Assembly: GCF_000017205.1 (NCBI RefSeq) | Contig: NC_009656.1 | Coordinates: forward strand, 1,926,001-1,990,000 | Length of the DNA stretch: 64,000 bases | Source: Pseudomonas paraeruginosa PA7 | GTDB taxonomy: Bacteria > Pseudomonadota > Gammaproteobacteria > Pseudomonadales > Pseudomonadaceae | Reading direction: 5' to 3' | In this document: piece after piece, positions 1-64,000 of the stretch | Position numbering within the stretch: the first letter of the stretch is position 1 | How the letters are laid out: each line of letters begins with the position of its first letter | Notes under the pieces: generated by a model | Databases searched by the model: none | What the model was told of the DNA's origin: nothing | Seen by the model: only the letters and a program-made list of their open reading frames with translations | Made by a program: the position numbers and the translations under genes

Positions 1-149
1 GAGGAGGTCCCTTCGAGGGAAAAAGTACTGAGTGAATATACTGCCGTTATGACAACTGCAAGCTTCACTAGTGCAGTGGGTTATTGCAGCCGGCGATTCA
101 ATCGGGCTTTTCCCCGCTTCCGTGCCCCTCCAGCGCAGCCGTCGCCGGT

Positions 150-374
150 TCAGGCGTGGCGGTGCAGCCAGCCGTGGGCGGTGCTGGTCGGGCGCGCCGC
201 GCCGTCCTTCTCGAAGCGTTTCCAGATCTTCTCGTGGAAGTAGAAACCGACCGAATTGCACAGCGGCTCGACCGCCGCCACCAGTCCGCCGACCGCGACG
301 CTGCCGGTCAGCGCATAGGCCACGCTGAAGGCGATCATGAAGTGCATGACGGTGAAGGTCAGGGTCTTGAGCAT
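150..374 (-). CDS. DUF2061 small inner-membrane protein
   Basis: A 74-residue protein of the DUF2061 family, whose function is unknown. It starts MLKTLTFTVMHF and is hydrophobic from about residue 5 to 38, enough for one or two membrane helices (a helix pair around AYALTGSVAVGG is typical). The conserved family stretch EPLCNSVGFYFHEKIWKRF follows at about 36-54, then a short polar tail. Length is normal for the family. The start at 374 is preceded by AAAGGAGAG at a good distance. It is divergent from the betaine-binding protein gene. A Fur-like sequence lies just upstream. Family assignment is confident; no role can be given. Confidence 0.85.
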   Translation of the reverse strand: MLKTLTFTVMHFMIAFSVAYALTGSVAVGGLVAAVEPLCNSVGFYFHEKIWKRFEKDGAARPTSTAHGWLHRHA

Positions 375-385
375 GGTGGCTCTCC

Positions 386-404
386 TTTAACGAGAATCAT
401 TCCT
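386..404 (-). promoter_or_regulatory. Possible Fur box before the DUF2061 gene
   Basis: Aligned on the core AATCATT, this stretch matches 12 of 19 positions of the classical Fur consensus, and GAGAATCATTC is the best part. It lies 12-30 bases upstream of the DUF2061 start, close to the Shine-Dalgarno sequence, so a bound repressor would sit at or downstream of the promoter. Motif matching by eye only. Confidence 0.3.
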
Positions 405-600
405 CTTTGTCGCAAAGACTATCCGGGCGCCCGGCCTGGCGGAAATCGCTCTGTCCAATCGGGGGCATAGAGCGGCTCCATCGCACCAGCCCGGCGCACG
501 CCGACAGCGGCCCCAGGCGCAGTATGGGAGATGTCGCTATCGGGTGCGCTGGACGTCGTTCTCAGAGCAGTCCGGTGGCCGGGCGCGCCGATGATGGACG

Positions 601-641
601 GCGGCACCGCAGAGTGCCGCGACCGTCGGGGAGCGTCCCCG
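601..641 (+). other. Two adjacent hairpins in the leader of the betaine-binding protein gene
   Basis: GCGGCA (601-606) pairs with TGCCGC (615-620), and CGGGGA (627-632) pairs with TCCCCG (636-641). Both are perfect stems, and they sit 27-67 bases before the start codon at 668. No T-run follows, so they are not intrinsic terminators. They could be mRNA structure or chance in GC-rich DNA. Confidence 0.4.
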
Positions 642-667
642 GCGGCATAGAACAAGGGGTACGTCTG

Positions 668-1525
668 ATGCGAATGATGCGACGACTGTTGTGCTGGAGT
701 GCGGGCCTGGCAATGTCGGCGGCGGTGGGGATGGCGGCCGCGGCGGACAAGCCGGTGATCACCATCGGTTACGTGGACGGCTGGTCGGACAGCGTGGCGA
801 CCACCCATGTGGCCGCCGAGGTGATCCGCGAGAAGCTCGGCTACGAGGTGAAGCTGATGCCGGTGGCGGCGGGGATCATGTGGCAGGGAGTGGCGCGCGG
901 CAAGCTCGACGCCATGCTCTCGGCCTGGCTGCCGGGCACCCACGGCGCCTACTACGAGAAGATGAAGGACAAGGTGGTCAACCTGGCCATCAACTACCCG
1001 GACGCACGCATCGGCCTGATCGTCCCGGAATACGTGAATGCCGGCAGCATCGCCGACCTCCAGGCGCAGAAGGACGCTTTCGGCGGCCGCGTGGTGGGCA
1101 TCGACGCCGGCGCCGGGGTGATGATCAAGACCGACGAGGCGATCAAGCAATACGGCCTCGACTACAAGCTGGTGGCCAGTTCCGGCAGCGGCATGATCGC
1201 CGAGCTGACCCGTGCCGAGAACGAGAAGAAGCCGGTGGTGGTGACCGGTTGGATCCCGCACTGGATGTTCGCCAAGTGGAAACTGAAATTCCTCGATGAT
1301 CCGAAGAAGGTCTACGGTGACACCGAGCACGTCGACACCGTCGCCAACCCGGCGCTCGAGGCCAAGGCCAGGCCGGTCTGGGAGTTCCTGAAGAAGTTCG
1401 GCTGGAAGGACGGCAACGAGGTCGGCCGGGTGATGCTGGCGATCCAGGAGGGCGCCAAGCCCGAGGATGCGGCGAAGCAGTGGGTGGCGGCCAATCCGCA
1501 ACGGGTCGGGGAGTGGCTGCCGTAG
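668..1525 (+). CDS. betX: Periplasmic glycine betaine-binding protein (OpuAC family, BetX type)
   Basis: A 285-residue substrate-binding protein for a quaternary-ammonium ABC importer, family OpuAC/ProX. Residues 1 to about 26 form a signal peptide (basic start RMMRR, hydrophobic core, AAAA before the mature end). The mature part has the family pattern: GYVDGWSD near the N-terminus, the LSAWLPGTHGAYYEK segment, and VVTGWIPHWMFAKW, whose tryptophans are expected to cage the trimethylammonium group. No permease or ATPase gene is adjacent. In Pseudomonas such orphan binding proteins are known to dock on the CbcWV core encoded elsewhere, and I recall this locus as BetX. I chose ATG 668, preceded by AAGGGG; ATG 674 is possible. 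An intrinsic terminator follows. Confidence 0.88.
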   Translation: MRMMRRLLCWSAGLAMSAAVGMAAAADKPVITIGYVDGWSDSVATTHVAAEVIREKLGYEVKLMPVAAGIMWQGVARGKLDAMLSAWLPGTHGAYYEKMKDKVVNLAINYPDARIGLIVPEYVNAGSIADLQAQKDAFGGRVVGIDAGAGVMIKTDEAIKQYGLDYKLVASSGSGMIAELTRAENEKKPVVVTGWIPHWMFAKWKLKFLDDPKKVYGDTEHVDTVANPALEAKARPVWEFLKKFGWKDGNEVGRVMLAIQEGAKPEDAAKQWVAANPQRVGEWLP

Positions 1526-1550
1526 CGGCCGGATCGCTTCGAAAAAACGC

Positions 1551-1582
1551 CGCGCCCGGGTTCCCGGGCGCGCGTTCGTTTT
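1551..1582 (+). terminator. Intrinsic terminator after betX
   Basis: A perfect inverted repeat, CGCGCCCGGG (1551-1560) and CCCGGGCGCG (1563-1572), is followed by a T-rich stretch CGTTCGTTTTCTC. It lies 26 bases after the stop codon and separates betX from the acetate permease operon. Confidence 0.75.
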
Positions 1583-1653
1583 CTCTCGCAGGCAACCTGC
1601 GAAATTCGCCGGAGGGCCCGGGAATACCGGTCTAGAGCGGCTGGCGAAACGCT

Positions 1654-1667
1654 ACGACTAAAGTCGT
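1654..1667. promoter_or_regulatory. Palindrome upstream of the actP operon
   Basis: ACGACT-AA-AGTCGT is a perfect 6+6 inverted repeat about 75-90 bases before the first gene of the acetate permease operon, where an activator or the promoter would be expected. Acetate permease genes of pseudomonads are known to depend on a CrbR/ErdR-type LuxR-family regulator. Assigning this site to that regulator is inference. Confidence 0.4.
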
Positions 1668-1735
1668 CTGGAGTGCTTGCACCAGCGTCCTACAGTGGTT
1701 ACCGACGACATTCCGCGTCACCCCGCTGTGAGGAT

Positions 1736-1743
1736 AAAAACAA
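1736..1743 (+). promoter_or_regulatory. Hfq/Crc-type AANAANAA tract at the actP operon start
   Basis: AAAAACAA fits the AANAANAA motif by which Hfq with Crc blocks translation in Pseudomonas. It sits between the Shine-Dalgarno GAGGA and the ATG at 1743, overlapping the first base of the start codon. Acetate uptake genes are plausible targets. Confidence 0.4.
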
Positions 1744-2054
1744 TGAACGACAGCATCTACCAGCGGATTGATACCAATCCGCGCTTCAAGGAGTTGGTAG
1801 CCAAGCGAGAGCGATTCGCCTGGATACTTTCTTCGATCATGCTTGGCCTCTACGTGATATTCATCCTGCTGATCGCTTTCCAGCCGCAGCTGCTGGGCGC
1901 GCGTATCAGTCCCGATTCGTCCGTGACCTGGGGCATCCCGATGGGTGTCGGACTGATCGTCGCCGCGTTCATCCTGACCGGCCTGTACGTGCGTCGCGCC
2001 AACGGCGAATTCGACAGCCTGAACCAGGAAATCCTCAAGGAGGCGCAGCAATGA
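1743..2054 (+). CDS. yjcH: DUF485 membrane protein (YjcH), partner of the ActP symporter
   Basis: A 103-residue inner-membrane protein of the DUF485 family. Two hydrophobic helices are visible, at about residues 26-48 ([20 protein letters not shown]) and 63-85 ([19 protein letters not shown]), with a charged tail. Family members are encoded directly upstream of ActP-type sodium:solute symporters and are thought to be an accessory subunit. Here the stop codon overlaps the actP start (ATGA at 2051-2054), so the two are translationally coupled. The start follows GAGGATAAAAACA. Length is normal. An enteric-style symbol is used by homology. Confidence 0.88.
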
Positions 2055-3706
2055 TCGCCCGTCTCCTCGCCGCGCTCGGTCTCGCCGCCTTCGCTCCGCT
2101 CCTCTGGGCCGACGCGCTGACCGGCGACGTGCAGCGCCAGCCGCTGAACGTCTCGGCCATCGTCATGTTCGTCGCCTTCGTCGGCGCGACCCTTTGCATC
2201 ACCTACTGGGCTTCCAAGCGCAATCGCTCGGCGGCCGACTACTACGCTGCCGGCGGCCGCATCACCGGCTTCCAGAACGGCCTGGCGATCGCCGGCGACT
2301 ACATGTCCGCGGCTTCCTTCCTGGGCATTTCCGCGCTGGTCTTCACCTCCGGCTACGACGGTCTGATCTATTCGATCGGCTTCCTGGTCGGCTGGCCGAT
2401 CATCCTCTTCCTGATCGCCGAACGCCTGCGCAACCTGGGCAAGTACACCTTCGCCGACGTCGCTTCCTACCGCCTCAAGCAGAAGCAGATCCGCACCCTC
2501 TCGGCCTGCGGCTCGCTGGTGGTGGTGGCCTTCTACCTGATCGCGCAGATGGTCGGCGCCGGCAAGCTGATCGAGCTGCTGTTCGGCCTCAACTACCATG
2601 TCGCGGTGGTTCTGGTGGGTATCCTGATGGTGCTCTACGTGCTGTTCGGCGGCATGCTGGCGACCACCTGGGTGCAGATCATCAAGGCCGTGCTGCTGCT
2701 CTCCGGCGCCTCGTTCATGGCGATCATGGTGCTCAAGCACGTCAACTTCGACATCAGCACGCTGTTCTCCGAAGCGATCAAGGTGCATCCGAAGGGCGAG
2801 GCGATCATGAGCCCGGGCGGCCTGGTCAAGGACCCGATCTCGGCGTTCTCCCTGGGCTTCGCGCTGATGTTCGGCACCGCCGGCCTGCCGCACATCCTGA
2901 TGCGCTTCTTCACCGTCAGCGACGCCAAGGAAGCGCGCAAGAGCGTGTTCTACGCCACCGGCTTCATCGGCTACTTCTACATCCTGACCTTCATCATCGG
3001 CTTCGGCGCGATCCTGCTGGTCAGCACCAACCCGGACTTCAAGGACGCCACCGGCGCCCTGATCGGCGGCAACAACATGGCGGCGGTTCACCTGGCCGAC
3101 GCGGTGGGCGGCAGCCTGTTCCTCGGCTTCATCTCGGCGGTGGCCTTCGCCACCATCCTCGCGGTGGTCGCCGGGCTGACCCTGGCCGGCGCCTCGGCCG
3201 TCTCCCACGACCTCTACGCCAGCGTGTTCAAGGCCGGCAAGGCCAACGAGAAGGACGAACTGCGGGTCTCGAAGATGACCACCGTGGCCCTGGGCGTGGT
3301 CGCCATCGTGCTCGGCATCCTGTTCGAGAAGCAGAACATCGCCTTCATGGTCGGCCTGGCCTTCTCCATTGCCGCCAGCTGCAATTTCCCGGTGCTGCTG
3401 CTCTCCATGTACTGGAAGAAGCTGACCACCCGCGGCGCCATGATCGGCGGCTGGATGGGGCTGGTCACCGCGGTTGGTCTGATGATCCTCGGCCCGACCA
3501 TCTGGGTGCAGATCCTCGGCCACGAGAAAGCCATCTACCCGTACGAGTACCCGGCGCTGTTCTCGATGATCGTCGCCTTCGTCGGTATCTGGTTCTTCTC
3601 CATCACCGACAAGTCGGCGGCGGCCGACGAGGAGCGCGCGCGCTTCTTCCCGCAGTTCATCCGTTCCCAGACCGGCCTGGGCGCCTCTGGCGCGGTGGCC
3701 CACTAA
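2051..3706 (+). CDS. actP: Acetate/monocarboxylate:Na+ symporter
   Basis: A 551-residue sodium:solute symporter (SSS family), closest in pattern to the acetate permease ActP. It has a signal-like hydrophobic start, then [21 protein letters not shown], the substrate and ion-site region [11 protein letters not shown] at about residue 85, and about 13 hydrophobic helices over the full length. The segment [11 protein letters not shown] is the family hallmark. It imports acetate and related short monocarboxylates together with sodium. It is coupled to the DUF485 gene upstream, and a terminator at 3730-3767 closes the pair. The C-terminus is short and charged. Full length. Confidence 0.92.
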
Positions 3707-3729
3707 GCGCTACGTGAAGGCGTAGCCCG

Positions 3730-3767
3730 AGGCGGCGGCCGGATTTCCGGTCCGCCGCCTTTCGTTT
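3730..3767 (+). terminator. Intrinsic terminator after actP
   Basis: AGGCGGCGG (3730-3738) pairs perfectly with CCGCCGCCT (3752-3760) and is followed by TTCGTTT. It lies 24 bases after the actP stop and 29 before the next gene. It is probably partial, since the next genes functionally belong to ActP in many genomes. Confidence 0.65.
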
Positions 3768-3795
3768 AAGCGTCCCGGCCATAGCGAGATGAGCC

Positions 3796-5595
3796 ATGCC
3801 TGACAGTTTCAACTTCGCCTCGCCCCCCTTCGACCAGTTGCGCGCCCATGAGCGCGAAGCCCTCAAGCAGGCCCTCAGCGTGGGCTACTACGCGCCGGGA
3901 GAGGTCCTGCTCGAAGCGGGCTCGTCGGTCCCCGGGCTGTTCGTGCTGCTCAAGGGCGTGGTCGAGGAGCGCGGTGACGACGGACGGGTATTCGCCCAGT
4001 ACGCCGCGGAAGACCTGTTCGACGTCCGTGGGCTGTTCTCCGGCAGCAGCAAGCATCGCTACCTGGCGATCGAGGAAAGCATCGTCTACGAGTTGCCGGC
4101 CAGCTGTTTCCACCAGTTGTGCGGGGAGAACCCGGCTTTCGCCCGCTTCTTCCAGGCCGACCTGGCGGCCAAGCGCCAGCTGGCCCGGCGCGACGGACAG
4201 AACCTCGCCGAGTTCATCCTCACCCGGATCGCCCGCGAGCACCTGCTGCCGGCCCTGGAGGTGGAGGCCTCGCTGTCCCTTGGCGATGCCGCGCGCCTGC
4301 AGTTGAGCCATGGCGCCGATGCCCTGCTGGTGCGGCTGGAGAGGGACGGAACCGAGCTCGGCATCGTCACCCGCACCGACCTGATGAGCGCGCATTTCCG
4401 CGATGGTCGCAGCGAGCAGGAATCCATCGGGCCGCTGGCCCATGGCCCGCTGGCCAGCGTTGAGCTGGGTGACTTCCTGTTCGACGCGATGATCCTGATG
4501 ACCCGCCAGCGCATCGAACGGGTCGCGGTCACCGAGGACGGCCAGGTGATCGGGCTGCTGCACCTGACCCAGGTGCTCAGCCTGTTCTCCACCCATTCCC
4601 ACGTGCTCGCGCTGCGCATTGCCCGCGCCGACGACCTCGACGACCTGCGCCGCTGTGCGGAAACCCTGGATACCCTGATCGCCACCCTGGCCGGCAACGG
4701 CATTCGCCTGCGCTTCATCATGCAACTGGTCAGCGCGCTCAACGAGCAGTTGCTCGAGCGGCTTTTCGAGCTGCTTCTGCCACCGACCCTGCGCGGCCGC
4801 TGCTGCCTGCTGGTGATGGGCAGCGAAGGGCGCGGCGAGCAGTTGCTGAAGACCGACCAGGACAATGCCCTGATCCTGGCCGACGACCTGCCGCAGGAAC
4901 AGGCCCTGGCGATGATGCAGCGCTTCAGCGCGGCCTTGCTGGAGTTCGGTTATCCGCCCTGTCCCGGCGGAGTGATGGCCAGCCGGCCGGACTGGTGCAA
5001 GTCGCTCTCCGCCTGGCGTTCGGAACTGCGCACGACGTTGCTGGAGGGCAAGCCGGAGCAACTGTTGCGTCTGTCGATCCTGGCCGACGCCTGGCCGGTG
5101 GCCGGCAACCCGCAGCTTTTCGAACCCCTGCGCCGCGAACTGCGCGCTTTCGTCGACGGCGGCGAGCGCTGGTTGGCGGACGTCGCCGCGGCGGCCCTGC
5201 AATTCGACACGCCGCTGACATTCCTCGGCCAGTTGAAGGTCCAGGATGCCCGCCTCGATCTCAAGCGTGGCGGGATCTTTCCCATCGTCCATGGCATCCG
5301 GACCCTGGCCCTGCGTGAAGGCCTGGAGGTGCGCGGCAGCCTGGCGCGGATCGCCGCGCTGAAGGCGCGCAAGGTGCTTGAGTCGCGCCTGGCGGATGAC
5401 CTGGCCGAGTCCTTCGAACTGTTCCTGCAACTGCGCCTGACCCGCCAGTTGGCCGGCCAGCGCGACGGCCGCCAGCAGGGCCTGGATGTCAGCGGCATGA
5501 GCCGCCACGAGCGCGACATGCTGCGCTACGGCCTGCACGTGGTGAAGAAGTTCAAGCAGAGCCTGGCCCGCCAATTTCACCTGGAGACCCGATGA
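3796..5595 (+). CDS. cNMP-binding/CBS-pair/DUF294 nucleotidyltransferase-like protein
   Basis: A 599-residue cytoplasmic multidomain protein. Residues about 10-120 look like a cyclic-nucleotide-binding fold (PGEVLLEAGSSVPGLFVLLKG). Residues about 155-275 hold two CBS repeats, which commonly bind adenosine nucleotides. Residues about 290-440 form a DUF294 nucleotidyltransferase-like domain with the GSEGRGEQ and KTDQDNAL motifs of the GlnD-type superfamily, so the metal-binding acidic residues appear present. A helical DUF294 C-terminal domain ends the protein. Homologues are commonly encoded next to ActP-type symporters, which suggests control of transport, but the substrate modified is unknown. 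It overlaps the next gene by four bases (ATGA). Confidence 0.88.
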   Translation: MPDSFNFASPPFDQLRAHEREALKQALSVGYYAPGEVLLEAGSSVPGLFVLLKGVVEERGDDGRVFAQYAAEDLFDVRGLFSGSSKHRYLAIEESIVYELPASCFHQLCGENPAFARFFQADLAAKRQLARRDGQNLAEFILTRIAREHLLPALEVEASLSLGDAARLQLSHGADALLVRLERDGTELGIVTRTDLMSAHFRDGRSEQESIGPLAHGPLASVELGDFLFDAMILMTRQRIERVAVTEDGQVIGLLHLTQVLSLFSTHSHVLALRIARADDLDDLRRCAETLDTLIATLAGNGIRLRFIMQLVSALNEQLLERLFELLLPPTLRGRCCLLVMGSEGRGEQLLKTDQDNALILADDLPQEQALAMMQRFSAALLEFGYPPCPGGVMASRPDWCKSLSAWRSELRTTLLEGKPEQLLRLSILADAWPVAGNPQLFEPLRRELRAFVDGGERWLADVAAAALQFDTPLTFLGQLKVQDARLDLKRGGIFPIVHGIRTLALREGLEVRGSLARIAALKARKVLESRLADDLAESFELFLQLRLTRQLAGQRDGRQQGLDVSGMSRHERDMLRYGLHVVKKFKQSLARQFHLETR

Positions 5596-6218
5596 ACAGC
5601 ATGGTCAAGTTGCCCGACAGCCGCTGGCCGGGGTGGCGCCGCCGCCTGTACTGGTGGATGCACGAAGCGATCGAGGCGGAGGAAGTGATTTCCCTCGACC
5701 TCGAGACCACCAGCCTCGACCCGCGCCGCGCCGACATCCTCAGCATCGGCGCGGTGCTGGTGCGACGCGGCAAGCTGGTTCTGGGCGAGCGCCTGGAACT
5801 CTACGTCGAACCGCCGCCGAGCCTGGACGCCGAGTCGATCCGCATCCACAAGCTGCGCCGCGCCGACCTGGAGGGCCAGTTGCAATTGGACGAGGCCCTG
5901 CGCCGGCTGCTGGCATTCATCGGCGACCGGCCGTTGCTCGGCTACTACCTGTCGTTCGATATCGCGGTGCTCAACCGGCATTTGCGCCAGCGCTTCGACC
6001 TGCAGTTGCGCAACCCGACCATCGAGGTTTCCTCGCTTTACCACCGCAAGGTCAGCCGGCACTTCCCGGACGCCCACCTCGACCTGCGCTTCGATACCCT
6101 GGCGCGGGCCCTGGACGTCCCGGTCAGTGGCCGCCACACCGCCCTCGGCGACGCACAGGCGGTGGCGCTGATGTTCATGCGCCTGCTCAAGGGACCGGCG
6201 CCGAAGGTCATCCACTGA
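5592..6218 (+). CDS. DnaQ-like 3'-5' exonuclease (DEDDh)
   Basis: A 208-residue protein of the DNA polymerase III epsilon-type exonuclease family. ExoI is visible as SLDLETTSLDP at about residues 34-44, with its Asp and Glu metal ligands. ExoII is LLGYYLSFDIAVLNRHL at about 117, and ExoIIIe is HTALGDAQA at about 180, giving the complete DEDDh set. It probably degrades single strands or small oligonucleotides; the physiological substrate is not known. Its start lies inside the stop of the CBS/DUF294 gene, so the two are co-translated. This pairing recurs beside acetate permeases. Full length. Confidence 0.87.
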   Translation: MNSMVKLPDSRWPGWRRRLYWWMHEAIEAEEVISLDLETTSLDPRRADILSIGAVLVRRGKLVLGERLELYVEPPPSLDAESIRIHKLRRADLEGQLQLDEALRRLLAFIGDRPLLGYYLSFDIAVLNRHLRQRFDLQLRNPTIEVSSLYHRKVSRHFPDAHLDLRFDTLARALDVPVSGRHTALGDAQAVALMFMRLLKGPAPKVIH

Positions 6219-6276
6219 GAGGCCGGGGGGCTCGGATTTATTGAATCTTCGCGGTTCGGCCGGGGTCGAGAACTAC

Positions 6277-6301
6277 AAGGGGACGGAATCTTCCGCCCCT
6301 T
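6277..6301 (+). other. Long hairpin upstream of the DUF3309 gene
   Basis: AAGGGG and CGGAA (6277-6288, with A6283 bulged) pair with TTCCG and CCCCTT (6291-6301), giving 11 base pairs around a 2-base loop. It lies between the exonuclease gene and the small DUF3309 gene. No T-run follows, so it is more likely an mRNA end or stabilising structure than a strong terminator. Confidence 0.45.
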
Positions 6302-6330
6302 GCCCCATGAGCCGAACAGGAGCGACGCCC

Positions 6331-6489
6331 ATGAGTCTCGGTACGATTCTTCTGATCATCCTGATCCTGCTGCTGATCGGCGGCCTGCCGGTCTTCCCCC
6401 ACTCGCGCAACTGGGGCTACGGTCCCTCGGGGATCATCGGTGCATTGTTGGTGGTGCTGTTGGTCCTGTTGTTGCTGGGCATGATCTAG
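6331..6489 (+). CDS. DUF3309 very small membrane protein
   Basis: A 52-residue protein made almost entirely of two hydrophobic helices. The first is at about residues 3-18 (LGTILLIILILLLIGG). It is followed by the family loop LPVFPHSRNWGYGPSGI, and the second helix is at about 36-51. That loop is diagnostic for DUF3309, a family widespread in Proteobacteria with unknown function. ATG 6331 is preceded by AGGAG at 6319-6323. Upstream in-frame starts would add a polar, unconserved extension, so I rejected them. It appears to be transcribed on its own. Confidence 0.82.
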   Translation: MSLGTILLIILILLLIGGLPVFPHSRNWGYGPSGIIGALLVVLLVLLLLGMI

Positions 6490-6568
6490 GACCCGAAGAG
6501 GGCCAGATCGGGAATGCCGTCGCGGTTATCCGCCCTGCGTGGAAAGTTCCAGCCTTCGCCTGGTGAAG

Positions 6569-6604
6569 GGCGGTTTCATCGCGGGGTCCGCCGGGCATTT
6601 TTTT
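6569..6604 (+). terminator. Possible terminator after the DUF3309 gene
   Basis: GGCGG and CCGCC can pair around a loop that itself contains CGG-GGT-CCG, and a run of seven T follows at 6598-6604. The T-run is four bases beyond the stem, so efficiency is uncertain. Confidence 0.4.
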
Positions 6605-6652
6605 CCGTCGACCGGCTTCACTTGCCTGGCGTCTCGCGCCAGACTGGCGCGC

Positions 6653-7777
6653 ATGCCGATCCAGACGCTTGCCGCCCTTGCCGATATCGACGCCGCCGAG
6701 TGGGACGCCTTGCTGCCTCCCGCCCAGCCGTTCCTGCGCCATGCTTTCCTCTCCGCGCTGGAAGACAGCCGCAGCGTCACGCCTGCCACCGGCTGGCGCC
6801 CGGCCCATCGCGTGCTGCGCGATACGCAGGGTCGCCTGCGGGCGGCGTTGCCGGCCTACGTGAAGGCGCATTCCTATGGTGAGTACGTGTTCGACTGGAG
6901 CTGGGCGGACGCCTGCCAGCGCGCCGGCATCCGCTATTACCCGAAGCTGCTGGTCGGCGTGCCGTTCACCCCGGTTGCCGGCGCGCGTCTGCTGGGCGGT
7001 GAAGAAGGCTTGCAGGCGTTGCTCGCGAGCCTCGGCGAGGAAGCCGAGGCCAGCGGATTGTCGGGCATCCATGTGAATTTCACCGATGCCCGCGCCGACG
7101 CGCTGCTGGCCGGGCGCGATGGCTGGCTGGAGCGCCTGGGCTGCCAGTACCACTGGCATAACCGTGGCTATCGGGACTTCCAGGACTTCCTCGACGCCCT
7201 CAGCTCGCGCAAGCGCAAGCAACTGCGCAAGGAGCGCGAGCAGGTCGGCGGCCAGGGCATCGAGTTCGAGTGGCGGGAGGGCGGCCAGTTGTCCGAGCTG
7301 GAATGGGACTTCGTCTATCTCTGTTACGCCAATACCTACCTGGTGCGCGACCGCGACCCCTACCTGAGCCGCGAATTCTTCGGCCTGCTCGCCGAGCGCA
7401 TGCCGGAGGCGATCCGCGTGGTCTTCGCCCACCAGCATGGCAAGCCGGTGGCGATGGCCTTCAGCCTGGTCGCCGGGGACACCCTGTACGGGCGCTACTG
7501 GGGCTGTCTGGCCGAGTTCGACCGGCTGCACTTCGAGACCTGTTTCTACCAGGGCCTGGAGTTCGCCATCGGCGCCGGCCTGGCGCGCTTCGACGCCGGC
7601 GCCCAAGGCGAACACAAGCTGATCCGCGGTTTCGAGCCGGTACTGACGCGTTCCTGGCATTACCTGGCGCATCCCGGCCTGCGCGATGCCGTGGCGCAAT
7701 TCCTCGCCCAGGAGCGGGCGGGGGTGCGTGCCTATGCCGAAGAGGCCCACGGCCTGTTGCCCTATCGCCAGGCCTGA
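6653..7777 (+). CDS. GNAT-fold protein of the DUF482/peptidogalycan family
   Basis: A 374-residue cytoplasmic protein of the DUF482 family (an acetyltransferase-like fold related to FemAB peptide-transferring enzymes). Recognisable segments are PFLRHAFLSALEDS near residue 30, YGEYVFDWSWADA at about 75, the basic patch LSSRKRKQLRKEREQ at about 184, and GAQGEHKLIRGFEPV near 320, which is strongly conserved in the family. It probably transfers an acyl or aminoacyl group, but no acceptor is known. I placed the start at ATG 6653. The frame is open further upstream, but that extension is poorly conserved in character. It is convergent with the DUF2790 gene. Confidence 0.85.
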   Translation: MPIQTLAALADIDAAEWDALLPPAQPFLRHAFLSALEDSRSVTPATGWRPAHRVLRDTQGRLRAALPAYVKAHSYGEYVFDWSWADACQRAGIRYYPKLLVGVPFTPVAGARLLGGEEGLQALLASLGEEAEASGLSGIHVNFTDARADALLAGRDGWLERLGCQYHWHNRGYRDFQDFLDALSSRKRKQLRKEREQVGGQGIEFEWREGGQLSELEWDFVYLCYANTYLVRDRDPYLSREFFGLLAERMPEAIRVVFAHQHGKPVAMAFSLVAGDTLYGRYWGCLAEFDRLHFETCFYQGLEFAIGAGLARFDAGAQGEHKLIRGFEPVLTRSWHYLAHPGLRDAVAQFLAQERAGVRAYAEEAHGLLPYRQA

Positions 7778-7810
7778 GGGAACGGCCGGGACGATAGGGC
7801 GTCGCGACGC

Positions 7811-8077
7811 TCAGCCGTTGCTGGTGCTACCGCCCCATTCGAGGAAGCGGATCTTGTGCAGCTCGCCGCTGTGGTCCTCGTAGACCACGGTCACCGGCAC
7901 CACGCCGGTCCTGCTCGAATTGTCGGTACGGTGCAGGACGTTCTTCACGTCCAGCTGCATGCCGTAGTGGTACTCCTCGACCGGCAGGCCGCGGCCCGGG
8001 TCCTTGTCCACGTCCTGGGCGAAGGCCATGGGGGCGAGGCTGGTGATGACGGCGGACACGACAGAGGCAAGTTTCAT
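7811..8077 (-). CDS. DUF2790 small exported protein
   Basis: An 88-residue protein with a clear signal peptide at residues 1-20 (MKLASVVSAVITSLAPMAFA, cleaved before QD). The short mature domain has the DUF2790 signature EEYHYGMQLDVKNVLH, then VPVTVVYEDHSGELHKIRFLEWG. The family is almost restricted to Pseudomonas, has many paralogues per genome and has no known biochemical activity. The start at 8077 follows GGAGAATCACA. It is alone on its strand with 283 bases of apparent promoter region upstream, and 33 bases separate it from the convergent gene. Confidence 0.85.
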   Translation of the reverse strand: MKLASVVSAVITSLAPMAFAQDVDKDPGRGLPVEEYHYGMQLDVKNVLHRTDNSSRTGVVPVTVVYEDHSGELHKIRFLEWGGSTSNG

Positions 8078-8360
8078 TCTGTGATTCTCCGTAGCGATGG
8101 GGCGAAACCCCCGGTACCGAGCACTGGCATCCTTGGTCGTCCGTGGCCGACGCCAGGTGGACGGGGACGATGCTGCAGGCGTCGGGATCGAGCCGGGGCA
8201 CGGGTTCGATAAGAACACCGTTTCGCTGGCGGAAAAAATCGAAGCGCGTGCTAGTCGAGATCGATGGCGGTGATGATTGTCGCGCGAACGCCCGTCGCAG
8301 AGCCTCTGGCGAGATCGGGCAGGCCGGGCGGCGCTGGGGCCGCCGCCCGGTTTCCAGGCT

Positions 8361-10193
<1,833 letters not shown>

Positions 10194-10210
10194 GATGGCT
10201 CTCTTCTGGA

Positions 10211-10231
10211 GCGGGCCCGTCCTGGGCCCGC
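10211..10231 (-). other. Hairpin between ppiA and the ABC exporter gene
   Basis: GCGGGCCC (10211-10218) pairs perfectly with GGGCCCGC (10224-10231) around five bases. On the minus strand it falls just before the exporter start, with no T-run behind it. It may lower read-through or stabilise the upstream mRNA. Confidence 0.45.
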
Positions 10232-10255
10232 CGGATCAAGCCCCTGCGGCGTAAC

Positions 10256-10819
10256 TCAGAGGCGTTTGGCGGACAGGATCACCACGTCGTCGCTCGGCAC
10301 GTCGGCGAAACCGTTGCGGCGGGTGGTGGGCACCTTGGCGATCTGGTCGACCACGCCCATGCCGCGCACCACCTTGCCGAACACGGCATAGCCGAAGTCG
10401 CGTGCGCCATGGTTGAGGAAGTCGTTGTCGGTCAGGTTGATGAAGAACTGGCTGGTGGCCGAGTCGACCACGCCGGTGCGGGCCATGGCCAGGGTGCCGC
10501 GTTCGTTGAGCAGGCCGTTGTCGGCCTCGTTCTTGATCGGTGCGCGGGTCTTCTTCTCCTGCATGCCGGCGCTGAAGCCGCCGGTCTGCACCATGAAGCC
10601 GGGGATGACGCGGTGGAACAGGGTGCCGTCGTAGTAGCCGCTGTCGACGTACTCGAGGAAGTTCTTCACGCTGATCGGCGCCTTGGCCGGATCGAGTTCC
10701 ACCTCGATCTCGCCGAGGCTGGTGGCGATCAGGACGTGCGGCTTGGCGGCAGGCGTGGCGGCCAGCAGGGAACCGGCGAAGAACAGGGTGCAGGCGGCGA
10801 TCAGGAGACGTTTGAGCAT
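10256..10819 (-). CDS. ppiA: Periplasmic cyclophilin-type peptidyl-prolyl isomerase
   Basis: A 187-residue peptidyl-prolyl cis-trans isomerase of the cyclophilin family that assists protein folding in the periplasm. Residues 1-21 form a signal peptide ending SLLAA. The catalytic domain shows [16 protein letters not shown] at about 72-87, with the family Arg and Phe, and [17 protein letters not shown] further on. Bacterial cyclophilins often lack the Trp of eukaryotic forms, as here. The start at 10819 lies inside the end of the hydrolase gene (19-base overlap), so it is probably translated from the same mRNA. Full length. Confidence 0.93.
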
Positions 10820-11628
10820 GGTTGTTCCTTGGTTTTGTCGATATCGGCGAGGAAGCCGAGCAGGGTGGTGTTGAAAATCTCGGGTTGGTCCATCGGCGTG
10901 GCGTGGCGGGAGTCTTCCACGACCACCAGGCGGGCGTCGGCGATCCGCTCGCAATAGGCCCGCTTCAGCGATACCGGCGTGTAGTCGCGATCCGCACTGA
11001 TCACCAGGGTCGGACAGGCGATCTCGGCCAATCGTTCCTGCACGCCCCAGCCGATGATGGCGTCGAGGCTGGCCAGGTAGGCGCGTTTGTCGTTCTCCGC
11101 CCAGCGCTCCTCGACCTTCTCTCGCAACGCGGCCTGATCCGCCTTGGGAAACAGCAGCCGGCCCAGGGCGCGGCCGATTGTCCGCAGGCTGAGCAGGCGC
11201 GAGAGGAGCCGCCGCTTTGCCACTTCCAGATGTTCGCGGGGTGTGCGCGGAATGACTTCCGGGGTGCTGTTGACGATGGTCAGGCTGCGCAGCAGGTCGG
11301 GGCGCTCGCAGGCCAGCTGGAAGCCGATCATCCCGCCCATGCTGATGCCGACCAGGTGCACCGGGCCGCAGCCGAGCCGGTCGAGCAGCGCCGCGCAGTC
11401 CTCGGCGAAGCCGGCCATGCTGTAGCCGTCGCGCGGCTTGCCGGAGCGGCCGTGGCCGCGCAAGTCCGGGACCAGCAGGCGGTAGCGGCCCAGCAGGGCC
11501 GGCAACTGGTATTCCCAGTCGCGGGCGCTCGAACCGAGACCGTGCAGCAGCAGGACCGGCGCGCGCTCGGCGGGGCCGGGGTGGTCATCGTAGACGAGGG
11601 TGCAGCCGCGCTGCCGGAAGTCAGGCAT
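10801..11628 (-). CDS. Alpha/beta hydrolase
   Basis: A 275-residue alpha/beta-hydrolase-fold protein. The oxyanion segment is [17 protein letters not shown] near residue 28, and the nucleophile elbow is [10 protein letters not shown] near 95 (catalytic Ser). The acid is probably the Asp in [10 protein letters not shown], and the base His is in [12 protein letters not shown] near the end. The fold resembles 3-oxoadipate enol-lactonases and arylesterases, but the substrate cannot be told. I use ATG 11628, preceded by GAGTGAG; a GTG at 11634 directly abuts the LysR stop and is an alternative. It overlaps ppiA downstream by 19 bases. Confidence 0.85.
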
Positions 11629-11634
11629 GCGCAC

Positions 11635-12564
11635 TCACTCGGCAGCGGGCTCGGGCGCCGCGAAGGGCGCGTTGAGCGGTACGTTGGCGAACGACTTGAG
11701 CATTTCCATGAGGATCTGGCTGGCCGGACCGAGCGGCTTTTCCTTGTTGGTGTAGAGGTAGAAGCGGCTCTGCCGCACGCCGCCCTGGCTCAGCGGCAGC
11801 GGCTTGAGCTGGCCGCTCTGCAGTTCGCGCTCGATGATGTGCCGCGGCAGCCAGGCGAAGCCCAGGCCGTTGCCGACGAAGGTCGCCGCGGTGGCCAGGC
11901 TGCCCACCGTCCAGCGCTGCTCGGCGCCGAGCCAGCCATGGTCGCGCGGCTGCAGCCGGCCGCTGTCGCGGATCACCACCTGCATCTGGGTTTCCAGGTC
12001 CTGGTGGGTCAGTTCGCGTTGCAGACGGTGCAGCGGGTGGTCGGGATGGGCCACCGCGACGAACTCGACCACGCTGAGGTCGGCGCCGAGGTGGCCGGGG
12101 ATGATCAGACCGCTGATCGCCAGGTCGGCGGCGCCCTGGATCAGCGCCTCCTCGACGCCGGAGAGCACTTCCTCGCGCAGCAGCACGCGGCAGCCGCGGC
12201 TCTGCGGCATGAAGGCGGATAGCGAGCGGACGATCCGCGCAGCGGGGTAGGCGGCGTCCACTACCAGGCGCACCTCCGGTTCCCAGCCTTGCTCCATGTG
12301 GTGGGCCAGCTCCTCCAGTTGTCCGGCCTGCTTGACCAGCTGCCGCGAACGGCGCAGCAGCACTTCGCCGGCTTCGGTAAGGACCGCCTTGCGTCCGTCG
12401 ATGCGCAGCAGCGGCACACCGAGCTGTTCCTGCATGCGGGCCACGGTATAGCTGATCGACGACTGCGAGCGGTGCAGGGCCTCCGCGGCCTGGGCGAAGC
12501 CGCCATGATCGACCACTGCCTGCAGGGTCCGCCATTGGTCCAGGGTGACGCGTGGCGCTTTCAT
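11635..12564 (-). CDS. LysR-family transcriptional regulator
   Basis: A 309-residue LysR-type regulator. The winged helix-turn-helix is at about residues 7-65 (LDQWRTLQAVVDHGGFAQAAEALHRSQSSISYTVARMQEQ, given as key elements rather than a motif hit), with the usual recognition helix at SQSSISYTV. A co-inducer-binding domain follows at about 92-295. It heads a leftward run with a hydrolase, ppiA and an ABC exporter, with spacing of a few bases or overlap, so it probably controls its own operon. From memory, the PAO1 orthologue PA3225 has been described as a repressor of antibiotic resistance, including mexAB-oprM. A near-palindrome lies 100 bases upstream. Confidence 0.9.
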   Translation of the reverse strand: MKAPRVTLDQWRTLQAVVDHGGFAQAAEALHRSQSSISYTVARMQEQLGVPLLRIDGRKAVLTEAGEVLLRRSRQLVKQAGQLEELAHHMEQGWEPEVRLVVDAAYPAARIVRSLSAFMPQSRGCRVLLREEVLSGVEEALIQGAADLAISGLIIPGHLGADLSVVEFVAVAHPDHPLHRLQRELTHQDLETQMQVVIRDSGRLQPRDHGWLGAEQRWTVGSLATAATFVGNGLGFAWLPRHIIERELQSGQLKPLPLSQGGVRQSRFYLYTNKEKPLGPASQILMEMLKSFANVPLNAPFAAPEPAAE

Positions 12565-12665
12565 TTCCGCCTCCTCGAATGCAGGGATGCCTGGCCGGCC
12601 TTTTCGCGTCCGGCAGGCGATGACGAGTGCGCCGGAGGGGCGACTTCGCTTATCGTGTCGTCGGC

Positions 12666-12679
12666 ATCCTGTACGGGAT
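12666..12679. promoter_or_regulatory. Near-palindrome between the LysR gene and the divergent small gene
   Basis: ATCCTGTACGGGAT differs from its own reverse complement at only one symmetric pair. It lies in the 198-base divergent region, about 100 bases from the LysR start and about 85 from the rightward gene. This is the usual place and shape for a LysR recognition site. Assignment is inference. Confidence 0.4.
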
Positions 12680-12762
12680 AGCTGTCCAGTCTCTTGACGT
12701 ACGGAATGCCGTGGTTTTCAGGGTATTGCCAATTTTCCATCTGTCGCTACCGGAGTCCGGCC

Positions 12763-13080
12763 ATGAAAAGGCTTTGCTGTTTCGCGCTCTCGCTGTTGCC
12801 CCTGTCCGCTTTCGCCTATCCGATCGAGGTCGAGCAGCAGCTCAACGGCAGCGAGGTTTCCTACAGTACCCAGGACATCGGCCGCGACATGGGCGCCATC
12901 CTCCTGACCAATCTGGGTAGCCAGGCGGCGGAGTGCACCGCGGTGTTCCGCAACGGCCCGGAGACCCCGAAGGTACGCAAGGGCGTGATCCAGCCGGGGC
13001 AGAACAGCAATTTCACCGCGCAGTTCGGCCGCGACATCATCAAGTTGCGGATCAAGCTGACCTGCAAGATCGCGAAATAG
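12763..13080 (+). CDS. Small exported protein of unknown function
   Basis: A 105-residue protein that I cannot assign to a named family. Residues 1-18 are a clear signal peptide (MKRLCCFALSLLPLSAFA), probably cleaved before YPIEVEQQ. The mature part is about 87 residues with two cysteines (ECTAVF and LTCKIAK) that could form a disulfide. The stretch NLGSQAAECTAVFRNGPETP looks like an immunoglobulin-like beta fold that caps or binds in the periplasm. ATG 12763 follows CGGAG. It is divergent from the LysR gene and followed after 146 bases by azoR3. Confidence 0.75.
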   Translation: MKRLCCFALSLLPLSAFAYPIEVEQQLNGSEVSYSTQDIGRDMGAILLTNLGSQAAECTAVFRNGPETPKVRKGVIQPGQNSNFTAQFGRDIIKLRIKLTCKIAK

Positions 13081-13162
13081 CCCGTTCCCTTGCCAGAAAG
13101 ACTAGGTGTTGCCGGTTTATAAATCAACCTGATCGATATTTAATAGCGGTTTTTTCAACTTT

Positions 13163-13174
13163 TTAATCGATTAA
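13163..13174. promoter_or_regulatory. Perfect palindrome upstream of azoR3
   Basis: TTAATCGATTAA is a perfect 12-base palindrome in an unusually AT-rich stretch (13115-13190), 52-64 bases before the azoR3 start. It lies where an operator or the promoter should be. Confidence 0.4.
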
Positions 13175-13226
13175 TCCTTCTCTACTCTCACCTCCATCGT
13201 TGCATCGCAGTGGTGGAGGTCGAGTC

Positions 13227-13868
13227 ATGTCCCGTGTCCTGGTTATCGAGAGCAGTGCCCGCCAACGGGGCTCGGTATCCCGTCTGCTGACGGCGGAATT
13301 CGTCTCCCACTGGAAAGCCGCGCATCCCGCCGATCGTTTCCAGCTCCGCGACCTGGCGCGCGAGCCGCTGCCGCATCTCGACGAACTGTTGCTGGGGGCC
13401 TGGACCACTCCCTGCGACGGCCATAGCGCCGCGGAAAGGCGCGCCCTCGAGCGTTCCAACCGTCTGACCGAGGAGTTGCGGATGGCTGACGTGCTGGTGC
13501 TGGCGGCGCCGATGTACAACTTCGCCATTCCCAGCAGCCTGAAGAGCTGGTTCGACCATGTGCTGCGCGCCGGCCTGACCTTCCGCTACGCCGAGCAGGG
13601 GCCGGAGGGCATGCTGCAGGGCAAGCGCGCCTTCGTCCTGACCGCGCGCGGCGGGATCTATGCCGGCGGCGGTCTCGATCACCAGGAACCCTACCTGCGC
13701 CAGGTGCTGGGCTTCATCGGCATCCACGACGTCACCTTCATCCACGCGGAGGGCATGAACATGGGCCCTGAATTCCGTGACAAAGGCCTGGCGCGGGCGC
13801 GTGAACGGATGCTGCAGGCGCTGGAAACCGACACTTCCCTTTGCGTCCCTCTGCCAACGCTCCGGTGA
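13227..13868 (+). CDS. azoR3: FMN-dependent NADH azoreductase / quinone reductase
   Basis: A 213-residue flavodoxin-like reductase of the AzoR/acyl-carrier-protein phosphodiesterase family. It reduces quinones and azo dyes by two-electron transfer from NAD(P)H, and probably serves as a quinone detoxifier. FMN-binding features are VLVIESSARQRGSVSR near the N-terminus, APMYNFAIPSSLKSWFDH at about 93-110 (the classic MYN.. IP motif) and TARGGIY at about 142. This is the third azoreductase of P. aeruginosa by my recollection. ATG 13227 follows GGAGGTCGAGTC. It is monocistronic, with a strong terminator behind it. Confidence 0.9.
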   Translation: MSRVLVIESSARQRGSVSRLLTAEFVSHWKAAHPADRFQLRDLAREPLPHLDELLLGAWTTPCDGHSAAERRALERSNRLTEELRMADVLVLAAPMYNFAIPSSLKSWFDHVLRAGLTFRYAEQGPEGMLQGKRAFVLTARGGIYAGGGLDHQEPYLRQVLGFIGIHDVTFIHAEGMNMGPEFRDKGLARARERMLQALETDTSLCVPLPTLR

Positions 13869-13879
13869 TTGGACGCAGC

Positions 13880-13924
13880 ACCCGGTCGAACCCCTTCCCC
13901 CCGCGTGTTCGACCGGGTTTTTTT
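13880..13924 (+). terminator. Strong intrinsic terminator after azoR3
   Basis: ACCCGGTCGAAC (13880-13891) pairs perfectly with GTTCGACCGGGT (13907-13918), 12 base pairs, running into seven T at 13918-13924. It is unidirectional: no matching T-run serves the convergent permease gene. Confidence 0.92.
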
Positions 13925-13964
13925 ATTCCGACCTGGCTTGCGCGCGCAGGCGGACCGGGCTGGA

Positions 13965-14864
13965 TCAGGCGTGCCCGGGACCGGACCGGCGCGGGCTGGC
14001 GGGAGCCTTCCCGCCCGGGGCGCCGAAGCGCGCCGAGAGCACGATGGCGAGGATGATCAGCGCGCCACCGAGGAACATCCGCGGCCCCGGCGTCTCATGG
14101 AACAGCAGCCAGGCGAAGGCGATCCCGTAGACCGGCTCCAGGGCGAACACCAGGGCGGCGCTGCGCGCCTTGACCACCGCCAGGCTGGCGACGAACAGGC
14201 TATGCGCCAGGCCGGTGCAGAACACCCCCAGCAAGGCGAGCCAGAGCCAGTCCAGGGCCGGCAACGCCGGCAGTTCGAAGGCTGCGAACGGCAGCAGGCA
14301 CAGGGCGACCACCAGGTTCTGCCAGAGCGCCGCCTGCACCGGCCCGATCTGTCCGCTATTGCTGCGGTTGGCCAGTGACAGCAGGGCGAACAGCAGGCCG
14401 GACAGGATCGCCCAGAGCAGCCCGAGGGTGGCGCCGCTGGCGAGGTCGAAACGCGGCGTCACCAGCACCAGGCCGAGGCTGACCAGGGCCACCAGCAGGA
14501 CTTCGGCGAAGTGGATGCGTTCGCGGAACACAAGGCCTTCGAGGATCACGGTGAAGGCCGGGAAACTGGCGAAGCCGAGCGTGGCGATGGCCACGCCGCC
14601 GGTCTTCACGGCGATGAAGAAGCTTACCCAGTGTCCTGCCAGGAGCAGGCCGCAGCCGGCCAGGCGCAGCCATTGCGCCGGCCCCAGGGCTCGCCACAAC
14701 TGGTGGCTGAGGCGGGCGAAGAGACCCAGGGCGACCACGGCGAACAGCGCGCGTCCGAACACGATCACCCCGGGGGAGGCGCTGGCCAGCTTGCCGAACA
14801 CCCCGGTCAGGCCGAAGAGGAGGGCGCCACCGTGCAGGGCGGCGAGGGCGGAACGTCGATTCAT
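13965..14864 (-). CDS. EamA/DMT-family permease
   Basis: A 299-residue inner-membrane transporter of the drug/metabolite superfamily. It has two repeated EamA domains of five helices each. The first begins LHGGALLFGLTGVFGKLAS at about residue 9. The second begins GATLGLLWAILSGLLFALLSL at about 145, and the family-typical ALVFALEPVYGIAFAWLLFHE is at about 232. Substrate is unknown; related proteins export amino acids or nucleobases. The gene starts nine bases after the csaA stop, so the two form an operon. The C-terminus is basic. Confidence 0.88.
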   Translation of the reverse strand: MNRRSALAALHGGALLFGLTGVFGKLASASPGVIVFGRALFAVVALGLFARLSHQLWRALGPAQWLRLAGCGLLLAGHWVSFFIAVKTGGVAIATLGFASFPAFTVILEGLVFRERIHFAEVLLVALVSLGLVLVTPRFDLASGATLGLLWAILSGLLFALLSLANRSNSGQIGPVQAALWQNLVVALCLLPFAAFELPALPALDWLWLALLGVFCTGLAHSLFVASLAVVKARSAALVFALEPVYGIAFAWLLFHETPGPRMFLGGALIILAIVLSARFGAPGGKAPASPRRSGPGHA

Positions 14865-14873
14865 GAAGATCCT

Positions 14874-15209
14874 TCAGGCCAGGCGCGCGCCATTGGGCAG
14901 GGGTTTGTCGAAGCCGGCCAGGACCACCTTGTCCTCGCTATCGTAGACCCCGGTGACCAGGATCTCCGAGCGTACCCCGGCGATCTGCTTCGGAGCGAAA
15001 TTGCAGACGCAGAGGACCTGGCGGCCGACCAGTTCCTCCGCCTGGTAGTGCGCGGTCAGCTGCGCGCTGGAGGTGCGCAGGCCGTGCGGGCCGAGGTCGA
15101 CCTCGAGGATATAGGCGGGCTTGCGTGCCCGGGGATTGGGAGTGGCGCTGAGGATAGTGCCGACGCGCAGTTCGACGCGCTCGAAATCCTGCCATTCGAT
15201 GGTGTCCAT
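14874..15209 (-). CDS. csaA: CsaA-like tRNA-binding-domain chaperone
   Basis: A 111-residue protein consisting of a single OB-fold tRNA-binding domain like those at the end of methionyl-tRNA synthetase. CsaA is described as a dimeric export-related chaperone in Bacillus. Key segments are FERVELRVGTILSATPNPRARKPAY, DLGPHGLRTSSAQL and GRQVLCVCNFAPKQIAGVRSEIL, all typical. ATG 15209 follows CAGGAGTCAGC and gives the normal family length; longer upstream frames run into the AraC gene. It is the first gene of a pair with the EamA permease. Confidence 0.92.
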   Translation of the reverse strand: MDTIEWQDFERVELRVGTILSATPNPRARKPAYILEVDLGPHGLRTSSAQLTAHYQAEELVGRQVLCVCNFAPKQIAGVRSEILVTGVYDSEDKVVLAGFDKPLPNGARLA

Positions 15210-15273
15210 GCTGACTCCTGGTCTGTCGATGGGCAGAGAGTAGGGAGTCGCGACGGGTTTGTCTGTCGTGCGG

Positions 15274-16038
15274 CTAGCCGGTTTTGTCGCGCGACTCGCG
15301 GCGCAGCTGGCGCGGAGTGACGCCGAACTCGCGGACCAGCGCCGCGGTGAAGGCGCTCTGCGAGGCGTAGCCGACCCGCGCGGCGATCTCGCCCACCGCC
15401 AGGCCGCTTTGCAGCAGCAGTTCATGGGCCTGGTGCAGGCGCCGGCTGCGCGCGTAGTCCATGGGCGTCTGCCCGGTTTCGGCGAGAAACAGGCTGTGGA
15501 AGCGCGCTACCGAGAGGCCGGCCAGCCGCGCCAGGTCGGCGACCTGCAGCGGGTAGGCGGCGTGGCGGTCGAGATAGGCGTCCAGGCTGGCCAGCGGCAG
15601 GCGTGGCCGCTGGCGCGGTGGTTGGCGCTCGCTGGCCAGGCTGGCGAGGAGCAGGCCGGCGCCCTGGTGGGCGATCACCGGATCGTTGATCGGCCCGCTG
15701 GCCAGCCAGCTCACCAGTTGGCCCTGGGCCGGCGTCAGCGGCAGCGCCTGCGGTCGTTCGAACAACCGCTGGCCGGCCTCTGCGTGCTCGCCGAGGCCGT
15801 GCAACAGGCTGCCGTCGCAGGGCAGGTCGAGGACCAGGCAATGGCTGCCGTCGGGGCTGGAACAGGCGTGCCGGGCCGCCGCCGGGACCACCGCGAAGGT
15901 CTGCCGCAGAACGCGGCTGCCGCGGCCGTCGACCTCGAACTCGAGGCAGCCGCTGAGACCCATGACCAACTGGGCATGGTCATGGCTATGGACGATCTGG
16001 TCGTGGTTGTAGTGGCGCAGGGAAAGGATCGAACCCAT
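15274..16038 (-). CDS. AraC-family transcriptional regulator with cupin sensor
   Basis: A 254-residue regulator. The N-terminal half is a cupin-like effector domain (HDHAQLVMGLSGCLEFEVDG near residue 18, with the cupin histidines). The C-terminal 100 residues hold the double helix-turn-helix: LADLARLAGLSVARFHSLFLAETGQ and IAARVGYASQSAFTAALVREFGVTPRQLR, the second being the AraC signature. It lies upstream of csaA and the EamA permease on the same strand with a 64-base gap, so these are its likely targets. Ligand is unknown. It is divergent from plcP. Confidence 0.88.
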   Translation of the reverse strand: MGSILSLRHYNHDQIVHSHDHAQLVMGLSGCLEFEVDGRGSRVLRQTFAVVPAAARHACSSPDGSHCLVLDLPCDGSLLHGLGEHAEAGQRLFERPQALPLTPAQGQLVSWLASGPINDPVIAHQGAGLLLASLASERQPPRQRPRLPLASLDAYLDRHAAYPLQVADLARLAGLSVARFHSLFLAETGQTPMDYARSRRLHQAHELLLQSGLAVGEIAARVGYASQSAFTAALVREFGVTPRQLRRESRDKTG

Positions 16039-16101
16039 GGCGAAGCTCCCGGAGGCAGGCGATCAGTCTAACCGCTGGCGCCGCGCACAGACAGCCGTGG
16101 C

Positions 16102-16141
16102 CTGTCACGCAACGGTCGCGGGGTTGTCACAGTCGCTTCAC
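16102..16141 (+). promoter_or_regulatory. Tandem PHO box upstream of plcP-agt1
   Basis: Four 7-base units start at 16102, 16113, 16124 and 16135, an exact 11-base period: CTGTCAC, CGGTCGC, TTGTCAC and GCTTCAC, separated by four-base spacers. The PhoB half-site is CTGTCAT with 4-base spacers, and the units match it at 6, 4, 5 and 3 of 7 positions. The array ends 43 bases before the plcP start. The period and the genes behind it make a PhoB site likely. Confidence 0.72.
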
Positions 16142-16184
16142 CGGCTGCGGCCAAGATCGGAAAAACACCGTCGGAGATCCGCCG

Positions 16185-16997
16185 ATGAGCACCGCGCAAC
16201 GTTTCACCTCGAACCGCAAGCAGCGGGTCCGGACCTTGTGGATATCCGACGTGCACCTGGGAACGCGGGACTGCCAGGCCGAGCACCTGGCGGGGTTCCT
16301 CAAGCGCTACCACGCCGACCGCATCTACCTGGTGGGCGACATCATCGACGGCTGGAAGCTGCGTGGCGGCATCTACTGGCCGCAGGCCCATACCAACGTG
16401 ATCCGCCGCCTGCTCACCCTGAGCAAGCGCGGCACCGAGGTGATCTACGTCACCGGCAACCACGACGAATTCCTGCGCCGCTACTCGAGCCTGGTGCTCG
16501 GCAACATCCGCCTGGTCGACGAGGCCGTGCACAGCACCGCCGACGGCCGCAAGCTGCTGGTGATCCATGGCGACCAGTTCGACGTGATCACCCGCTATCA
16601 CCGCTGGCTGGCGTTCCTCGGCGACTCCGCCTACGAGTTCACCCTGTTGCTCAACCGCTGGCTGAACCACTGGCGGCGGCGCTGGGGCTACGGCTACTGG
16701 TCGCTGTCGGCCTACCTCAAGCACAAGGTCAAGACCGCGGTGAACTTCATCGGCGACTTCGAGGAGGCCATCGCCCACGAATGCCAGAAACGCGGGCTCG
16801 ACGGAGTGGTCTGCGGGCATATCCACCATGCCGAGATCCGCCGCATCGATGGTATCGACTACCTCAACTGCGGCGATTGGGTGGAGTCCTGCACGGCACT
16901 GATCGAGCACTGGGACGGCAGCATCCAGCTCTACCGCCTGGCCGAGGAGCAGGCGCGGTTGGCGGAGCGCGCCGCGGCCGTCGAGCCGGCGGCATGA
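16185..16997 (+). CDS. plcP: PlcP-type metallophosphoesterase (phospholipase C for lipid remodelling)
   Basis: A 270-residue calcineurin-like phosphoesterase related to LpxH. Metal-ligand motifs are all present: SDVHLGTRD near residue 21, VGDIIDGW near 50, GNHDEFLRR near 93, VIHGDQFD near 123 and GHIHHAE near 210. In PlcP enzymes this domain removes the phospho-headgroup from membrane phospholipids during phosphate starvation, leaving diacylglycerol. The next gene, overlapping by ATGA, is the glycosyltransferase that uses it. From memory these are PA3219 (plcP) and PA3218 (agt1), reported to make phosphorus-free glycolipids in P. aeruginosa. The upstream PHO-box array agrees. Confidence 0.87.
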   Translation: MSTAQRFTSNRKQRVRTLWISDVHLGTRDCQAEHLAGFLKRYHADRIYLVGDIIDGWKLRGGIYWPQAHTNVIRRLLTLSKRGTEVIYVTGNHDEFLRRYSSLVLGNIRLVDEAVHSTADGRKLLVIHGDQFDVITRYHRWLAFLGDSAYEFTLLLNRWLNHWRRRWGYGYWSLSAYLKHKVKTAVNFIGDFEEAIAHECQKRGLDGVVCGHIHHAEIRRIDGIDYLNCGDWVESCTALIEHWDGSIQLYRLAEEQARLAERAAAVEPAA

Positions 16998-18049
16998 GGT
17001 TGCTGATCGTCAGCGACGCCTGGTTGCCGCAAGTCAACGGAGTCGTCACCAGCCTGCTGGCGCTGCAACGTGAGCTGGAGGGGCTGGGCCACCAGGTGCG
17101 CGTGCTCTCGCCCGACGACTTCCGTTGCCTGCCCTGTCCCGGCTATCCGGAAATCCCCCTGGCCTGGAACCTCTGGCGGCTCGCTGCCCTGATCGAGGCC
17201 TTCGCCCCGGACGCCGTGCACCTGGCCACCGAGGGCCCGCTCGGCTGGGCTGCCCGGCGCTGGCTGGGCAGGCGCGGCATGGGCTTCACCACGGCGATCC
17301 ACACGCGCTTTCCCGAATACGTGCGCGACCGCATTCCCTGGCTGCCACTGTCCTGGGGCTACGCTTTCCTGCGCACCTTCCACCGGCCCAGCGAGGCGGT
17401 ACTGGTGAGCACCCCGCGCCTGCGCGAGGAATTCGCCAGTTGGCGCTTCCAGCGCCTGCGGCTGTGGCGCAAGGGGGTCGACACCGGGCTGTTCCGGCCC
17501 GCCGAGTCGCCGGCTGAGGATCGGCGGGAGCCGGTGTTCCTGTATGCCGGGCGGCTGGCGCCGGAAAAGAACCTGGAGGCGTTCCTCGACCTCGAACTGC
17601 CGGGCGAGCAGTGGCTGGTGGGTGACGGCCCGCAACGGGCGGCGCTGGAGCGGCGCTATCCGCGGGCGCGCTTCCTCGGCTATCGGCATGGCGAGGCGCT
17701 GGCCGATGCCTACCGGACGGCCTCGGTGTTGGTGTTCCCGTCGCGCACCGATACCTACGGCCTGGTGATGCTCGAAGCCCTGGCCTGTGGCGTGCCGGTG
17801 GCGGCCTTCGCCGTACCGGGCCCGCTCGACGTGCTGCGCCAGGGCGTGACCGGCGTCATGCACGAGGACCTCGGCGAAGCCTGCCGCCAGGCCCTGGCGC
17901 TGGACCGCGAGGCTTGCGCGCGCTGGGCGCGGGAGCAATCCTGGCGGGCCTCGGCGGAGGAGTTCCTGGCATTGCAGGCGTGCTGCCCGCGGGCGGCCTC
18001 GGAGTGGACGCAGGAGTTGCCGGCGGCGCTCGACCGGCTCAGAGGATGA
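16994..18049 (+). CDS. agt1: Agt1-type diacylglycerol glycosyltransferase (GT4)
   Basis: A 351-residue GT-B fold glycosyltransferase, family GT4. The N-terminal acceptor half begins LIVSDAWLPQVNGVVTSL (typical of SqdX/MgdA-like lipid glycosyltransferases) and contains TAIHTRFPEYV. The C-terminal half binds the sugar nucleotide: LYAGRLAPEKNLEAFL near 185 and the E-x7-E type segment FPSRTDTYGLVMLEALACGVPV near 253. It glycosylates diacylglycerol produced by PlcP to give surrogate glycolipids under phosphate stress. Its ATG overlaps the plcP stop. Its last 11 bases overlap the end of the convergent cyaB gene. Confidence 0.87.
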   Translation: MRLLIVSDAWLPQVNGVVTSLLALQRELEGLGHQVRVLSPDDFRCLPCPGYPEIPLAWNLWRLAALIEAFAPDAVHLATEGPLGWAARRWLGRRGMGFTTAIHTRFPEYVRDRIPWLPLSWGYAFLRTFHRPSEAVLVSTPRLREEFASWRFQRLRLWRKGVDTGLFRPAESPAEDRREPVFLYAGRLAPEKNLEAFLDLELPGEQWLVGDGPQRAALERRYPRARFLGYRHGEALADAYRTASVLVFPSRTDTYGLVMLEALACGVPVAAFAVPGPLDVLRQGVTGVMHEDLGEACRQALALDREACARWAREQSWRASAEEFLALQACCPRAASEWTQELPAALDRLRG

Positions 18050-19430
18050 CCTTGTCGCGCAGGCGCTCGGCGGCCTGCTGCAGGGCCTGGATGACCCGTT
18101 CCTTGTCGTAGTTCTGGATGTTGTTGGTATCCAGGTACATGGAGAAGCCTGGCAGTTCGTGCTCGACGTAGCTGGGCGCGGCGCCGAGGTCGCGGCGCGA
18201 GTCCACCACCTGGTAGATCTGCACCGGCCGGCTGAAGCCCTTGACCGTGATCTGGCCCTTGTCGCGGCACATGATCACGTCCTTGACCAGCGAGTAGGTC
18301 TCGTGGGAAATGAGGATCTCGCCGGCTTCCGAGGCGCTTTCCAGGCGGCTGGCGAGGTTCACCTCGCGACCGATGATGGTGTAGTCCATGCGCGTGTCGG
18401 CGCCGAAGTTGCCCACCGTGCAATAGCCGGTGTTGATGCCCATGCGGATTTCCAGCGGCTTGGTGATGCCCTGGGCCCGCCACTGCTGGCGCAGCACCTT
18501 CATGTGCTTGCGCATGGCGATGCCCATCGATACCGCCGCCACGGCGTCCTTCTTCGCGCCCTGGGTACTGGGGTCGCCGAAGAACACCATGACGCAGTCG
18601 CCGACGAACTTATCAATGGTGCCGCCGTACTTGAGGGCGATCTTCGACATCTCGTTGAGGTAGTTGTTGAGCAGGTCGGTCAGCGCCTCGGCCTCCAGCT
18701 CCTCGGAGAGTTCGGTGAAGCCGCGGATATCGGAGAAGAACACGGTGAGCTTCTTGCGCTGGGTTTCCAGGCGCACGCTCTTCTTGCCGCTGAAGATCAT
18801 CTCCCAGACCTGCGGCGACAGGTACTTGGCCAGGTTGCGCGCGAGCCGCGCGGCCTTTTCCTGCTCGCGGGCGATCTCCTGGCGCACCTGGGCCAGGCGC
18901 AGGCCCTGCTGGTGGCCGAAGAAGGCGGTGATGCAGATGTACAGGCCGCAGAACAGGATGCTCACCGCCGCCACTTCCACCGGCGTGGTGCCGAGCAGCG
19001 GCGGCGCGGCGAGGACGGTGACCAGCAGGGCGCTGCTGGCCGATACCAGCAGGGCCATGCCGAGCAGGCGCAGGCCGCCGATGACCAGCGCGGTGAAGCT
19101 GAGCACCAGCAGGAACATCAGGCTGGGGACCACCGAGAAGCCGAGCAGGGCCATGCCCAGGCCGCAGTGCGCGGCGTCGACCGCGAGCAGGACGCGGGTC
19201 ACCTTGCGCGGATCGTGCTGGCGGAAGCGCTGGCCGAGATGGTAGGCCAGGTGCGGGTAGAGCAGGGCGTACGGCACCATCCAGAGGATGCCGTAGCTGA
19301 AATACTGGGTATAGGTTCCCGCCGCGATGCTGGCGCCACACGCGATATAAGCCAGCACGCGCGAATAGTATTCGCGCATGGATGCGACGGACCGGCTCGT
19401 CGGCGAGCGGTCGGGGAGGGTGGGCTTCAT
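18039..19430 (-). CDS. cyaB: Membrane class III adenylate cyclase
   Basis: A 463-residue class III adenylate cyclase that makes cAMP, the signal for Vfr. Residues about 25-200 form the MASE2 membrane sensor, with six helices beginning YSRVLAYIACGASIAAGTY. A short helical linker with QEIAREQEKAARLARNLAKY follows. The catalytic domain starts at about 235 with VFFSDIRGFTELSEE, carrying the two metal Asp residues (one in SDIRGF, one in GDCVMVFFG), then MGINTGYCTVGNFGADTRMDYT. Length matches P. aeruginosa CyaB as I recall it. The 3' end overlaps the convergent agt1 by 11 bases. Confidence 0.95.
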   Translation of the reverse strand: MKPTLPDRSPTSRSVASMREYYSRVLAYIACGASIAAGTYTQYFSYGILWMVPYALLYPHLAYHLGQRFRQHDPRKVTRVLLAVDAAHCGLGMALLGFSVVPSLMFLLVLSFTALVIGGLRLLGMALLVSASSALLVTVLAAPPLLGTTPVEVAAVSILFCGLYICITAFFGHQQGLRLAQVRQEIAREQEKAARLARNLAKYLSPQVWEMIFSGKKSVRLETQRKKLTVFFSDIRGFTELSEELEAEALTDLLNNYLNEMSKIALKYGGTIDKFVGDCVMVFFGDPSTQGAKKDAVAAVSMGIAMRKHMKVLRQQWRAQGITKPLEIRMGINTGYCTVGNFGADTRMDYTIIGREVNLASRLESASEAGEILISHETYSLVKDVIMCRDKGQITVKGFSRPVQIYQVVDSRRDLGAAPSYVEHELPGFSMYLDTNNIQNYDKERVIQALQQAAERLRDKVIL

Positions 19431-19646
19431 GCGCTGGAGAGGATCCCTGTGTATTTTCGTCCCGGCTCTGCCTCGTGAGCGCTCCGCCGGGGAATGGCGG
19501 CTGGCCAGGTTGCTGGCGGAATCTTAACCAAGCGTTTGCGTGGCGGCCAGTGACAGCTGATCGATTGTTCAGGGAATGCACGTGCGCCCGGGACCGACGG
19601 TCGTGCCGGGAGGGCGACCGGCCAGGGGGGCCGGCCGCGCGGGGCG

Positions 19647-19964
19647 TCAGAAACGGATGCGACCGGTGAAGGCGTCCTTGAGCATCACCCAGTCGCCCAT
19701 GAACGACCACAACGGATACTTGAAGGTGGCCGGGCGGTTCTTCTCGAAGACGAAGTGGCCGACCCAGGCGAAGCCGTAGCCGACCAGCGGCAGCGCCAGC
19801 AGCCACAGCCACTGCTGGCTGGCCAGCGCGTGGAAGAGCACCGCCAGCACCAGCAGGCTGCCGACGTAGTGCAGGCGACGGCAGACGGCATTGCTGTGCT
19901 CCTGCAGGTAATAGGGGTAGAACTCGGCGAAACTCTGGAAACGCTGGACGTCGGGGCTGCTCAT
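19647..19964 (-). CDS. DUF962/Mpo1-like membrane protein
   Basis: A 105-residue membrane protein of the DUF962 (YGL010w/Mpo1-like) family. The conserved histidines are in YYLQEHSNAVCRRLHYVGS near residues 19-34 and VGHFVFEKNRPATFKYPLWS near 68-87; these are metal ligands in the yeast Mpo1 2-hydroxy fatty acid dioxygenase. Two hydrophobic helices lie between them (LLVLAVLFHALA and WLLALPLVGYGFAWVG). It may act on hydroxy fatty acids, but this short bacterial form is untested as far as I know. It is divergent from an AraC gene. Confidence 0.85.
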   Translation of the reverse strand: MSSPDVQRFQSFAEFYPYYLQEHSNAVCRRLHYVGSLLVLAVLFHALASQQWLWLLALPLVGYGFAWVGHFVFEKNRPATFKYPLWSFMGDWVMLKDAFTGRIRF

Positions 19965-20105
19965 GGGATGCCTCCTCTCGTTGTGTCGGTCCAGTGTAGG
20001 CGGGCAGGCCGATACCACGGATGACATACAGGGCCAGTTTAGTATCCTTGGGCCGCCAGGCCAGCCGATGGCCAGCATTGTGCCCCCCAGAACAAGAAGA
20101 GACCG

Positions 20106-21119
20106 ATGCCGGAACGTACTACCTTGTCCAGTTGGGTCCAGGGCATCGTCCTCGCCCTGGAGCTGGAAGGCCTCGACGGGCGCCAGCTGTTCGCCGAGCT
20201 GGGCCTCGACTACCAGGCCCTGCAGGATCCCGACGCGCGCTTTCCCCAGGACGCGATGAGCCGCCTGTGGCAGCGGGCAGTGGCGCTCAGCGGCAATCCG
20301 GCGATCGGCCTGAACATCGCCCGGGTCCGCCGGCCGGCCTTCCACGTGGTGGGCTATGCGCTGATGTCGAGTCGCAACCTGGCCGAAGGCTTCGCTCGCC
20401 TGGAACGTTACCAGCGGATCATCGCGGAAGCGTCCGACCTGACTTTCCGCCGCACGCCACAGGGCTATCGGCTGGGCGTCACGGTGCATGGCGATCGACT
20501 GCCGGCGCCGCCGCAGAGCGCCGAATGCTCGCTGGCCTACCTGGTGGACATGGTCCGCTGGATCACCGGTCGCGCGCTGGACCCGCTGCTGGTGGAGCTG
20601 CCCGGCGCGCCGCGCGAGCCGCTGGCGCCCTACAGCGAGCTGTTCCGCGCGCCGCTGCGTTTCCATGCCGAGGAGTACGCGCTGGTGTTCTCCCGCGCCG
20701 ACCTGGAGGCCCCGCTCCCCTCTGCCAACGAGGCGCTGGCCCAATTGCACGACCGTTTCGCCGGCGACTACCTGGCGCGCTTCGGCAGCAGTCGCATCAC
20801 CCACCTGGCCCGGCAGACCCTGTGCCGGCTGCTGCCGCAGGGCGAGCCCAGGCGCGAGCGGGTGGCGCAGGCGTTGCACCTGTCGCAGCGCACCTTGCAA
20901 CGACGCCTCCAGGAAGAAGGCACCAGCTACCAGCAACTGCTCGACGACACGCGCCGGGAGATGGCCGGACAGTATCTCCAGCAGCCTGGCCTGACCTTGC
21001 TGGAAGTCGCCTACCTGCTGGGTTTCGCCGATCCGAGCAATTTCTTCCGGGCGTTCCGCCGCTGGTTCGGTTGCACGCCCAGCGAATACCGCGCGCGCTG
21101 GCAGGACGGGCCGGGGTAG
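20106..21119 (+). CDS. AraC-family transcriptional regulator (OruR/GbdR-like arabinose-binding type)
   Basis: A 337-residue regulator. Residues about 20-200 form the Arabinose_bd sensor domain common in pseudomonads (VVGYALMSSRNLAEGFARLERYQRI near 80). The last 90 residues hold the AraC DNA-binding domain: VAQALHLSQRTLQRRLQEEGTSY and the signature VAYLLGFADPSNFFRAFRRWFGCTPSEYR. It is divergent from the DUF962 gene (141-base gap) and convergent with the MCE transporter operon, so the DUF962 gene is the best local target. Effector is unknown. ATG 20106 is the only well-placed start. Confidence 0.88.
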   Translation: MPERTTLSSWVQGIVLALELEGLDGRQLFAELGLDYQALQDPDARFPQDAMSRLWQRAVALSGNPAIGLNIARVRRPAFHVVGYALMSSRNLAEGFARLERYQRIIAEASDLTFRRTPQGYRLGVTVHGDRLPAPPQSAECSLAYLVDMVRWITGRALDPLLVELPGAPREPLAPYSELFRAPLRFHAEEYALVFSRADLEAPLPSANEALAQLHDRFAGDYLARFGSSRITHLARQTLCRLLPQGEPRRERVAQALHLSQRTLQRRLQEEGTSYQQLLDDTRREMAGQYLQQPGLTLLEVAYLLGFADPSNFFRAFRRWFGCTPSEYRARWQDGPG

Positions 21120-21137
21120 CCGGCCAGTCCACGCGGT

Positions 21138-21782
21138 TCAGGGCTGCGCGGAGGGTTGTGCAGCGGCCTGGCGCAGGGTCCAGTCGAGGACCTGGGCCGA
21201 TAGCGTATCGGCGGCCTTGCCGAAGGCGCTGACCACTTCCGGAACCTTCCTGCCATCCACCGGCTGGCGTACCTCGAAGCGCCGGCTGGCGATCACCCGC
21301 TTGTCGTCGCTGCGCACCAGTCGCGCGTCGTAGCGGATCAGCGCGGTGGCCTGGCCGTTCGGGTATTCGGTCTGGAATGCGCGCAGGTCGCCGCCCAGTT
21401 CGAAATCGGCCTGCAGGTTGCTGTCGTCGCTGCTCAGGCCACGGACCCGGCCGTCGGCCTGGAACGCCTGCATCAGGCGATCGCGCAGCAGCGCCGGCGC
21501 CGGGTCGCTCCAGCGCGCGCCCTGGTACACGCTGATCTCGTCGCCCTGTGGGCGCACCGCGATGCGCGGGCTCTCCAGCACCAGGCTGGTGCGCGGCCGG
21601 GCGATCCGCAGCGACCAGTCGACCGGCCGCGCGACGGCACTGGCCGGCGGGTTGTGCACCGGCAACAGGTAAACCTGCAGGACCTGCGCCTCCGGCAGGA
21701 TCGAACAGGCGCCGAGAGTGGCGAACACGACCAGGCCGGCGGCCAGGGACAGGCGACGCAGCGGGCGAAGGGCGACCATCAT
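21138..21782 (-). CDS. ABC-type transport auxiliary lipoprotein (PqiC-like)
   Basis: A 214-residue outer-membrane lipoprotein candidate. A signal peptide with lipobox LGAC is present at about residues 24-27 (FATLGACSILPEA). The rest matches the ABC_trans_aux/PqiC family, with YLLPVHNPPAS, WSLRIARPRTSLVLESPRIAV and QGARWSDPAPALLRDRLMQAFQ. Such lipoproteins partner MCE proteins to move lipids between the membranes. It is the last of four genes; its ATG at 21782 overlaps the stop of the MCE gene (ATGA). Localisation follows from the lipobox; partner assignment follows from context. Confidence 0.87.
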   Translation of the reverse strand: MMVALRPLRRLSLAAGLVVFATLGACSILPEAQVLQVYLLPVHNPPASAVARPVDWSLRIARPRTSLVLESPRIAVRPQGDEISVYQGARWSDPAPALLRDRLMQAFQADGRVRGLSSDDSNLQADFELGGDLRAFQTEYPNGQATALIRYDARLVRSDDKRVIASRRFEVRQPVDGRKVPEVVSAFGKAADTLSAQVLDWTLRQAAAQPSAQP

Positions 21783-22717
21783 GGGGTGAACTCCTTGGTT
21801 TTTTCCCGGCCCAGCAGGTAGTTCGCCGGGTTTTCTTCCAGGCGCCGGCTGATCCCGCGCAGCGCCGCCAGGGTGTCGCGCAGTTCGCTGACCGCCGGAC
21901 CGAGCTCGGCGATGCCCTGGATACCGCCGTCCAGCGAATGGCGGTTTTCGCTGATCAACTGGTCGAGGGTAGCACTGGTGCGTTCCAGCGAGGCCATGGT
22001 CTTGCTGGCATTCTCCAGCATCCCTTTGCCCTGCTCGTTGAGCAGACCATTGGCGTTGCGCATCAGTTCGCTGGCCTGGGCCAGGGCGGCGTTGGCCTGC
22101 TTGCTGGCCTGGGCCAGTTGCTGCATCACCGCGCTGACGTTCTCGCGCTCGGCGGAAAGCGCGCCGGTGGCCTGGTCGAGATGATCCAGGGTGCGGCTGA
22201 TGCGGGCGCTGTTCTCTTCGGAAAGCAGGTTGCTGAAACGCGCGATGAGCTGGTTGATATTGCCCATCAGGTCCTCGCCGTTGCTCAGCAACTGGGTCAG
22301 TGGCGAGGGCGTGGCGACGATAACCGGGATCTTCCCGTCCTTGCCTTCCAGCATCGGGCTGGAGGGCGTGCCGCTGCTGAGCTGGATGATCGAGGTGCCG
22401 GTGATCCCGGTGAGCGCCAGCTTGGCCGTGGTGTCCTGCTTGATCGGCGCGCTGGCCACCACCCGGATGCGCGCCCAGACCTTGCGCGGGTCCTGCGGGT
22501 CGAGGCGGAGGAAGGCGACGTCGCCGACCTTGATCCCGCTGTACTGCACCGAACTGCCCTGGGACAGGCCGCTGACCGCCTCGTTGAAGACGATGTCGTA
22601 GTAGTTGAACTTGCCCTCGGAGCCTGACTTGGCCAGCCACAGGCCGAAGAGCAGGGCGGCGCCGATCACGATCACGCTGAACAGGCCGATCAACACATGG
22701 TGGGCTCGGGTTTCCAT
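21779..22717 (-). CDS. MCE (MlaD-family) membrane-anchored lipid-binding protein
   Basis: A 312-residue MlaD-family protein. One N-terminal membrane helix is at about residues 8-30 (VLIGLFSVIVIGAALLFGLW). The MCE domain is at about 38-120 (FNEAVSGLSQGSSVQYSGIKVGDV and GITGTSIIQLSSG). A long helical region from about 130 to 300 is rich in Gln and Leu and likely forms a coiled-coil tube or needle, as in PqiB/YebT-type proteins, though with a single MCE domain. It should carry lipid from the periplasm to or from the permease. It is one base from the ATPase gene upstream and overlaps the lipoprotein gene downstream. Confidence 0.9.
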   Translation of the reverse strand: METRAHHVLIGLFSVIVIGAALLFGLWLAKSGSEGKFNYYDIVFNEAVSGLSQGSSVQYSGIKVGDVAFLRLDPQDPRKVWARIRVVASAPIKQDTTAKLALTGITGTSIIQLSSGTPSSPMLEGKDGKIPVIVATPSPLTQLLSNGEDLMGNINQLIARFSNLLSEENSARISRTLDHLDQATGALSAERENVSAVMQQLAQASKQANAALAQASELMRNANGLLNEQGKGMLENASKTMASLERTSATLDQLISENRHSLDGGIQGIAELGPAVSELRDTLAALRGISRRLEENPANYLLGREKTKEFTP

Positions 22718-22718
22718 C

Positions 22719-23513
22719 TCAGTGGTTCTCCAGCACGGCGGCGACTTGGTGGGCGGCGCGCCCGCGCGGCCCGTGGAAATACTCGCGGACCCAGGCGTCG
22801 TCGGTGGCGGCGACCCGCTCCAGGGTATCGACCACCAGGACCTTCTTCTGCGACAGCACGGCGACCCGGTCGCAGATGGTGTACAGGGTGTCGAGGTCGT
22901 GGGTGACCAGGAACACGGTCAGTCCCAGGGCGTCGCGCAGGGTGCGGATCAGGTTGTCGAAGGCGGCCGCGCCGATCGGATCGAGGCCGGCGGTGGGCTC
23001 GTCGAGGAACAGTATGTCCGGGTCCAGCGCCAGGGCACGGGCCAGGGCGGCGCGCTTGATCATGCCGCCGGAAAGCGAGGCCGGATACTTGTCGCCGGCA
23101 TTGGCCGGCAGCCCGGCGAGGGCCAGCTTGACCTGGGCCAGGTGCTCGGCGTCGGCGCGCGGCAGGCCGGCGTTCTCGATCAGCGGCAGGGCGACGTTCT
23201 CGACCACGGTCAGCGAGGAGAACAGCGCGCCCTGCTGGAACAGCACGCCGAAGCGCCGCTCGACCAGCGAACGGCGCTCTTCCGGCAGTTGCAGCAGGTC
23301 CTCGCCGAACACCCGCACGCTGCCCGAGGTCGGCCGGCGCAGGCCGACGATGCTGCGCAGCAGCACCGACTTGCCGGTGCCGGAGCCGCCGACCACGCCG
23401 AGGATCTCGCCGCGGCGGACGTCGAGGTCGAGGTGCTCGTGCACGGTCTGGGCGCCGAAACGGTTGCACAGGTCGCGCACCTGGATGATCGCCTGCGGGT
23501 TGTCCTGGCTCAC
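22719..23513 (-). CDS. MlaF-type ABC transporter ATPase
   Basis: A 264-residue ABC ATPase of the lipid (Mla/Ttg2A-like) class. Walker A is VGGSGTGKSVLLRSI near residue 42. The Q-loop is LFQQGALFSSLTV, the signature is LSGGMIKRAALARALA (the GGM form typical of MlaF), Walker B is ILFLDEPTAGLDP, and the switch His is in VTHDLDT. I chose GTG 23513, which overlaps the permease stop (GTGA); the protein then starts MSQDNPQAIIQVRDL. It energises the MCE lipid transporter. No downstream ATG would preserve the first strand of the fold. Confidence 0.9.
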   Translation of the reverse strand: MSQDNPQAIIQVRDLCNRFGAQTVHEHLDLDVRRGEILGVVGGSGTGKSVLLRSIVGLRRPTSGSVRVFGEDLLQLPEERRSLVERRFGVLFQQGALFSSLTVVENVALPLIENAGLPRADAEHLAQVKLALAGLPANAGDKYPASLSGGMIKRAALARALALDPDILFLDEPTAGLDPIGAAAFDNLIRTLRDALGLTVFLVTHDLDTLYTICDRVAVLSQKKVLVVDTLERVAATDDAWVREYFHGPRGRAAHQVAAVLENH

Positions 23514-24655
23514 CAGCCCATCTCCATGAAGAACAGCGCGGCGAGGGCGTCGAGCAGGATCACCACGAAGATCGAGTGGACCACGCTGGTGGTCGTGTGC
23601 TCGCCCACCGACTGCGCGCTGCCGCTGACCTTGAAGCCTTCCAGGCAGCCGATCACGGCGATCAGGAAGGCGAACAGCGGGGCCTTGCTGATGCCGACCA
23701 GGAAATGCTGGACGCCGATGCCGTCCTCCATGATCGACAGGAACATCGCCGGCGGGATGTCCAGGGACCAGGCGCAGACCGTCATGCCGCCGACGATGCC
23801 GCAGAGCATGCCGACGAAGGTCAGCATCGGCAGCGACACCAGCAGCGCCAGCACCCGCGGCAGCACCAGCAGTTCGATGGGGTTGAGGCCGAGGGCGCGG
23901 ATCGCGTCGATCTCCTCGTTGGCCTTCATCGAACCGATCTGCGCGGTGAAGGCGCTGGCGGTGCGGCCGGCCATGAGGATCGCGGTGAGCAGCACGGCGA
24001 ATTCGCGGAGGAAGGAGAACACCACCAGGTTGACCGTGTAGATGGTCGCACCGAAGTTGGCCAGCACCGTGGCGCCGAGGAAGGCGATCACCGCGCCGAC
24101 CAGGAAGGTCAGCAGGGCGATGATCGGCACCGCGTCCAGGCCGCTCTTCTCGATGTTCGCCACCAGCGGCGTGACCCGCCAGCTGGCCGGGCGGACCAGG
24201 CTGCGGAGCAGGGTTTCCAGGGTCAGGCCGATGAAGCCGAGGAGCGCCTTGAGGTGCAGCCAGAAGGTCTCCATGGCACAGCCGATGCGCGCCAGCAGTT
24301 CGATGGCGGTGGTCGGCGGCTTGGGTTTTTCCGGTTCGCAGAAATCGTGCAGGGCGTGGCCGACGGTCTTCAGCAGGGCCTGGCGCTCGCGCGGCAGGCC
24401 AGGCTCCAGCTCGGCGAGGTCGGCCAGGCGTTCGGCGCCGAGCAGCTCGGCGAGCAGCGCGGCGCCGGCGGTATCCAGGGCGCCGAGCTGGCTGAGGTCG
24501 AAGCTGGCGTCGCCCGCCACCTGGCTGCGCAGGCGCGTCACCTCGCGCTCCAGGGCCGTGTAGTGGGCGAGCGTCCAATCACCTATGGCTCTGACGCGGG
24601 CGGGCTGGGTGGAACTATCCAGGCTCACGTGGCCGGGTTGCGGCTGAGTCGTCAT
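23510..24655 (-). CDS. MlaE-type permease with fused N-terminal STAS domain
   Basis: A 381-residue inner-membrane permease. Residues about 20-110 are a STAS-like domain (FDLSQLGALDTAGAALLAELL near 53), the same fold as the separate MlaB subunit of the Mla system. Residues about 135-381 are the MlaE domain with about five helices, including EFAVLLTAILMAGRTASAF, the strongly conserved GRTASAF segment, and QIGSMKANEEIDAIRALGLNP. It is the first gene of a four-gene, fully coupled operon. Fusion of STAS to permease explains why no mlaB is present. Retrograde or anterograde direction cannot be told. Confidence 0.9.
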   Translation of the reverse strand: MTTQPQPGHVSLDSSTQPARVRAIGDWTLAHYTALEREVTRLRSQVAGDASFDLSQLGALDTAGAALLAELLGAERLADLAELEPGLPRERQALLKTVGHALHDFCEPEKPKPPTTAIELLARIGCAMETFWLHLKALLGFIGLTLETLLRSLVRPASWRVTPLVANIEKSGLDAVPIIALLTFLVGAVIAFLGATVLANFGATIYTVNLVVFSFLREFAVLLTAILMAGRTASAFTAQIGSMKANEEIDAIRALGLNPIELLVLPRVLALLVSLPMLTFVGMLCGIVGGMTVCAWSLDIPPAMFLSIMEDGIGVQHFLVGISKAPLFAFLIAVIGCLEGFKVSGSAQSVGEHTTTSVVHSIFVVILLDALAALFFMEMGW

Positions 24656-24719
24656 GGTGCAGAAGCTTACACCGGCTTTTCAGTCCCTGAGTAGAGACAT
24701 TGCGGCCAGGGTCCGCCGC

Positions 24720-26174
24720 TCAGTGGCGCCAGAACGCAGGGGTCAGCAGAACCAGCACGGTGATGATTTCCAGGCGGCCGAGCAGCATGCCGGCGGCCAG
24801 CAGCCACTTGGCGGCGTCCGGCAGGCTGGCGAAGTTGCCCGAGGGGCCGATGATCGGCCCCATCCCCGGCCCTACGCCGGCCACGGTGCTGGCGGCGCCG
24901 GTGAGCGCGGTCATCCAGTCCAGGCCGATCAGCGACAGGCCGAGGGCGAGCAGGCAGACGACGATGGCGAAGAAGAACGAGAAGGTCAGGATCGAGCGGA
25001 CGATCTCCTCGTCCAGGCGGTGGCCGTTGTAGTTCTGCTTGAGCACCGCGCGCGGGTGGATCAGCTGGTAGAGGTTGGCCTTGAGCAGGGTGTAGGCGAC
25101 CTGGAAGCGGAAGATCTTGATGCCGCCGGCGGTGGAGCCGGAACAGCCGCCGATGAAGCCGAGGTAGAAGAACAGCATGATCGAGAAGTGGCCCCACATG
25201 CTGTAGTCGCCGAGGGCGAAGCCGGTGGTGGTGACCACCGAGGTGACGTTCACCGCGACGATGCGGAAGGCGTCCATCCAGGGCAGCCTGGAGGTCAGCG
25301 CGTACCAGGTGCCCATCAGCAGCCACGTCACCAGCAGCAGGCCGAGCAGGCCGCGCACCTGCTGATCCTTGATCAGCGCCCGGCGGTGGCCGCGCAGGGT
25401 GGCGACGTAGAGCGCGAACGGCAGGCTGCCGAGGATCATCACCGCTACCGCGGTCCAGTGCACCGCCGGCTGCTTCCACTTGGCCAGGGACTGGTCGGAG
25501 GTGGAGAAACCGCCGGTGGAAATCGCCGACATGGCGTGGTTGACCGCGTCGAACGGGCTCATGCCGGCGCCCCAGAAGGCCAGGCTGCCGAGGAGGGTGA
25601 TGCCGACATAGGTGGCGACGATGTACTTGGCGACCATGTGCGAGCGCGGCATGACCTTTTCCGAGCGGTCCGAGGACTCGGTCTGGAACAGGCGCATGCC
25701 GCCGATCCGCAGCATCGGCAGGATCGCCACCGCCATGGCGATGAAGCCGATGCCGCCGAGCCAGTGCAGCAGCGAGCGCCAGATGAGGATGCCCGGCGAC
25801 ATGTCGTCCAGCCCGCTGAGTACGGTGGAGCCGGTGGCGGTGATGCCCGACATGCTCTCGAAGAACGCGTCGGTGTAGCTGATGTGCTGCTGCAGGACGA
25901 ACGGCAGGGCGGCGAAGATGCACACCAGCACCCAGCTCGACACCGTCAGCATGTACATGTCCCGTGGACGCAGGTGGACGTGCTCGGGGCGACCGGGAAG
26001 GACCAGGCCGAGGCCGCTGACGAAGGTGGCGACGCTGGACCAGATGAAGGCCTGGATGCCTTCGGTACGGTCGAAGGCGAGCATGGTGAGGATCGGGACC
26101 AGCATGCTGGCGGCCAGAGTGATCAGGAAGATGCCGATGATGAAACCGAGGGTGCGTAGGGTCGGCAAGGCCAT
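24720..26174 (-). CDS. trkH: TrkH-family potassium uptake permease
   Basis: A 484-residue K+ channel-like permease of the Trk/Ktr superfamily, expected to work with the TrkA regulatory subunit encoded elsewhere. Four pore-loop repeats are visible, including ITATGSTVLSGLD near residue 110 with the selectivity glycine, AISTGGFSTSDQ near 225 and GGCSGSTAGGIKIFR near 315. Hydrophobic helices span the whole length. I chose ATG 26174, giving MALPTLRTLGF, the usual length. An upstream in-frame start at 26210 would add a proline-rich, non-family extension. Its stop is 64 bases from the MCE operon start. Confidence 0.93.
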   Translation of the reverse strand: MALPTLRTLGFIIGIFLITLAASMLVPILTMLAFDRTEGIQAFIWSSVATFVSGLGLVLPGRPEHVHLRPRDMYMLTVSSWVLVCIFAALPFVLQQHISYTDAFFESMSGITATGSTVLSGLDDMSPGILIWRSLLHWLGGIGFIAMAVAILPMLRIGGMRLFQTESSDRSEKVMPRSHMVAKYIVATYVGITLLGSLAFWGAGMSPFDAVNHAMSAISTGGFSTSDQSLAKWKQPAVHWTAVAVMILGSLPFALYVATLRGHRRALIKDQQVRGLLGLLLVTWLLMGTWYALTSRLPWMDAFRIVAVNVTSVVTTTGFALGDYSMWGHFSIMLFFYLGFIGGCSGSTAGGIKIFRFQVAYTLLKANLYQLIHPRAVLKQNYNGHRLDEEIVRSILTFSFFFAIVVCLLALGLSLIGLDWMTALTGAASTVAGVGPGMGPIIGPSGNFASLPDAAKWLLAAGMLLGRLEIITVLVLLTPAFWRH

Positions 26175-26331
26175 GGATCGTGGGGCTCTGGGCGGTGGCG
26201 GACCGGTCATTCTACCAGCCGTCCGCGCAGAGTAAATCCGCCGCTGCGCCCCTCTTCACAGCCGCCGCGAAATCGCTAGAATCTCGCTTCGCCCGCCGGC
26301 GCTCGCCGGTTTCTCTGGTGTTCTGCCAACC

Positions 26332-26703
26332 ATGTCCACTGACAATCCGTGTCTTACCTGCGGCGCCTGCTGTGCGCATTTCCGTGTGTCCTTCTACTGG
26401 GGGGAATGCCGTTCCGCGGGCGGCGTCGTGCCCGATGAGCTGACCGTCCAGGTCAACCCGCAGATGGTCGCCATGAGCGGCACCGAGAGCAGGCCGGTGC
26501 GCTGCGTCGGACTGCTCGGCGAGGTCGGTTGTGGCGTGCGCTGCACCGTCTACGAGCAGCGCTCCAGCACCTGCCGCGAGTTCGAGGCGGCCTGGGCCAA
26601 CGGCCAGCCGAACCCCGCTTGCGACGCCGCGCGCGCCGCCTACGGCCTGCCGCCGCTGACGCCACCGCTGCAACCGCACCTGGCGCCGGGGCGGGTCGCC
26701 TGA
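26332..26703 (+). CDS. YkgJ-family cysteine cluster protein
   Basis: A 123-residue protein of the YkgJ (UPF0153) family, with cysteines expected to bind zinc or iron. CLTCGACCAHF is at about residues 6-16, CVGLLGEVGCGVRCTVYEQRSSTC is at about 61-84, and a further Cys is near 104 (NPACDAAR). The molecular role is unknown. The protein is full length. ATG 26332 has no strong Shine-Dalgarno sequence, and the start is fixed by the conserved MSTDNPCLTCG beginning. It is divergent from trkH and 64 bases upstream of the nitroreductase gene, with which it may be transcribed. Confidence 0.88.
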   Translation: MSTDNPCLTCGACCAHFRVSFYWGECRSAGGVVPDELTVQVNPQMVAMSGTESRPVRCVGLLGEVGCGVRCTVYEQRSSTCREFEAAWANGQPNPACDAARAAYGLPPLTPPLQPHLAPGRVA

Positions 26704-26767
26704 TACTGGGCGGGGGCCCGGCGATTGCGTCTACAATGGCGATTTCGTCTTCGACAGGAGTTCGTCC

Positions 26768-27328
26768 ATGGAGGCCCTCGACGCCTTGCTCAACCGCGTT
26801 TCCCACGCCCGCCTGAGCGACCCCGCGCCCTCGCCGGAGCAGCTCGACCGGCTGCTGCGGGTTGCCCTGCGCGCGCCTGACCATGGCCAGTTGCGGCCCT
26901 GGCGCTTCATCGTGGTGCAGGGCGAAGGCCGCAAGGCTCTCGGCGACCTGTATGCCCGCGCCCTGGCGACCCGCCAGCCGGACGCCACCGAAGAGGCGCT
27001 GGCCAAGGCCCGCAACATGCCGCTGCGGGCACCGCTGCTGGTGGTGGCGGTCGCCTGCCTGCAGGACCATCCGAAGGTGCCGCACGGCGAGCAACTGCTG
27101 GCCGCCGGCTGCGCCGCCCATGGCCTGGTGCTGGGTGCCTATGCCCAGGGACTAGGGGCGATGTGGCGGACCGGCGAGATGGCCACCGATCCGGTGGTGC
27201 ATGCCGGCCTGGGACTCAACGAACAGGAACGGATCATCGGTTTCGTCTACCTGGGCACGCCGTTGGGCGAGTTGCGCACCCCGCCGCAGCTCGATCCGGC
27301 AGCCTTCGTCAGCAACTGGCCGGGCTGA
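26768..27328 (+). CDS. YdjA-like nitroreductase (FMN)
   Basis: A 186-residue single-domain nitroreductase like E. coli YdjA, using FMN and NAD(P)H. The FMN phosphate-binding segment is LLRVALRAPDHGQLRPWRFI at about 30-49, and the cofactor segment AAHGLVLGAYAQGLGAMWRTG is at about 118-138. GFVYLGTPLG closes the fold. It is small because the family lacks the extra helices of NfsA/NfsB. Native substrate is unknown. ATG 26768 follows ACAGGAG. Its last 20 bases overlap the convergent gene at 27309-27788. Confidence 0.9.
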   Translation: MEALDALLNRVSHARLSDPAPSPEQLDRLLRVALRAPDHGQLRPWRFIVVQGEGRKALGDLYARALATRQPDATEEALAKARNMPLRAPLLVVAVACLQDHPKVPHGEQLLAAGCAAHGLVLGAYAQGLGAMWRTGEMATDPVVHAGLGLNEQERIIGFVYLGTPLGELRTPPQLDPAAFVSNWPG

Positions 27329-27788
27329 GTGGCAACAGCAGGCGCACGCACCAGCGCGCGCCCCGGACGTGCCAGAGCAGGCGGCCGCCCTGCCAGCCGG
27401 CCAGGCGTCGGGCCGCCTCGATGGCCGCGGGCAGCCAGCGCTGGCCTTCTTCCGCCTGGCCGAGGATGTCCAGGCGCAGGCGGCCACGGCGGGCGTCCAG
27501 TAGCGGGCTCAGCGTGATGCGCTGCCACGGGCGCGCCTGCGCGGCGCCGCCGAGCAGGCTGTAGAGCGCTTCGTGCAAGGCCGGGCGCCAGCTTTCCAGT
27601 GGCCAGGTGCCGCGCTCCGGCAGGCTCAGTTCCAGACGCGTCCAGCGTTGCCGCAGTTGCTGGGCGACCTGCCCCAGCTCGACCGCCAGAACCAGCGATT
27701 GCGGCTCGTCGCCGGGAGGTTCCGGCGGCGGCGCGATGGCCTGGGCGAGAGGGAGTTCATCGAGGAACAACGAAGCGGGAAGAGTCAT
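27309..27788 (-). CDS. Hypothetical protein, possibly a degenerate kinase ATPase domain
   Basis: A 159-residue protein that I do not recognise as a named family. Its order of elements recalls a histidine-kinase ATPase fold without its catalytic boxes: ESWRPALHEALYSLLGGAAQ at about 65-84 sits where the N-box helix would be. Then come ITLSPLLDARRGRLRLDILG, AAIEAARRLAGWQGGRLLWHVRG at about 122-144 (like the GLGLA..LA..HGG region) and VRLLLPL at the end. The N-box Asn pair and the G-rich boxes are absent. It lies 42 bases downstream of cpxS on the same strand. Possible decoy or relic; this is inference. Confidence 0.7.
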   Translation of the reverse strand: MTLPASLFLDELPLAQAIAPPPEPPGDEPQSLVLAVELGQVAQQLRQRWTRLELSLPERGTWPLESWRPALHEALYSLLGGAAQARPWQRITLSPLLDARRGRLRLDILGQAEEGQRWLPAAIEAARRLAGWQGGRLLWHVRGARWCVRLLLPLSPASC

Positions 27789-27830
27789 GCCGGATGCTCC
27801 TGGGGAATTGCCGCGCGTCCGGGCGCGGCG

Positions 27831-29168
27831 TCATTCGGTCGCCTTGCGCCGTAGCGGCAGGCTGAGGGTGGCGATGAAGCCGCCGTCGGGATGGTTGCCC
27901 AGGCGCAGGTGCCCGCCGTGGCGCTCGATGGCGCGGCGGGCGATGGCCAGGCCGAGGCCGTGACCCGGGCTGCTCTGGTTGGGGGCGCGGAAGAAGGGTT
28001 CGCCCAATTGGTCCTGCAGCTCGGCGGCAATCCCCGGTCCATGGTCGCGGACGCTCAGGCGCAGGTAGTCGCCGGCGCTGCTGGCACGCACTTCCAGCGG
28101 TTGGCCGACGGGGTTGAAGCGCACGGCGTTGCGCAGCAGGTTGTCCACCGCGCGTTCGAACATGTCAGGCCAGCCGTCGATGTTCAGGTCGTCGGCCACT
28201 TCCAGGCGGATGTCCTGTTCCGGGGCCAGCAGCAGGGCGTCCTCGCGCAGGCGCTGAAGCAAGGGCAGCAGGTCGATCCGCTGGCTGGCGCCGGGCTCGG
28301 CGTCGAGCCGGGCGAGGGCGAGGATCTCGCCGATCAGCGCTTCCAGGCGGTCGCATTCCTGTTCCAGGCGCGGCCACATCTGCGCCCGCGCTTCCGGTTC
28401 GGCGCGTTCGGCCAGGGCCAGGGCGATGCGCAGGCGCGCCAGCGGCGAGCGCAGTTCGTGGGACACGTCGCGGAGCAACTGACGCTGGCTGCCGATCAGG
28501 CTTTGCAGGCGTTCGCCCATGCGGTTGAAATCGCGCGCCAGGGTGCCCAGTTCATCGCCGCGCCGCGCCAGGCGGGCCAGGCTGTCCTTCTGGTAGGCGG
28601 TCTGGCCGAGGTCGTGCACGGCACGCCGCAGGCGGTTCAGCGGACGGGTGATGGACAGCGTCAGCAGCAGGCTGAACAGGGTCAGCACCACCAGCGCGAT
28701 GCCCAGCGCGCTGAGCGGCCAGAGCAGGCTGCCGCGGTGCCAGGCCTCCAGCTCCGGATGCGGGATGCGATAGATGAACAGGTAGGTATGGTTGCTCTGC
28801 GGGCTGACGTATTCCTGGCTCAACTGGCGCCAGGGGAAGCGTGGCAGGTTGCGGTCGCTGGTGCGCGGCGGGCGATGGTGCGGGCGCGGCAGGTAGGTGC
28901 CGTCGACCAGGCGCTGGCCGCTTTCATCGAGCACCTGGATGGAAATCCCGTAGTCACGGCGGCGTTGCTCCAGCAAGCCCTGGGCCGCGTAGCTGCCCTG
29001 TTCTTCGTAGAGGGCGGTCCACTGCTCGGCGAGATCCTTCAGGCCAGGATGGCGGGCGATGATCCAGGTGTCCTGGTTCAGCGCACGACCCAGCAGGATG
29101 GACAGCCCGGCGACCAGCAGCAGGGCCAGCCAGAAGGCGGCGAGGATTCGCCAGAAGAGTGAACGCAT
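27831..29168 (-). CDS. cpxS: CpxA-like sensor histidine kinase
   Basis: A 445-residue envelope-stress sensor kinase. A first membrane helix is at about residues 7-27 (ILAAFWLALLLVAGLSILLG). The periplasmic sensor runs from about 28 to 150, and the second helix is LSALGIALVVLTLFSLLLT. A HAMP linker follows, then the H-box VSHELRSPLARLRIALAL near 235 (phosphorylated His), N-box NLLRNAVRFNP, and G-boxes DHGPGIA and GHGLGLAIARR. It should phosphorylate CpxR. I chose ATG 29168, preceded by CAGGAAAACC, over an upstream ATG at 29189. It lies downstream of the Spy-like gene in a cpxR-spy-cpxS order. Confidence 0.9.
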   Translation of the reverse strand: MRSLFWRILAAFWLALLLVAGLSILLGRALNQDTWIIARHPGLKDLAEQWTALYEEQGSYAAQGLLEQRRRDYGISIQVLDESGQRLVDGTYLPRPHHRPPRTSDRNLPRFPWRQLSQEYVSPQSNHTYLFIYRIPHPELEAWHRGSLLWPLSALGIALVVLTLFSLLLTLSITRPLNRLRRAVHDLGQTAYQKDSLARLARRGDELGTLARDFNRMGERLQSLIGSQRQLLRDVSHELRSPLARLRIALALAERAEPEARAQMWPRLEQECDRLEALIGEILALARLDAEPGASQRIDLLPLLQRLREDALLLAPEQDIRLEVADDLNIDGWPDMFERAVDNLLRNAVRFNPVGQPLEVRASSAGDYLRLSVRDHGPGIAAELQDQLGEPFFRAPNQSSPGHGLGLAIARRAIERHGGHLRLGNHPDGGFIATLSLPLRRKATE

Positions 29169-29282
29169 GGTTTTCCTGTTGAATCGCATGTCGGGCCGGC
29201 CGCGTGGGTAAACCCCTAGGATATGCGATTCCGGCTGGACGGAAGACCGCTACCGGAGGACCCGGTAGCGGTGGCTCGGACG

Positions 29283-29723
29283 TCAGTTGGACTTCTTGTC
29301 GGCCTTCCATTGCTGGAATTCGGCCCACTCTGCCTTGCGCTGCTCGCGCTTCTTCTGCAGTTCGTCGAACTTCTTCTGCTGCTCGGGGGTGAGCAGGGCG
29401 CGGATGTCCTTCTGGGTCTTCTCGTGGCTGGCCTTGAGTTCGTCCTTGAGGGCCTTCTGCTCGGCCGCCGGCAGCTTGGCCAGGTAGCGCTGGGTGATCT
29501 CGTGGCGGGCCTTCATCTGCTCGCCCATCAGCTTGCCCATCTGCTGGCGCTGCTCGCGGGTCAGGTTCAGTTCCTTCATCGGTCCGCCATGCCGGGGACC
29601 GTGCTGGCCCATCATGTGGCCGCCTTCCATCGGCGGGGGCGGCAGGTCGTTGGCGGCGGGCGCGGCCATGGCGAACGTCGGCAGGGCGGCGGCGATGAAC
29701 AGGGCGGTTAGCGTCTTGCGCAT
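29283..29723 (-). CDS. Spy/CpxP-family periplasmic chaperone
   Basis: A 146-residue periplasmic protein with a signal peptide at residues 1-20 (cleaved near AMAAP). The mature protein has a histidine- and methionine-rich start (GGHMMGQHGPRHGGPM, possible metal binding). Long helices follow with two LTxxQ repeats, LTREQRQQMGKL near 54 and LTPEQQKKFDEL near 111, the hallmark of Spy/CpxP proteins. Such proteins act as ATP-independent chaperones or as inhibitors of the sensor kinase. It sits between cpxR and cpxS, with a CpxR-type box 82-97 bases upstream. Confidence 0.9.
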   Translation of the reverse strand: MRKTLTALFIAAALPTFAMAAPAANDLPPPPMEGGHMMGQHGPRHGGPMKELNLTREQRQQMGKLMGEQMKARHEITQRYLAKLPAAEQKALKDELKASHEKTQKDIRALLTPEQQKKFDELQKKREQRKAEWAEFQQWKADKKSN

Positions 29724-29804
29724 GGTGTTTCTCCTTTCTGGGTCCGGCCATTTACCGGATGAGCCCAGTCTAGGGAGGTCAAGGTCAAGCGCGGTCAACC
29801 CTGG

Positions 29805-29820
29805 GTAAAGCTTGGGTAAA
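29805..29820. promoter_or_regulatory. CpxR-type box
   Basis: GTAAA (29805-29809), six bases, GTAAA (29816-29820) fits the CpxR recognition pattern GTAAA-N(4-8)-GTAAA. It lies in the 128-base gap between cpxR and the Spy-like gene, so it probably drives the Spy-cpxS part. The repeats read on the plus strand, opposite to the genes. Confidence 0.65.
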
Positions 29821-29851
29821 GAGCGGCTGCCGTCAGGCTGACGAAACCCGC

Positions 29852-30529
29852 TCAGTGGCTGTAGTAGTAGCCGCGGCCGCGCAGGGCGAGGATGCGCGGG
29901 CTGCCGTCGGGGTGGCTGCCGAGCTTCTTGCGCAGGTTGCTGACGTGCATGTCCAGGCTGCGGTCGTAGAGGGTCAGCTTGCGGCCCAGCGCCAGTTGCG
30001 CCAGGGCCTGCTTGTCCAGCGGCTCGCCGGGCTGGCGCAGGAGCGCTTCGAGGATGCGGCTCTCGGAGAGCGTCAGGCTGATTTCCTGGCCGTCGATCTG
30101 CGCCACGCCGCGGGTCAGGTTCAGCGACAGGTCGCCCAGCTGCATCTGCGCGCTCGGCTGCACCGGATGGCTGCGCCGCAGCACGGCACGCAGGCGCGCG
30201 GTCAGCTCGCGCGGGTCGCAGGGCTTGGCCAGGTAGTCGTCGGCGCCCAGCTCCAGGCCGAGAATGCGGTCCAGCGGTTCGCCGCGGGCGGACAGCATCA
30301 GCACCGGCAGGTCGGGATGATCGCCGCGCAGTTGCTTGAGCAGTTCCAGGCCGCTACCGTCGGGCAGCATGACGTCGAGCACCACGGCGTCCGGGGTCTG
30401 TTCGGCGAGGGCGCGGCGGGCCTGCGCGCCGTCGTGGCTGGCGCGCACGCAGAACCCTTCCTGGACCAGCCAGGTACCGAGCAGCTCGCAGAGCTCCCGG
30501 TCATCGTCGATCAACAGCAGTTCGCTCAT
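29852..30529 (-). CDS. cpxR: CpxR-like OmpR-family response regulator
   Basis: A 225-residue response regulator. The receiver domain begins LLIDDDRELCELLGTW (acidic pocket Asp pair). The phosphoacceptor Asp is in VVLDVMLPDGSG near residue 51, and the conserved Lys is in DYLAKPCDPRELTARL. The C-terminal winged helix shows the OmpR pattern, with LTLSESRILEALLRQPGEPLDKQ and LDMHVSNLRKKLG near 195. It controls envelope stress genes; in P. aeruginosa CpxR also activates mexAB-oprM, as I recall. It is 10 bases downstream of a small membrane-protein gene and upstream of the Spy-like gene. Confidence 0.9.
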   Translation of the reverse strand: MSELLLIDDDRELCELLGTWLVQEGFCVRASHDGAQARRALAEQTPDAVVLDVMLPDGSGLELLKQLRGDHPDLPVLMLSARGEPLDRILGLELGADDYLAKPCDPRELTARLRAVLRRSHPVQPSAQMQLGDLSLNLTRGVAQIDGQEISLTLSESRILEALLRQPGEPLDKQALAQLALGRKLTLYDRSLDMHVSNLRKKLGSHPDGSPRILALRGRGYYYSH

Positions 30530-30539
30530 CGGGTGTCGC

Positions 30540-30917
30540 TCAATTGATCCATTCGCGTCGCTGTCGCCGGCGGCCTCGGCTCAGGGCGCCGAGAACGAAC
30601 GCGAGCAGGGCGGTGGCGGCGCCGGCGACATACCAGGTCTGTTCTTCGCTGAGCAGCGGCGGTTGTTGCTGCGCCCGGGCCATCCGCAGCTGCTCGCGCA
30701 GCTGGCGGTTCTCCTGGCGCATACGACTGACCAGTTCGTCGCGCTGGCGTTCCGTTTCCGCCAGGCGTCGTTCCAGTTCGACCGGGCTTGTGGCGACGGA
30801 CGGCGTGGCCTGCGGCGCGACCGGCGCGGTGGGCGGAGCGACGGGGTCTTCGGCCTGGGCCAGGGAGGCCGCCAGGCCCAGGCTCAGCAGCAGGCATTGG
30901 GCAGTCGAGGGACGCAT
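30540..30917 (-). CDS. Small exported coiled-coil membrane protein
   Basis: A 125-residue protein of unknown function. Residues 1-22 form a signal peptide (ending LAQA). A Pro/Ala-rich linker follows, then a coiled coil at about 47-85 (LERRLAETERQRDELVSRM, LREQLRMARAQQQ). One membrane helix is at about 94-111 (YVAGAATALLAFVLGALS), followed by a strongly basic tail RGRRRQRREWIN inside the cell. The C-terminal layout resembles the end of bacterial SH3-domain proteins such as YgiM, without the SH3 part. ATG 30917 follows AAGGAG. It lies 10 bases before cpxR, so it is probably in the Cpx operon. Confidence 0.78.
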   Translation of the reverse strand: MRPSTAQCLLLSLGLAASLAQAEDPVAPPTAPVAPQATPSVATSPVELERRLAETERQRDELVSRMRQENRQLREQLRMARAQQQPPLLSEEQTWYVAGAATALLAFVLGALSRGRRRQRREWIN

Positions 30918-31043
30918 CGTGACTCCTTGTACCGATGAAGCGACGGATCGCACTGTCTGCCCGGGTCACCACAAACCGTCAGGCCGGTCGGCCGCGTTGC
31001 GGCTGGCGCCGGGCCTCGCGGCGGCGGCGCTCGGCCGGTTGCC

Positions 31044-31343
31044 TCAGGGCAGGACTTTCTTGAACGGCTTGACCACCACCTCGGCGTACACCCCGGCGGC
31101 CCGGTAGGGGTCGGCCTCGGCCCAACTCTGCGCGGCGGCCAGCGAGTCGAACTCGGCGACGATCAGGCTGCCGGTGAAGCCGGCGGCGCCCGGGTCGTTG
31201 CTGTCGATCGCCGGATGCGGGCCGGCGAGCACCAGGCGGCCTTCTTCCTTCAGCTGTTCGAGGCGCGCCAGGTGGGCCGGACGGCTGGCCAGGCGGCGTT
31301 CCTGGGAGGCGGGGATATCACGGGCGATGATCGCGTAGAGCAT
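31044..31343 (-). CDS. yciI: YciI-family protein
   Basis: A 99-residue cytoplasmic protein of the YciI/YCII-related family (ferredoxin-like dimer). The conserved His and Asp of the putative active site are visible: [22 protein letters not shown] near residues 21-42, with the His of PAHL, and [14 protein letters not shown] near 76, with the Asp. Function is unknown; related domains catalyse dehalogenation-type steps. It starts one base after the yciB stop, so the two are co-transcribed, an arrangement shared with enteric bacteria. Confidence 0.9.
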
Positions 31344-31344
31344 G

Positions 31345-31932
31345 TCAGTCCTTGGGCTTTTCGCCGGTATCGGCGTCGTGCAGGTGGCGAGCCAGGAAGA
31401 TGCCCTGGCCGATCAGGAACAGCAAGGTCATGCCGAGGCTGCCGAATACCTTGAAGTCCACCCAGAAGTTCGGATAGGTGAAGACCACGTATAGGTTGGC
31501 GAAGCCGCACACCAGGAAGAACACCACCCAGGCGATGTTCAGGCGTACCCAGAGGCCCTGCGGCAACTGGATGGCGTGGCCCATGATGCGCTGGATCATC
31601 GGCTTGTCGCCGATGAAGTGACTGCCGGCGAAGGCCAGGGCGAACAGCCAGTTGACCAGGGGCGCCTTCCACTTGAGGAAGGTGTCCTCATGGAAGGCCA
31701 GGGTCAGGCCGCCGAGCACCAGGCAGGCGCCGAGGGTGAACCACTGGCTCTTTTCCAGGTGGCGATGCTTGAGCCAGAGAGCGCCGTAGACGATCACCGA
31801 GGCGAGGATCAGGGTCGCGGTCGCGCCGTAGATGCCACTCAGATTGAACCCGGCGAACTCGACGTTCTGAGGGTCTATCTTGTAGACGATGAAGAACAGG
31901 ACCAGGGGGATGAAATCGATGAATTGCTTCAT
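31345..31932 (-). CDS. yciB: YciB/IspZ inner-membrane septation protein A
   Basis: A 195-residue integral membrane protein of the YciB/IspZ family with five or six helices. Family segments are [15 protein letters not shown] at the start, the central [32 protein letters not shown], and [20 protein letters not shown]. It is linked to septation and envelope maintenance and interacts with elongation and division proteins in E. coli. I chose ATG 31932; an upstream start in the same frame lacks conservation and a ribosome site. It is divergent from rnm across 212 bases. Confidence 0.93.
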
Positions 31933-32144
31933 GGTGGCAGTCAGGACACGGTTGAAGCGGCATAATAGCAACCTCTGGATGTTCTGAAACAGTCATCCTG
32001 TCTTTCCGAATGCGTCAGGCCCGCCGCGCCCGCGCGTTCGCCAGGTGGAGCGGGCTCCACGAACCCATGAACGGTACGTCTCGATACCGCGAGGCAGCGA
32101 ACCGGCGCTGCTTCATCGTTATTCATTGGAATCAGGATTCAGCC

Positions 32145-33032
32145 ATGCGTGTCGATCTGCATTGCCACAGTACCGCCTCCGACGGCGTTCTCGCGCCCGC
32201 CGCCCTGGTGCAGCGAGCCCATGAGAAGGGCGTCGGGCTGCTGGCGCTGACCGACCACGACACCCTGGAGGGCCTGCCGGAAGCCCATGCGGCGGCGACC
32301 CGGCTCGGTATCGAGCTGGTCAACGGCGTCGAACTGTCCTGTACCTGGGGCGGTGCCACCATCCACGTGCTCGGTTATGGCTTCGCTCTGGAGGCCGAGC
32401 CCCTGCGCCGGGCCACCGAGGCCCTGCACCAGGGGCGCTGGGCGCGCGCCGAGGAAATCGACCGGCGCCTGGCGGCCAAGGGCATGCCCGGCGCCCTGCA
32501 CGGCGCGCGGGCGATCCAGCGGGCCCTGGGCGACAGCGGCAACGCGCCGGCGCGACCGCATTTCGCCGAGTTCCTGGTCCAGGGCGGCTGGGTCAAGGAT
32601 CGGGCCGAGGCGTTCCGCAAGTGGCTGGGTGCCGGCAAGCTGGGCGACGTCAAGCAGCACTGGCCGACCCTGGAGGAGGTGGTCGGTTGCCTGCGCGAGG
32701 CGCGCGCCTGGATCAGCCTGGCGCATCCGTACCATTATGATTTCACCCGCACCAAGCGTCGCCGCCTGGTCGCCGACTTCCTCCAGGCCGGCGGGCACGC
32801 CATCGAGGTGGTCAACGGCGTGCAGCCGGCCGAGCAGGTCGGTACCCTGTCGATCCTGGCACGCGAGTTCGGCCTGATGGTCACCGCCGGTAGCGACTTC
32901 CACGCGCCGGGCGATTGGTCCGAGCTGGGCATGTACCGTGCGGTCCCCGAGGACCTGCCGGTCATGTGGCCGCGTTTCGCCAGGCATTTTCGCGATACCG
33001 AACGTCATTCCGAAGCCAAGGGGGCCGAATGA
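32145..33032 (+). CDS. rnm: PHP-domain RNase AM / 3',5'-nucleoside bisphosphate phosphatase (YciV)
   Basis: A 295-residue PHP-fold metal-dependent phosphoesterase. Metal-binding motifs are DLHCHSTASDG at residues 4-14, TDHDTLEGL near 39, NGVELSC near 67, the His of SLAHPYHYDF near 195, and GSDFHAPGD near 252. The E. coli homologue YciV is RNase AM, which matures rRNA 5' ends and hydrolyses nucleoside bisphosphates. ATG 32145 gives the family start MRVDLHCHS. Its stop overlaps the yciO start (ATGA), and the rnm-yciO pairing is conserved across gammaproteobacteria. Confidence 0.9.
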   Translation: MRVDLHCHSTASDGVLAPAALVQRAHEKGVGLLALTDHDTLEGLPEAHAAATRLGIELVNGVELSCTWGGATIHVLGYGFALEAEPLRRATEALHQGRWARAEEIDRRLAAKGMPGALHGARAIQRALGDSGNAPARPHFAEFLVQGGWVKDRAEAFRKWLGAGKLGDVKQHWPTLEEVVGCLREARAWISLAHPYHYDFTRTKRRRLVADFLQAGGHAIEVVNGVQPAEQVGTLSILAREFGLMVTAGSDFHAPGDWSELGMYRAVPEDLPVMWPRFARHFRDTERHSEAKGAE

Positions 33033-33658
33033 GCCAGTTCTTCCAGATCCATCCGGAAAATCCTCAGCCACGGCTGGTCAAGCAGGCCGTGGAGATCGTC
33101 CGCCAGGGCGGGGTCATCGTTTACCCCACCGATTCGTCCTACGCCCTGGGCTGCCGCATCGGCGAGAAGACCGCGGTGGATCGCATCCGCCGCATTCGTC
33201 AACTGGACGACAAGCACAACTTCACCCTGGTCTGCCGCGACCTTTCCGAGCTGGGCGTCTATGCCAAGGTCGACACCGGCCTGTTCCGCCTGCTCAAGGC
33301 GCACACCCCCGGTCCCTACACCTTCATCCTCAGCGCCACCCGCGAAGTGCCGCGCATGCTCCTGCACCCCAAGCGCCGCACCATCGGCCTGCGCGTGCCG
33401 AACTGCCCGATCGCCCGGGCGCTGCTGGAGGAGCTGGGCGAGCCGCTGATGAGCGTGAGCCTGATCATGCCCGGCAGCAGCGAGCCGCTGAACGATCCCT
33501 ATGAAATGCGCCAGGTCCTGGAACACCAGGTCGACCTGATCGTGGACGGTGGCTACGGCGGCGGCGAGGCCTCCACCGTGATCAGCCTGACCGACACGGA
33601 TCCGGAAGTGATCCGCGTGGGTTGTGGCGATCCGGCGCCGTTCATGCAGCCGGCCTGA
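33029..33658 (+). CDS. yciO: YciO, Sua5/YrdC-family protein
   Basis: A 209-residue protein of the Sua5/YciO/YrdC superfamily, YciO branch. Typical segments are GGVIVYPTDSSYALGCRIGEK near residue 30, the KxR-type substrate site RRIRQLDDKHNFTLVCRD near 56, and RTIGLRVPNCPIARALLEELG near 114. TsaC/Sua5 relatives make threonylcarbamoyl-AMP for tRNA; YciO is a paralogue with weaker or different activity. It is co-translated with rnm and 23 bases upstream of scpA. Confidence 0.92.
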   Translation: MSQFFQIHPENPQPRLVKQAVEIVRQGGVIVYPTDSSYALGCRIGEKTAVDRIRRIRQLDDKHNFTLVCRDLSELGVYAKVDTGLFRLLKAHTPGPYTFILSATREVPRMLLHPKRRTIGLRVPNCPIARALLEELGEPLMSVSLIMPGSSEPLNDPYEMRQVLEHQVDLIVDGGYGGGEASTVISLTDTDPEVIRVGCGDPAPFMQPA

Positions 33659-33681
33659 GCGCCGTCCGAATTCCGTACACC

Positions 33682-34584
33682 ATGAGCCGACCCATGCAGG
33701 ACGATCTCCCGGCCAACGCCGACTCCCCCGTAACCGGGCCTGCCGCCGAGCGGGTGCCGGTGCAACTGGCGCTGGTCTACGGCGAGGCGGTCACCGAACT
33801 GCCGCAGGACCTCTATATCCCGCCGGACGCGCTGGAGGTCTTCCTCGAGGCCTTCGAAGGCCCGCTCGACCTGCTGCTGTACCTGATCCGCAAGCAGAAC
33901 ATCGACATCCTCGACATACCGGTGGCGGAAATCACCCGCCAGTACATGGGCTACGTCGAGCTGATGAAGGCGGTGCGCCTGGAACTGGCCGCCGAGTACC
34001 TGGTGATGGCGGCGATGCTCGCGGAGATCAAGTCGCGCATGCTGCTGCCACGCTCGGCGGAGGCCGAGGAGGAAGAGGAGGACCCGCGCGCCGAGCTGAT
34101 CCGCCGCCTGCAGGAGTACGAGCGGTTCAAGAAGGCCGCGGAAGACCTCGACGAGCTGCCCCGGGTCGGCCGCGACGTGCTGGTGCCGCTGGTGGCGGCG
34201 CCCGAGGCGCGGGCGCGCAAGCTGCTGCCGGAGCTGGCGCTGCAGGAGCTGATGCTGGTGATGGGCGAGATGCTGCGTCGCGCCGACCTGTTCGAGAGCC
34301 ACCAGGTGACCCGCGAGGTGCTGTCCACCCGCGAGCGCATGAGCGAAGTGCTGGAGCGCCTGAAAGGCGGCGCCTTCGTGCCGTTCATCCAGCTGTTCAC
34401 CCTGGAGGAGGGCAAGCTCGGCGTGGTGGTGACCTTCATGGCGATCCTCGAACTGGTCAAGGAACAACTGGTGGAACTGGTACAGAACGAGGCCTTCGGA
34501 GCCATCCACGTGCGCCTGCGGGTGGCCGCCGGGGCGGAAGAGGGCGAGGCGCTGGAGGAGGCCCTGGAGGACGATTTCGAGTGA
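33682..34584 (+). CDS. scpA: Segregation and condensation protein A
   Basis: A 300-residue kleisin subunit ScpA, which joins Smc and ScpB in the chromosome-condensing complex. The N-terminal kleisin part has EAFEGPLDLLLYLIRKQNIDILDIPVAEIT near residue 55 (the FEGPLDLLL hallmark). It is followed by AAEYLVMAAMLAEIKSRMLLPR and an acidic stretch EEEEED. The C-terminal winged helix contains GKLGVVVTFMAILELVKEQLV near 255. An acidic tail closes the protein. I use ATG 33682; ATG 33694 is also possible. Upstream of scpB, with an unusually wide gap of 142 bases. Confidence 0.93.
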   Translation: MSRPMQDDLPANADSPVTGPAAERVPVQLALVYGEAVTELPQDLYIPPDALEVFLEAFEGPLDLLLYLIRKQNIDILDIPVAEITRQYMGYVELMKAVRLELAAEYLVMAAMLAEIKSRMLLPRSAEAEEEEEDPRAELIRRLQEYERFKKAAEDLDELPRVGRDVLVPLVAAPEARARKLLPELALQELMLVMGEMLRRADLFESHQVTREVLSTRERMSEVLERLKGGAFVPFIQLFTLEEGKLGVVVTFMAILELVKEQLVELVQNEAFGAIHVRLRVAAGAEEGEALEEALEDDFE

Positions 34585-34627
34585 CCGCGTTCGCTGCCGT
34601 CGCCGGGCGCCCGACGGGCTTTTCCGT

Positions 34628-34650
34628 CGCGCCGGCTTCGTCCCGGCGCG
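34628..34650 (+). other. Hairpin in the scpA-scpB gap
   Basis: CGCGCCGG (34628-34635) pairs with CCGGCGCG (34643-34650) around seven bases. There is no T-run, so it is not a good terminator; it may set the relative output of scpA and scpB or mark an RNA end. Confidence 0.35.
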
Positions 34651-34726
34651 CGTCCTGTTAAGCTGTGCGCGCCTGGCTCCACTATCTTTCTTTCCACTTC
34701 TCCTGGCTCCGGTATCCGTTGCGACG

Positions 34727-35725
34727 ATGAACCTGTCCGATCCCCACGAACTCGCCACCCTGCTCGAAGGCATCCTCCTCGCCGCCGGCAAGCCGCTGTC
34801 GCTGGAGCGCCTGGCCGAGCTGTTCGACGAGGCCGAGCGGCCGGAGCCGGGGCAGTTCCGCGACGCCCTGGCGATCCTCGCGTTGTCCTGCACGGGACGG
34901 GCGTTCGAGCTGAAGGAAGTGGCGTCCGGCTACCGCCTGCAGATCCGCGAGCGCTTCTCGCCCTGGGTCGGCCGGCTCTGGGAGGAGCGTCCGCAACGCT
35001 ATTCGCGGGCCTTGCTGGAAACCCTGGTGCTGATCGCCTACCGCCAGCCGATCACCCGCGGCGAGATCGAGGAGATCCGTGGCGTCGCGGTGAACACCCA
35101 GATCGTCAAGACCCTGATGGAACGCGAGTGGATCCGCATCGTCGGCTATCGCGAGGTGCCGGGGCGTCCGGCGATGCTGGCGACCACCAAGGCGTTCCTC
35201 GACTATTTCAACCTGAAGAGCCTCGACGAACTGCCGCCGCTGTCGGCGTTGCGCGAGATGGAGCCCGAACCGGAACCGCCGGTCGAAGTGGCGCCCGCGG
35301 CGCAGCCGCCGCGCGACGATCTCGACGAGGATGCGATTCCTGCCTCGATCCAGGCCCTGGCCGATCGCGCCATCGCCGAGGCCGGGGAAAGCCTCGAGGA
35401 GATCGAGGGGGAGGCCGGCGAGCCGGAGAAGCCGCGCGAGGAAACCAGCTTCCGCAGCCTGCTGCTGGAACTGGACGAGATGGAGCAGGGCCTGAAGACC
35501 GACTTCGACGACCTGCTCGACCCTCCGGAGCCCTCGGAGCAGGGCGACGAGTCCGCCGAGCCAGCGGCTGGGCCGATTCCCGTGGTCGCGGAGCAAGCCG
35601 TCGAGCCTGCCGTCGCGGAGGCTGTCGCGGGCGCCGATCCCGATGACGAAGAGCGCGCCCTGGCGGAGGCCATGCGCGAGGAGCGCGAGGCACTGGACGC
35701 CGACGATGACTGGCCGCGCCGCTGA
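34727..35725 (+). CDS. scpB: Segregation and condensation protein B
   Basis: A 332-residue ScpB. The conserved double winged-helix part is within residues about 1-180: ATLLEGILLAAGKPLSLERLAELF near 6, FELKEVASGYRLQIRERFSPWV near 57, ALLETLVLIAYRQPITRGEIEEIRGVAVN near 95, and GYREVPGRPAMLATTKAFLDYF near 142. The remaining 150 residues are a low-complexity tail very rich in Glu, Ala and Pro, so the protein is longer than the usual 190-230 residues of the family. The tail is probably disordered. In many relatives rluB follows directly; here the glucose block intervenes. Confidence 0.92.
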   Translation: MNLSDPHELATLLEGILLAAGKPLSLERLAELFDEAERPEPGQFRDALAILALSCTGRAFELKEVASGYRLQIRERFSPWVGRLWEERPQRYSRALLETLVLIAYRQPITRGEIEEIRGVAVNTQIVKTLMEREWIRIVGYREVPGRPAMLATTKAFLDYFNLKSLDELPPLSALREMEPEPEPPVEVAPAAQPPRDDLDEDAIPASIQALADRAIAEAGESLEEIEGEAGEPEKPREETSFRSLLLELDEMEQGLKTDFDDLLDPPEPSEQGDESAEPAAGPIPVVAEQAVEPAVAEAVAGADPDDEERALAEAMREEREALDADDDWPRR

Positions 35726-35806
35726 CCGTCGTTCCACCCTGTAGAATTCATCCGGCCGTGCCGTCGAGGCCGGTCCGCTCCGTTTCATCGACCCTGGAAC
35801 CCGCCC

Positions 35807-36337
35807 ATGAAAGACACCCTGAACGAACTGATCACCCTCATCAGCACCGGCTGCATGGGCGCCGAGGAAATCCAGCGGATCGCCGACGAGGCGGCCCAGG
35901 CCTACGCCGATCCGGCAGGGTTCCTCGCCGCCAACCCGGACATCAACTACGACGACAGCTTCCCGATCCCGCTCGGCGAATGGGTGGTGGTCGGCAGCCT
36001 GCCGGACATCGTGTTGTTCCAGGCCGACACCTATGCCGAGCTGTTCGCCCGGATCGTCGCCTCCTTCGGCAAGGACGTGGCGTTCAACATCAAGCCGAAG
36101 CAGTTGCTCAAGACCGAGCCGCTGGTCGCCCTCAACCGTATCCAGGTGCAACTGAGCAGCATGTACCCGGAAAAGGGCGGCTACGTGCTGGTGGATTTCA
36201 GCGAGCCGCTGGACGACGAGCTGCAGGCGGTGCTGGTCTATACCCAGGACCTGCCGCGGGTCATGGCGCTCTGCGTCGAGGCCGGCATCTATGCCGCGCC
36301 GGCCTACGAAAGCCTGCGCGACGCCGGGGCCGAGTGA
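35807..36337 (+). CDS. Conserved hypothetical protein
   Basis: A 176-residue soluble protein that I cannot place in a characterised family. It begins MKDTLNELITLISTGCMGAEEI and has no signal peptide or membrane helix. Visible segments include YDDSFPIPLGEWVVVGSLPDIVLFQADTY at about 49-77, KPKQLLKTEPLVALNRIQVQLSS at about 102-124, and a C-terminal half of alternating strands and helices ending AAPAYESLRDAGAE. Composition matches the neighbours. ATG 35807 lies 81 bases after scpB, on the same strand. Confidence 0.75.
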   Translation: MKDTLNELITLISTGCMGAEEIQRIADEAAQAYADPAGFLAANPDINYDDSFPIPLGEWVVVGSLPDIVLFQADTYAELFARIVASFGKDVAFNIKPKQLLKTEPLVALNRIQVQLSSMYPEKGGYVLVDFSEPLDDELQAVLVYTQDLPRVMALCVEAGIYAAPAYESLRDAGAE

Positions 36338-36453
36338 GGATTCGGGCCGCTCGATCGGCCCGATAGGCATTTCCGCCTGGACGCCGGCCCGCCGCCTGGC
36401 GTGAAGTGGTGGGCGAGGAGCGCATCCGGTCCGCGCCGAAAAAGGGGGAACGC

Positions 36454-36636
36454 TTGAAGAGTCCTTGCATCAATATCTGTGAGTTCGACGCCGACGTGTG
36501 CCGTGGCTGCGGTCGCACGCGCCAGGAAATCCGCGTCTGGAAGCGCGCGGACAAGGTCGAGCAGCGGCTGATCCTCGCCGAAGCCGACCTGCGCCTGCTG
36601 GCGTTGCAGGCGCGCGGTCGGCGCAAGTTCCGCTGA
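36454..36636 (+). CDS. DUF1289 small cysteine-motif protein
   Basis: A 60-residue protein of the DUF1289 family. The family motif SPCINICEFDADVCRGCGRTRQE is at about residues 3-24, with four cysteines suited to bind a metal, followed by W and a basic helical tail. I chose TTG 36454 because AAAGGGGGAA sits four bases before it and the protein then starts directly at the conserved motif. A GTG at 36406 would add 16 unconserved residues. The stop is only six bases from the end of the convergent gapA gene. Confidence 0.82.
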   Translation: MKSPCINICEFDADVCRGCGRTRQEIRVWKRADKVEQRLILAEADLRLLALQARGRRKFR

Positions 36637-36642
36637 GGCGCG

Positions 36643-37647
36643 TCAGTCGCGGGCGGCGGCCAGCGCCAGGGCGCTGTCCAGCATGCGGTTGGAGAAGCCC
36701 CACTCGTTGTCGTACCAGGCCATCGCCTTGACCAGCCGACCGCTGACCTTGGTGTGGTTGGCGTCGAAGATCGACGAGCGCGGGTCGTGGTTGAAATCCA
36801 CCGACACCAGCGGCAGGGTGTTGTAGCCGAGCACCGGAGAGCCCTCGCTGGCCTCGCGCAACAGGCGGTTGACCTCGTCTACGCTGGTATCCCGGGCCAC
36901 CTGTACGGTGAGATCGACCAGCGACACGTTGATCACCGGCACCCGCACCGCCAGCCCGGTGAGCTTGCCGGCGAGTTCCGGCAGGACCAGGCCGACCGCC
37001 TCGGCGGCGCCGGTCTTGGTGGGGATCATCGACTGGGTCGCCGAACGGGCGCGATACAGGTCCGGGTGGTACACGTCGGAGAGGTTCTGGTCGTTGGTAT
37101 AGGCGTGGATGGTGGTCATCAGGCCGTGCTCGATGCCCAGCTCGCGATGCAGTACCTGGGCCACCGGTGCCAGGCAGTTGGTGGTGCAGGAGGCGTTGGA
37201 GACGATCCGATGGGAGGCGCGCAGCACTTGGTGGTTGACGCCGTAGACCACGGTGGCGTCGACGCCCTTGCCCGGCGCCGAGATCAGCACCTTGCCGGCG
37301 CCGGCTTGCAGGTGGGCGGCGGCTTTGTCGCGGCTGGTGAAGAGCCCCGTGCACTCGAGCACGATGTCCACGCCGAGGCTCTTCCAGGGCAGTTCCGCCG
37401 GGTTGCGGATGGCGCTGACGGCGATGCGGTCGCCCATCACCCGCAGGCTTTCGGCATCGTGCTCGACCTCGCCGGGAAAGCGTCCATGGACGCTGTCGTG
37501 CTGGAACAGGTGGGCGTTGACCGCGGCGTCGCCGAGGTCATTGATCGCCACCACCTGCAACTGCTCGCGGTAGTGGCCGGTATACAGGGCGCGAAGAACG
37601 TTTCGGCCGATGCGGCCGAAGCCGTTGATGGCCAGGCGGATAGTCAT
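36643..37647 (-). CDS. gapA: Glyceraldehyde-3-phosphate dehydrogenase
   Basis: A 334-residue NAD-dependent glyceraldehyde-3-phosphate dehydrogenase of the lower Entner-Doudoroff/glycolytic route. The NAD-binding start [16 protein letters not shown] is canonical. The catalytic Cys lies in [12 protein letters not shown] near residue 154, and the partner His is in [14 protein letters not shown]. The C-terminal [15 protein letters not shown] is intact. It is divergent from edd across 129 bases that hold HexR-like sites, in keeping with its known control by HexR and GltR in pseudomonads. Confidence 0.96.
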
Positions 37648-37670
37648 AATGAGGTCGTCTCTTTTCTATT

Positions 37671-37687
37671 GTTGTGGTAAAAACCAT
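37671..37687. promoter_or_regulatory. HexR-like operator overlapping a GltR-like half-site, before gapA
   Basis: GTTGT-GGTA-AAAAC (37671-37684) is a near-perfect inverted repeat of the HexR type, 24 bases upstream of the gapA start. On the minus strand TGGTTTTTA (37678-37686) matches the reported GltR half-site tgGTTTTTc at 8 of 9 positions. The two sites overlap. Confidence 0.6.
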
Positions 37688-37734
37688 TACATTTCGTCCA
37701 TAAAGAAAAGTAAACATCCTTCAACCGATGATTA

Positions 37735-37750
37735 TGTTGTAAAAACAACA
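37735..37750. promoter_or_regulatory. HexR operator before edd
   Basis: TGTTGT-AAAA-ACAACA is a perfect inverted repeat and contains TTGT-N7-ACAA, the HexR pattern known from pseudomonads. It ends 26 bases before the edd start, so repression by roadblock or promoter occlusion is expected, released by 2-keto-3-deoxy-6-phosphogluconate. Confidence 0.78.
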
Positions 37751-37776
37751 ATTGATAGTCTGTAGGAGAATCTGCC

Positions 37777-39603
37777 ATGCACCCTCGTGTGCTCGAAGTC
37801 ACCCGCCGCATCCAGGCCCGTAGCGCGGTCACTCGCCAGCGCTATCTCGAGATGGTCCGGGCGGCGGCCAGCAAGGGGCCGCACCGCGGCACCCTGCCGT
37901 GCGGCAACCTCGCCCACGGGGTCGCGGCCTGCGGCGAAAGCGACAAGCAGACCCTGCGGCTGATGAACCAGGCCAACGTGGCCATCGTTTCCGCCTACAA
38001 CGACATGCTCTCGGCGCACCAGCCGTTCGAGCGCTTTCCGGGGCTGATCAAGGAGGCGCTGCACGAGATCGGCTCGGTCGGCCAGTTCGCCGGTGGCGTG
38101 CCGGCCATGTGCGACGGGGTGACCCAGGGCGAGCCGGGCATGGAACTGTCGCTGGCCAGCCGCGACGTGATCGCCATGTCCACCGCCATCGCGCTGTCGC
38201 ACAACATGTTCGATGCGGCGCTGTGCTTGGGCGTCTGTGACAAGATCGTGCCGGGCCTGCTGATCGGCTCGCTGCGCTTCGGCCACCTGCCCACCGTGTT
38301 CGTCCCGGCCGGGCCGATGCCGACCGGCATCTCCAACAAGGAAAAGGCCGCGGTGCGCCAGCTGTTCGCCGAGGGCAAGGCCACTCGCGAAGAGCTGCTG
38401 GCCTCGGAAATGGCCTCCTACCATGCTCCCGGCACCTGCACCTTCTATGGCACCGCCAATACCAACCAGTTGCTGGTGGAAGTGATGGGCCTGCACCTGC
38501 CCGGTGCCTCCTTCGTCAACCCGAACACCCCGCTGCGCGACGAACTCACCCGCGAAGCGGCGCGCCAGGCCAGCCGGCTGACCCCGGAGAACGGTAACTA
38601 CGTGCCGATGGCGGAAATCGTCGACGAGAAGGCCATCGTCAACTCGGTGGTGGCGCTGCTCGCCACCGGCGGCTCGACCAACCACACCCTGCACCTGCTG
38701 GCGATCGCCCAGGCGGCCGGCATCCAGCTGACCTGGCAGGACATGTCCGAGCTGTCCCATGTGGTGCCGACCCTGGCGCGCATCTATCCGAACGGCCAGG
38801 CCGACATCAACCACTTCCAGGCGGCCGGCGGCATGTCCTTCCTGATCCGCCAGCTGCTCGACGGCGGTCTGCTCCACGAAGACGTGCAGACGGTCGCCGG
38901 CCCCGGCCTGCGCCGCTATACCCGCGAGCCGTTCCTCGAGGACGGCCGGCTGGTCTGGCGCGAAGGCCCGGAGCAGAGCCTCGACGAGGCGATCCTGCGT
39001 CCACTGGACAAACCGTTCTCGGCCGAGGGCGGCCTGCGCCTGATGGAAGGCAATCTCGGTCGCGGCGTGATGAAGGTCTCGGCGGTGGCGCCGGAACACC
39101 AGGTGGTCGAGGCGCCGGTGCGGATCTTCCACGACCAGGCCAGCCTGGCCGCGGCCTTCAAGGCCGGCGAGCTGGAGCGCGACCTGGTCGCCGTGGTGCG
39201 TTTCCAGGGCCCGCGGGCGAACGGTATGCCGGAGCTGCACAAGCTCACGCCGTTCCTCGGAGTCCTGCAGGATCGTGGCTTCAAGGTGGCGCTGGTCACC
39301 GACGGACGCATGTCCGGGGCTTCGGGCAAGGTGCCGGCGGCCATCCATGTGAGTCCGGAAGCCATCGCCGGCGGTCCCCTGGCGCGCCTGCGCGACGGCG
39401 ACCGGGTGCGGGTCGACGGAGTGAGCGGCGAATTGCGGGTGCTGATCGATGAGGCCGAGTGGCAGGCGCGTAGCCTGGAGCCGGCGCCGCAGGACGGCAA
39501 TCTCGGCTGCGGCCGCGAGCTGTTCGCCTTCATGCGCAACGCCATGAGCAGCGCGGAAGAGGGTGCCTGTAGCTTCACCGAGAGCCTCAACGGCTGGCGC
39601 TAG
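37777..39603 (+). CDS. edd: 6-phosphogluconate dehydratase
   Basis: A 608-residue iron-sulfur dehydratase of the IlvD/Edd family that converts 6-phosphogluconate into 2-keto-3-deoxy-6-phosphogluconate. Cluster-related cysteines are visible in [17 protein letters not shown] near residue 34, [19 protein letters not shown] near 107, and [11 protein letters not shown] near 150. The C-terminal part carries [20 protein letters not shown] near 512, a family hallmark. Length is normal. ATG 37777 follows TAGGAG. It is the first gene of edd-glk-gltR-gtrS, with a HexR operator directly upstream. Confidence 0.96.
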
Positions 39604-39705
39604 TTCTGATAGGTCGACCTTCGCCGGCGCTTGGCTGGCGCAGGTCTCTCCGGCAAGATCTGCCGACCGTCCCGCCTGGCGCGGGGCATTGCGGTTCGAA
39701 CGACG

Positions 39706-40725
39706 ATGAATAACGACAAGAACGGAAGTTCCGGCGGCCTCGCCCTGATTGGCGATATCGGCGGCACCAATGCGCGCTTCGCGCTCTGGCGCGGGCAGCG
39801 CCTGGAATCCATCGCGGTGCTCGCCTGCGCCGATTACCCGCGGCCGGAACTGGCCGTGCGCGACTACCTGGCGCGGGTCGGCGAGTCGCTGGCGAACATC
39901 GACTCGGTCTGCCTGGCCTGCGCCGGTCCGGTCGGCGCGGGCGATTTCCGCTTCACCAACAACCACTGGTCGATCAACCGCGCCGCGTTTCGCGAGGAAC
40001 TGGGGCTGGATCACCTGCTGCTGGTCAACGACTTCAGCACCATGGCCTGGGCCGCCTCGCGGCTGGGCGCGGACGAACTGGTGCAGGTCCGCCCCGGCAG
40101 CGCCCAGGCGGACCGCGCGCGGCTGATCATCGGCCCCGGTACCGGTCTGGGCGTCGGCAGCCTGCTGCCGCTGGGGGAGGGGCGCTGGGAGGTGCTGCCC
40201 TGCGAGGGCGGGCATGTCGACCTGCCGGTCACCTCGGCGCGCGATTTCGCCGTCTGGGAAAGTCTGCGCGAGCGCTACGGACATGTCTCCGCCGAGCGCG
40301 TGCTGTCCGGCAACGGCCTGCTCGCTCTCTATGAGATCAGCTGCGCCCTCGACGGGATTCCTGTTCGCGCGACCAGTGCGGCGGAGGTCGGCGCACTGGC
40401 GCTGGCCGGCGACGCCCAGGCCGACGCGGTGCTGGAACACTTCTTCCTGTGGCTGGCGCGAGTCGCCGGCAATGCCGCGCTCACCGTCGGCGCCCTCGGC
40501 GGCGTCTACATCACCGGCGGTATCGTGCCGCGCTTCCGCGAACGCTTCCTCGCCAGTGGGTTCGCCGGGGCCTTCGCCAGCCGCGGCAAGACCAGCGGCG
40601 CCTACCTGCAGGACGTGCCGGTGTGGATCATGACCGCCGAGCATCCGGGCCTGCTCGGCGCCGGCGTTGCCTTGCAGCAGGCCCTGGACGCCGAGAGCCG
40701 AACCGGTGTGAGAGCAACCGCATAA
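39706..40725 (+). CDS. glk: Glucokinase
   Basis: A 339-residue glucokinase of the bacterial Glk family, phosphorylating glucose that enters through GltBFGK. The ATP phosphate-binding segment GDIGGTNARFALW is at about residues 16-28, the catalytic region LLVNDFSTMAW is at about 105 (catalytic Asp), and IIGPGTGLGVGSLLP is near 144. CEGGHVDLP gives the sugar-binding Glu and His. GGVYITGGIVPRF closes the fold. ATG 39706 has only a weak ribosome site. It lies 102 bases after edd and 11 before gltR, within one transcription unit. Confidence 0.94.
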   Translation: MNNDKNGSSGGLALIGDIGGTNARFALWRGQRLESIAVLACADYPRPELAVRDYLARVGESLANIDSVCLACAGPVGAGDFRFTNNHWSINRAAFREELGLDHLLLVNDFSTMAWAASRLGADELVQVRPGSAQADRARLIIGPGTGLGVGSLLPLGEGRWEVLPCEGGHVDLPVTSARDFAVWESLRERYGHVSAERVLSGNGLLALYEISCALDGIPVRATSAAEVGALALAGDAQADAVLEHFFLWLARVAGNAALTVGALGGVYITGGIVPRFRERFLASGFAGAFASRGKTSGAYLQDVPVWIMTAEHPGLLGAGVALQQALDAESRTGVRATA

Positions 40726-40736
40726 GGAGGAGCCTC

Positions 40737-41465
40737 GTGAGCGCGAACGGACGATCGATCCTGCTGGTGGACGATGACCAGGAGATCCGCGAACTGCTGG
40801 AAACCTACCTCAGCCGCGCCGGCTTCCAGGTCCGCAGCGTTTCGCGCGGTGCCGACTTCCGCCAGGCGCTGTGCGAGGAGGAGGCGATCCTGGCGATCCT
40901 CGACGTGATGTTGCCGGACGAGGACGGTTTCAGCCTGTGCCGCTGGATCCGCTCGCACCAGCGCCTGGCCTGCATGCCGATCATCATGCTCACCGCCAGT
41001 TCCGACGAGGCCGACCGGGTGATCGGCCTGGAACTGGGCGCCGACGATTACCTCGGCAAGCCCTTCAGTCCGCGCGAGTTGCTCGCGCGGATCAAGGCCC
41101 TGCTGCGTCGCGCGCAGTTCACCCAGGTGCGCGGCGGCGACGTGCTGGCCTTCGAGGACTGGCGACTGGATACCGTCAGCCATCGACTGTTCCATGAAGA
41201 CGGCGAGGAGTTCTTCCTCAGCGGCGCCGACTTCGCGCTGCTCAAGCTGTTCCTCGATCATCCGCAGCAGATTCTCGACCGCGATACCATCGCCAGTGCC
41301 ACCCGTGGCCGCGAGGTGCTGCCGCTGGAGCGTATCGTCGACATGGCGGTCAGCCGCCTGCGCCAGCGCCTGCGCGACACCGGCAAGGCGCCGCGGCTGA
41401 TCCAGACCGTGCGCGGCAGCGGCTACCTGCTGGCGGCACAGGTGCGGCCGCACCTGCAGCCATGA
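40737..41465 (+). CDS. gltR: Response regulator of glucose transport
   Basis: A 242-residue OmpR-family response regulator. The receiver domain begins ILLVDDDQEIRELLETYL. The phosphoacceptor Asp is in AILDVMLPDEDG near residue 56, and the conserved Lys is in DYLGKPFSPRELLARI near 107. The winged helix contains FFLSGADFALLKLFLDHP and MAVSRLRQRLRDTG, ending with the RTVRGSGYLL type segment. It is known in P. aeruginosa as a repressor of oprB, glk, edd and gap that is released by GtrS phosphorylation. GTG 40737 follows a strong AAGGAGG. It overlaps gtrS by ATGA. Confidence 0.95.
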   Translation: MSANGRSILLVDDDQEIRELLETYLSRAGFQVRSVSRGADFRQALCEEEAILAILDVMLPDEDGFSLCRWIRSHQRLACMPIIMLTASSDEADRVIGLELGADDYLGKPFSPRELLARIKALLRRAQFTQVRGGDVLAFEDWRLDTVSHRLFHEDGEEFFLSGADFALLKLFLDHPQQILDRDTIASATRGREVLPLERIVDMAVSRLRQRLRDTGKAPRLIQTVRGSGYLLAAQVRPHLQP

Positions 41466-42910
41466 GCGAACGGCGGCGCTGGTCGCCGGTGCCGAGCTCG
41501 CTGCTCGGCCGCATGCTGCTCCTGACCCTGCTCGCGTTGCTGGTCGCGCAAGGGCTTTCCAGCCTGTTCTGGCTGTCGCACCTGCGTTCCAGCCAGCGCG
41601 AGGGCCTGCTTACCAGTTCGCGCAGCCTGGCCTATTCGATGGCGGCCAGCGTCAGCTACTTCCGCTCCCTGCCGCTCGGCTACCGGCCGCTGGTCCTCGA
41701 CCAGTTGCGCAGCATGGGCGGCACGCGCTTCTTCGTCTCGTTGAACGAGCGGCCGTTGGAGATGCGCGCCTTGCCGGACACGCCGAACAAGCAGGCGGTG
41801 CTGGAGATCGTCCAGGACGTGCTGCACCAGCGCCTGGGCAAGGAGGTCGAGCTGCAGGTCGAATTCATCAGTCCCGACGAACTGCGCCTGTTCAACGGTG
41901 CGCTGAAGCTCGACGAACTGCCGCGCTCCTGGGCGCACTACGCTTTGACCCTGGAGCCGGTGAACCCGCCGGTGCTGGTCACCCAGATCCGCATCGGCGA
42001 CAGCGAGTGGCTGTACATCGCCAGCCTGATGCCGGCGCCGTACGTCAGCCTGGAACCCGAGGGACTGCAACCGCAGCAAGTGCTCTCGATCGTCTTCACC
42101 AGCCTGTTGCTGCTGCTTTTCACCGGTTTGCTGATGCATTGGCAGAGCCGTCCGCTCAAGCGCCTGGCGCGTGCCGCCCGCGATCTGGCCCTGGGCGGTC
42201 CGTCGGTGCCGCTGGAGGAGCGCGGCGCCAGCGAACTGGTGGAGGTGGCACGCGCCTTCAACACCATGCACGAGCGCATCGACCGCTACCTGAACGAGCG
42301 CGGGCAGTTGTTCAGCGCCATTTCCCACGACCTGCGCACGCCGATCACCCGCCTGCGCCTGCGGGTGGAACTCCTGGAAGACGAGCGCTTGCAGGAGAAG
42401 TTCGGTCGCGACCTTGACGAACTGGAACTGCTGGTGAAGGGTGCGCTGCAGTGCGTGAAGGACACCGATATCCACGAGAACGTCGAGCCGGTCGACCTCA
42501 ACCTGTTGCTCCAGCACATTGCCGAGCCCTACCTGGCCGACGGCCGGGTGGAGGTGGTCGGCCGCGCCGCGGAGCCATATCCGGGCAAGCCCCTGGCGCT
42601 CAAGCGGTGTATCGGCAACCTGCTGGACAATGCGCTGAAATACGGCGAACGCGCCCGCCTGTGCCTGGAGGATGGGCCGGAAGCGGTGGTGCTGCACGTC
42701 GACGACGACGGCCCCGGCGTGCCCGAGCAGCGCCTGGAGCAGATCTTCGAGCCGCGCTTCCGCCTGTCCCCGCGCGGCCAGGGCTACGGGCTGGGGCTGG
42801 GCATCGCGCGCAACATCGCGCACACCCATGGCGGCGAAGTCAGTTTGCAGAACCGTCGCGAGGGCGGCCTGCGGGTAAGCCTGCGCTTGCCGCGCCTGGG
42901 GCTGGAGTGA
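41462..42910 (+). CDS. gtrS: Sensor histidine kinase for glucose metabolites
   Basis: A 482-residue membrane histidine kinase. Helix 1 is at about residues 15-38 (LLLTLLALLVAQGLSSLFWL), and a periplasmic ligand-binding domain runs to about 195. Helix 2 (VLSIVFTSLLLLLFTGLL) is followed by HAMP. The H-box is AISHDLRTPITRLRLRVELL near 285, the N-box NLLDNALKYG near 384, and the G-boxes DDGPGVPE and GYGLGLGIARNIAHTHGG near 440. It is reported to bind 2-ketogluconate and 6-phosphogluconate and to phosphorylate GltR. Last gene of the edd-glk-gltR-gtrS unit. Confidence 0.95.
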   Translation: MSERRRWSPVPSSLLGRMLLLTLLALLVAQGLSSLFWLSHLRSSQREGLLTSSRSLAYSMAASVSYFRSLPLGYRPLVLDQLRSMGGTRFFVSLNERPLEMRALPDTPNKQAVLEIVQDVLHQRLGKEVELQVEFISPDELRLFNGALKLDELPRSWAHYALTLEPVNPPVLVTQIRIGDSEWLYIASLMPAPYVSLEPEGLQPQQVLSIVFTSLLLLLFTGLLMHWQSRPLKRLARAARDLALGGPSVPLEERGASELVEVARAFNTMHERIDRYLNERGQLFSAISHDLRTPITRLRLRVELLEDERLQEKFGRDLDELELLVKGALQCVKDTDIHENVEPVDLNLLLQHIAEPYLADGRVEVVGRAAEPYPGKPLALKRCIGNLLDNALKYGERARLCLEDGPEAVVLHVDDDGPGVPEQRLEQIFEPRFRLSPRGQGYGLGLGIARNIAHTHGGEVSLQNRREGGLRVSLRLPRLGLE

Positions 42911-42949
42911 TGGGCAGGCCTGCCGGGCGCTTGAACGAGGCAGGTAGGC

Positions 42950-43222
42950 ATGAGGTTTTCCCGGGGCGGGTTTTGCCGCGTTCCGCAGCAGCGGCAGACA
43001 GAGGCGGAGCGGGCGTTATGGCTGTGTTTGCGCGGGCAACGATTGCTCGGGCTGAAGTTGCGTCGACAGAAGATTCTCGGGCCGTACATCGTCGATTTCC
43101 GCTGTCATGAGCGGATGCTGGTGATCGCGCTGGATGGCGGGCAGCATGAGGATTCGCCGGCCGATAGGTTGCGGGATGCCTGGCTGGAGAGGCGGGCGGC
43201 ACGAAGGAACCGACTGCTGTAG
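42950..43222 (+). pseudogene. C-terminally truncated DUF559 endonuclease-like relic
   Basis: A 90-residue frame matching the DUF559 (Vsr/RecB-like nuclease fold) family in QTEAERALWLCLRGQRLLGLKLRRQ at about 16-40, ILGPYIVDFRCHERMLVIALDGGQH and ADRLRDAWLERR. Complete members continue for 25-40 residues with RVLRFWNNEVL-type sequence, which is missing here. The highly conserved Glu in VIELDGGQH is Ala in this copy. The frame ends in an unrelated ARRNRLL. Loss of both suggests a dead gene stranded between gtrS and gltB. Base composition is only slightly lower than the neighbours. Confidence 0.65.
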
Positions 43223-43384
43223 GAGGTTTCTATCGCGAAGCGGCCTTGCCGCGTTCAAGCCTGGATCTTCCTGCTCTGCCTCAATCCCAATGTAACCATC
43301 CCGTGACAAACCCGGATCGCTTCGTTACCCGCGACGCGGAACGCTTGAATAGACTCGGAACATTGCAAGCGCAGACTTGCTCCG

Positions 43385-43399
43385 AATAACAAGAAGAAG
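43385..43399 (+). promoter_or_regulatory. Hfq/Crc-type A-rich tract over the gltB ribosome site
   Basis: AAT-AAC-AAG-AAG-AAG is five consecutive AAN triplets, 10-24 bases before the gltB ATG, and includes the AAGAAGG that must serve as Shine-Dalgarno. It is the strongest AANAANAA match in the window. Catabolite repression of glucose uptake by Crc/Hfq is established in pseudomonads. Confidence 0.65.
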
Positions 43400-43408
43400 G
43401 TTTTCCCC

Positions 43409-44671
43409 ATGAATGCGATCCGTCGCCTCTCTGCCGTCATCTGTCTTTCCTCGCTCTGTCTCTCCCCGCTGCTGGCCCAGGCCGGCGAAGTCGAAGTGCT
43501 GCACTGGTGGACCTCCGCCGGTGAGAAGCGCGCCGCCGAAACCCTGAAGAAGCTGGTCGAGGCCAAAGGCCATACCTGGAAGGATTTCGCCGTGGCCGGC
43601 GGTGGCGGCGAGGCGGCGATGACCGTGCTGAAGACCCGCGCGGTGTCCGGCAATCCGCCGGCCGCGGCGCAGATCAAGGGGCCGGATATCCAGGAGTGGG
43701 GCGAACTGGGCCTGCTCGCCGACCTCAACGCGGTGGCCGCCGAAGGCAAGTGGGACAGCCTGCTGCCGAAGCAGGTGGCGCAGATCATGAAGTACGACGG
43801 CGACTATGTGGCAGTGCCGATCAACGTACATCGGGTGAACTGGCTCTACATCAACCCGGAAGTGTTCAAGAAGGCCGGCGCCACCCCGCCGACCACCCTC
43901 GACGAACTGTTCGCCGCCGCCGACAAGCTCAAGGCCGCCGGCTTCACGCCGCTGGCCCATGGCAGCCAGCCGTGGCAGGACGGCACCGTGTTCGAGAACC
44001 TGGTGCTGAGCAAGATGGGCCCGGAGGGCTACCGCAAGGCCTTCGTCGAACAGGACAAGGCGACCCTCACCGGGGCGCAGATGGTCGAGGTGTTCGCCGC
44101 GCTGAAGAAGCTCCGCGGCTACGTCGACGCCGACGCCGCCGGCCGCGAATGGAGCGCGGCCACGGCGATGGTGATCAACGGCAAGGCCGGGATGCAGATC
44201 ATGGGCGACTGGGCGAAGAGCGAGTTCACTGCCGCCGGCAAGGTGCCGGGCAAGGACTACCAGTGCCTGCCGTTCCCCGGCACGCAGAAGGCCTTCGACT
44301 ACAACATCGACTCGCTGGTGATGTTCAAGCTGAACAACGCGGAAAACCGCAAGGCCCAGGAAGACCTGGCGCGCAGCGTGCTCGACCCGTCCTTCCAGAA
44401 GGACTTCAACCTCAACAAGGGGTCCATCCCGGTCCGCCTGGACGCCGACATGACGCCGTTCGACAGTTGCTCCCAGCAGTCGATGAAGGACTTCAAGCAG
44501 GCCTCCGAGGACGGCAACCTGGTGCCGAGCATGGCCCACAGCATGGCCGCCTCCAGCTATGTGCAAGGGGCGATCTTCGACGTGGTGACCAACTTCTTCA
44601 ACGACCCCGCCGCGGATCCGCAGAAGGCCGCCCAGCAGCTGGCGGCCGCCATCGAGGCGGCGGCGCAGTAG
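43409..44671 (+). CDS. gltB: Periplasmic glucose-binding protein
   Basis: A 420-residue ABC substrate-binding protein for glucose (CUT1-type family). The signal peptide is residues 1-24 (ending LAQA before GEVEVLHWW). The mature start [20 protein letters not shown] and the following [28 protein letters not shown] are typical of the sugar-binding fold, with the Trp pair expected to stack on the sugar. [10 protein letters not shown] near 265 is a further hallmark. It hands glucose to GltFGK. It is first in the gltBFGK-oprB operon, with an A-rich Hfq/Crc-type tract over its ribosome site and hairpins after it. Confidence 0.94.
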
Positions 44672-44680
44672 GTCCCTGGC

Positions 44681-44743
44681 GCGGAGCCCGGCCAGGGCTC
44701 CGCTCGATCCTCCCGACTGGCTCCGTGCCGCCGTGCGGCACGG
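44681..44743 (+). other. Two perfect hairpins between gltB and gltF
   Basis: GCGGAGCCC (44681-44689) pairs with GGGCTCCGC (44695-44703), and CCGTGCCGC (44723-44731) pairs with GCGGCACGG (44735-44743). Both are perfect nine-base stems with short loops and no T-run. They are well placed to protect the gltB message from 3' decay, giving more binding protein than permease. Confidence 0.65.
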
Positions 44744-44771
44744 GTGGGTTCCTTCGCGCGCGAGAAAACGC

Positions 44772-45704
44772 ATGGCGACCAATTCCCCTGTCCATCCCAC
44801 GGCTCCGGTAGCGCCTCGTCGCGTCTCGCCGCTCGATCGCCTGCAAGGCTGGCTGCCGAAGCTGGTGCTGGCGCCAAGCGTGGTCGTGGTGCTGTTCTGC
44901 ATGTATGGCTACATCGGCTGGACGCTGCTGCTGTCCTTCACCAACTCGCGCTTCATGCCCAGCTACAAGTGGGCCGGGCTGAGCCAGTACCAGCGCCTGT
45001 GGGACAACGACCGTTGGTGGGTGGCGAGCAAGAACCTGCTGCTCTTCGGCGGCTCGTTCATCGCCATCTGCCTGGTGCTCGGAGTGTTCCTGGCGGTGCT
45101 GCTGGACCAGCGCATCCGCCGCGAAGGCTTCATCCGCACCCTCTACTTGTATCCCATGGCGCTGTCGATGATCGTCACCGGCACCGCCTGGAAATGGCTG
45201 CTCAACCCCGGCCTGGGCCTGGACAAGCTGCTCCGCGACTGGGGCTGGGAAGGTTTCCGCTTCGACTGGCTGGTGGACCCGGAGCGGGTCGTCTACTGCC
45301 TGGTGATCGCCGCCGTGTGGCAGGCGTCCGGCTTCGTCATGGCGCTGTTCCTCGCCGGCCTGCGCGGGGTCGACCCGGCCATCGTGCGCGCCGCCCAGGT
45401 CGACGGCGCGAGCCTGCCGACCATCTACCTGCGCATCGTCCTGCCGAGCCTGCGCCCGGTGTTCTTCAGCGCACTGATGATCCTCGCCCATATAGCGATC
45501 AAGAGCTTCGACCTGGTGGCGGCGATGACCGCTGGCGGGCCGGGCTATTCCTCCGACCTGCCGGCGATGTTCATGTATGCGCATACCTTTACCCGTGGCC
45601 AGATGGGGCTCGGCGCGGCGAGCGCGATGCTGATGCTCGGCGCGGTGCTGGCGATCGTGGTGCCGTACCTGTATTCCGAACTGCGAGGCAAGCGCCATGC
45701 GTGA
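44772..45704 (+). CDS. gltF: Glucose ABC transporter permease (MalF-like)
   Basis: A 310-residue inner-membrane permease of the CUT1 sugar family. Six hydrophobic helices are visible, the first at about 30-52 (LVLAPSVVVVLFCMYGYIGWT). The EAA-type loop that docks on the ATPase is at about 215-234 (VDGASLPTIYLRIVLPSLRP). I chose ATG 44772, giving MATNSPVHPT; an upstream in-frame start adds only an arginine-rich stretch. It overlaps gltG by eight bases and forms the membrane channel with it. Full length. Confidence 0.93.
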   Translation: MATNSPVHPTAPVAPRRVSPLDRLQGWLPKLVLAPSVVVVLFCMYGYIGWTLLLSFTNSRFMPSYKWAGLSQYQRLWDNDRWWVASKNLLLFGGSFIAICLVLGVFLAVLLDQRIRREGFIRTLYLYPMALSMIVTGTAWKWLLNPGLGLDKLLRDWGWEGFRFDWLVDPERVVYCLVIAAVWQASGFVMALFLAGLRGVDPAIVRAAQVDGASLPTIYLRIVLPSLRPVFFSALMILAHIAIKSFDLVAAMTAGGPGYSSDLPAMFMYAHTFTRGQMGLGAASAMLMLGAVLAIVVPYLYSELRGKRHA

Positions 45705-46542
45705 CGCGTCCCCGAACCCGACCTTCAGCGTCAGCCGCCTGGCCGTGCACCTGACCCTCTGGGGCGCCTGCGCGCTTTACCTGGTGCCGCTGCTGGTGAT
45801 GCTGCTGACCAGCTTCAAGACGCCCGACGACATCCGCACCGGCAACCTGCTGTCGCTGCCCGACACCTTCACCGTCATCGGCTGGCTCAAGGCCTGGGAC
45901 AGCGTCGGCGCGTTCTTCTGGAACTCGGTGCTGATCACCGTACCCGGCGTGCTGATCTCCACCTTCATCGGCGCGTTGAACGGCTACGTGCTGTCGATGT
46001 GGCGCTTCCGCGGCTCCCAGCTGTTCTTCGGCGCGCTGCTGTTCGGCTGCTTCCTGCCGTTCCAGGTGATCCTCCTGCCGATGTCCTTCACCCTCGGCAA
46101 GCTCGGCCTGGCCAATACCACCAGTGGCCTGGTGCTGGTCCATGTGATCTACGGACTGGCCTTCACCACGCTGTTCTTCCGCAACTATTTCGTGGCGATC
46201 CCGGATGCCCTGGTCAAGGCCGCGCGCCTGGATGGCGCCGGTTTCTTCACCATCTTCCTGCGCATCCTGCTGCCGATGTCCACGCCCATCGTGATGGTCT
46301 GCCTGATCTGGCAGTTCACCCAGATCTGGAACGACTTCCTGTTCGGCGTGGTGTTCGCCAGCGGCGACTCGCAACCGATCACCGTGGCCCTGAACAACCT
46401 GGTGAACATCACCACCGGGGTCAAGGAATACAACGTCGACATGGCCGCGGCGATGATCGCCGCGCTGCCCACGCTGGTGGTCTACGTACTGGCCGGCAAG
46501 TACTTCGTGCGCGGCCTCACCGCCGGCGCGGTGAAAGGCTGA
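45697..46542 (+). CDS. gltG: Glucose ABC transporter permease (MalG-like)
   Basis: A 281-residue inner-membrane permease, the second of the pair. Six helices are visible, beginning LTLWGACALYLVPLLVMLLTSF near residue 16. The EAA loop lies at about 180-199 (LVKAARLDGAGFFTIFLRIL), followed by PMSTPIVMVCLIWQFTQIWNDFLFG, typical of MalG-like proteins. It begins inside the end of gltF, so it is translationally coupled, and is 32 bases from gltK. It completes the channel used by glucose delivered from GltB. Confidence 0.93.
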   Translation: MRDASPNPTFSVSRLAVHLTLWGACALYLVPLLVMLLTSFKTPDDIRTGNLLSLPDTFTVIGWLKAWDSVGAFFWNSVLITVPGVLISTFIGALNGYVLSMWRFRGSQLFFGALLFGCFLPFQVILLPMSFTLGKLGLANTTSGLVLVHVIYGLAFTTLFFRNYFVAIPDALVKAARLDGAGFFTIFLRILLPMSTPIVMVCLIWQFTQIWNDFLFGVVFASGDSQPITVALNNLVNITTGVKEYNVDMAAAMIAALPTLVVYVLAGKYFVRGLTAGAVKG

Positions 46543-46574
46543 GACGGGTCGCTGACCCCGGAGACGAACGAAAC

Positions 46575-47735
46575 ATGGCAACCCTCGAACTGCGCAACCT
46601 GCACAAGAGCTACGGCAGCGGCCTGGCCGACACCCTCAGGGACATCCGACTGAAGATCGACTCCGGCGAATTCCTGATCCTCGTCGGGCCCTCGGGCTGC
46701 GGCAAGTCGACCCTGATGAACTGCATCGCCGGGCTGGAGAGCATCACCGGCGGTGCGATCCTGGTGGACGGCCAGGACATCAGCGGCATGAGCCCCAAGG
46801 ACCGCGACATCGCCATGGTCTTCCAGTCCTATGCCCTGTACCCGACCATGAGCGTGCGCGAGAACATCGCCTTCGGCCTGAAGATCCGCAAGATGCCCCA
46901 GGCCGCCATCGACGAGGAGGTGGCGCGGGTGGCCAGGTTGTTGCAGATCGAGCACCTGCTCGAACGCAAGCCCTCGCAGCTCTCCGGTGGCCAGCAGCAG
47001 CGGGTGGCCATGGGCCGGGCGCTGGCACGGCGGCCCAAGGTCTACCTGTTCGACGAGCCGCTGTCGAACCTCGATGCCAAGCTGCGGGTGGAAATGCGCA
47101 CCGAGCTGAAGCTGATGCACCAGCGGCTGAAGACCACGACCGTGTATGTCACCCACGACCAGATCGAGGCCATGACCCTCGGCGACAAGGTGGCGGTGAT
47201 GAAGGACGGCGTCATCCAGCAGTTCGGCACGCCGCAGCAGATCTACAACGACCCGGCCAACCTGTTCGTCGCCAGCTTCATCGGTTCGCCGCCGATGAAT
47301 TTCATTCCGTTGCGCGTGCAGCGCCGGGACGGACGCTGGATCGGCCTGCTCGACAGTGGCCAGGATCGGATCGAACTGCCGCTGGAGCTGGCGGTCGACC
47401 TGGAGGAAGGGCGCGAGCTGATCCTCGGCGTACGCCCGGAGCAGGTCGCCCTGGGCGATGGCAGCGCCGCCCATGACCTGCGTACCGAAGTCGAGGTACT
47501 CGAACCGACCGGGCCGGACACCCTGGTCTTCGTCACCGTCAACCAGGTCAAGGTCTGTTGCCGCCTGGCTCCGGACGTCGCGCCGCAGCCGGGCAGCGGC
47601 ATGAGCCTGCGTTTCGATCCGGCGCGGGTCCTGCTGTTCGATGCGCGGAGCGGCGAGCGCGTAGCCCTGCGCATGGCGGGCGCGGCGGCGGAGAAGGTCA
47701 CCGCGCTGAACGGCAATCGCCAGAAGAACTCCTGA
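46575..47735 (+). CDS. gltK: Glucose ABC transporter ATPase (MalK-like)
   Basis: A 386-residue sugar-importer ATPase. Walker A is [19 protein letters not shown] near residue 35, the Q-loop [13 protein letters not shown] near 83, the signature [19 protein letters not shown] near 137, Walker [17 protein letters not shown], and the switch His in [12 protein letters not shown]. Beyond residue 240 the TOBE/OB regulatory domain follows ([29 protein letters not shown]), as in MalK. The same ATPase may serve more than one sugar importer in pseudomonads. It lies 32 bases after gltG and 43 before oprB. Confidence 0.94.
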
Positions 47736-47778
47736 ATCCTTTCGTACTGCCTAGACCACAACCACGAGGACGCTGGAA

Positions 47779-49143
47779 ATGTACAAGAACAAGAAAACCA
47801 GGCCGGCCGCCAGGACAGTGGGCTGCCTGTTCGCTCTGGGAGCCCTGGGCTTGGGAAACGCGGCGCACGCCGCCGAGGCCTTCGACCCGAATTCGAAATG
47901 GATGCTCGGCGACTGGGGCGGCAAGCGCACCGAGCTGCTGGAGAAGGGCTACGACTTCAAGCTGGAGTACGTCGGCGAGGCGGCGGCCAACCTCGATGGC
48001 GGCTATGACGACGACAAGACCGGGCGCTACACCGACCAGTTCGCCCTGGGCGTGCACATGGACCTGGAGAAGATCTTCGGCTGGAAGGCCACCGAGTTCC
48101 AGTTCATGGTCACCGAGCGCAACGGCAAGAACCTCTCCAACGACCGCATCGGCGACCCGCGCGCCGGACACATCAGCTCGGTGCAGGAGGTCTGGGGCCG
48201 CGGGCAGACCTGGCGGCTGACCCAGCTGTGGCTCAAGCAGCAGTACTTCGACGGAGCGCTGGATGTGAAATTCGGCCGTTTCGGCGAGGGCGAGGACTTC
48301 AACAGCTTCCCCTGCGACTTCCAGAACCTGGCCTTCTGCGGCTCGCAGGTGGGCAACTGGGCGGGGAGCATCTGGTACAACTGGCCGGTCAGCCAGTGGG
48401 CGCTGCGGGTGAAGTACAACTTCGCGCCGGACTGGTACGTGCAGGTCGGCGCCTACGAGCAGAACCCGTCGAACCTGGAGACCGGCAATGGCTTCAAGAT
48501 GAGCGGCAGCGGGACCAAGGGCGCGCTGCTGCCGGTGGAGCTGATCTGGCAGCCGAAGGTCGGCGCCGAGCAACTGCCGGGCGAGTACCGGCTGGGCTAC
48601 TACTACAGCACGGCGAAGGCCGACGACGTGTACGACGACGTCGACGGCCAGCCGCAGGGGCTGACCGGCAACGACTTCAAGTCGCGCGGCAGCAAGCATG
48701 GCTGGTGGGTGGTGGCGCAGCAGCAGGTCACGTCGCACAACGGCGATACGTCGCGTGGGTTGAACCTGTTCGCCAACCTGACCGTCCACGACAAGGCGAC
48801 CAACGTGGTGGACAACTACCAGCAGCTCGGGGTGGTCTACAAGGGCCCGTTCGATGCGCGGCCGAAGGACGACATCGGCCTGGGCATCGCGCGCATCCAC
48901 GTTAACGACGATGTGAAGAAGCGCCAGCGCCTGGTGAATCAGGTGAACGGCATCGACGACTATGACAACCCGCTGTACCAGCCGCTGCAGGACACCGAGT
49001 ACAACGCCGAGCTGTACTACGGGGTGCACGTGACCGACTGGCTGACGGTGCGGCCGAACCTGCAGTACATCAAGCGCCCGGGCGGGGTCGACGAGGTCGA
49101 CAACGCGCTGGTGGCGGGGATCAAGATCCAGACGGTGTTCTGA
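47779..49143 (+). CDS. oprB: Glucose/carbohydrate outer-membrane porin OprB
   Basis: A 454-residue outer-membrane carbohydrate-selective porin. The signal peptide is residues 1 to about 33, ending AAHA before AEAFDPNSKWMLGDWGGKR, the usual OprB start. The rest alternates short strands rich in aromatic residues and Gly, as for a 16-strand barrel, and ends IKIQTVF with a terminal Phe, the outer-membrane assembly signal. It lets glucose cross to GltB. Codons 3-6 form an AAG-AAC-AAG-AAA run that fits the Hfq/Crc motif. Last gene of the gltBFGK-oprB operon. Confidence 0.95.
   Translation: MYKNKKTRPAARTVGCLFALGALGLGNAAHAAEAFDPNSKWMLGDWGGKRTELLEKGYDFKLEYVGEAAANLDGGYDDDKTGRYTDQFALGVHMDLEKIFGWKATEFQFMVTERNGKNLSNDRIGDPRAGHISSVQEVWGRGQTWRLTQLWLKQQYFDGALDVKFGRFGEGEDFNSFPCDFQNLAFCGSQVGNWAGSIWYNWPVSQWALRVKYNFAPDWYVQVGAYEQNPSNLETGNGFKMSGSGTKGALLPVELIWQPKVGAEQLPGEYRLGYYYSTAKADDVYDDVDGQPQGLTGNDFKSRGSKHGWWVVAQQQVTSHNGDTSRGLNLFANLTVHDKATNVVDNYQQLGVVYKGPFDARPKDDIGLGIARIHVNDDVKKRQRLVNQVNGIDDYDNPLYQPLQDTEYNAELYYGVHVTDWLTVRPNLQYIKRPGGVDEVDNALVAGIKIQTVF
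47785..47796 (+). promoter_or_regulatory. Hfq/Crc-type tract inside the oprB start region
   Basis: AAG-AAC-AAG-AAA directly after the second codon of oprB is four AAN triplets in a row. Motifs shortly after the start codon can block translation in Hfq/Crc control. The Lys-rich signal-peptide start may explain it instead. Confidence 0.4.
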
Positions 49144-49175
49144 GGGTCCCGCTGCGCGCTTCGATAGCGTGCCTG

Positions 49176-49206
49176 GGCCCGCCCGCTCGCCGGGGCGGGC
49201 CGTTTT
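49176..49206 (+). terminator. Intrinsic terminator after oprB
   Basis: GGCCCGCCC (49176-49184) pairs perfectly with GGGCGGGCC (49193-49201) and is followed by GTTTT. It ends the glucose uptake operon and separates it from the mutarotase gene. Confidence 0.8.
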
Positions 49207-49288
49207 CCCGGCGACGGCCACCGCTCCGCGTCTGTTACAAACCGACTACGCTTTTCCTGCGCCGATCATTTGGGGCTTGCGGGCGAAA

Positions 49289-49303
49289 TGTAGTAAAACT
49301 ACA
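49289..49303. promoter_or_regulatory. HexR-type operator before the mutarotase gene
   Basis: TGTAGT-AAA-ACTACA is a perfect inverted repeat. It is close to the HexR consensus of gammaproteobacteria (TGTARTNAAAYTACA-like) and lies 51 bases before the mutarotase start. It shares its arms with the zwf operator. Confidence 0.75.
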
Positions 49304-49354
49304 CGGATGCACGCCCGGGCTTTCCGGGAAGGGGAGAGGGTAGGACAATCGGAC

Positions 49355-50206
49355 ATGCTTGAGCATCCGCTGCAGCGTTTCTTTCATTCCATGCGGGCCA
49401 AGCGACCGTTCGACTGGGTACGCTTCCAACGTCGCGATCTGCTGTTGATCGACCATCCGCTGTGCCAGGCCGTATTCAGTCGGCAAGGGGCGCAGCTCCT
49501 GCATTTCCAGCCGCAGGGCGAACGCCCGTTGCTGTGGTGCGCCGGCGAATGGCCGGCGCTCAGCAGCGCGCCGGTACGCGGTGGCATCCCGGTCTGCTGG
49601 CCGTGGTTCGGCAGTCATCCCAACGGCAGCGAATGGCCACAGCAGGGCTGGGCGCGGCAACGCGAATGGCGCCTGCTCGACGCCTACGCCGACGAAAGCA
49701 AGGTGGTGGTGAGCTGGCAACTGGACCTGGAGGACTGGCACGTGCGCCTCGATGCGCGCCTTGGCCAGCGCCTGGAGCTGGAGCTGTGCAGCTACCATGA
49801 GGAAGACGACGATTGCCTGTTCAGCTTCGCCCTGCAGCCCTACTGGCGGGTCGGCGCGCTGAGCCGGGTGGTGGTGCACGGCATGGAGCTGGAGTCGGCT
49901 CGCGGCCAGCGCGGCGCTTCGCGGATTCCGGGAACCTGGATACCGCGCGGCGCGGTCAAGCAGGTGCTCTATCATCCCGGATCGCTGGTGCTGGAGGACG
50001 GTGGCTGGAACCGCCGCCTGCGGATCGACAAGAACGTCAGCGCCGGCAGCGTGATCTGGCACCCCGGCAGCCGCCCGGTGGAGCAGGTCGAGCCGGGCGA
50101 AGCGGAACGCTTCCTCTGTATCGGCGCCGCCGGCTACCGTCCCGGCGGGCTGATCCTGGCGCCCGGCGAACGCATGCGCCTGAGTCTCGCCGCCGGCCTG
50201 CAATAG
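49355..50206 (+). CDS. D-hexose-6-phosphate mutarotase (YeaD-like)
   Basis: A 283-residue aldose-1-epimerase-like protein of the hexose-6-phosphate mutarotase family, interconverting alpha and beta anomers of glucose-6-phosphate. Family features are GAQLLHFQPQGERPLLW near residue 46, GGIPVCWPWFGSHP near 75 (the GGIPVCWPWF hallmark with the phosphate-binding Arg nearby), and SYHEEDDDCLFSFALQPYW near 148, carrying the conserved Asp/Glu. GSVIWHPGSRPVEQVEPGE is near the end. It would feed the beta anomer to Zwf. A HexR-type palindrome lies upstream. It is convergent with hexR, eight bases apart. Confidence 0.88.
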   Translation: MLEHPLQRFFHSMRAKRPFDWVRFQRRDLLLIDHPLCQAVFSRQGAQLLHFQPQGERPLLWCAGEWPALSSAPVRGGIPVCWPWFGSHPNGSEWPQQGWARQREWRLLDAYADESKVVVSWQLDLEDWHVRLDARLGQRLELELCSYHEEDDDCLFSFALQPYWRVGALSRVVVHGMELESARGQRGASRIPGTWIPRGAVKQVLYHPGSLVLEDGGWNRRLRIDKNVSAGSVIWHPGSRPVEQVEPGEAERFLCIGAAGYRPGGLILAPGERMRLSLAAGLQ

Positions 50207-50214
50207 GCTGGCGG

Positions 50215-51072
50215 TCAGTTGTCCTCGTCGAGGGGATAGCGGGTCGGTACCAGGCTTTCCTTGATCCGCCGCAGGTGCGGCTGGAAGTCCACGCCGCGGC
50301 GCAGGGTCACGCCGGTGGCCAGTACGTCGAGCACGGTGAGCTGGATGATCCGCGAGGTCATCGGCATGTAGATGTCGGTGTCTTCCGGCAACGGGATGTC
50401 CAGGCACAGCGTGCTGGCCCTGGCCAGCGGCGAGCCGGCGGCGGTCAGGCCGAGCACCGAGGCGCCGTTCTCCCGCGCCAGGTGCGCCACTTCCACCAGT
50501 TCGCGGGTACGCCCGGTATAGGAAATCACCACGAACAGGTCGCCGGTATGCGCCACCGAGGCGATCATCCGTTGCATCAGTACATCGGCCTGGGCGCTCA
50601 CCGCCAGGTTGAAGCGGAAGAACTTGTGCTGCGCGTCGAGCGCTACCGAGGCCGAGGCGCCGAGGCCGAAGAAGTGGATCTGCCGGGCCTGGATCAACAG
50701 GTCCACGGCGCGGTCGATGGCGCGTGGGTCGAGCAGCTTGTGGGCACTGTCGAGGGAGGCGATGGTGTTGCTGAAGATCTTCCGCGTATAGGCTTCCGGC
50801 CCGTCGTCCTCGGCCACCGCCTGGGTCACGAAGGCGGCGCCGCTGGCCAGGCTCTGGGCCAGCTGGATCTTCAGTTCCGGATAGCCGCTCATGCCGAAGG
50901 AGCGGCAGAAGCGGTTCACCGTCGGTTCGCTGACCGCCGCCGCCTGGGCCAGGGCGGCGATGCTGAAGCGGGTGGCCTGCTGCGGATTCTGCAGGATGAC
51001 CTCGGCGACTTTGCGCTCCGCCTTGTTCAGTTCGTCCAGGCGGCTCTGGATCTGCTCCAGCAGGTTTTTCAT
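50215..51072 (-). CDS. hexR: HexR, RpiR-family repressor of glucose catabolism
   Basis: A 285-residue RpiR-family regulator. The N-terminal helix-turn-helix spans about residues 1-77 ([24 protein letters not shown], and [22 protein letters not shown] as recognition region). A SIS domain at about 125-255 senses 2-keto-3-deoxy-6-phosphogluconate ([20 protein letters not shown] and [24 protein letters not shown]). It is known to repress zwf-pgl-eda, edd-glk and gap in pseudomonads until the intermediate releases it. It is divergent from zwf across 186 bases containing two operator-like repeats. Confidence 0.95.
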
Positions 51073-51175
51073 CCGGGTTCCTCGTGTTCTGTCGGCCCGG
51101 CGGGGAAGGGCCGGCGGCGGCGCCTATCCTAACGTCAGGCCGGCATGCGACCAACAGCGTGGCGGGCTGGGAAAA

Positions 51176-51199
51176 ATATGTTGTTTAATTACTACATAT
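51176..51199. promoter_or_regulatory. Distal HexR operator in the hexR-zwf region
   Basis: ATATGTTG-TTTAATTA-CTACATAT is an inverted repeat with one mismatch in eight arm pairs. The arms TGTTGT and ACTACA match those before edd and the mutarotase gene. It lies 60-83 bases before zwf and about 105 before hexR, where it could control both. Confidence 0.7.
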
Positions 51200-51240
51200 T
51201 TGTCTTAATTGCGCAGTGGATGGCTCAATATCACTCAATA

Positions 51241-51258
51241 TTTGGTTGGTAACAACAA
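51241..51258. promoter_or_regulatory. Proximal HexR-like repeat and A-rich tract abutting the zwf start codon
   Basis: GTTG-GTAA-CAAC (51245-51256) is a perfect inverted repeat, extendable to TTGGTTG and CAACAAA with one mismatch. The right arm AACAACAA (51251-51258) also fits the AANAANAA Hfq/Crc motif and touches the ATG at 51259. No Shine-Dalgarno sequence is visible. Confidence 0.55.
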
Positions 51259-52728
51259 ATGCCTGATGTCCGCGTTCTGCCTTGCACGTTAGCGCTGTTC
51301 GGTGCGCTGGGCGATCTCGCCCTGCGCAAGCTGTTCCCGGCGCTCTACCAACTCGATCGCGAGAACCTGCTGCACCGCGATACCCGCGTCCTGGCCCTGG
51401 CCCGCGACGAAGGCTCTGCCGCCGAACACCTGGCGACGCTGGAGCAGCGCCTGCGTCTGGCGGTGCCGGCGAAGGAGTGGGACGACGCGGTCTGGCAGCG
51501 GTTCCGCGAGCGGCTCGACTACCTGAGCATGGATTTCCTCGACCCGCAGGCCTATCTCGGCCTGCGCGAGGCGGTGGACGACGAACTGCCGCTGGTCGCC
51601 TACTTCGCCACGCCGGCCTCGGTGTTCGGCGGCATCTGCGAGAACCTCGCCGCCGCCGGTCTCGCCGAACGTACCCGGGTGGTGCTGGAGAAGCCCATCG
51701 GGCATGACCTGGAGTCGTCCCGCGAGGTCAACGAGGCGGTCGCCCGATTCTTCCCGGAAAGCCGCATTTACCGGATCGACCATTACCTGGGCAAGGAGAC
51801 GGTGCAGAACCTGATCGCCCTGCGCTTCGCCAACAGCCTGTTCGAGACCCAGTGGAACCAGAACCACATCTCCCACGTGGAGATCACCGTGGCCGAGAAG
51901 GTCGGCATCGAAGGCCGCTGGGGCTACTTCGACCAGGCCGGGCAACTGCGCGACATGGTGCAGAACCACCTGTTGCAACTGCTCTGCCTGATCGCCATGG
52001 ATCCGCCCAGCGACCTTTCGGCGGACAGCATCCGCGACGAGAAGGTCAAGGTGCTCCGCGCCCTCGAGCCGATCCCCGCCGAACAACTGGCTTCGCGCGT
52101 GGTGCGTGGGCAGTACACCGCCGGTTTCAGCGACGGCAAGGCAGTGCCGGGCTACCTGGAGGAGGAACATGCGAATCGCGACAGCGACGCGGAAACCTTC
52201 GTCGCCCTGCGCGTGGACATCCGCAACTGGCGCTGGTCCGGCGTGCCGTTCTACCTGCGTACCGGCAAGCGCATGCCGCAGAAGCTGTCGCAGATCGTCA
52301 TCCATTTCAAGGAGCCGCCGCACTACATCTTCGCCCCCGAGCAGCGCTCGCTGATCAGCAACCGGCTGATCATCCGCCTGCAGCCGGACGAAGGTATCTC
52401 CCTGCAAGTGATGACCAAGGACCAGGGCCTGGGCAAGGGCATGCAATTGCGCACCGGCCCGCTGCAACTGAGTTTTTCCGAGACCTACCATGCGGCGCGG
52501 GTTCCGGATGCCTACGAGCGTCTGCTGCTGGAGGTCACCCAGGGCAACCAGTACCTGTTCGTGCGCAAGGACGAGGTGGAGTTCGCCTGGAAGTGGTGCG
52601 ACCAGTTGATCGCCGGCTGGGAACGCCTGAGCGAAGCGCCCAAGCCGTATCCGGCGGGGAGTTGGGGGCCGGTGGCCTCGGTGGCCCTGGTGGCCCGCGA
52701 TGGGAGGAGTTGGTATGGCGATTTCTGA
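51259..52728 (+). CDS. zwf: Glucose-6-phosphate dehydrogenase
   Basis: A 489-residue glucose-6-phosphate 1-dehydrogenase, making 6-phosphogluconolactone and NAD(P)H. The dinucleotide motif [20 protein letters not shown] is at about residues 14-33, the active-site segment [14 protein letters not shown] at about 172-185 (catalytic His and Lys), and the glucose-6-phosphate site in [13 protein letters not shown] near 330. Length is normal. The ATG at 51259 has no Shine-Dalgarno sequence; AACAACAA precedes it directly. The start is supported by [16 protein letters not shown], the usual beginning. It overlaps pgl by 14 bases. Confidence 0.96.
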
Positions 52729-53431
52729 GTTGAAGTTGCCGGCGGGCGTCGGCCTGCAGGCCTGGAGCAGCGCCAGCGAACAGGCCCGTGGCCTGGCCGC
52801 GAGCGTCGCCGATCACCTGCGTTCGGCGCTGGCCGAGCAGGGCCAGGCGCTGCTGGTGGTGTCCGGCGGGCGCAGCCCGGTGGCGTTCCTCGAAGCCTTG
52901 AGCGAGGAGCCGCTGGACTGGTCGCGGATCACCGTCAGCCTGGCCGACGAGCGCTGGGTGCCGGAGTCGCACGCCGACAGCAACGCCGGCCTGGTTCGCC
53001 GCCACCTGCTCCGTGGCGAGGCGGCGAAGGCGCGCTTCATCGGCCTCTACCAGCCGGCGGCGAGCCTGGAGGAAGCGGCCGAGCTGGCCGACCACCACCT
53101 GCACGAGCTGCCATTGCCGATCGACGTGCTGGTCCTCGGCATGGGCGACGACGGCCATACCGCCTCGCTGTTCCCGAACAGCCCTGGCCTGGACCTGGCG
53201 ATGGATCCCCGGGGTACGCGCCGTTGCCTGCCGATGTGGGCGCCGAGCGTACCGCACCAGCGCCTGACCCTGCCACGCGCCGTGCTGGCGGCGGCGAAGG
53301 TGCAGCTGCTGGCGATCCAGGGCCAGTCCAAGCTGGCCACCCTGAACGCCGCGCTGGCGGTCGAGGACGAACGGCGGATGCCGGTTCGCGCCTTCCTCCG
53401 CGCGGCCCTGACGATCCATTGGTATCCCTGA
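52715..53431 (+). CDS. pgl: 6-phosphogluconolactonase
   Basis: A 238-residue 6-phosphogluconolactonase of the NagB-like DevB family, hydrolysing the lactone made by Zwf. Hallmarks are [17 protein letters not shown] near residue 45, [16 protein letters not shown] near 74, and [16 protein letters not shown] near 142 with the catalytic His. I chose ATG 52715 with GGGAGGAG upstream, giving [11 protein letters not shown]. It begins inside the zwf coding region (14-base overlap), so the two proteins are made together, and is 17 bases from eda. Confidence 0.95.
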
Positions 53432-53448
53432 GTGGCGGAGCTGTAGCC

Positions 53449-54111
53449 ATGCACGACCTTGAACAGAAGACCGCCCGCATCGACACGCTGTGCCGGGAGG
53501 CGCGCATCCTCCCGGTGATCACCATCGACCGCGAGGCGGACATCCTGCCGATGGCCGACGCCCTCGCCGCCGGTGGCCTGACCGCCCTGGAGATCACCCT
53601 GCGCACGGCGCATGGGTTGACCGCCATCCGTCGCCTCAGCGAGGAGCGCCCGCACCTGCGCATCGGCGCCGGCACCGTGCTCGACCCGCAGACCTTCGCC
53701 GCCGCGGAAAAGGCCGGGGCGAGCTTCGTGGTCACCCCGGGCTGCACCGACGAGTTGCTGCGCTTCGCCCTGGACAGCGAAGTCCCGCTGTTGCCCGGCG
53801 TGGCCAGCGCTTCCGAGATCATGCTCGCCTATCGCCACGGCTATCGTCGCTTCAAGCTGTTCCCCGCCGAGGTCAGCGGCGGCCCGGCGGCGCTGAAGGC
53901 GTTCTCGGGACCATTCCCCGATATCCGCTTCTGCCCCACCGGGGGAGTCAGCCTGGACAATCTCGCCGATTACCTGGCGGTACCCAACGTGATGTGCGTC
54001 GGCGGTACCTGGATGCTGCCCAGGGCCGTGGTCGACCGCGGCGACTGGACCCAGGTCGAGCGCCTCAGTCGCGAAGCCCTGGCGCGCTTCGCCGAGCACC
54101 GCAGACACTGA
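53449..54111 (+). CDS. eda: KDPG aldolase (2-keto-3-deoxy-6-phosphogluconate aldolase)
   Basis: A 220-residue class I aldolase that splits KDPG into pyruvate and glyceraldehyde-3-phosphate. The Schiff-base Lys is in RRFKLFPAEVSGG at residue 136, and the proton-shuttling Glu is in ALEITLRTAHG at residue 48. GAGTVLDPQTF and CPTGGVSLDNLADYL give the phosphate-binding part. Length matches bacterial KDPG aldolases. It closes the zwf-pgl-eda operon and is followed by a UUCG-loop terminator. Confidence 0.96.
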   Translation: MHDLEQKTARIDTLCREARILPVITIDREADILPMADALAAGGLTALEITLRTAHGLTAIRRLSEERPHLRIGAGTVLDPQTFAAAEKAGASFVVTPGCTDELLRFALDSEVPLLPGVASASEIMLAYRHGYRRFKLFPAEVSGGPAALKAFSGPFPDIRFCPTGGVSLDNLADYLAVPNVMCVGGTWMLPRAVVDRGDWTQVERLSREALARFAEHRRH

Positions 54112-54130
54112 GACTGCCCGCCTGGGCATG

Positions 54131-54153
54131 CCCGGCTTCGGCCGGGTTTTTTT
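54131..54153 (+). terminator. Intrinsic terminator after eda
   Basis: CCCGGC-TTCG-GCCGGG is a perfect six-base stem with a UUCG tetraloop, followed by seven T (54147-54153). It ends the zwf-pgl-eda operon. Confidence 0.93.
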
Positions 54154-54201
54154 ATACCGTCCGGGATCGCCCCGGGCATAGGGTGGGTAACGCCGCGGGC
54201 G

Positions 54202-54639
54202 TTATTCGCCGATGCGCCGGCGTTCCCGCAGATAGTCGCCGAGCCGGCTCTGCAGGTAGGGCACGGCCATGGCATGCGCGAGGTAGGCGTCCACCTCCAT
54301 CAATCGCCAGTATTGTCCTTCGTCGCCGAAACGGATGGCCTCGAACTCGCGGTCCTCCAGGCGCGCCACCAGGAAATAGGCGAAGGGCGCGCTGCCGCTG
54401 GTGCTCGGATACTGTCGCAACCATTCGATGCGTGGTTCTTCCAGGCGGATCGAGAACTCTTCCTCCAGTTCGCGCAGGGCGCATTCGGCGGGAGTTTCCA
54501 GGCCTTCGCGGCCGCCGCCGGGAAAGTCCCAGTAGCCGGGGAAGGGGATGCCGGGTTTTTCGTCGCGTTTGTAGACGACCAGGCGGTCGCCGTAGAACAG
54601 CGCCAGCTTGGCGCCGCTGAAGGGGGGGACATCGTGCAC
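54202..54639 (-). CDS. Nudix hydrolase
   Basis: A 145-residue Nudix protein. The box runs GGREGLE-TPAECAL-RELEEEF at about residues 42-62, keeping the catalytic RE..EE core, though the usual Gly after EE is Phe. It probably hydrolyses a nucleoside diphosphate linked to another group; no substrate can be named. WDFPGGG precedes the box, as in MutT-like proteins. GTG 54639 follows GGAGG, giving MHDVPPFSGAKLALFY. It is divergent from rluB across 147 bases and convergent with eda. Confidence 0.88.
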   Translation of the reverse strand: MHDVPPFSGAKLALFYGDRLVVYKRDEKPGIPFPGYWDFPGGGREGLETPAECALRELEEEFSIRLEEPRIEWLRQYPSTSGSAPFAYFLVARLEDREFEAIRFGDEGQYWRLMEVDAYLAHAMAVPYLQSRLGDYLRERRRIGE

Positions 54640-54786
54640 CGGGGCCTCCGGGTGGCGGGGTGGGTGAACCCGGCCTAGTCTAGCGGGATTGCCCGGGTTT
54701 CCGCCCGGGGACGGTGCTTTGTCCTGACGAAGCGCGTATGATGCGCGCCCTTCGATTCGTTGCCAGCCACACCGGGAGGTGCCCAG

Positions 54787-55947
54787 ATGAACGATACCCC
54801 AGAGAATCCCCACGTACCGGTCGGGGAAAAATTGCAGAAAGTCCTCGCTCGTCTCGGCGTCGGTTCCCGGCGCGACGTAGAGGTGTGGATCGCCGAAGGC
54901 CGGGTGAATGTCAATGGCAGCGTGGCCAGCCTCGGCCAGCGGGTCGACAGCCACGATGCGATCACCGTCGATGGCCACCTGATCCGCCGCGAAGAGGCCG
55001 CCGAGAACGTCCGTCGCGTGCTGATCTACAACAAGCCGGAAGGCGAGGTCTGCACCCGCGACGACCCGGAAGGCCGCCCGACCATCTTCGACCGCCTGCC
55101 GCGCCTGCGCACCGGGCGCTGGATCAACGTCGGCCGCCTGGACATCAACACCACCGGCCTGCTGCTGTTCACCACCGATGGCGAACTGGCCAACCGCCTG
55201 ATGCATCCTTCCTACGAGATGGACCGCGAGTACGCGGTACGGGTGCGCGGCGAGGTCAGCGAAGAGATGATCGAGCGCCTGCTCGATGGCGTGATGCTCG
55301 AGGACGGCCCGGCCAAGTTCAGCGATATCCAGCAGGCGCCGGGCGGCGAAGGCTTCAACCACTGGTACCACTGCGTGGTGATGGAAGGCCGCAACCGCGA
55401 GGTGCGCCGCCTGTGGGAATCCCAGGGGCTGGTGGTCAGCCGCCTGAAGCGGGTGCGTTTCGGTCCGGTGTTCCTGACCTCCGAGCTGACCATGGGCCGC
55501 TATCGCGAAATGGACCAGCGCGAGATCGATATCCTCAGCGAGGAAGTCGGCCTCAAGCCGGTGGCGCTGCCGGGCATGACCACCAAGGCGCGCGAGAAGG
55601 CCGAGCGCCAGCAGCGCAAGCAGGCGCGCCCGCTGGCTCGCAGCGAACGTCCGGAAGCCGGGCGCAAGCGCGCGCCGCGGCGCGAGGATGGCGACAACGC
55701 CGGCCGCCGCACGCCGGCCTCGCGTTCCTCGCGCGGTCCGCAGCCGGGCGCCGAGCGCAAGGGGCGCGAGCAGGGAACGCCAGTCGCCGAGCGGCCCCGC
55801 GAGAGCAACCGCAAGCCGCGCCCGAGCAAGCCGCGCGACGAACGTCCGGCCGGCGCGCCGGGCGACAAGCCGGCGGCGCGCAAGCCGCAGGTCAAGCGGC
55901 GGCCGAAGCCGGCCGGCGATGGCATGCGTCCGGGCTTCCGCCGCTGA
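54787..55947 (+). CDS. rluB: 23S rRNA pseudouridine synthase RluB
   Basis: A 386-residue pseudouridine synthase, modifying 23S rRNA (position 2605 in E. coli numbering). An S4 RNA-binding domain is at about residues 13-60 ([23 protein letters not shown]). The catalytic Asp is in [21 protein letters not shown] near 119. [18 protein letters not shown] near 200 is typical of the RsuA/RluB group. From about residue 260 there is a 125-residue tail extremely rich in Arg, Lys and Pro, likely disordered and RNA-binding, which is common in pseudomonad RluB. A strong terminator follows. Confidence 0.93.
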
Positions 55948-55963
55948 GCGGAAGGCTCCGTGG

Positions 55964-55987
55964 AAAGGCCCCTTCGGGGGCCTTTTT
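55964..55987 (+). terminator. Intrinsic terminator after rluB
   Basis: AAAGGCCCC (55964-55972), loop TTCG, GGGGCCTTT (55977-55985), then more T. A perfect nine-base stem with a UUCG loop. Confidence 0.93.
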
Positions 55988-56040
55988 CATGCCTGGGAAT
56001 CGGTGTCTAATGGTCGCCCGCAGAACAGGGAGGTGGTGAC

Positions 56041-56139
56041 ATGCACAGGATCGCGGTGATCGTGCTTGGCACGCTGTGGAGCGTCGTCGGGCTGGCCGGG
56101 GAGGGGGCGACGCCGGTGCCAGGCCTATGGCGCTCCTGA
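56041..56139 (+). CDS. Tiny exported-peptide frame, perhaps frameshifted
   Basis: A 32-codon frame, MHRIAVIVLGTLWSVVGLAG then EGATPVPGLWRS. It has a strong ribosome site (GGGAGGTGG, eight bases before ATG) and a plausible signal peptide cleaved near LAG. It lies between the rluB terminator and the convergent GGDEF gene. Deleting one base around 56128 would instead give an ending YGAPDEPAQP with a stop at about 56150, which looks more natural. It might therefore be a real micro-protein, a frameshifted copy, or chance. Confidence 0.4.
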   Translation: MHRIAVIVLGTLWSVVGLAGEGATPVPGLWRS

Positions 56140-56204
56140 CGAGCCGGCGCAGCCATAGGAAGTCCGGCCTCCGAACGCGTCGCGCTTCCGCCGGCCGGCG
56201 GGCG

Positions 56205-57125
56205 TCAGGCGCAGCGCAGGCGATTGCGGCCGTCGCGCTTGGCCTCGTAGAGCGCCTCGTCAACCCGCCGCAGCAGGTCGTCGCTGCCTTCGCCGGGCCG
56301 CAGGTCGGCACAACCGAGGCTGATCGATAGCTTCAGCGTTTCGCCGGCATGCCGGTAGTCCAGTTCCTCCACCGCCTGGCGCAGACGTTCGCCGACCATG
56401 CAGGCAGCCTGCAGCGGCGTGCTGGACAGCAGGACGAGGAATTCCTCGCCGCCGAAGCGGAACACCATGTCGACATTGCGCAGGTGATCCTTGATGGTTT
56501 CCGCCACCGCCTTGAGGGCCTCGTCGCCGACGGCGTGGCCGTAGTGGTCGTTGACCCGCTTGAAGTGGTCGATATCCAGCATCAGCACCGAGAGCGGTTG
56601 CAGGTTGCGCCGGGCCAGTTCCAGTTCGCGGCCGAGCGCCTGGTCCATGGCGATGCGGTTGCCGGTGCCGGTCAGGGCGTCGCGCAGGGCGGTCTGGATC
56701 GCCGCGCGGTAGAGCAGGGCGTTGCGCAGCGGGAACAGCAGGGTGCCGAGCAGGCTTTCCAGTTGCCGCTGTTCCTCTTCGCCGAGGCGCTGGCGGCGGC
56801 GGAAGATCAGTTCGCCGAGGTAGTCGCTGTCATGGCTCAGGCGGTAGCTCACCGAGTGCTTGGCGCTGCTGCCGAATTCCAGGCGCAGGTCGGAGCCCGG
56901 ATGGCGGTAGCCGAGGGCGTCCAGCGGAATCAACTGGCGGACCTCCTCGAAGAACAGGCCGAGGATGCGTTCTGCCTCGAGGCTGCTCTGCAACTGCTGG
57001 GTCAGTTGCTGGCGCAACTCCATCAGGTTGCCGGCGCGGGGAACTCCGCCGGCGCCAGGCTGCGCGCCGCGCTTCTGCTTGGCGGCATCGAAATCGATGG
57101 TATTGGATTGTTTGGGAGGAGCCAT
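56205..57125 (-). CDS. GGDEF-domain diguanylate cyclase
   Basis: A 306-residue cytoplasmic diguanylate cyclase. Residues about 40-140 form a GAF-like helical and sheet region (LQSSLEAERILGLFFEEVRQLIPL). The GGDEF domain starts near 165 (DALTGTGNRIAMDQALGRE), with metal Asp in VLMLDIDHFKRVNDHYGHAVGD and the active-site signature as GGEEF (RFGGEEFLVLL near 240), which is catalytically competent. An inhibitory RxxD site is not obvious before it. It should make cyclic di-GMP. ATG 57125 lies downstream of a 229-base AT-rich region with inverted repeats. Confidence 0.9.
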   Translation of the reverse strand: MAPPKQSNTIDFDAAKQKRGAQPGAGGVPRAGNLMELRQQLTQQLQSSLEAERILGLFFEEVRQLIPLDALGYRHPGSDLRLEFGSSAKHSVSYRLSHDSDYLGELIFRRRQRLGEEEQRQLESLLGTLLFPLRNALLYRAAIQTALRDALTGTGNRIAMDQALGRELELARRNLQPLSVLMLDIDHFKRVNDHYGHAVGDEALKAVAETIKDHLRNVDMVFRFGGEEFLVLLSSTPLQAACMVGERLRQAVEELDYRHAGETLKLSISLGCADLRPGEGSDDLLRRVDEALYEAKRDGRNRLRCA

Positions 57126-57323
57126 GCGCGGGACCTCTGGCGCGAAAGACGGCGACAGTAGGGCTGAGGCGAGTTTCGTGCCAGCCAACCGAAGAACGGG
57201 TAATTCAGTGGCACTGACCGGATTCCTTAGGAATGGTTTCCCTATTCTGTAGGAAAAAATGAAGTATTTCGACGAAATAATGGCGCTTTGATGTCTCTGT
57301 GTCTTGGTGCTCGTCGGAAAGCT

Positions 57324-57345
57324 GGCGCTCCGCTGGCGGAGCGCC
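57324..57345 (-). terminator. Terminator hairpin after gltS
   Basis: GGCGCTCCG (57324-57332) pairs perfectly with CGGAGCGCC (57337-57345) around four bases, nine bases beyond the gltS stop. On the minus strand only a short T-stretch (AGCTTTCC) follows, so efficiency is uncertain. Confidence 0.6.
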
Positions 57346-57354
57346 GCTATCGGC

Positions 57355-58569
57355 TCAGCTGAAGGCGTTGATGAACCAGGTGATCGCCGGAATCGCGACC
57401 AGGTCGATCAGTACCGCTCCGCACAGCGGCACGATGATGAAGGCCTTGCGCGAGAACACCCGGTAGTGTTCGCAGACCGCACCCATGTTGGCCACCGCGT
57501 TCGGCGTCGCGCCCAGGCCATGGCCGAGGAAGCCGGCGCAGAGCACTGCTGCGTCGTAGTTGCGGCCGAGCAGGCGGAACAGCACGAAGATGGTCAGGAG
57601 CAGCAGCGCCACGACCTGGATGAACAGCACGCCGAGCAGTGGCAGGCCGAGGTTCTCCAGTTCCCAGAACTTCAGGCTCATCATCGCCATGGTCAGGAAG
57701 ATGCCCAGGCAGACGTCGCCCAGGGTGCCGATGGCGTGGTCGGGTATGCGCAGCCAGCCGAGCCGGTCGTCGAGGTTGCGCAGGACGATGGCGATGAACA
57801 TCGCTCCGACGTAGCTGGGCAGCACCAGGCCCAGGCGTTCCTGTAGCGCGTCGCCCAGCCAGAAACCGAGCACCATCACCAGCAGCACGCAGGTCAGCAG
57901 GCGCAGCAGCAGGTTGCCGTCCAGCGCGGTCACCGCGTGCTGGCGCTGTTCCTGCTGGCCGAGGGCTTCCAGCTCGCTGTCGCTTTCCGCCCGCACCAGC
58001 AGGCGATTGCGCTCGATCAGCCAGCGTGCCACCGGACTGCCGAGCAGGCCGCCGGCGACCATGCCGAAGGTGGCCGAGGCCAGCGCCACGGTGGTCGCGC
58101 CCTGGGCGCCGAGGCCTTCCGCCACCGGTCCGAAGGCCGCCGCCGCGCCGAAGCCGCCCTCCAGCGACACCGCGCCGGCCATGATTCCCAGCAGCGGATC
58201 CAGGCCGAAAAGTCCGGCGCTGCCGACGCCGATCAGGTTCTGCAGGATCGCCAGCGCCCAGCATGCCGCCAGGTAGACCAGCAGGGTCTTGCCGCCCTTG
58301 CGCAGCAGACCGAGGCTGCCACCGAGACCGACGGTGGTGAAGAAGGCCACCATCAGGGGTGTCTGCAGGCTGGTGTCGAGGCCGATGTCGAGCCAGCCGC
58401 GGTCCCTGAGCAGCCAGACCAGGAAGGCGAAGCCGAAGCCGGCGATCACCGGCGAGGGCACGCAGAGACGGGTCAGCCAGCGGCTGCGTTTCTTCAGCTG
58501 GCTGCCGATGGCGAGCAAGAGCAGGGCGAGGGCGGTGGTGGACAGGGCGTCCAGGTGCATTGTCGGCAT
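57355..58569 (-). CDS. gltS: Sodium:glutamate symporter
   Basis: A 404-residue inner-membrane Na+/glutamate symporter of the GltS family, with about ten helices in two inverted halves. Recognisable parts are PSPVIAGFGFAFLVWLL near residue 40, FFTTVGLGGSLGLLRKGGK near 76, the re-entrant loop region AVSLEGGFGAAAAFGPVAE near 130, and GFLGHGLGATPNAVANM near 340. It imports glutamate. It is the last gene of a leftward IclR-hutG-gltS run, and an A-rich Hfq/Crc-type tract lies 13-20 bases before its start. Confidence 0.93.
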   Translation of the reverse strand: MPTMHLDALSTTALALLLLAIGSQLKKRSRWLTRLCVPSPVIAGFGFAFLVWLLRDRGWLDIGLDTSLQTPLMVAFFTTVGLGGSLGLLRKGGKTLLVYLAACWALAILQNLIGVGSAGLFGLDPLLGIMAGAVSLEGGFGAAAAFGPVAEGLGAQGATTVALASATFGMVAGGLLGSPVARWLIERNRLLVRAESDSELEALGQQEQRQHAVTALDGNLLLRLLTCVLLVMVLGFWLGDALQERLGLVLPSYVGAMFIAIVLRNLDDRLGWLRIPDHAIGTLGDVCLGIFLTMAMMSLKFWELENLGLPLLGVLFIQVVALLLLTIFVLFRLLGRNYDAAVLCAGFLGHGLGATPNAVANMGAVCEHYRVFSRKAFIIVPLCGAVLIDLVAIPAITWFINAFS

Positions 58570-58581
58570 GGCGTGGCTCTA

Positions 58582-58589
58582 TTGTTGTT
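58582..58589 (-). promoter_or_regulatory. Hfq/Crc-type AANAANAA tract before gltS
   Basis: On the minus strand AACAACAA (within ACAACAACAATAG) lies 13-20 bases before the gltS start, in the 39-base hutG-gltS gap. No other clear Shine-Dalgarno sequence is present, so a bound Hfq would block the start. Confidence 0.45.
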
Positions 58590-58608
58590 GTGTGGGCGAA
58601 GGGGCGTT

Positions 58609-59544
58609 TCAGTTGACCAGGGCGTCGACCAGGCGCGCGGCGATCCGGGCGGTGCGCTGGTCGTTGTCGAATTGCGGATTTAGTTCGGCGATGTCGGCCA
58701 GGCGCAGCTTGCCGCTGGCCTTGGCGCGGCGTACCAGGTGCTCGACCAGCGACATCTCCACGCCGTGCGCCGAGGGTGCGCTGACGCCGGGCGCCTGGGC
58801 GGCCGGCAGGACGTCGAGGCAGACGGTCAGGTAGAGGTGCTCGATGGACTGCAGGAAGCTGTCGAGGAAGGCCTCGCTGCGCTCCAGGTTCCACGGCTGC
58901 ACCTGGCGGTCGAGCAGGTAGCGCACGCCCAGGCGCTGGGCCTGGTCGAACAGCGCGGCGGTGTTGCTCAGGCGGCTGACGCCCAGGCAGCAATAGGCGA
59001 ATGGCCAGCCGCTGGCCTCGCAGTGCTCGGCGATCTGGCGGAACGGCGTGCCGGAGCTGGCCTGTTCGGCATGGCGCAGGTCGAAGTGCGCGTCGAAATT
59101 GAGGATGCCGATGCGTGGCGTCCCCCCGTCCCGCCCCAGGTGGTGGGCCAGGCCGGAGAAACTGGCGTAGGCGATCTCGTGGCCGCCGCCCAGGCCGACC
59201 ACCTGGTGACCGCGCCCGAGCAACTCGGCGACGCGCCGGGCATAACGCTCCTGGGCGCCTTCCAGGTCTTCGGCAGCCTCGATGTCGCCGGCGTCGTAGA
59301 GCGCCTGTTCACCGTGCCAGGCCAGGTTGGCCAGGGCCCGGCGCAGAGCCGGTGGGCCCTGGCGCGCGCCCTGGCGTCCCTGGTTGCGGCGCACGCCCTC
59401 GTCGCTGGCGAAACCCAGCAGTACGCTGGCTGCCCCGGCGCTCTCGTGATAGGGGCGTATCCACTGGTGCCAGCGCAGGGCGCCGGCGCCTTCCTGGCTG
59501 TCGATCCGGCCTTGCCAGAGGCTCATGTCAGGGGCGGGGTGCAT
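58609..59544 (-). CDS. hutG: Formimidoylglutamase (arginase/ureohydrolase family)
   Basis: A 311-residue manganese ureohydrolase matching formimidoylglutamase, which splits N-formimino-glutamate from histidine breakdown into glutamate and formamide. Metal-ligand motifs are [13 protein letters not shown] near residue 125, [12 protein letters not shown] near 150, and [18 protein letters not shown] near 240. The gene sits between an IclR regulator and a glutamate importer rather than in the main hut cluster, so a broader or different substrate is possible. It lies 39 bases before gltS and 19 after the regulator gene. Confidence 0.87.
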
Positions 59545-59563
59545 CGGTACTCCTGTCTATCGG

Positions 59564-60292
59564 TCAGTCCAGCCGCGCGGAAAGTCGCGCGGCGGCGTCG
59601 AGGGTCCATTGGCGCAGGCGCTCGCTGCGCGCCTGGGCGCGCAGGGCCGGGGCCATCAGGCTGAGGGCGCCATGCAGGCGCCGGCGGCTGTCCAGAAGTG
59701 GCACGCTGATACCCCAGACGCCTTCGTCGATCTCGCCCTGGCTAACGGCATAGCCCTGGTCGCGGATCCGTCGGAGCTCCGCTTCCAATGCGGCGATACG
59801 CTCCCCGGACATTTCCTGGGCGAGATACAGCTCTTCGCGCCGGGCATCTTCCAGGTGCGCCAGCAGGGCCTTGGCCGAGGCGCCGTGGAGCAACGGCTGG
59901 GCGAGCCCCTTCTGGTAGCAGCAGCGCAGTGGCTGCGGGCTGTCGAACAGTTCCAGGCAGATCGCCTGCTGGTTGCTGGCGACCATCAGCGCGACGCTCT
60001 CCTGGCTCAGGTCGGCCAGGCGCTTGAGCTCCGGACGGGCGAGACCGATCAGCGAGGCGTCGCGATCGAACTTCTTCGCCAGTTGCAGGCAGGCCGGGCC
60101 GGGCAGGTAGCGGCCCTGGCCGGCCTGTTCCTCGGCCAGGCCCCAGCGCAGCAGGGTCTTCAGGTGCCGGTAGGTGCTGCTCAGCGGCTGCTCCAGGGTC
60201 AGCGACAGCTCCTTGGCCGACAGGGCGTCGGGCGCCTGGCCGAGGGCGATGAGGATCTGCAGCAGGCGATCGGTGGGGGAATGCTTGGTCAT
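59564..60292 (-). CDS. IclR-family transcriptional regulator
   Basis: A 242-residue IclR-type regulator. The winged helix-turn-helix is at about residues 5-65 (DRLLQILIALGQAPDALSAKELS and SSTYRHLKTLLRWGL). The effector-binding domain is at about 75-240 (ALMVASNQQAICLELFDSPQPLRC and GLAQPLLHGASAKALLAHL). I chose ATG 60292, preceded by AAGGAG. It heads an operon with hutG and gltS, so it probably senses a glutamate-family or histidine-derived compound. Two palindromes lie 32-71 bases upstream. Confidence 0.88.
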   Translation of the reverse strand: MTKHSPTDRLLQILIALGQAPDALSAKELSLTLEQPLSSTYRHLKTLLRWGLAEEQAGQGRYLPGPACLQLAKKFDRDASLIGLARPELKRLADLSQESVALMVASNQQAICLELFDSPQPLRCCYQKGLAQPLLHGASAKALLAHLEDARREELYLAQEMSGERIAALEAELRRIRDQGYAVSQGEIDEGVWGISVPLLDSRRRLHGALSLMAPALRAQARSERLRQWTLDAAARLSARLD

Positions 60293-60323
60293 GGGAACTC
60301 CTTGACCCACAGGGTGAAGGGGC

Positions 60324-60334
60324 TTTCCCGGAAA
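60324..60334. promoter_or_regulatory. Second palindrome before the IclR gene
   Basis: TTTCC-C-GGAAA is a perfect five-base inverted repeat. Its centre is 25 bases from that of the stronger repeat at 60345-60363, and it shares the TTTCC / GGAAA arms. Confidence 0.5.
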
Positions 60335-60344
60335 ATGAAACCAC

Positions 60345-60363
60345 TTTCCCACTCAGTGGGAAA
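60345..60363. promoter_or_regulatory. IclR-type operator, 19-base perfect palindrome
   Basis: TTTCCCACT-C-AGTGGGAAA is a perfect nine-base inverted repeat, 53-71 bases upstream of the IclR start. IclR operators typically have GAAA/TTTC arms with this spacing. It is likely the autoregulatory site for the IclR-hutG-gltS operon. Confidence 0.72.
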
Positions 60364-60459
60364 AATATGCCAAAAGAATCCCGACTCCCGGATGGGCGGC
60401 GTGGCTGTTCAGGCGCAAGGGGAGAGGCGGTCCCACCGGGCGGCGGGACCGGAAGGGCG

Positions 60460-61200
60460 TCACTGGGCGTCGAAGGCCTGGCCGTTGACGCCGGTGCTGT
60501 CGGGGCCCATCAGGTACAGATAGACCGGCATGATCTCCTCGCCGGTGGGGTTGTTCAGCGGGTTTTCCCCGGGGTAGGCGAGGGCGCGCATGCTGGTCCG
60601 GGTGGCGCCCGGATTGACGCTGTTGGCGCGGATCGCGCTGGTGCCGTCGAGTTCGTCGGCGAGGGTCTGCATCAGCCCTTCGGTGGCGAACTTGGAGACC
60701 GAGTAGGCGCCCCAGTAGGCGCGGCCCTTACGGCCCACGCTGCTGGAGGTGAAGATGATCGAGGCGTCGCTGGAGAGCTTCATCAGCGGCAGCATGGCGG
60801 TGGTCAGCATGAACATCGCATTGACGTTCACTTGCATCACGCGCATGAAGTTTTCCCCGGAAATCTGCTGCATCGGCGAGCGTGGGCCGAGAATCGAGGC
60901 GTTGTGCAGCAGGCCGTCGATGCGGCCGAATTCTTTCTCCAGGGTCGCCGCCAGCTCCTCGAACTGGTGCGGCTGGGCGGTTTCCAGGTTGAACGGGATC
61001 ACCGCGGGCTGCGGATGGCCGGCGGCCTCGATGGCGTCGTAGACCTCGTTCAGGTACTCCTCGGTCTTGCCCAGCAGCAGCACGGTGGCGCCATGGGCGG
61101 CGAAGGTCTTGGCGGCGGCGGCGCCGATGCCGCGGCCGGCGCCGGTGACCAGGATCACGCGGTCTTTCAGCAGGTCGGGGCGGGCGGAGTACTGGAACAT
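60460..61200 (-). CDS. yciK: Short-chain dehydrogenase YciK
   Basis: A 246-residue short-chain dehydrogenase/reductase of the YciK group. The cofactor site is LVTGAGRGIGAAAAKTF near residue 17, the NAG-type segment is LLHNASILGPR near 97, and the catalytic triad includes the Ser in IFTSSSVGRKG and Tyr/Lys in YWGAYSVSKFA near 162. VNPGATRTSMRA follows. Substrate is unknown. It is the last gene of the leftward mtaD-ubiG-mupP-yciK run, 64 bases after mupP, an order conserved in pseudomonads. Confidence 0.9.
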   Translation of the reverse strand: MFQYSARPDLLKDRVILVTGAGRGIGAAAAKTFAAHGATVLLLGKTEEYLNEVYDAIEAAGHPQPAVIPFNLETAQPHQFEELAATLEKEFGRIDGLLHNASILGPRSPMQQISGENFMRVMQVNVNAMFMLTTAMLPLMKLSSDASIIFTSSSVGRKGRAYWGAYSVSKFATEGLMQTLADELDGTSAIRANSVNPGATRTSMRALAYPGENPLNNPTGEEIMPVYLYLMGPDSTGVNGQAFDAQ

Positions 61201-61264
61201 GTCGAATCCTTTGGTTGCATGATCCGCCCGGCGGCGGACCGTTGTATTTCAGTGGTACTGCGGC

Positions 61265-61936
61265 TCAGCAATCGCAGAGCGCGCGGTCGAGAACCTCGAT
61301 CAGCTCGCGCGGGTGGTCGACTATCACGTCGGCGCCCCAGTGCGCGGGGTTGTCTTCGGGGTGGATGTAGCCGTAGCGCACCGCCGCGGTCTTGGTCCCG
61401 GCATCGCGGCCGGACTCGATGTCGCGCAGGTCGTCGCCGATGAACAGCACGCCCGACGGGTCGATGCCGAGCTGGCTGCAGGCCAGCAGCAGCGGCTCGG
61501 GGTCGGGCTTGCTGCGGCTCACGTGGTCCGGGCAGACCAGCACCTTCGAGCGCTCGGCATAGCCCAGGCGCCGCATGATCGGCTCGGCGAAGCGCACCGG
61601 CTTGTTGGTCACCACGCCCCAGATCAGTCCAGCCTTCTCGATCGCCGCGAGCAACTCGGGAATGCCGTCGTAGGGCCGGCTGAGAACCGCGCAATGCTCC
61701 TGGTAGCGCTCGAGGAACTCCTGGCGCAGCGGTTCCAGCTCCGGGCTGTCCAGCGACAGGCCGAAGGCCGCGGCAACCATCGCGCGCGCGCCGCCGGAGA
61801 CCACGTCGCGCACCCGTTGCTCGTCCACCGGCGGCAGGCCGTGGGCGGCACGCATGGCCTGGGTGATGGCGATGAAGTCCGGCGCCGTGTCGAGCAGGGT
61901 GCCATCCATGTCGAACAGTACCGCTTTGAGCCGCAT
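61265..61936 (-). CDS. mupP: N-acetylmuramic acid 6-phosphate phosphatase (HAD family)
   Basis: A 223-residue HAD phosphatase. Motif I is [15 protein letters not shown] near residue 8 (nucleophile and acid Asp pair), motif II is [13 protein letters not shown] near 110, motif III is the Lys of [13 protein letters not shown], and motif IV is [16 protein letters not shown] near 168. It was once labelled phosphoglycolate phosphatase; I recall this P. aeruginosa gene as MupP, which dephosphorylates MurNAc-6-phosphate in cell-wall recycling. I chose ATG 61936 with GGGAGG upstream; a GTG at 61945 overlaps the ubiG stop but is too close to that ribosome site. Confidence 0.88.
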
Positions 61937-61941
61937 GCGCT

Positions 61942-62640
61942 TCACGCCTCCCGCTGGGTCTGGACCATGTAGTTGACGTCGACGTCGTTGGCCAGCTTGT
62001 AGTGCTTGGTCAGCGGGTTGTAGGTCAGGCCGATGATGTCCTTGACCTCCAGGCCGGCATCGCGCGACCAGGCGCCCAGTTCCGACGGGCGGATGAACTT
62101 GCGGAAGTCGTGGGTGCCGCGCGGCAGCAACTGGAGGATGTATTCCGCGCCGATCACCGCGAACAGGTAGGCCTTGGGATTGCGGTTGATGGTCGAGAGG
62201 AATACCTGTCCGCCCGGCTTGACCAGGCGGTGGCAGGCGCGGATCACCGAGGCCGGGTCCGGCACGTGTTCGAGCATCTCCAGGCAGGTGACCACGTCGA
62301 ACTGCCCGGGCATTTCCTCGGCCATCTGCTCGGCGGTGATCTGCCGGTAGTCGACGGCGACGCCGGACTCCAGCTGGTGCAGGCGTGCCACCGCGAGCGG
62401 CGCTTCGCCCATGTCGATGCCGGTGACGCTGGCGCCGCGCTGGGCCATGGCTTCGCTGAGGATGCCGCCGCCGCAGCCGACATCGAGCACCGTCTTGCCG
62501 GCCAGCCCGGCGCGTTCGTCGATCCAGTTGACGCGCAGCGGGTTGATGTCGTGGAGGGGCTTGAACTCGCTCTCGCGGTCCCACCAGCGGTGGGCCAGTG
62601 CCTCGAATTTGGCGATCTCGGCGTGGTCGACGTTGCTCAT
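61942..62640 (-). CDS. ubiG: Ubiquinone biosynthesis O-methyltransferase
   Basis: A 232-residue S-adenosylmethionine methyltransferase that carries out both O-methylations in ubiquinone synthesis. The start [21 protein letters not shown] and the segment [15 protein letters not shown] are typical of UbiG. SAM-binding motif I is [17 protein letters not shown] near 50, and motif II/III parts are [12 protein letters not shown] and [17 protein letters not shown] near 112. Length is normal. It sits between mtaD and mupP, with about five bases to mupP. Confidence 0.94.
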
Positions 62641-62781
62641 AATCGTTCCCGTTGAAAGATGAAACCTGGGAGGGGCCGCCATGGCGGAATCCCTCATGTT
62701 GCCAGCTTTGGCGGAGGGATGGGGCCGGGAGCGGGCCACCTCTGTATGTCAGTTTGTCGCAGCGGGGCTTCCCGCCACCGC

Positions 62782-64000
<1,219 letters not shown>

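Follow-up and report, generated by a model that had tools for sequence, protein, structure and literature searches.

PhoB recognizes a head-to-tail motif with GTCA(C/T) half-sites (PMC8041468), and the pho box has been described with A/T-rich spacers of 4 bases (PMC4971064). In E. coli the box usually substitutes for the -35 region, and in P. aeruginosa promoters that depend on another sigma factor it lies further upstream (PMC4971064); structural models favour a strict spacing between the pho box and the core promoter (PMC10294691). The closest described system is the plcP-agt1 operon itself. In fact, its regulation by PhoB, with TctD acting in the opposite direction, has already been published for P. 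aeruginosa PA14: Table 1 of that study lists PA14_22600 (grtA, the agt1 gene) with a log2 change of -2.07 upon phoB deletion and +1.68 in tctD::Tn, opposite to the phoB effect; the operon promoter has a PhoB ChIP-seq log2 value of 8.47 (the second highest in the table, with PhoB overexpressed), and both PhoB and TctD motifs are marked for it (PMC4513871). The same table of TctD antagonism includes PA2022 (ugd) and PA4350-PA4351 (PMC4513871). Six of the seven PhoB-activated, TctD-repressed promoters carry a quadripartite box, i.e. a PhoB box plus 22 nt including a TctD motif; within the co-regulated set PA3910 is the named exception and PA0696 has a weak PhoB motif only (PMC4513871), and by elimination we infer that plcP-agt1 is one of the six. 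A Pho box (consensus CTGTCATNNNNCTGTCAT) has been predicted upstream of PA3219-PA3218 in the PAO1, PA14 and PA7 clades, the PA3219 protein is 4.6-fold up at low phosphate, and loss of the glycolipid-replacement pathway leads to poor survival of P. aeruginosa in polymyxin B (PMC8528852). In P. putida, PlcP, OlsAB and TuaD are absent from a phoBR mutant during phosphate-depleted growth (PMC5082522). The published binding and mutant data come from PA14, PAO1 and P. putida and not from the strain studied here, and in the accessible parts of the literature examined we found no footprint or start-site mapping of the plcP promoter.

The window analysed here is a stretch of 64,000 nucleotides from Pseudomonas paraeruginosa PA7, in which four 7-base units follow each other in exact 11-base steps (16102-16141) in front of plcP-agt1. 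They lie in the 146-base gap that separates plcP (16185-16997, plus strand; ATG at 16185) from the divergent gene for an AraC-type regulator (15274-16038, minus strand; PF12833), a neighbour outside the array with its start codon ending at 16038. Judging by its neighbourhood, we take plcP to be the PA3219 orthologue. PlcP is a calcineurin-type phosphoesterase (PF00149, PF12850); agt1 (grtA; 16994-18049, plus strand), whose first 4 bases overlap the end of plcP, encodes a family 4 glycosyltransferase according to Pfam. The function of PlcP as a phospholipase C and that of Agt1 follow PMC8528852. Reading towards plcP, the units are CTGTCAC (unit 1, 16102-16108), CGGTCGC (unit 2, 16113-16119), TTGTCAC (unit 3, 16124-16130) and GCTTCAC (unit 4, 16135-16141), all on the plus strand and all predicted half-sites, with units 1 and 3 strong PhoB half-sites, unit 2 a weak one, and unit 4, the promoter-proximal one, weak and of the type nnTTMAY. 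The first-pass annotation had these letters and coordinates exactly right. The array ends 43 bases before the plcP start, with a probable ribosome-binding site GGAG at 16173-16176 on the plus strand, and its exact 40-mer occurs only once in the genome (6,588,339 bases). The spacers GCAA, GGGG and AGTC are not A/T-rich, unlike those of the textbook pho box; since several further Pho-type sites in this genome have G+C-rich spacers too, we do not treat A/T-rich spacers as defining. The gap also contains an inverted repeat, GACAG (16090-16094) and CTGTC (16102-16106) separated by 7 bases, which overlaps unit 1 and may be an operator of the AraC-type regulator, and a likely -10 element of the AraC-type gene, TAGACT (16065-16070, minus strand), whose AGTCTA stretch recurs in many relatives.

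We scored the units with a half-site matrix built from 17 Pho-type dimers of this genome, with plcP left out. Units 1 and 3 reach 10.9 and 10.5 bits against -0.2 and 2.3 for units 2 and 4, in line with the earlier remark that the second and fourth units are the weaker ones. The four-unit sum of 23.4 ranks first among 127,922 window positions (both strands, 64 kb; next best 17.4), none of 5000 dinucleotide-shuffled versions of the gap attains it, and the best four-unit sums in the gap at periods of 8-10 and 12-15 are all negative. A second matrix, covering 40 bases and derived from 72 plcP loci with the window and six near relatives excluded, again places the array site first, with 37.7 bits compared to -2.8 for the runner-up. 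Given these shuffles, the first rank in the window and the conservation described below, we consider a chance resemblance to PhoB sites next to inconceivable. A pattern derived from the array also matched with 0 mismatches at plcP alone; its design had been guided by plcP and the related loci, so that this hit carries no weight of its own and was set aside. When single dimers including the spacer are scored, units 1-2 come third in the window and units 3-4 tenth, the two matches above units 1-2 (at 5204 and 43434) both lying within open reading frames. The three plcP unit pairs score 11.7, 3.8 and 7.9 bits, all less than the 18.4 bits of the lowest-scoring training dimer. The strength of the array therefore comes from the number of units and from no single pair. 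The check with a weight matrix that the first-pass annotation had proposed, here made with Pho dimers of this genome, thus comes out in favour of the site as a four-unit array, with single pairs under the training range. As unit 2 scores about zero, unit 4 is low and no pair reaches the training range, PhoB may not occupy the array in full.

Exactly 10 bases after unit 4 lies a predicted -10 element, CAAGAT (16152-16157, plus strand), whose form xAxxxT is conserved: it is found at this distance in 79 of 79 aligned plcP loci (38 of 38 nonredundant ones), while at 8, 9, 11, 12 and 13 bases past unit 4 it occurs in 0, 0, 22, 2 and 0 of the 79. From the -10 spacing, transcription is predicted to start at A16164 (plus strand); the A residues at array offsets 62 and 63 are invariant among the 38 nonredundant loci, and the one at offset 61 nearly so. 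With this start, the centres of units 1 to 4 would be at about -59, -48, -37 and -26. A search for a sigma-70 type -35/-10 pair in 15500-19500 found none. The layout recurs within the genome. At 8 of 10 other Pho-type promoters (phoA, pstS, pstC, phnC, oprO, oprP, olsBA and glpQ) an xAxxxT hexamer stands 10 bases past the last unit; the phoB and ugd promoters have none at that distance. Thus the plcP promoter has the CTGTCAY-type direct repeats at 11-base steps as well as the fixed 10-base distance from the last repeat to the -10 element, with no -35 element needed, that characterize the PhoB class of tandem pho boxes. For the comparison, oprO and oprP were identified by PF07396, ugd by TIGR03026 and glpQ by PF03009, the choice among paralogues being presumptive and made by position; phoA, pstS, pstC, phoB, phnC and olsBA carry names that we assume from N-termini or context, Pfam scans of six short N-terminal pieces having named one, a response regulator. 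We further take olsBA to be PA4350-PA4351. PA3368 was sought and not located in this genome, and PA3910 was located (locus L159).

Four units are also present at pstS of this genome and upstream of ugd (locus L150), and a unit 4 of the nnTTMAY kind is found in pstS and phnC as well. A survey of Ugd in 36 genomes, 32 of which gave a match, showed ugd arrays with 19-25 of 28 matching positions in 10 loci with 69-75% identical Ugd (22 in the copy of this genome) and 13-16 of 28 in 20 loci with 49-56% Ugd identity. Six of the 10 ugd loci of close relatives share the non-standard TGCAAT at 10 bases.

To assess conservation we compared 80 other plcP loci, the best 80 of at least 589 candidates and therefore a sample biased to close relatives of PlcP. 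In a search of 25 genomes of the genus, the present one included and P. aeruginosa proper (PAO1, PA14) not among them, the best non-self identity was 76%. Units 1 and 3 anchored the alignment, and part of their conservation therefore results from this choice, whereas no use was made of units 2 and 4, the hexamer, the AAA or the distance to the ATG. The array aligned at the window and at 78 of the 80 other loci (79 of 81), with 10-14 of 14 matches for units 1 and 3 jointly and with 79-85 bases from the start of unit 1 to the ATG. The 11-base period, which the first-pass annotation had suggested following across Pseudomonas, is part of the register in which these 78 loci align. Pairs of CTGTCAY that match in 12 or more of 14 positions are found with a spacing of 11 in 62% and of 22 in 85% of 40 nonredundant upstream regions, the window among them, compared to 0.00 (rounded) at either spacing in shuffled upstream regions; every other spacing from 8 to 44 is found in 10% or less. 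The non-aligning loci, L071 (P. guariconensis) and L075 (P. faucium), which were left out of the column and hexamer-spacing counts, have by eye three units about 60 to 70 bases before plcP (TCGTCAC or CCGTCAC, CTGCCAC, CTGTCAT), with CAGGCT or CAGTCT 10 bases after the last.

The low half-site scores of units 2 and 4 might suggest that PhoB binds the two strong units only and that the weak ones have no function. We consider this very unlikely, for both weak units keep conserved positions. Unit 2 matches on average at 4.85 of 7 positions against 1.0-2.9 with the register shifted by 3 to 5 bases, and unit 4 at 3.91 against 1.5-2.8. Both are off consensus in most of the 79 aligned loci, and yet G3 of unit 2 is retained in 73 and its C5 in 69 of them, and unit 4 has T4 and A6 in every locus (79 of 79), with T3 in 74 and the form nnTT[A/C]A[C/T] in 74. 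The strong units hold G3, T4 and A6 (unit 1) and T4, C5 and A6 (unit 3) in all 79 loci, and G3 of unit 3, like its whole GTCA, in 78. Moreover, units 1 and 3 are separated by 22 bases and not by 11.

The position of the array between two divergent genes, together with the GACAG/CTGTC repeat, would also fit an operator that serves the AraC-type gene and not plcP. Against this, the units point to plcP and stand at a fixed distance from its -10 element, and plcP has an AraC match next to it in 67 of 80 loci only: the 13 that lack one all align with the array. We therefore hold this reading to be most improbable. An agt1 match within 1.5 kb downstream was found in 27 of 80 loci; among the 53 without (absence of either gene means no tblastn match at 1e-6 in 1.5 kb of flank, and L111, one of the 53, has only 664 bases downstream), 51 align with the array, the other two being L071 and L075. 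As it is kept in loci that lack AraC or an adjacent agt1, the array travels with plcP.

The alternative that has to be weighed most seriously is the composite box of PMC4513871, in which PhoB would occupy units 1-2 only and TctD units 3-4, so that TctD blocks the polymerase and PhoB activates from upstream. The operon belongs to the PhoB-activated, TctD-repressed set, the 18 + 22 = 40 bases of the quadripartite box equal the span of the array, units 1-2 are the top plcP pair by the PhoB matrix, and unit 4 has a T at position 3, as do the CTTTCRN repeats upstream of tctD. On the other hand, at 10 bases from the -10 element units 3-4 hold the place that PhoB has in promoters with two units, for example phoA, unit 3 reads GTCA in 78 of 79 loci, and the same type of unit 4 is present in pstS and phnC, which are not listed in Table 1 of PMC4513871. 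We also derived candidate TctD sites. Two CTTTCRN-type repeats 11 bases apart were found upstream of tctD in 30 of 31 sequences (our own and 29 of 30 fetched) with 12-13 of 14 matches, L188 reaching only 9 of 14. Such direct repeats with an 11-base step, GAAAGCCTGGC and GAAAGCTTGGC, stand between tctD and opdH in L126 (2160-2215), have counterparts upstream of tctD in 29 of 30 loci of relatives, and are probably a TctD site.

A dimer matrix from 21 distinct tctD-upstream dimers, itself inferred and possibly not descriptive of TctD sites at the promoters considered here, is negative for every plcP pair (-5.7, -7.0 and -4.7 bits). The same matrix is negative for oprO, oprP, ugd, olsBA and glpQ and gives 0.6 to 13.2 for pstS and phnC, which are absent from Table 1 of PMC4513871; it therefore does not single out TctD-regulated promoters and does not place TctD. 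T3 of unit 4 was likewise tried as a TctD signature and dropped, as it is present in pstS and phnC and missing from unit 4 of ugd, oprO, olsBA and glpQ. A TctD orthologue with at least 81% identity was found in 46 of 48 genomes searched (covering 48 of the 80 loci). In the other two, for which genome completeness is not given, there was no match at 1e-50 (L038) or only a 46% match (L058). Both align with the four-unit array, which argues against the composite box and suggests, in a sample of two, that the array is independent of TctD. All in all, we regard the composite box as possible and as the less probable reading.

What we favour, and consider likely, is a PhoB-activated promoter with two head-to-tail dimers, the downstream one replacing the -35 element, at which TctD counteracts PhoB. 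Upon phosphate starvation, two dimers of phosphorylated PhoB would bind the four 11-base repeats, one on units 1-2 and one on units 3-4; the latter would substitute for the -35 element and help RNA polymerase to start at about A16164 from CAAGAT, and plcP and agt1 would be transcribed, so that glycolipid could take the place of phospholipid. When tricarboxylates are plentiful, TctD would oppose PhoB at the same promoter, probably on the polymerase-proximal pair. A bolder proposal is that the conserved asymmetry (strong units 1 and 3; unit 4 as nnTTMAY) is a composite code for PhoB as activator and TctD as anti-activator that gates lipid replacement by phosphate and tricarboxylate across Pseudomonas. 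This we put forward as a speculation that is rather unlikely to hold; if true, the three-unit species would be natural variants with a changed TctD arm and retained PhoB control, and the gated genes would be plcP-agt1, ugd (glucuronate donor) and olsBA (ornithine lipid).

Taken together, the array is real and makes up a strongly conserved PhoB promoter, for which binding by PhoB and a predicted Pho box have been reported before. The first-pass annotation had read tandem PhoB binding and phosphate control of plcP-agt1 from the geometry of the repeats; both are supported by sequence, conservation and published data, the latter being the PA14 binding and phoB values given above and the absence of PlcP from the P. 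putida phoBR mutant (PMC4513871, PMC5082522). The ChIP-seq signal it had suggested looking for is published for the PA14 operon promoter (PMC4513871), and neither a lack of PhoB binding nor indifference of plcP to loss of phoB was found for PA14 and P. putida in the accessible parts of these papers. Its proposal of a graded response that needs high PhoB levels may hold but found no support here: in most relatives units 2 and 4 deviate from the consensus, with a specific form kept in unit 4, a weak unit 4 of this kind is shared by pstS and phnC, and the PhoB ChIP value of the operon is the second highest in the table, although PhoB was overexpressed (PMC4513871). It had also overlooked that tctD acts in the opposite direction, that a PhoB/TctD motif is listed for the operon and that a -10-like hexamer stands 10 bases downstream. 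What is added here is the exact anatomy, with the predicted start and the constant distance to the -10 element, the conservation, down to the form in which the weak units are kept, and the three-unit variants. The anatomy is thereby fixed for the promoter that switches on glycolipid replacement, a pathway tied to polymyxin B survival (PMC8528852), and this promoter is linked to a second regulator, TctD, which is unmentioned in the accessible parts of the lipid papers. The lipid genes plcP-agt1, ugd and olsBA have in common four-unit arrays and published TctD antagonism. As we found no connection of TctD with ornithine lipid and PhoB, or with Pseudomonas glycolipid, in the open-licence PMC literature, control of lipid remodelling by carbon source is a testable idea.

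Compared with the described systems, the Pho box of PMC8528852 lies in the same promoter as our array, with a two-unit consensus given there and four units found here, and in its accessible part that paper makes no link to TctD. The quadripartite box of PMC4513871, reported for the same operon in its Table 1, shares the span of the array and differs in its downstream half, which is assigned to TctD there and stands here at the position that PhoB has in other promoters. Tandem pho boxes comparable to the plcP layout are known from the E. coli pstS promoter. The pstS promoter of this genome is likewise built as that of plcP, with four 11-base units of which the last ends 10 bases before a -10-like hexamer, whereas units 2 and 4 of plcP are further off consensus. 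The unit pairs of plcP reach 3.8-11.7 bits and those of pstS 9.0-23.2 bits, two of the pstS pairs having been in the training set.
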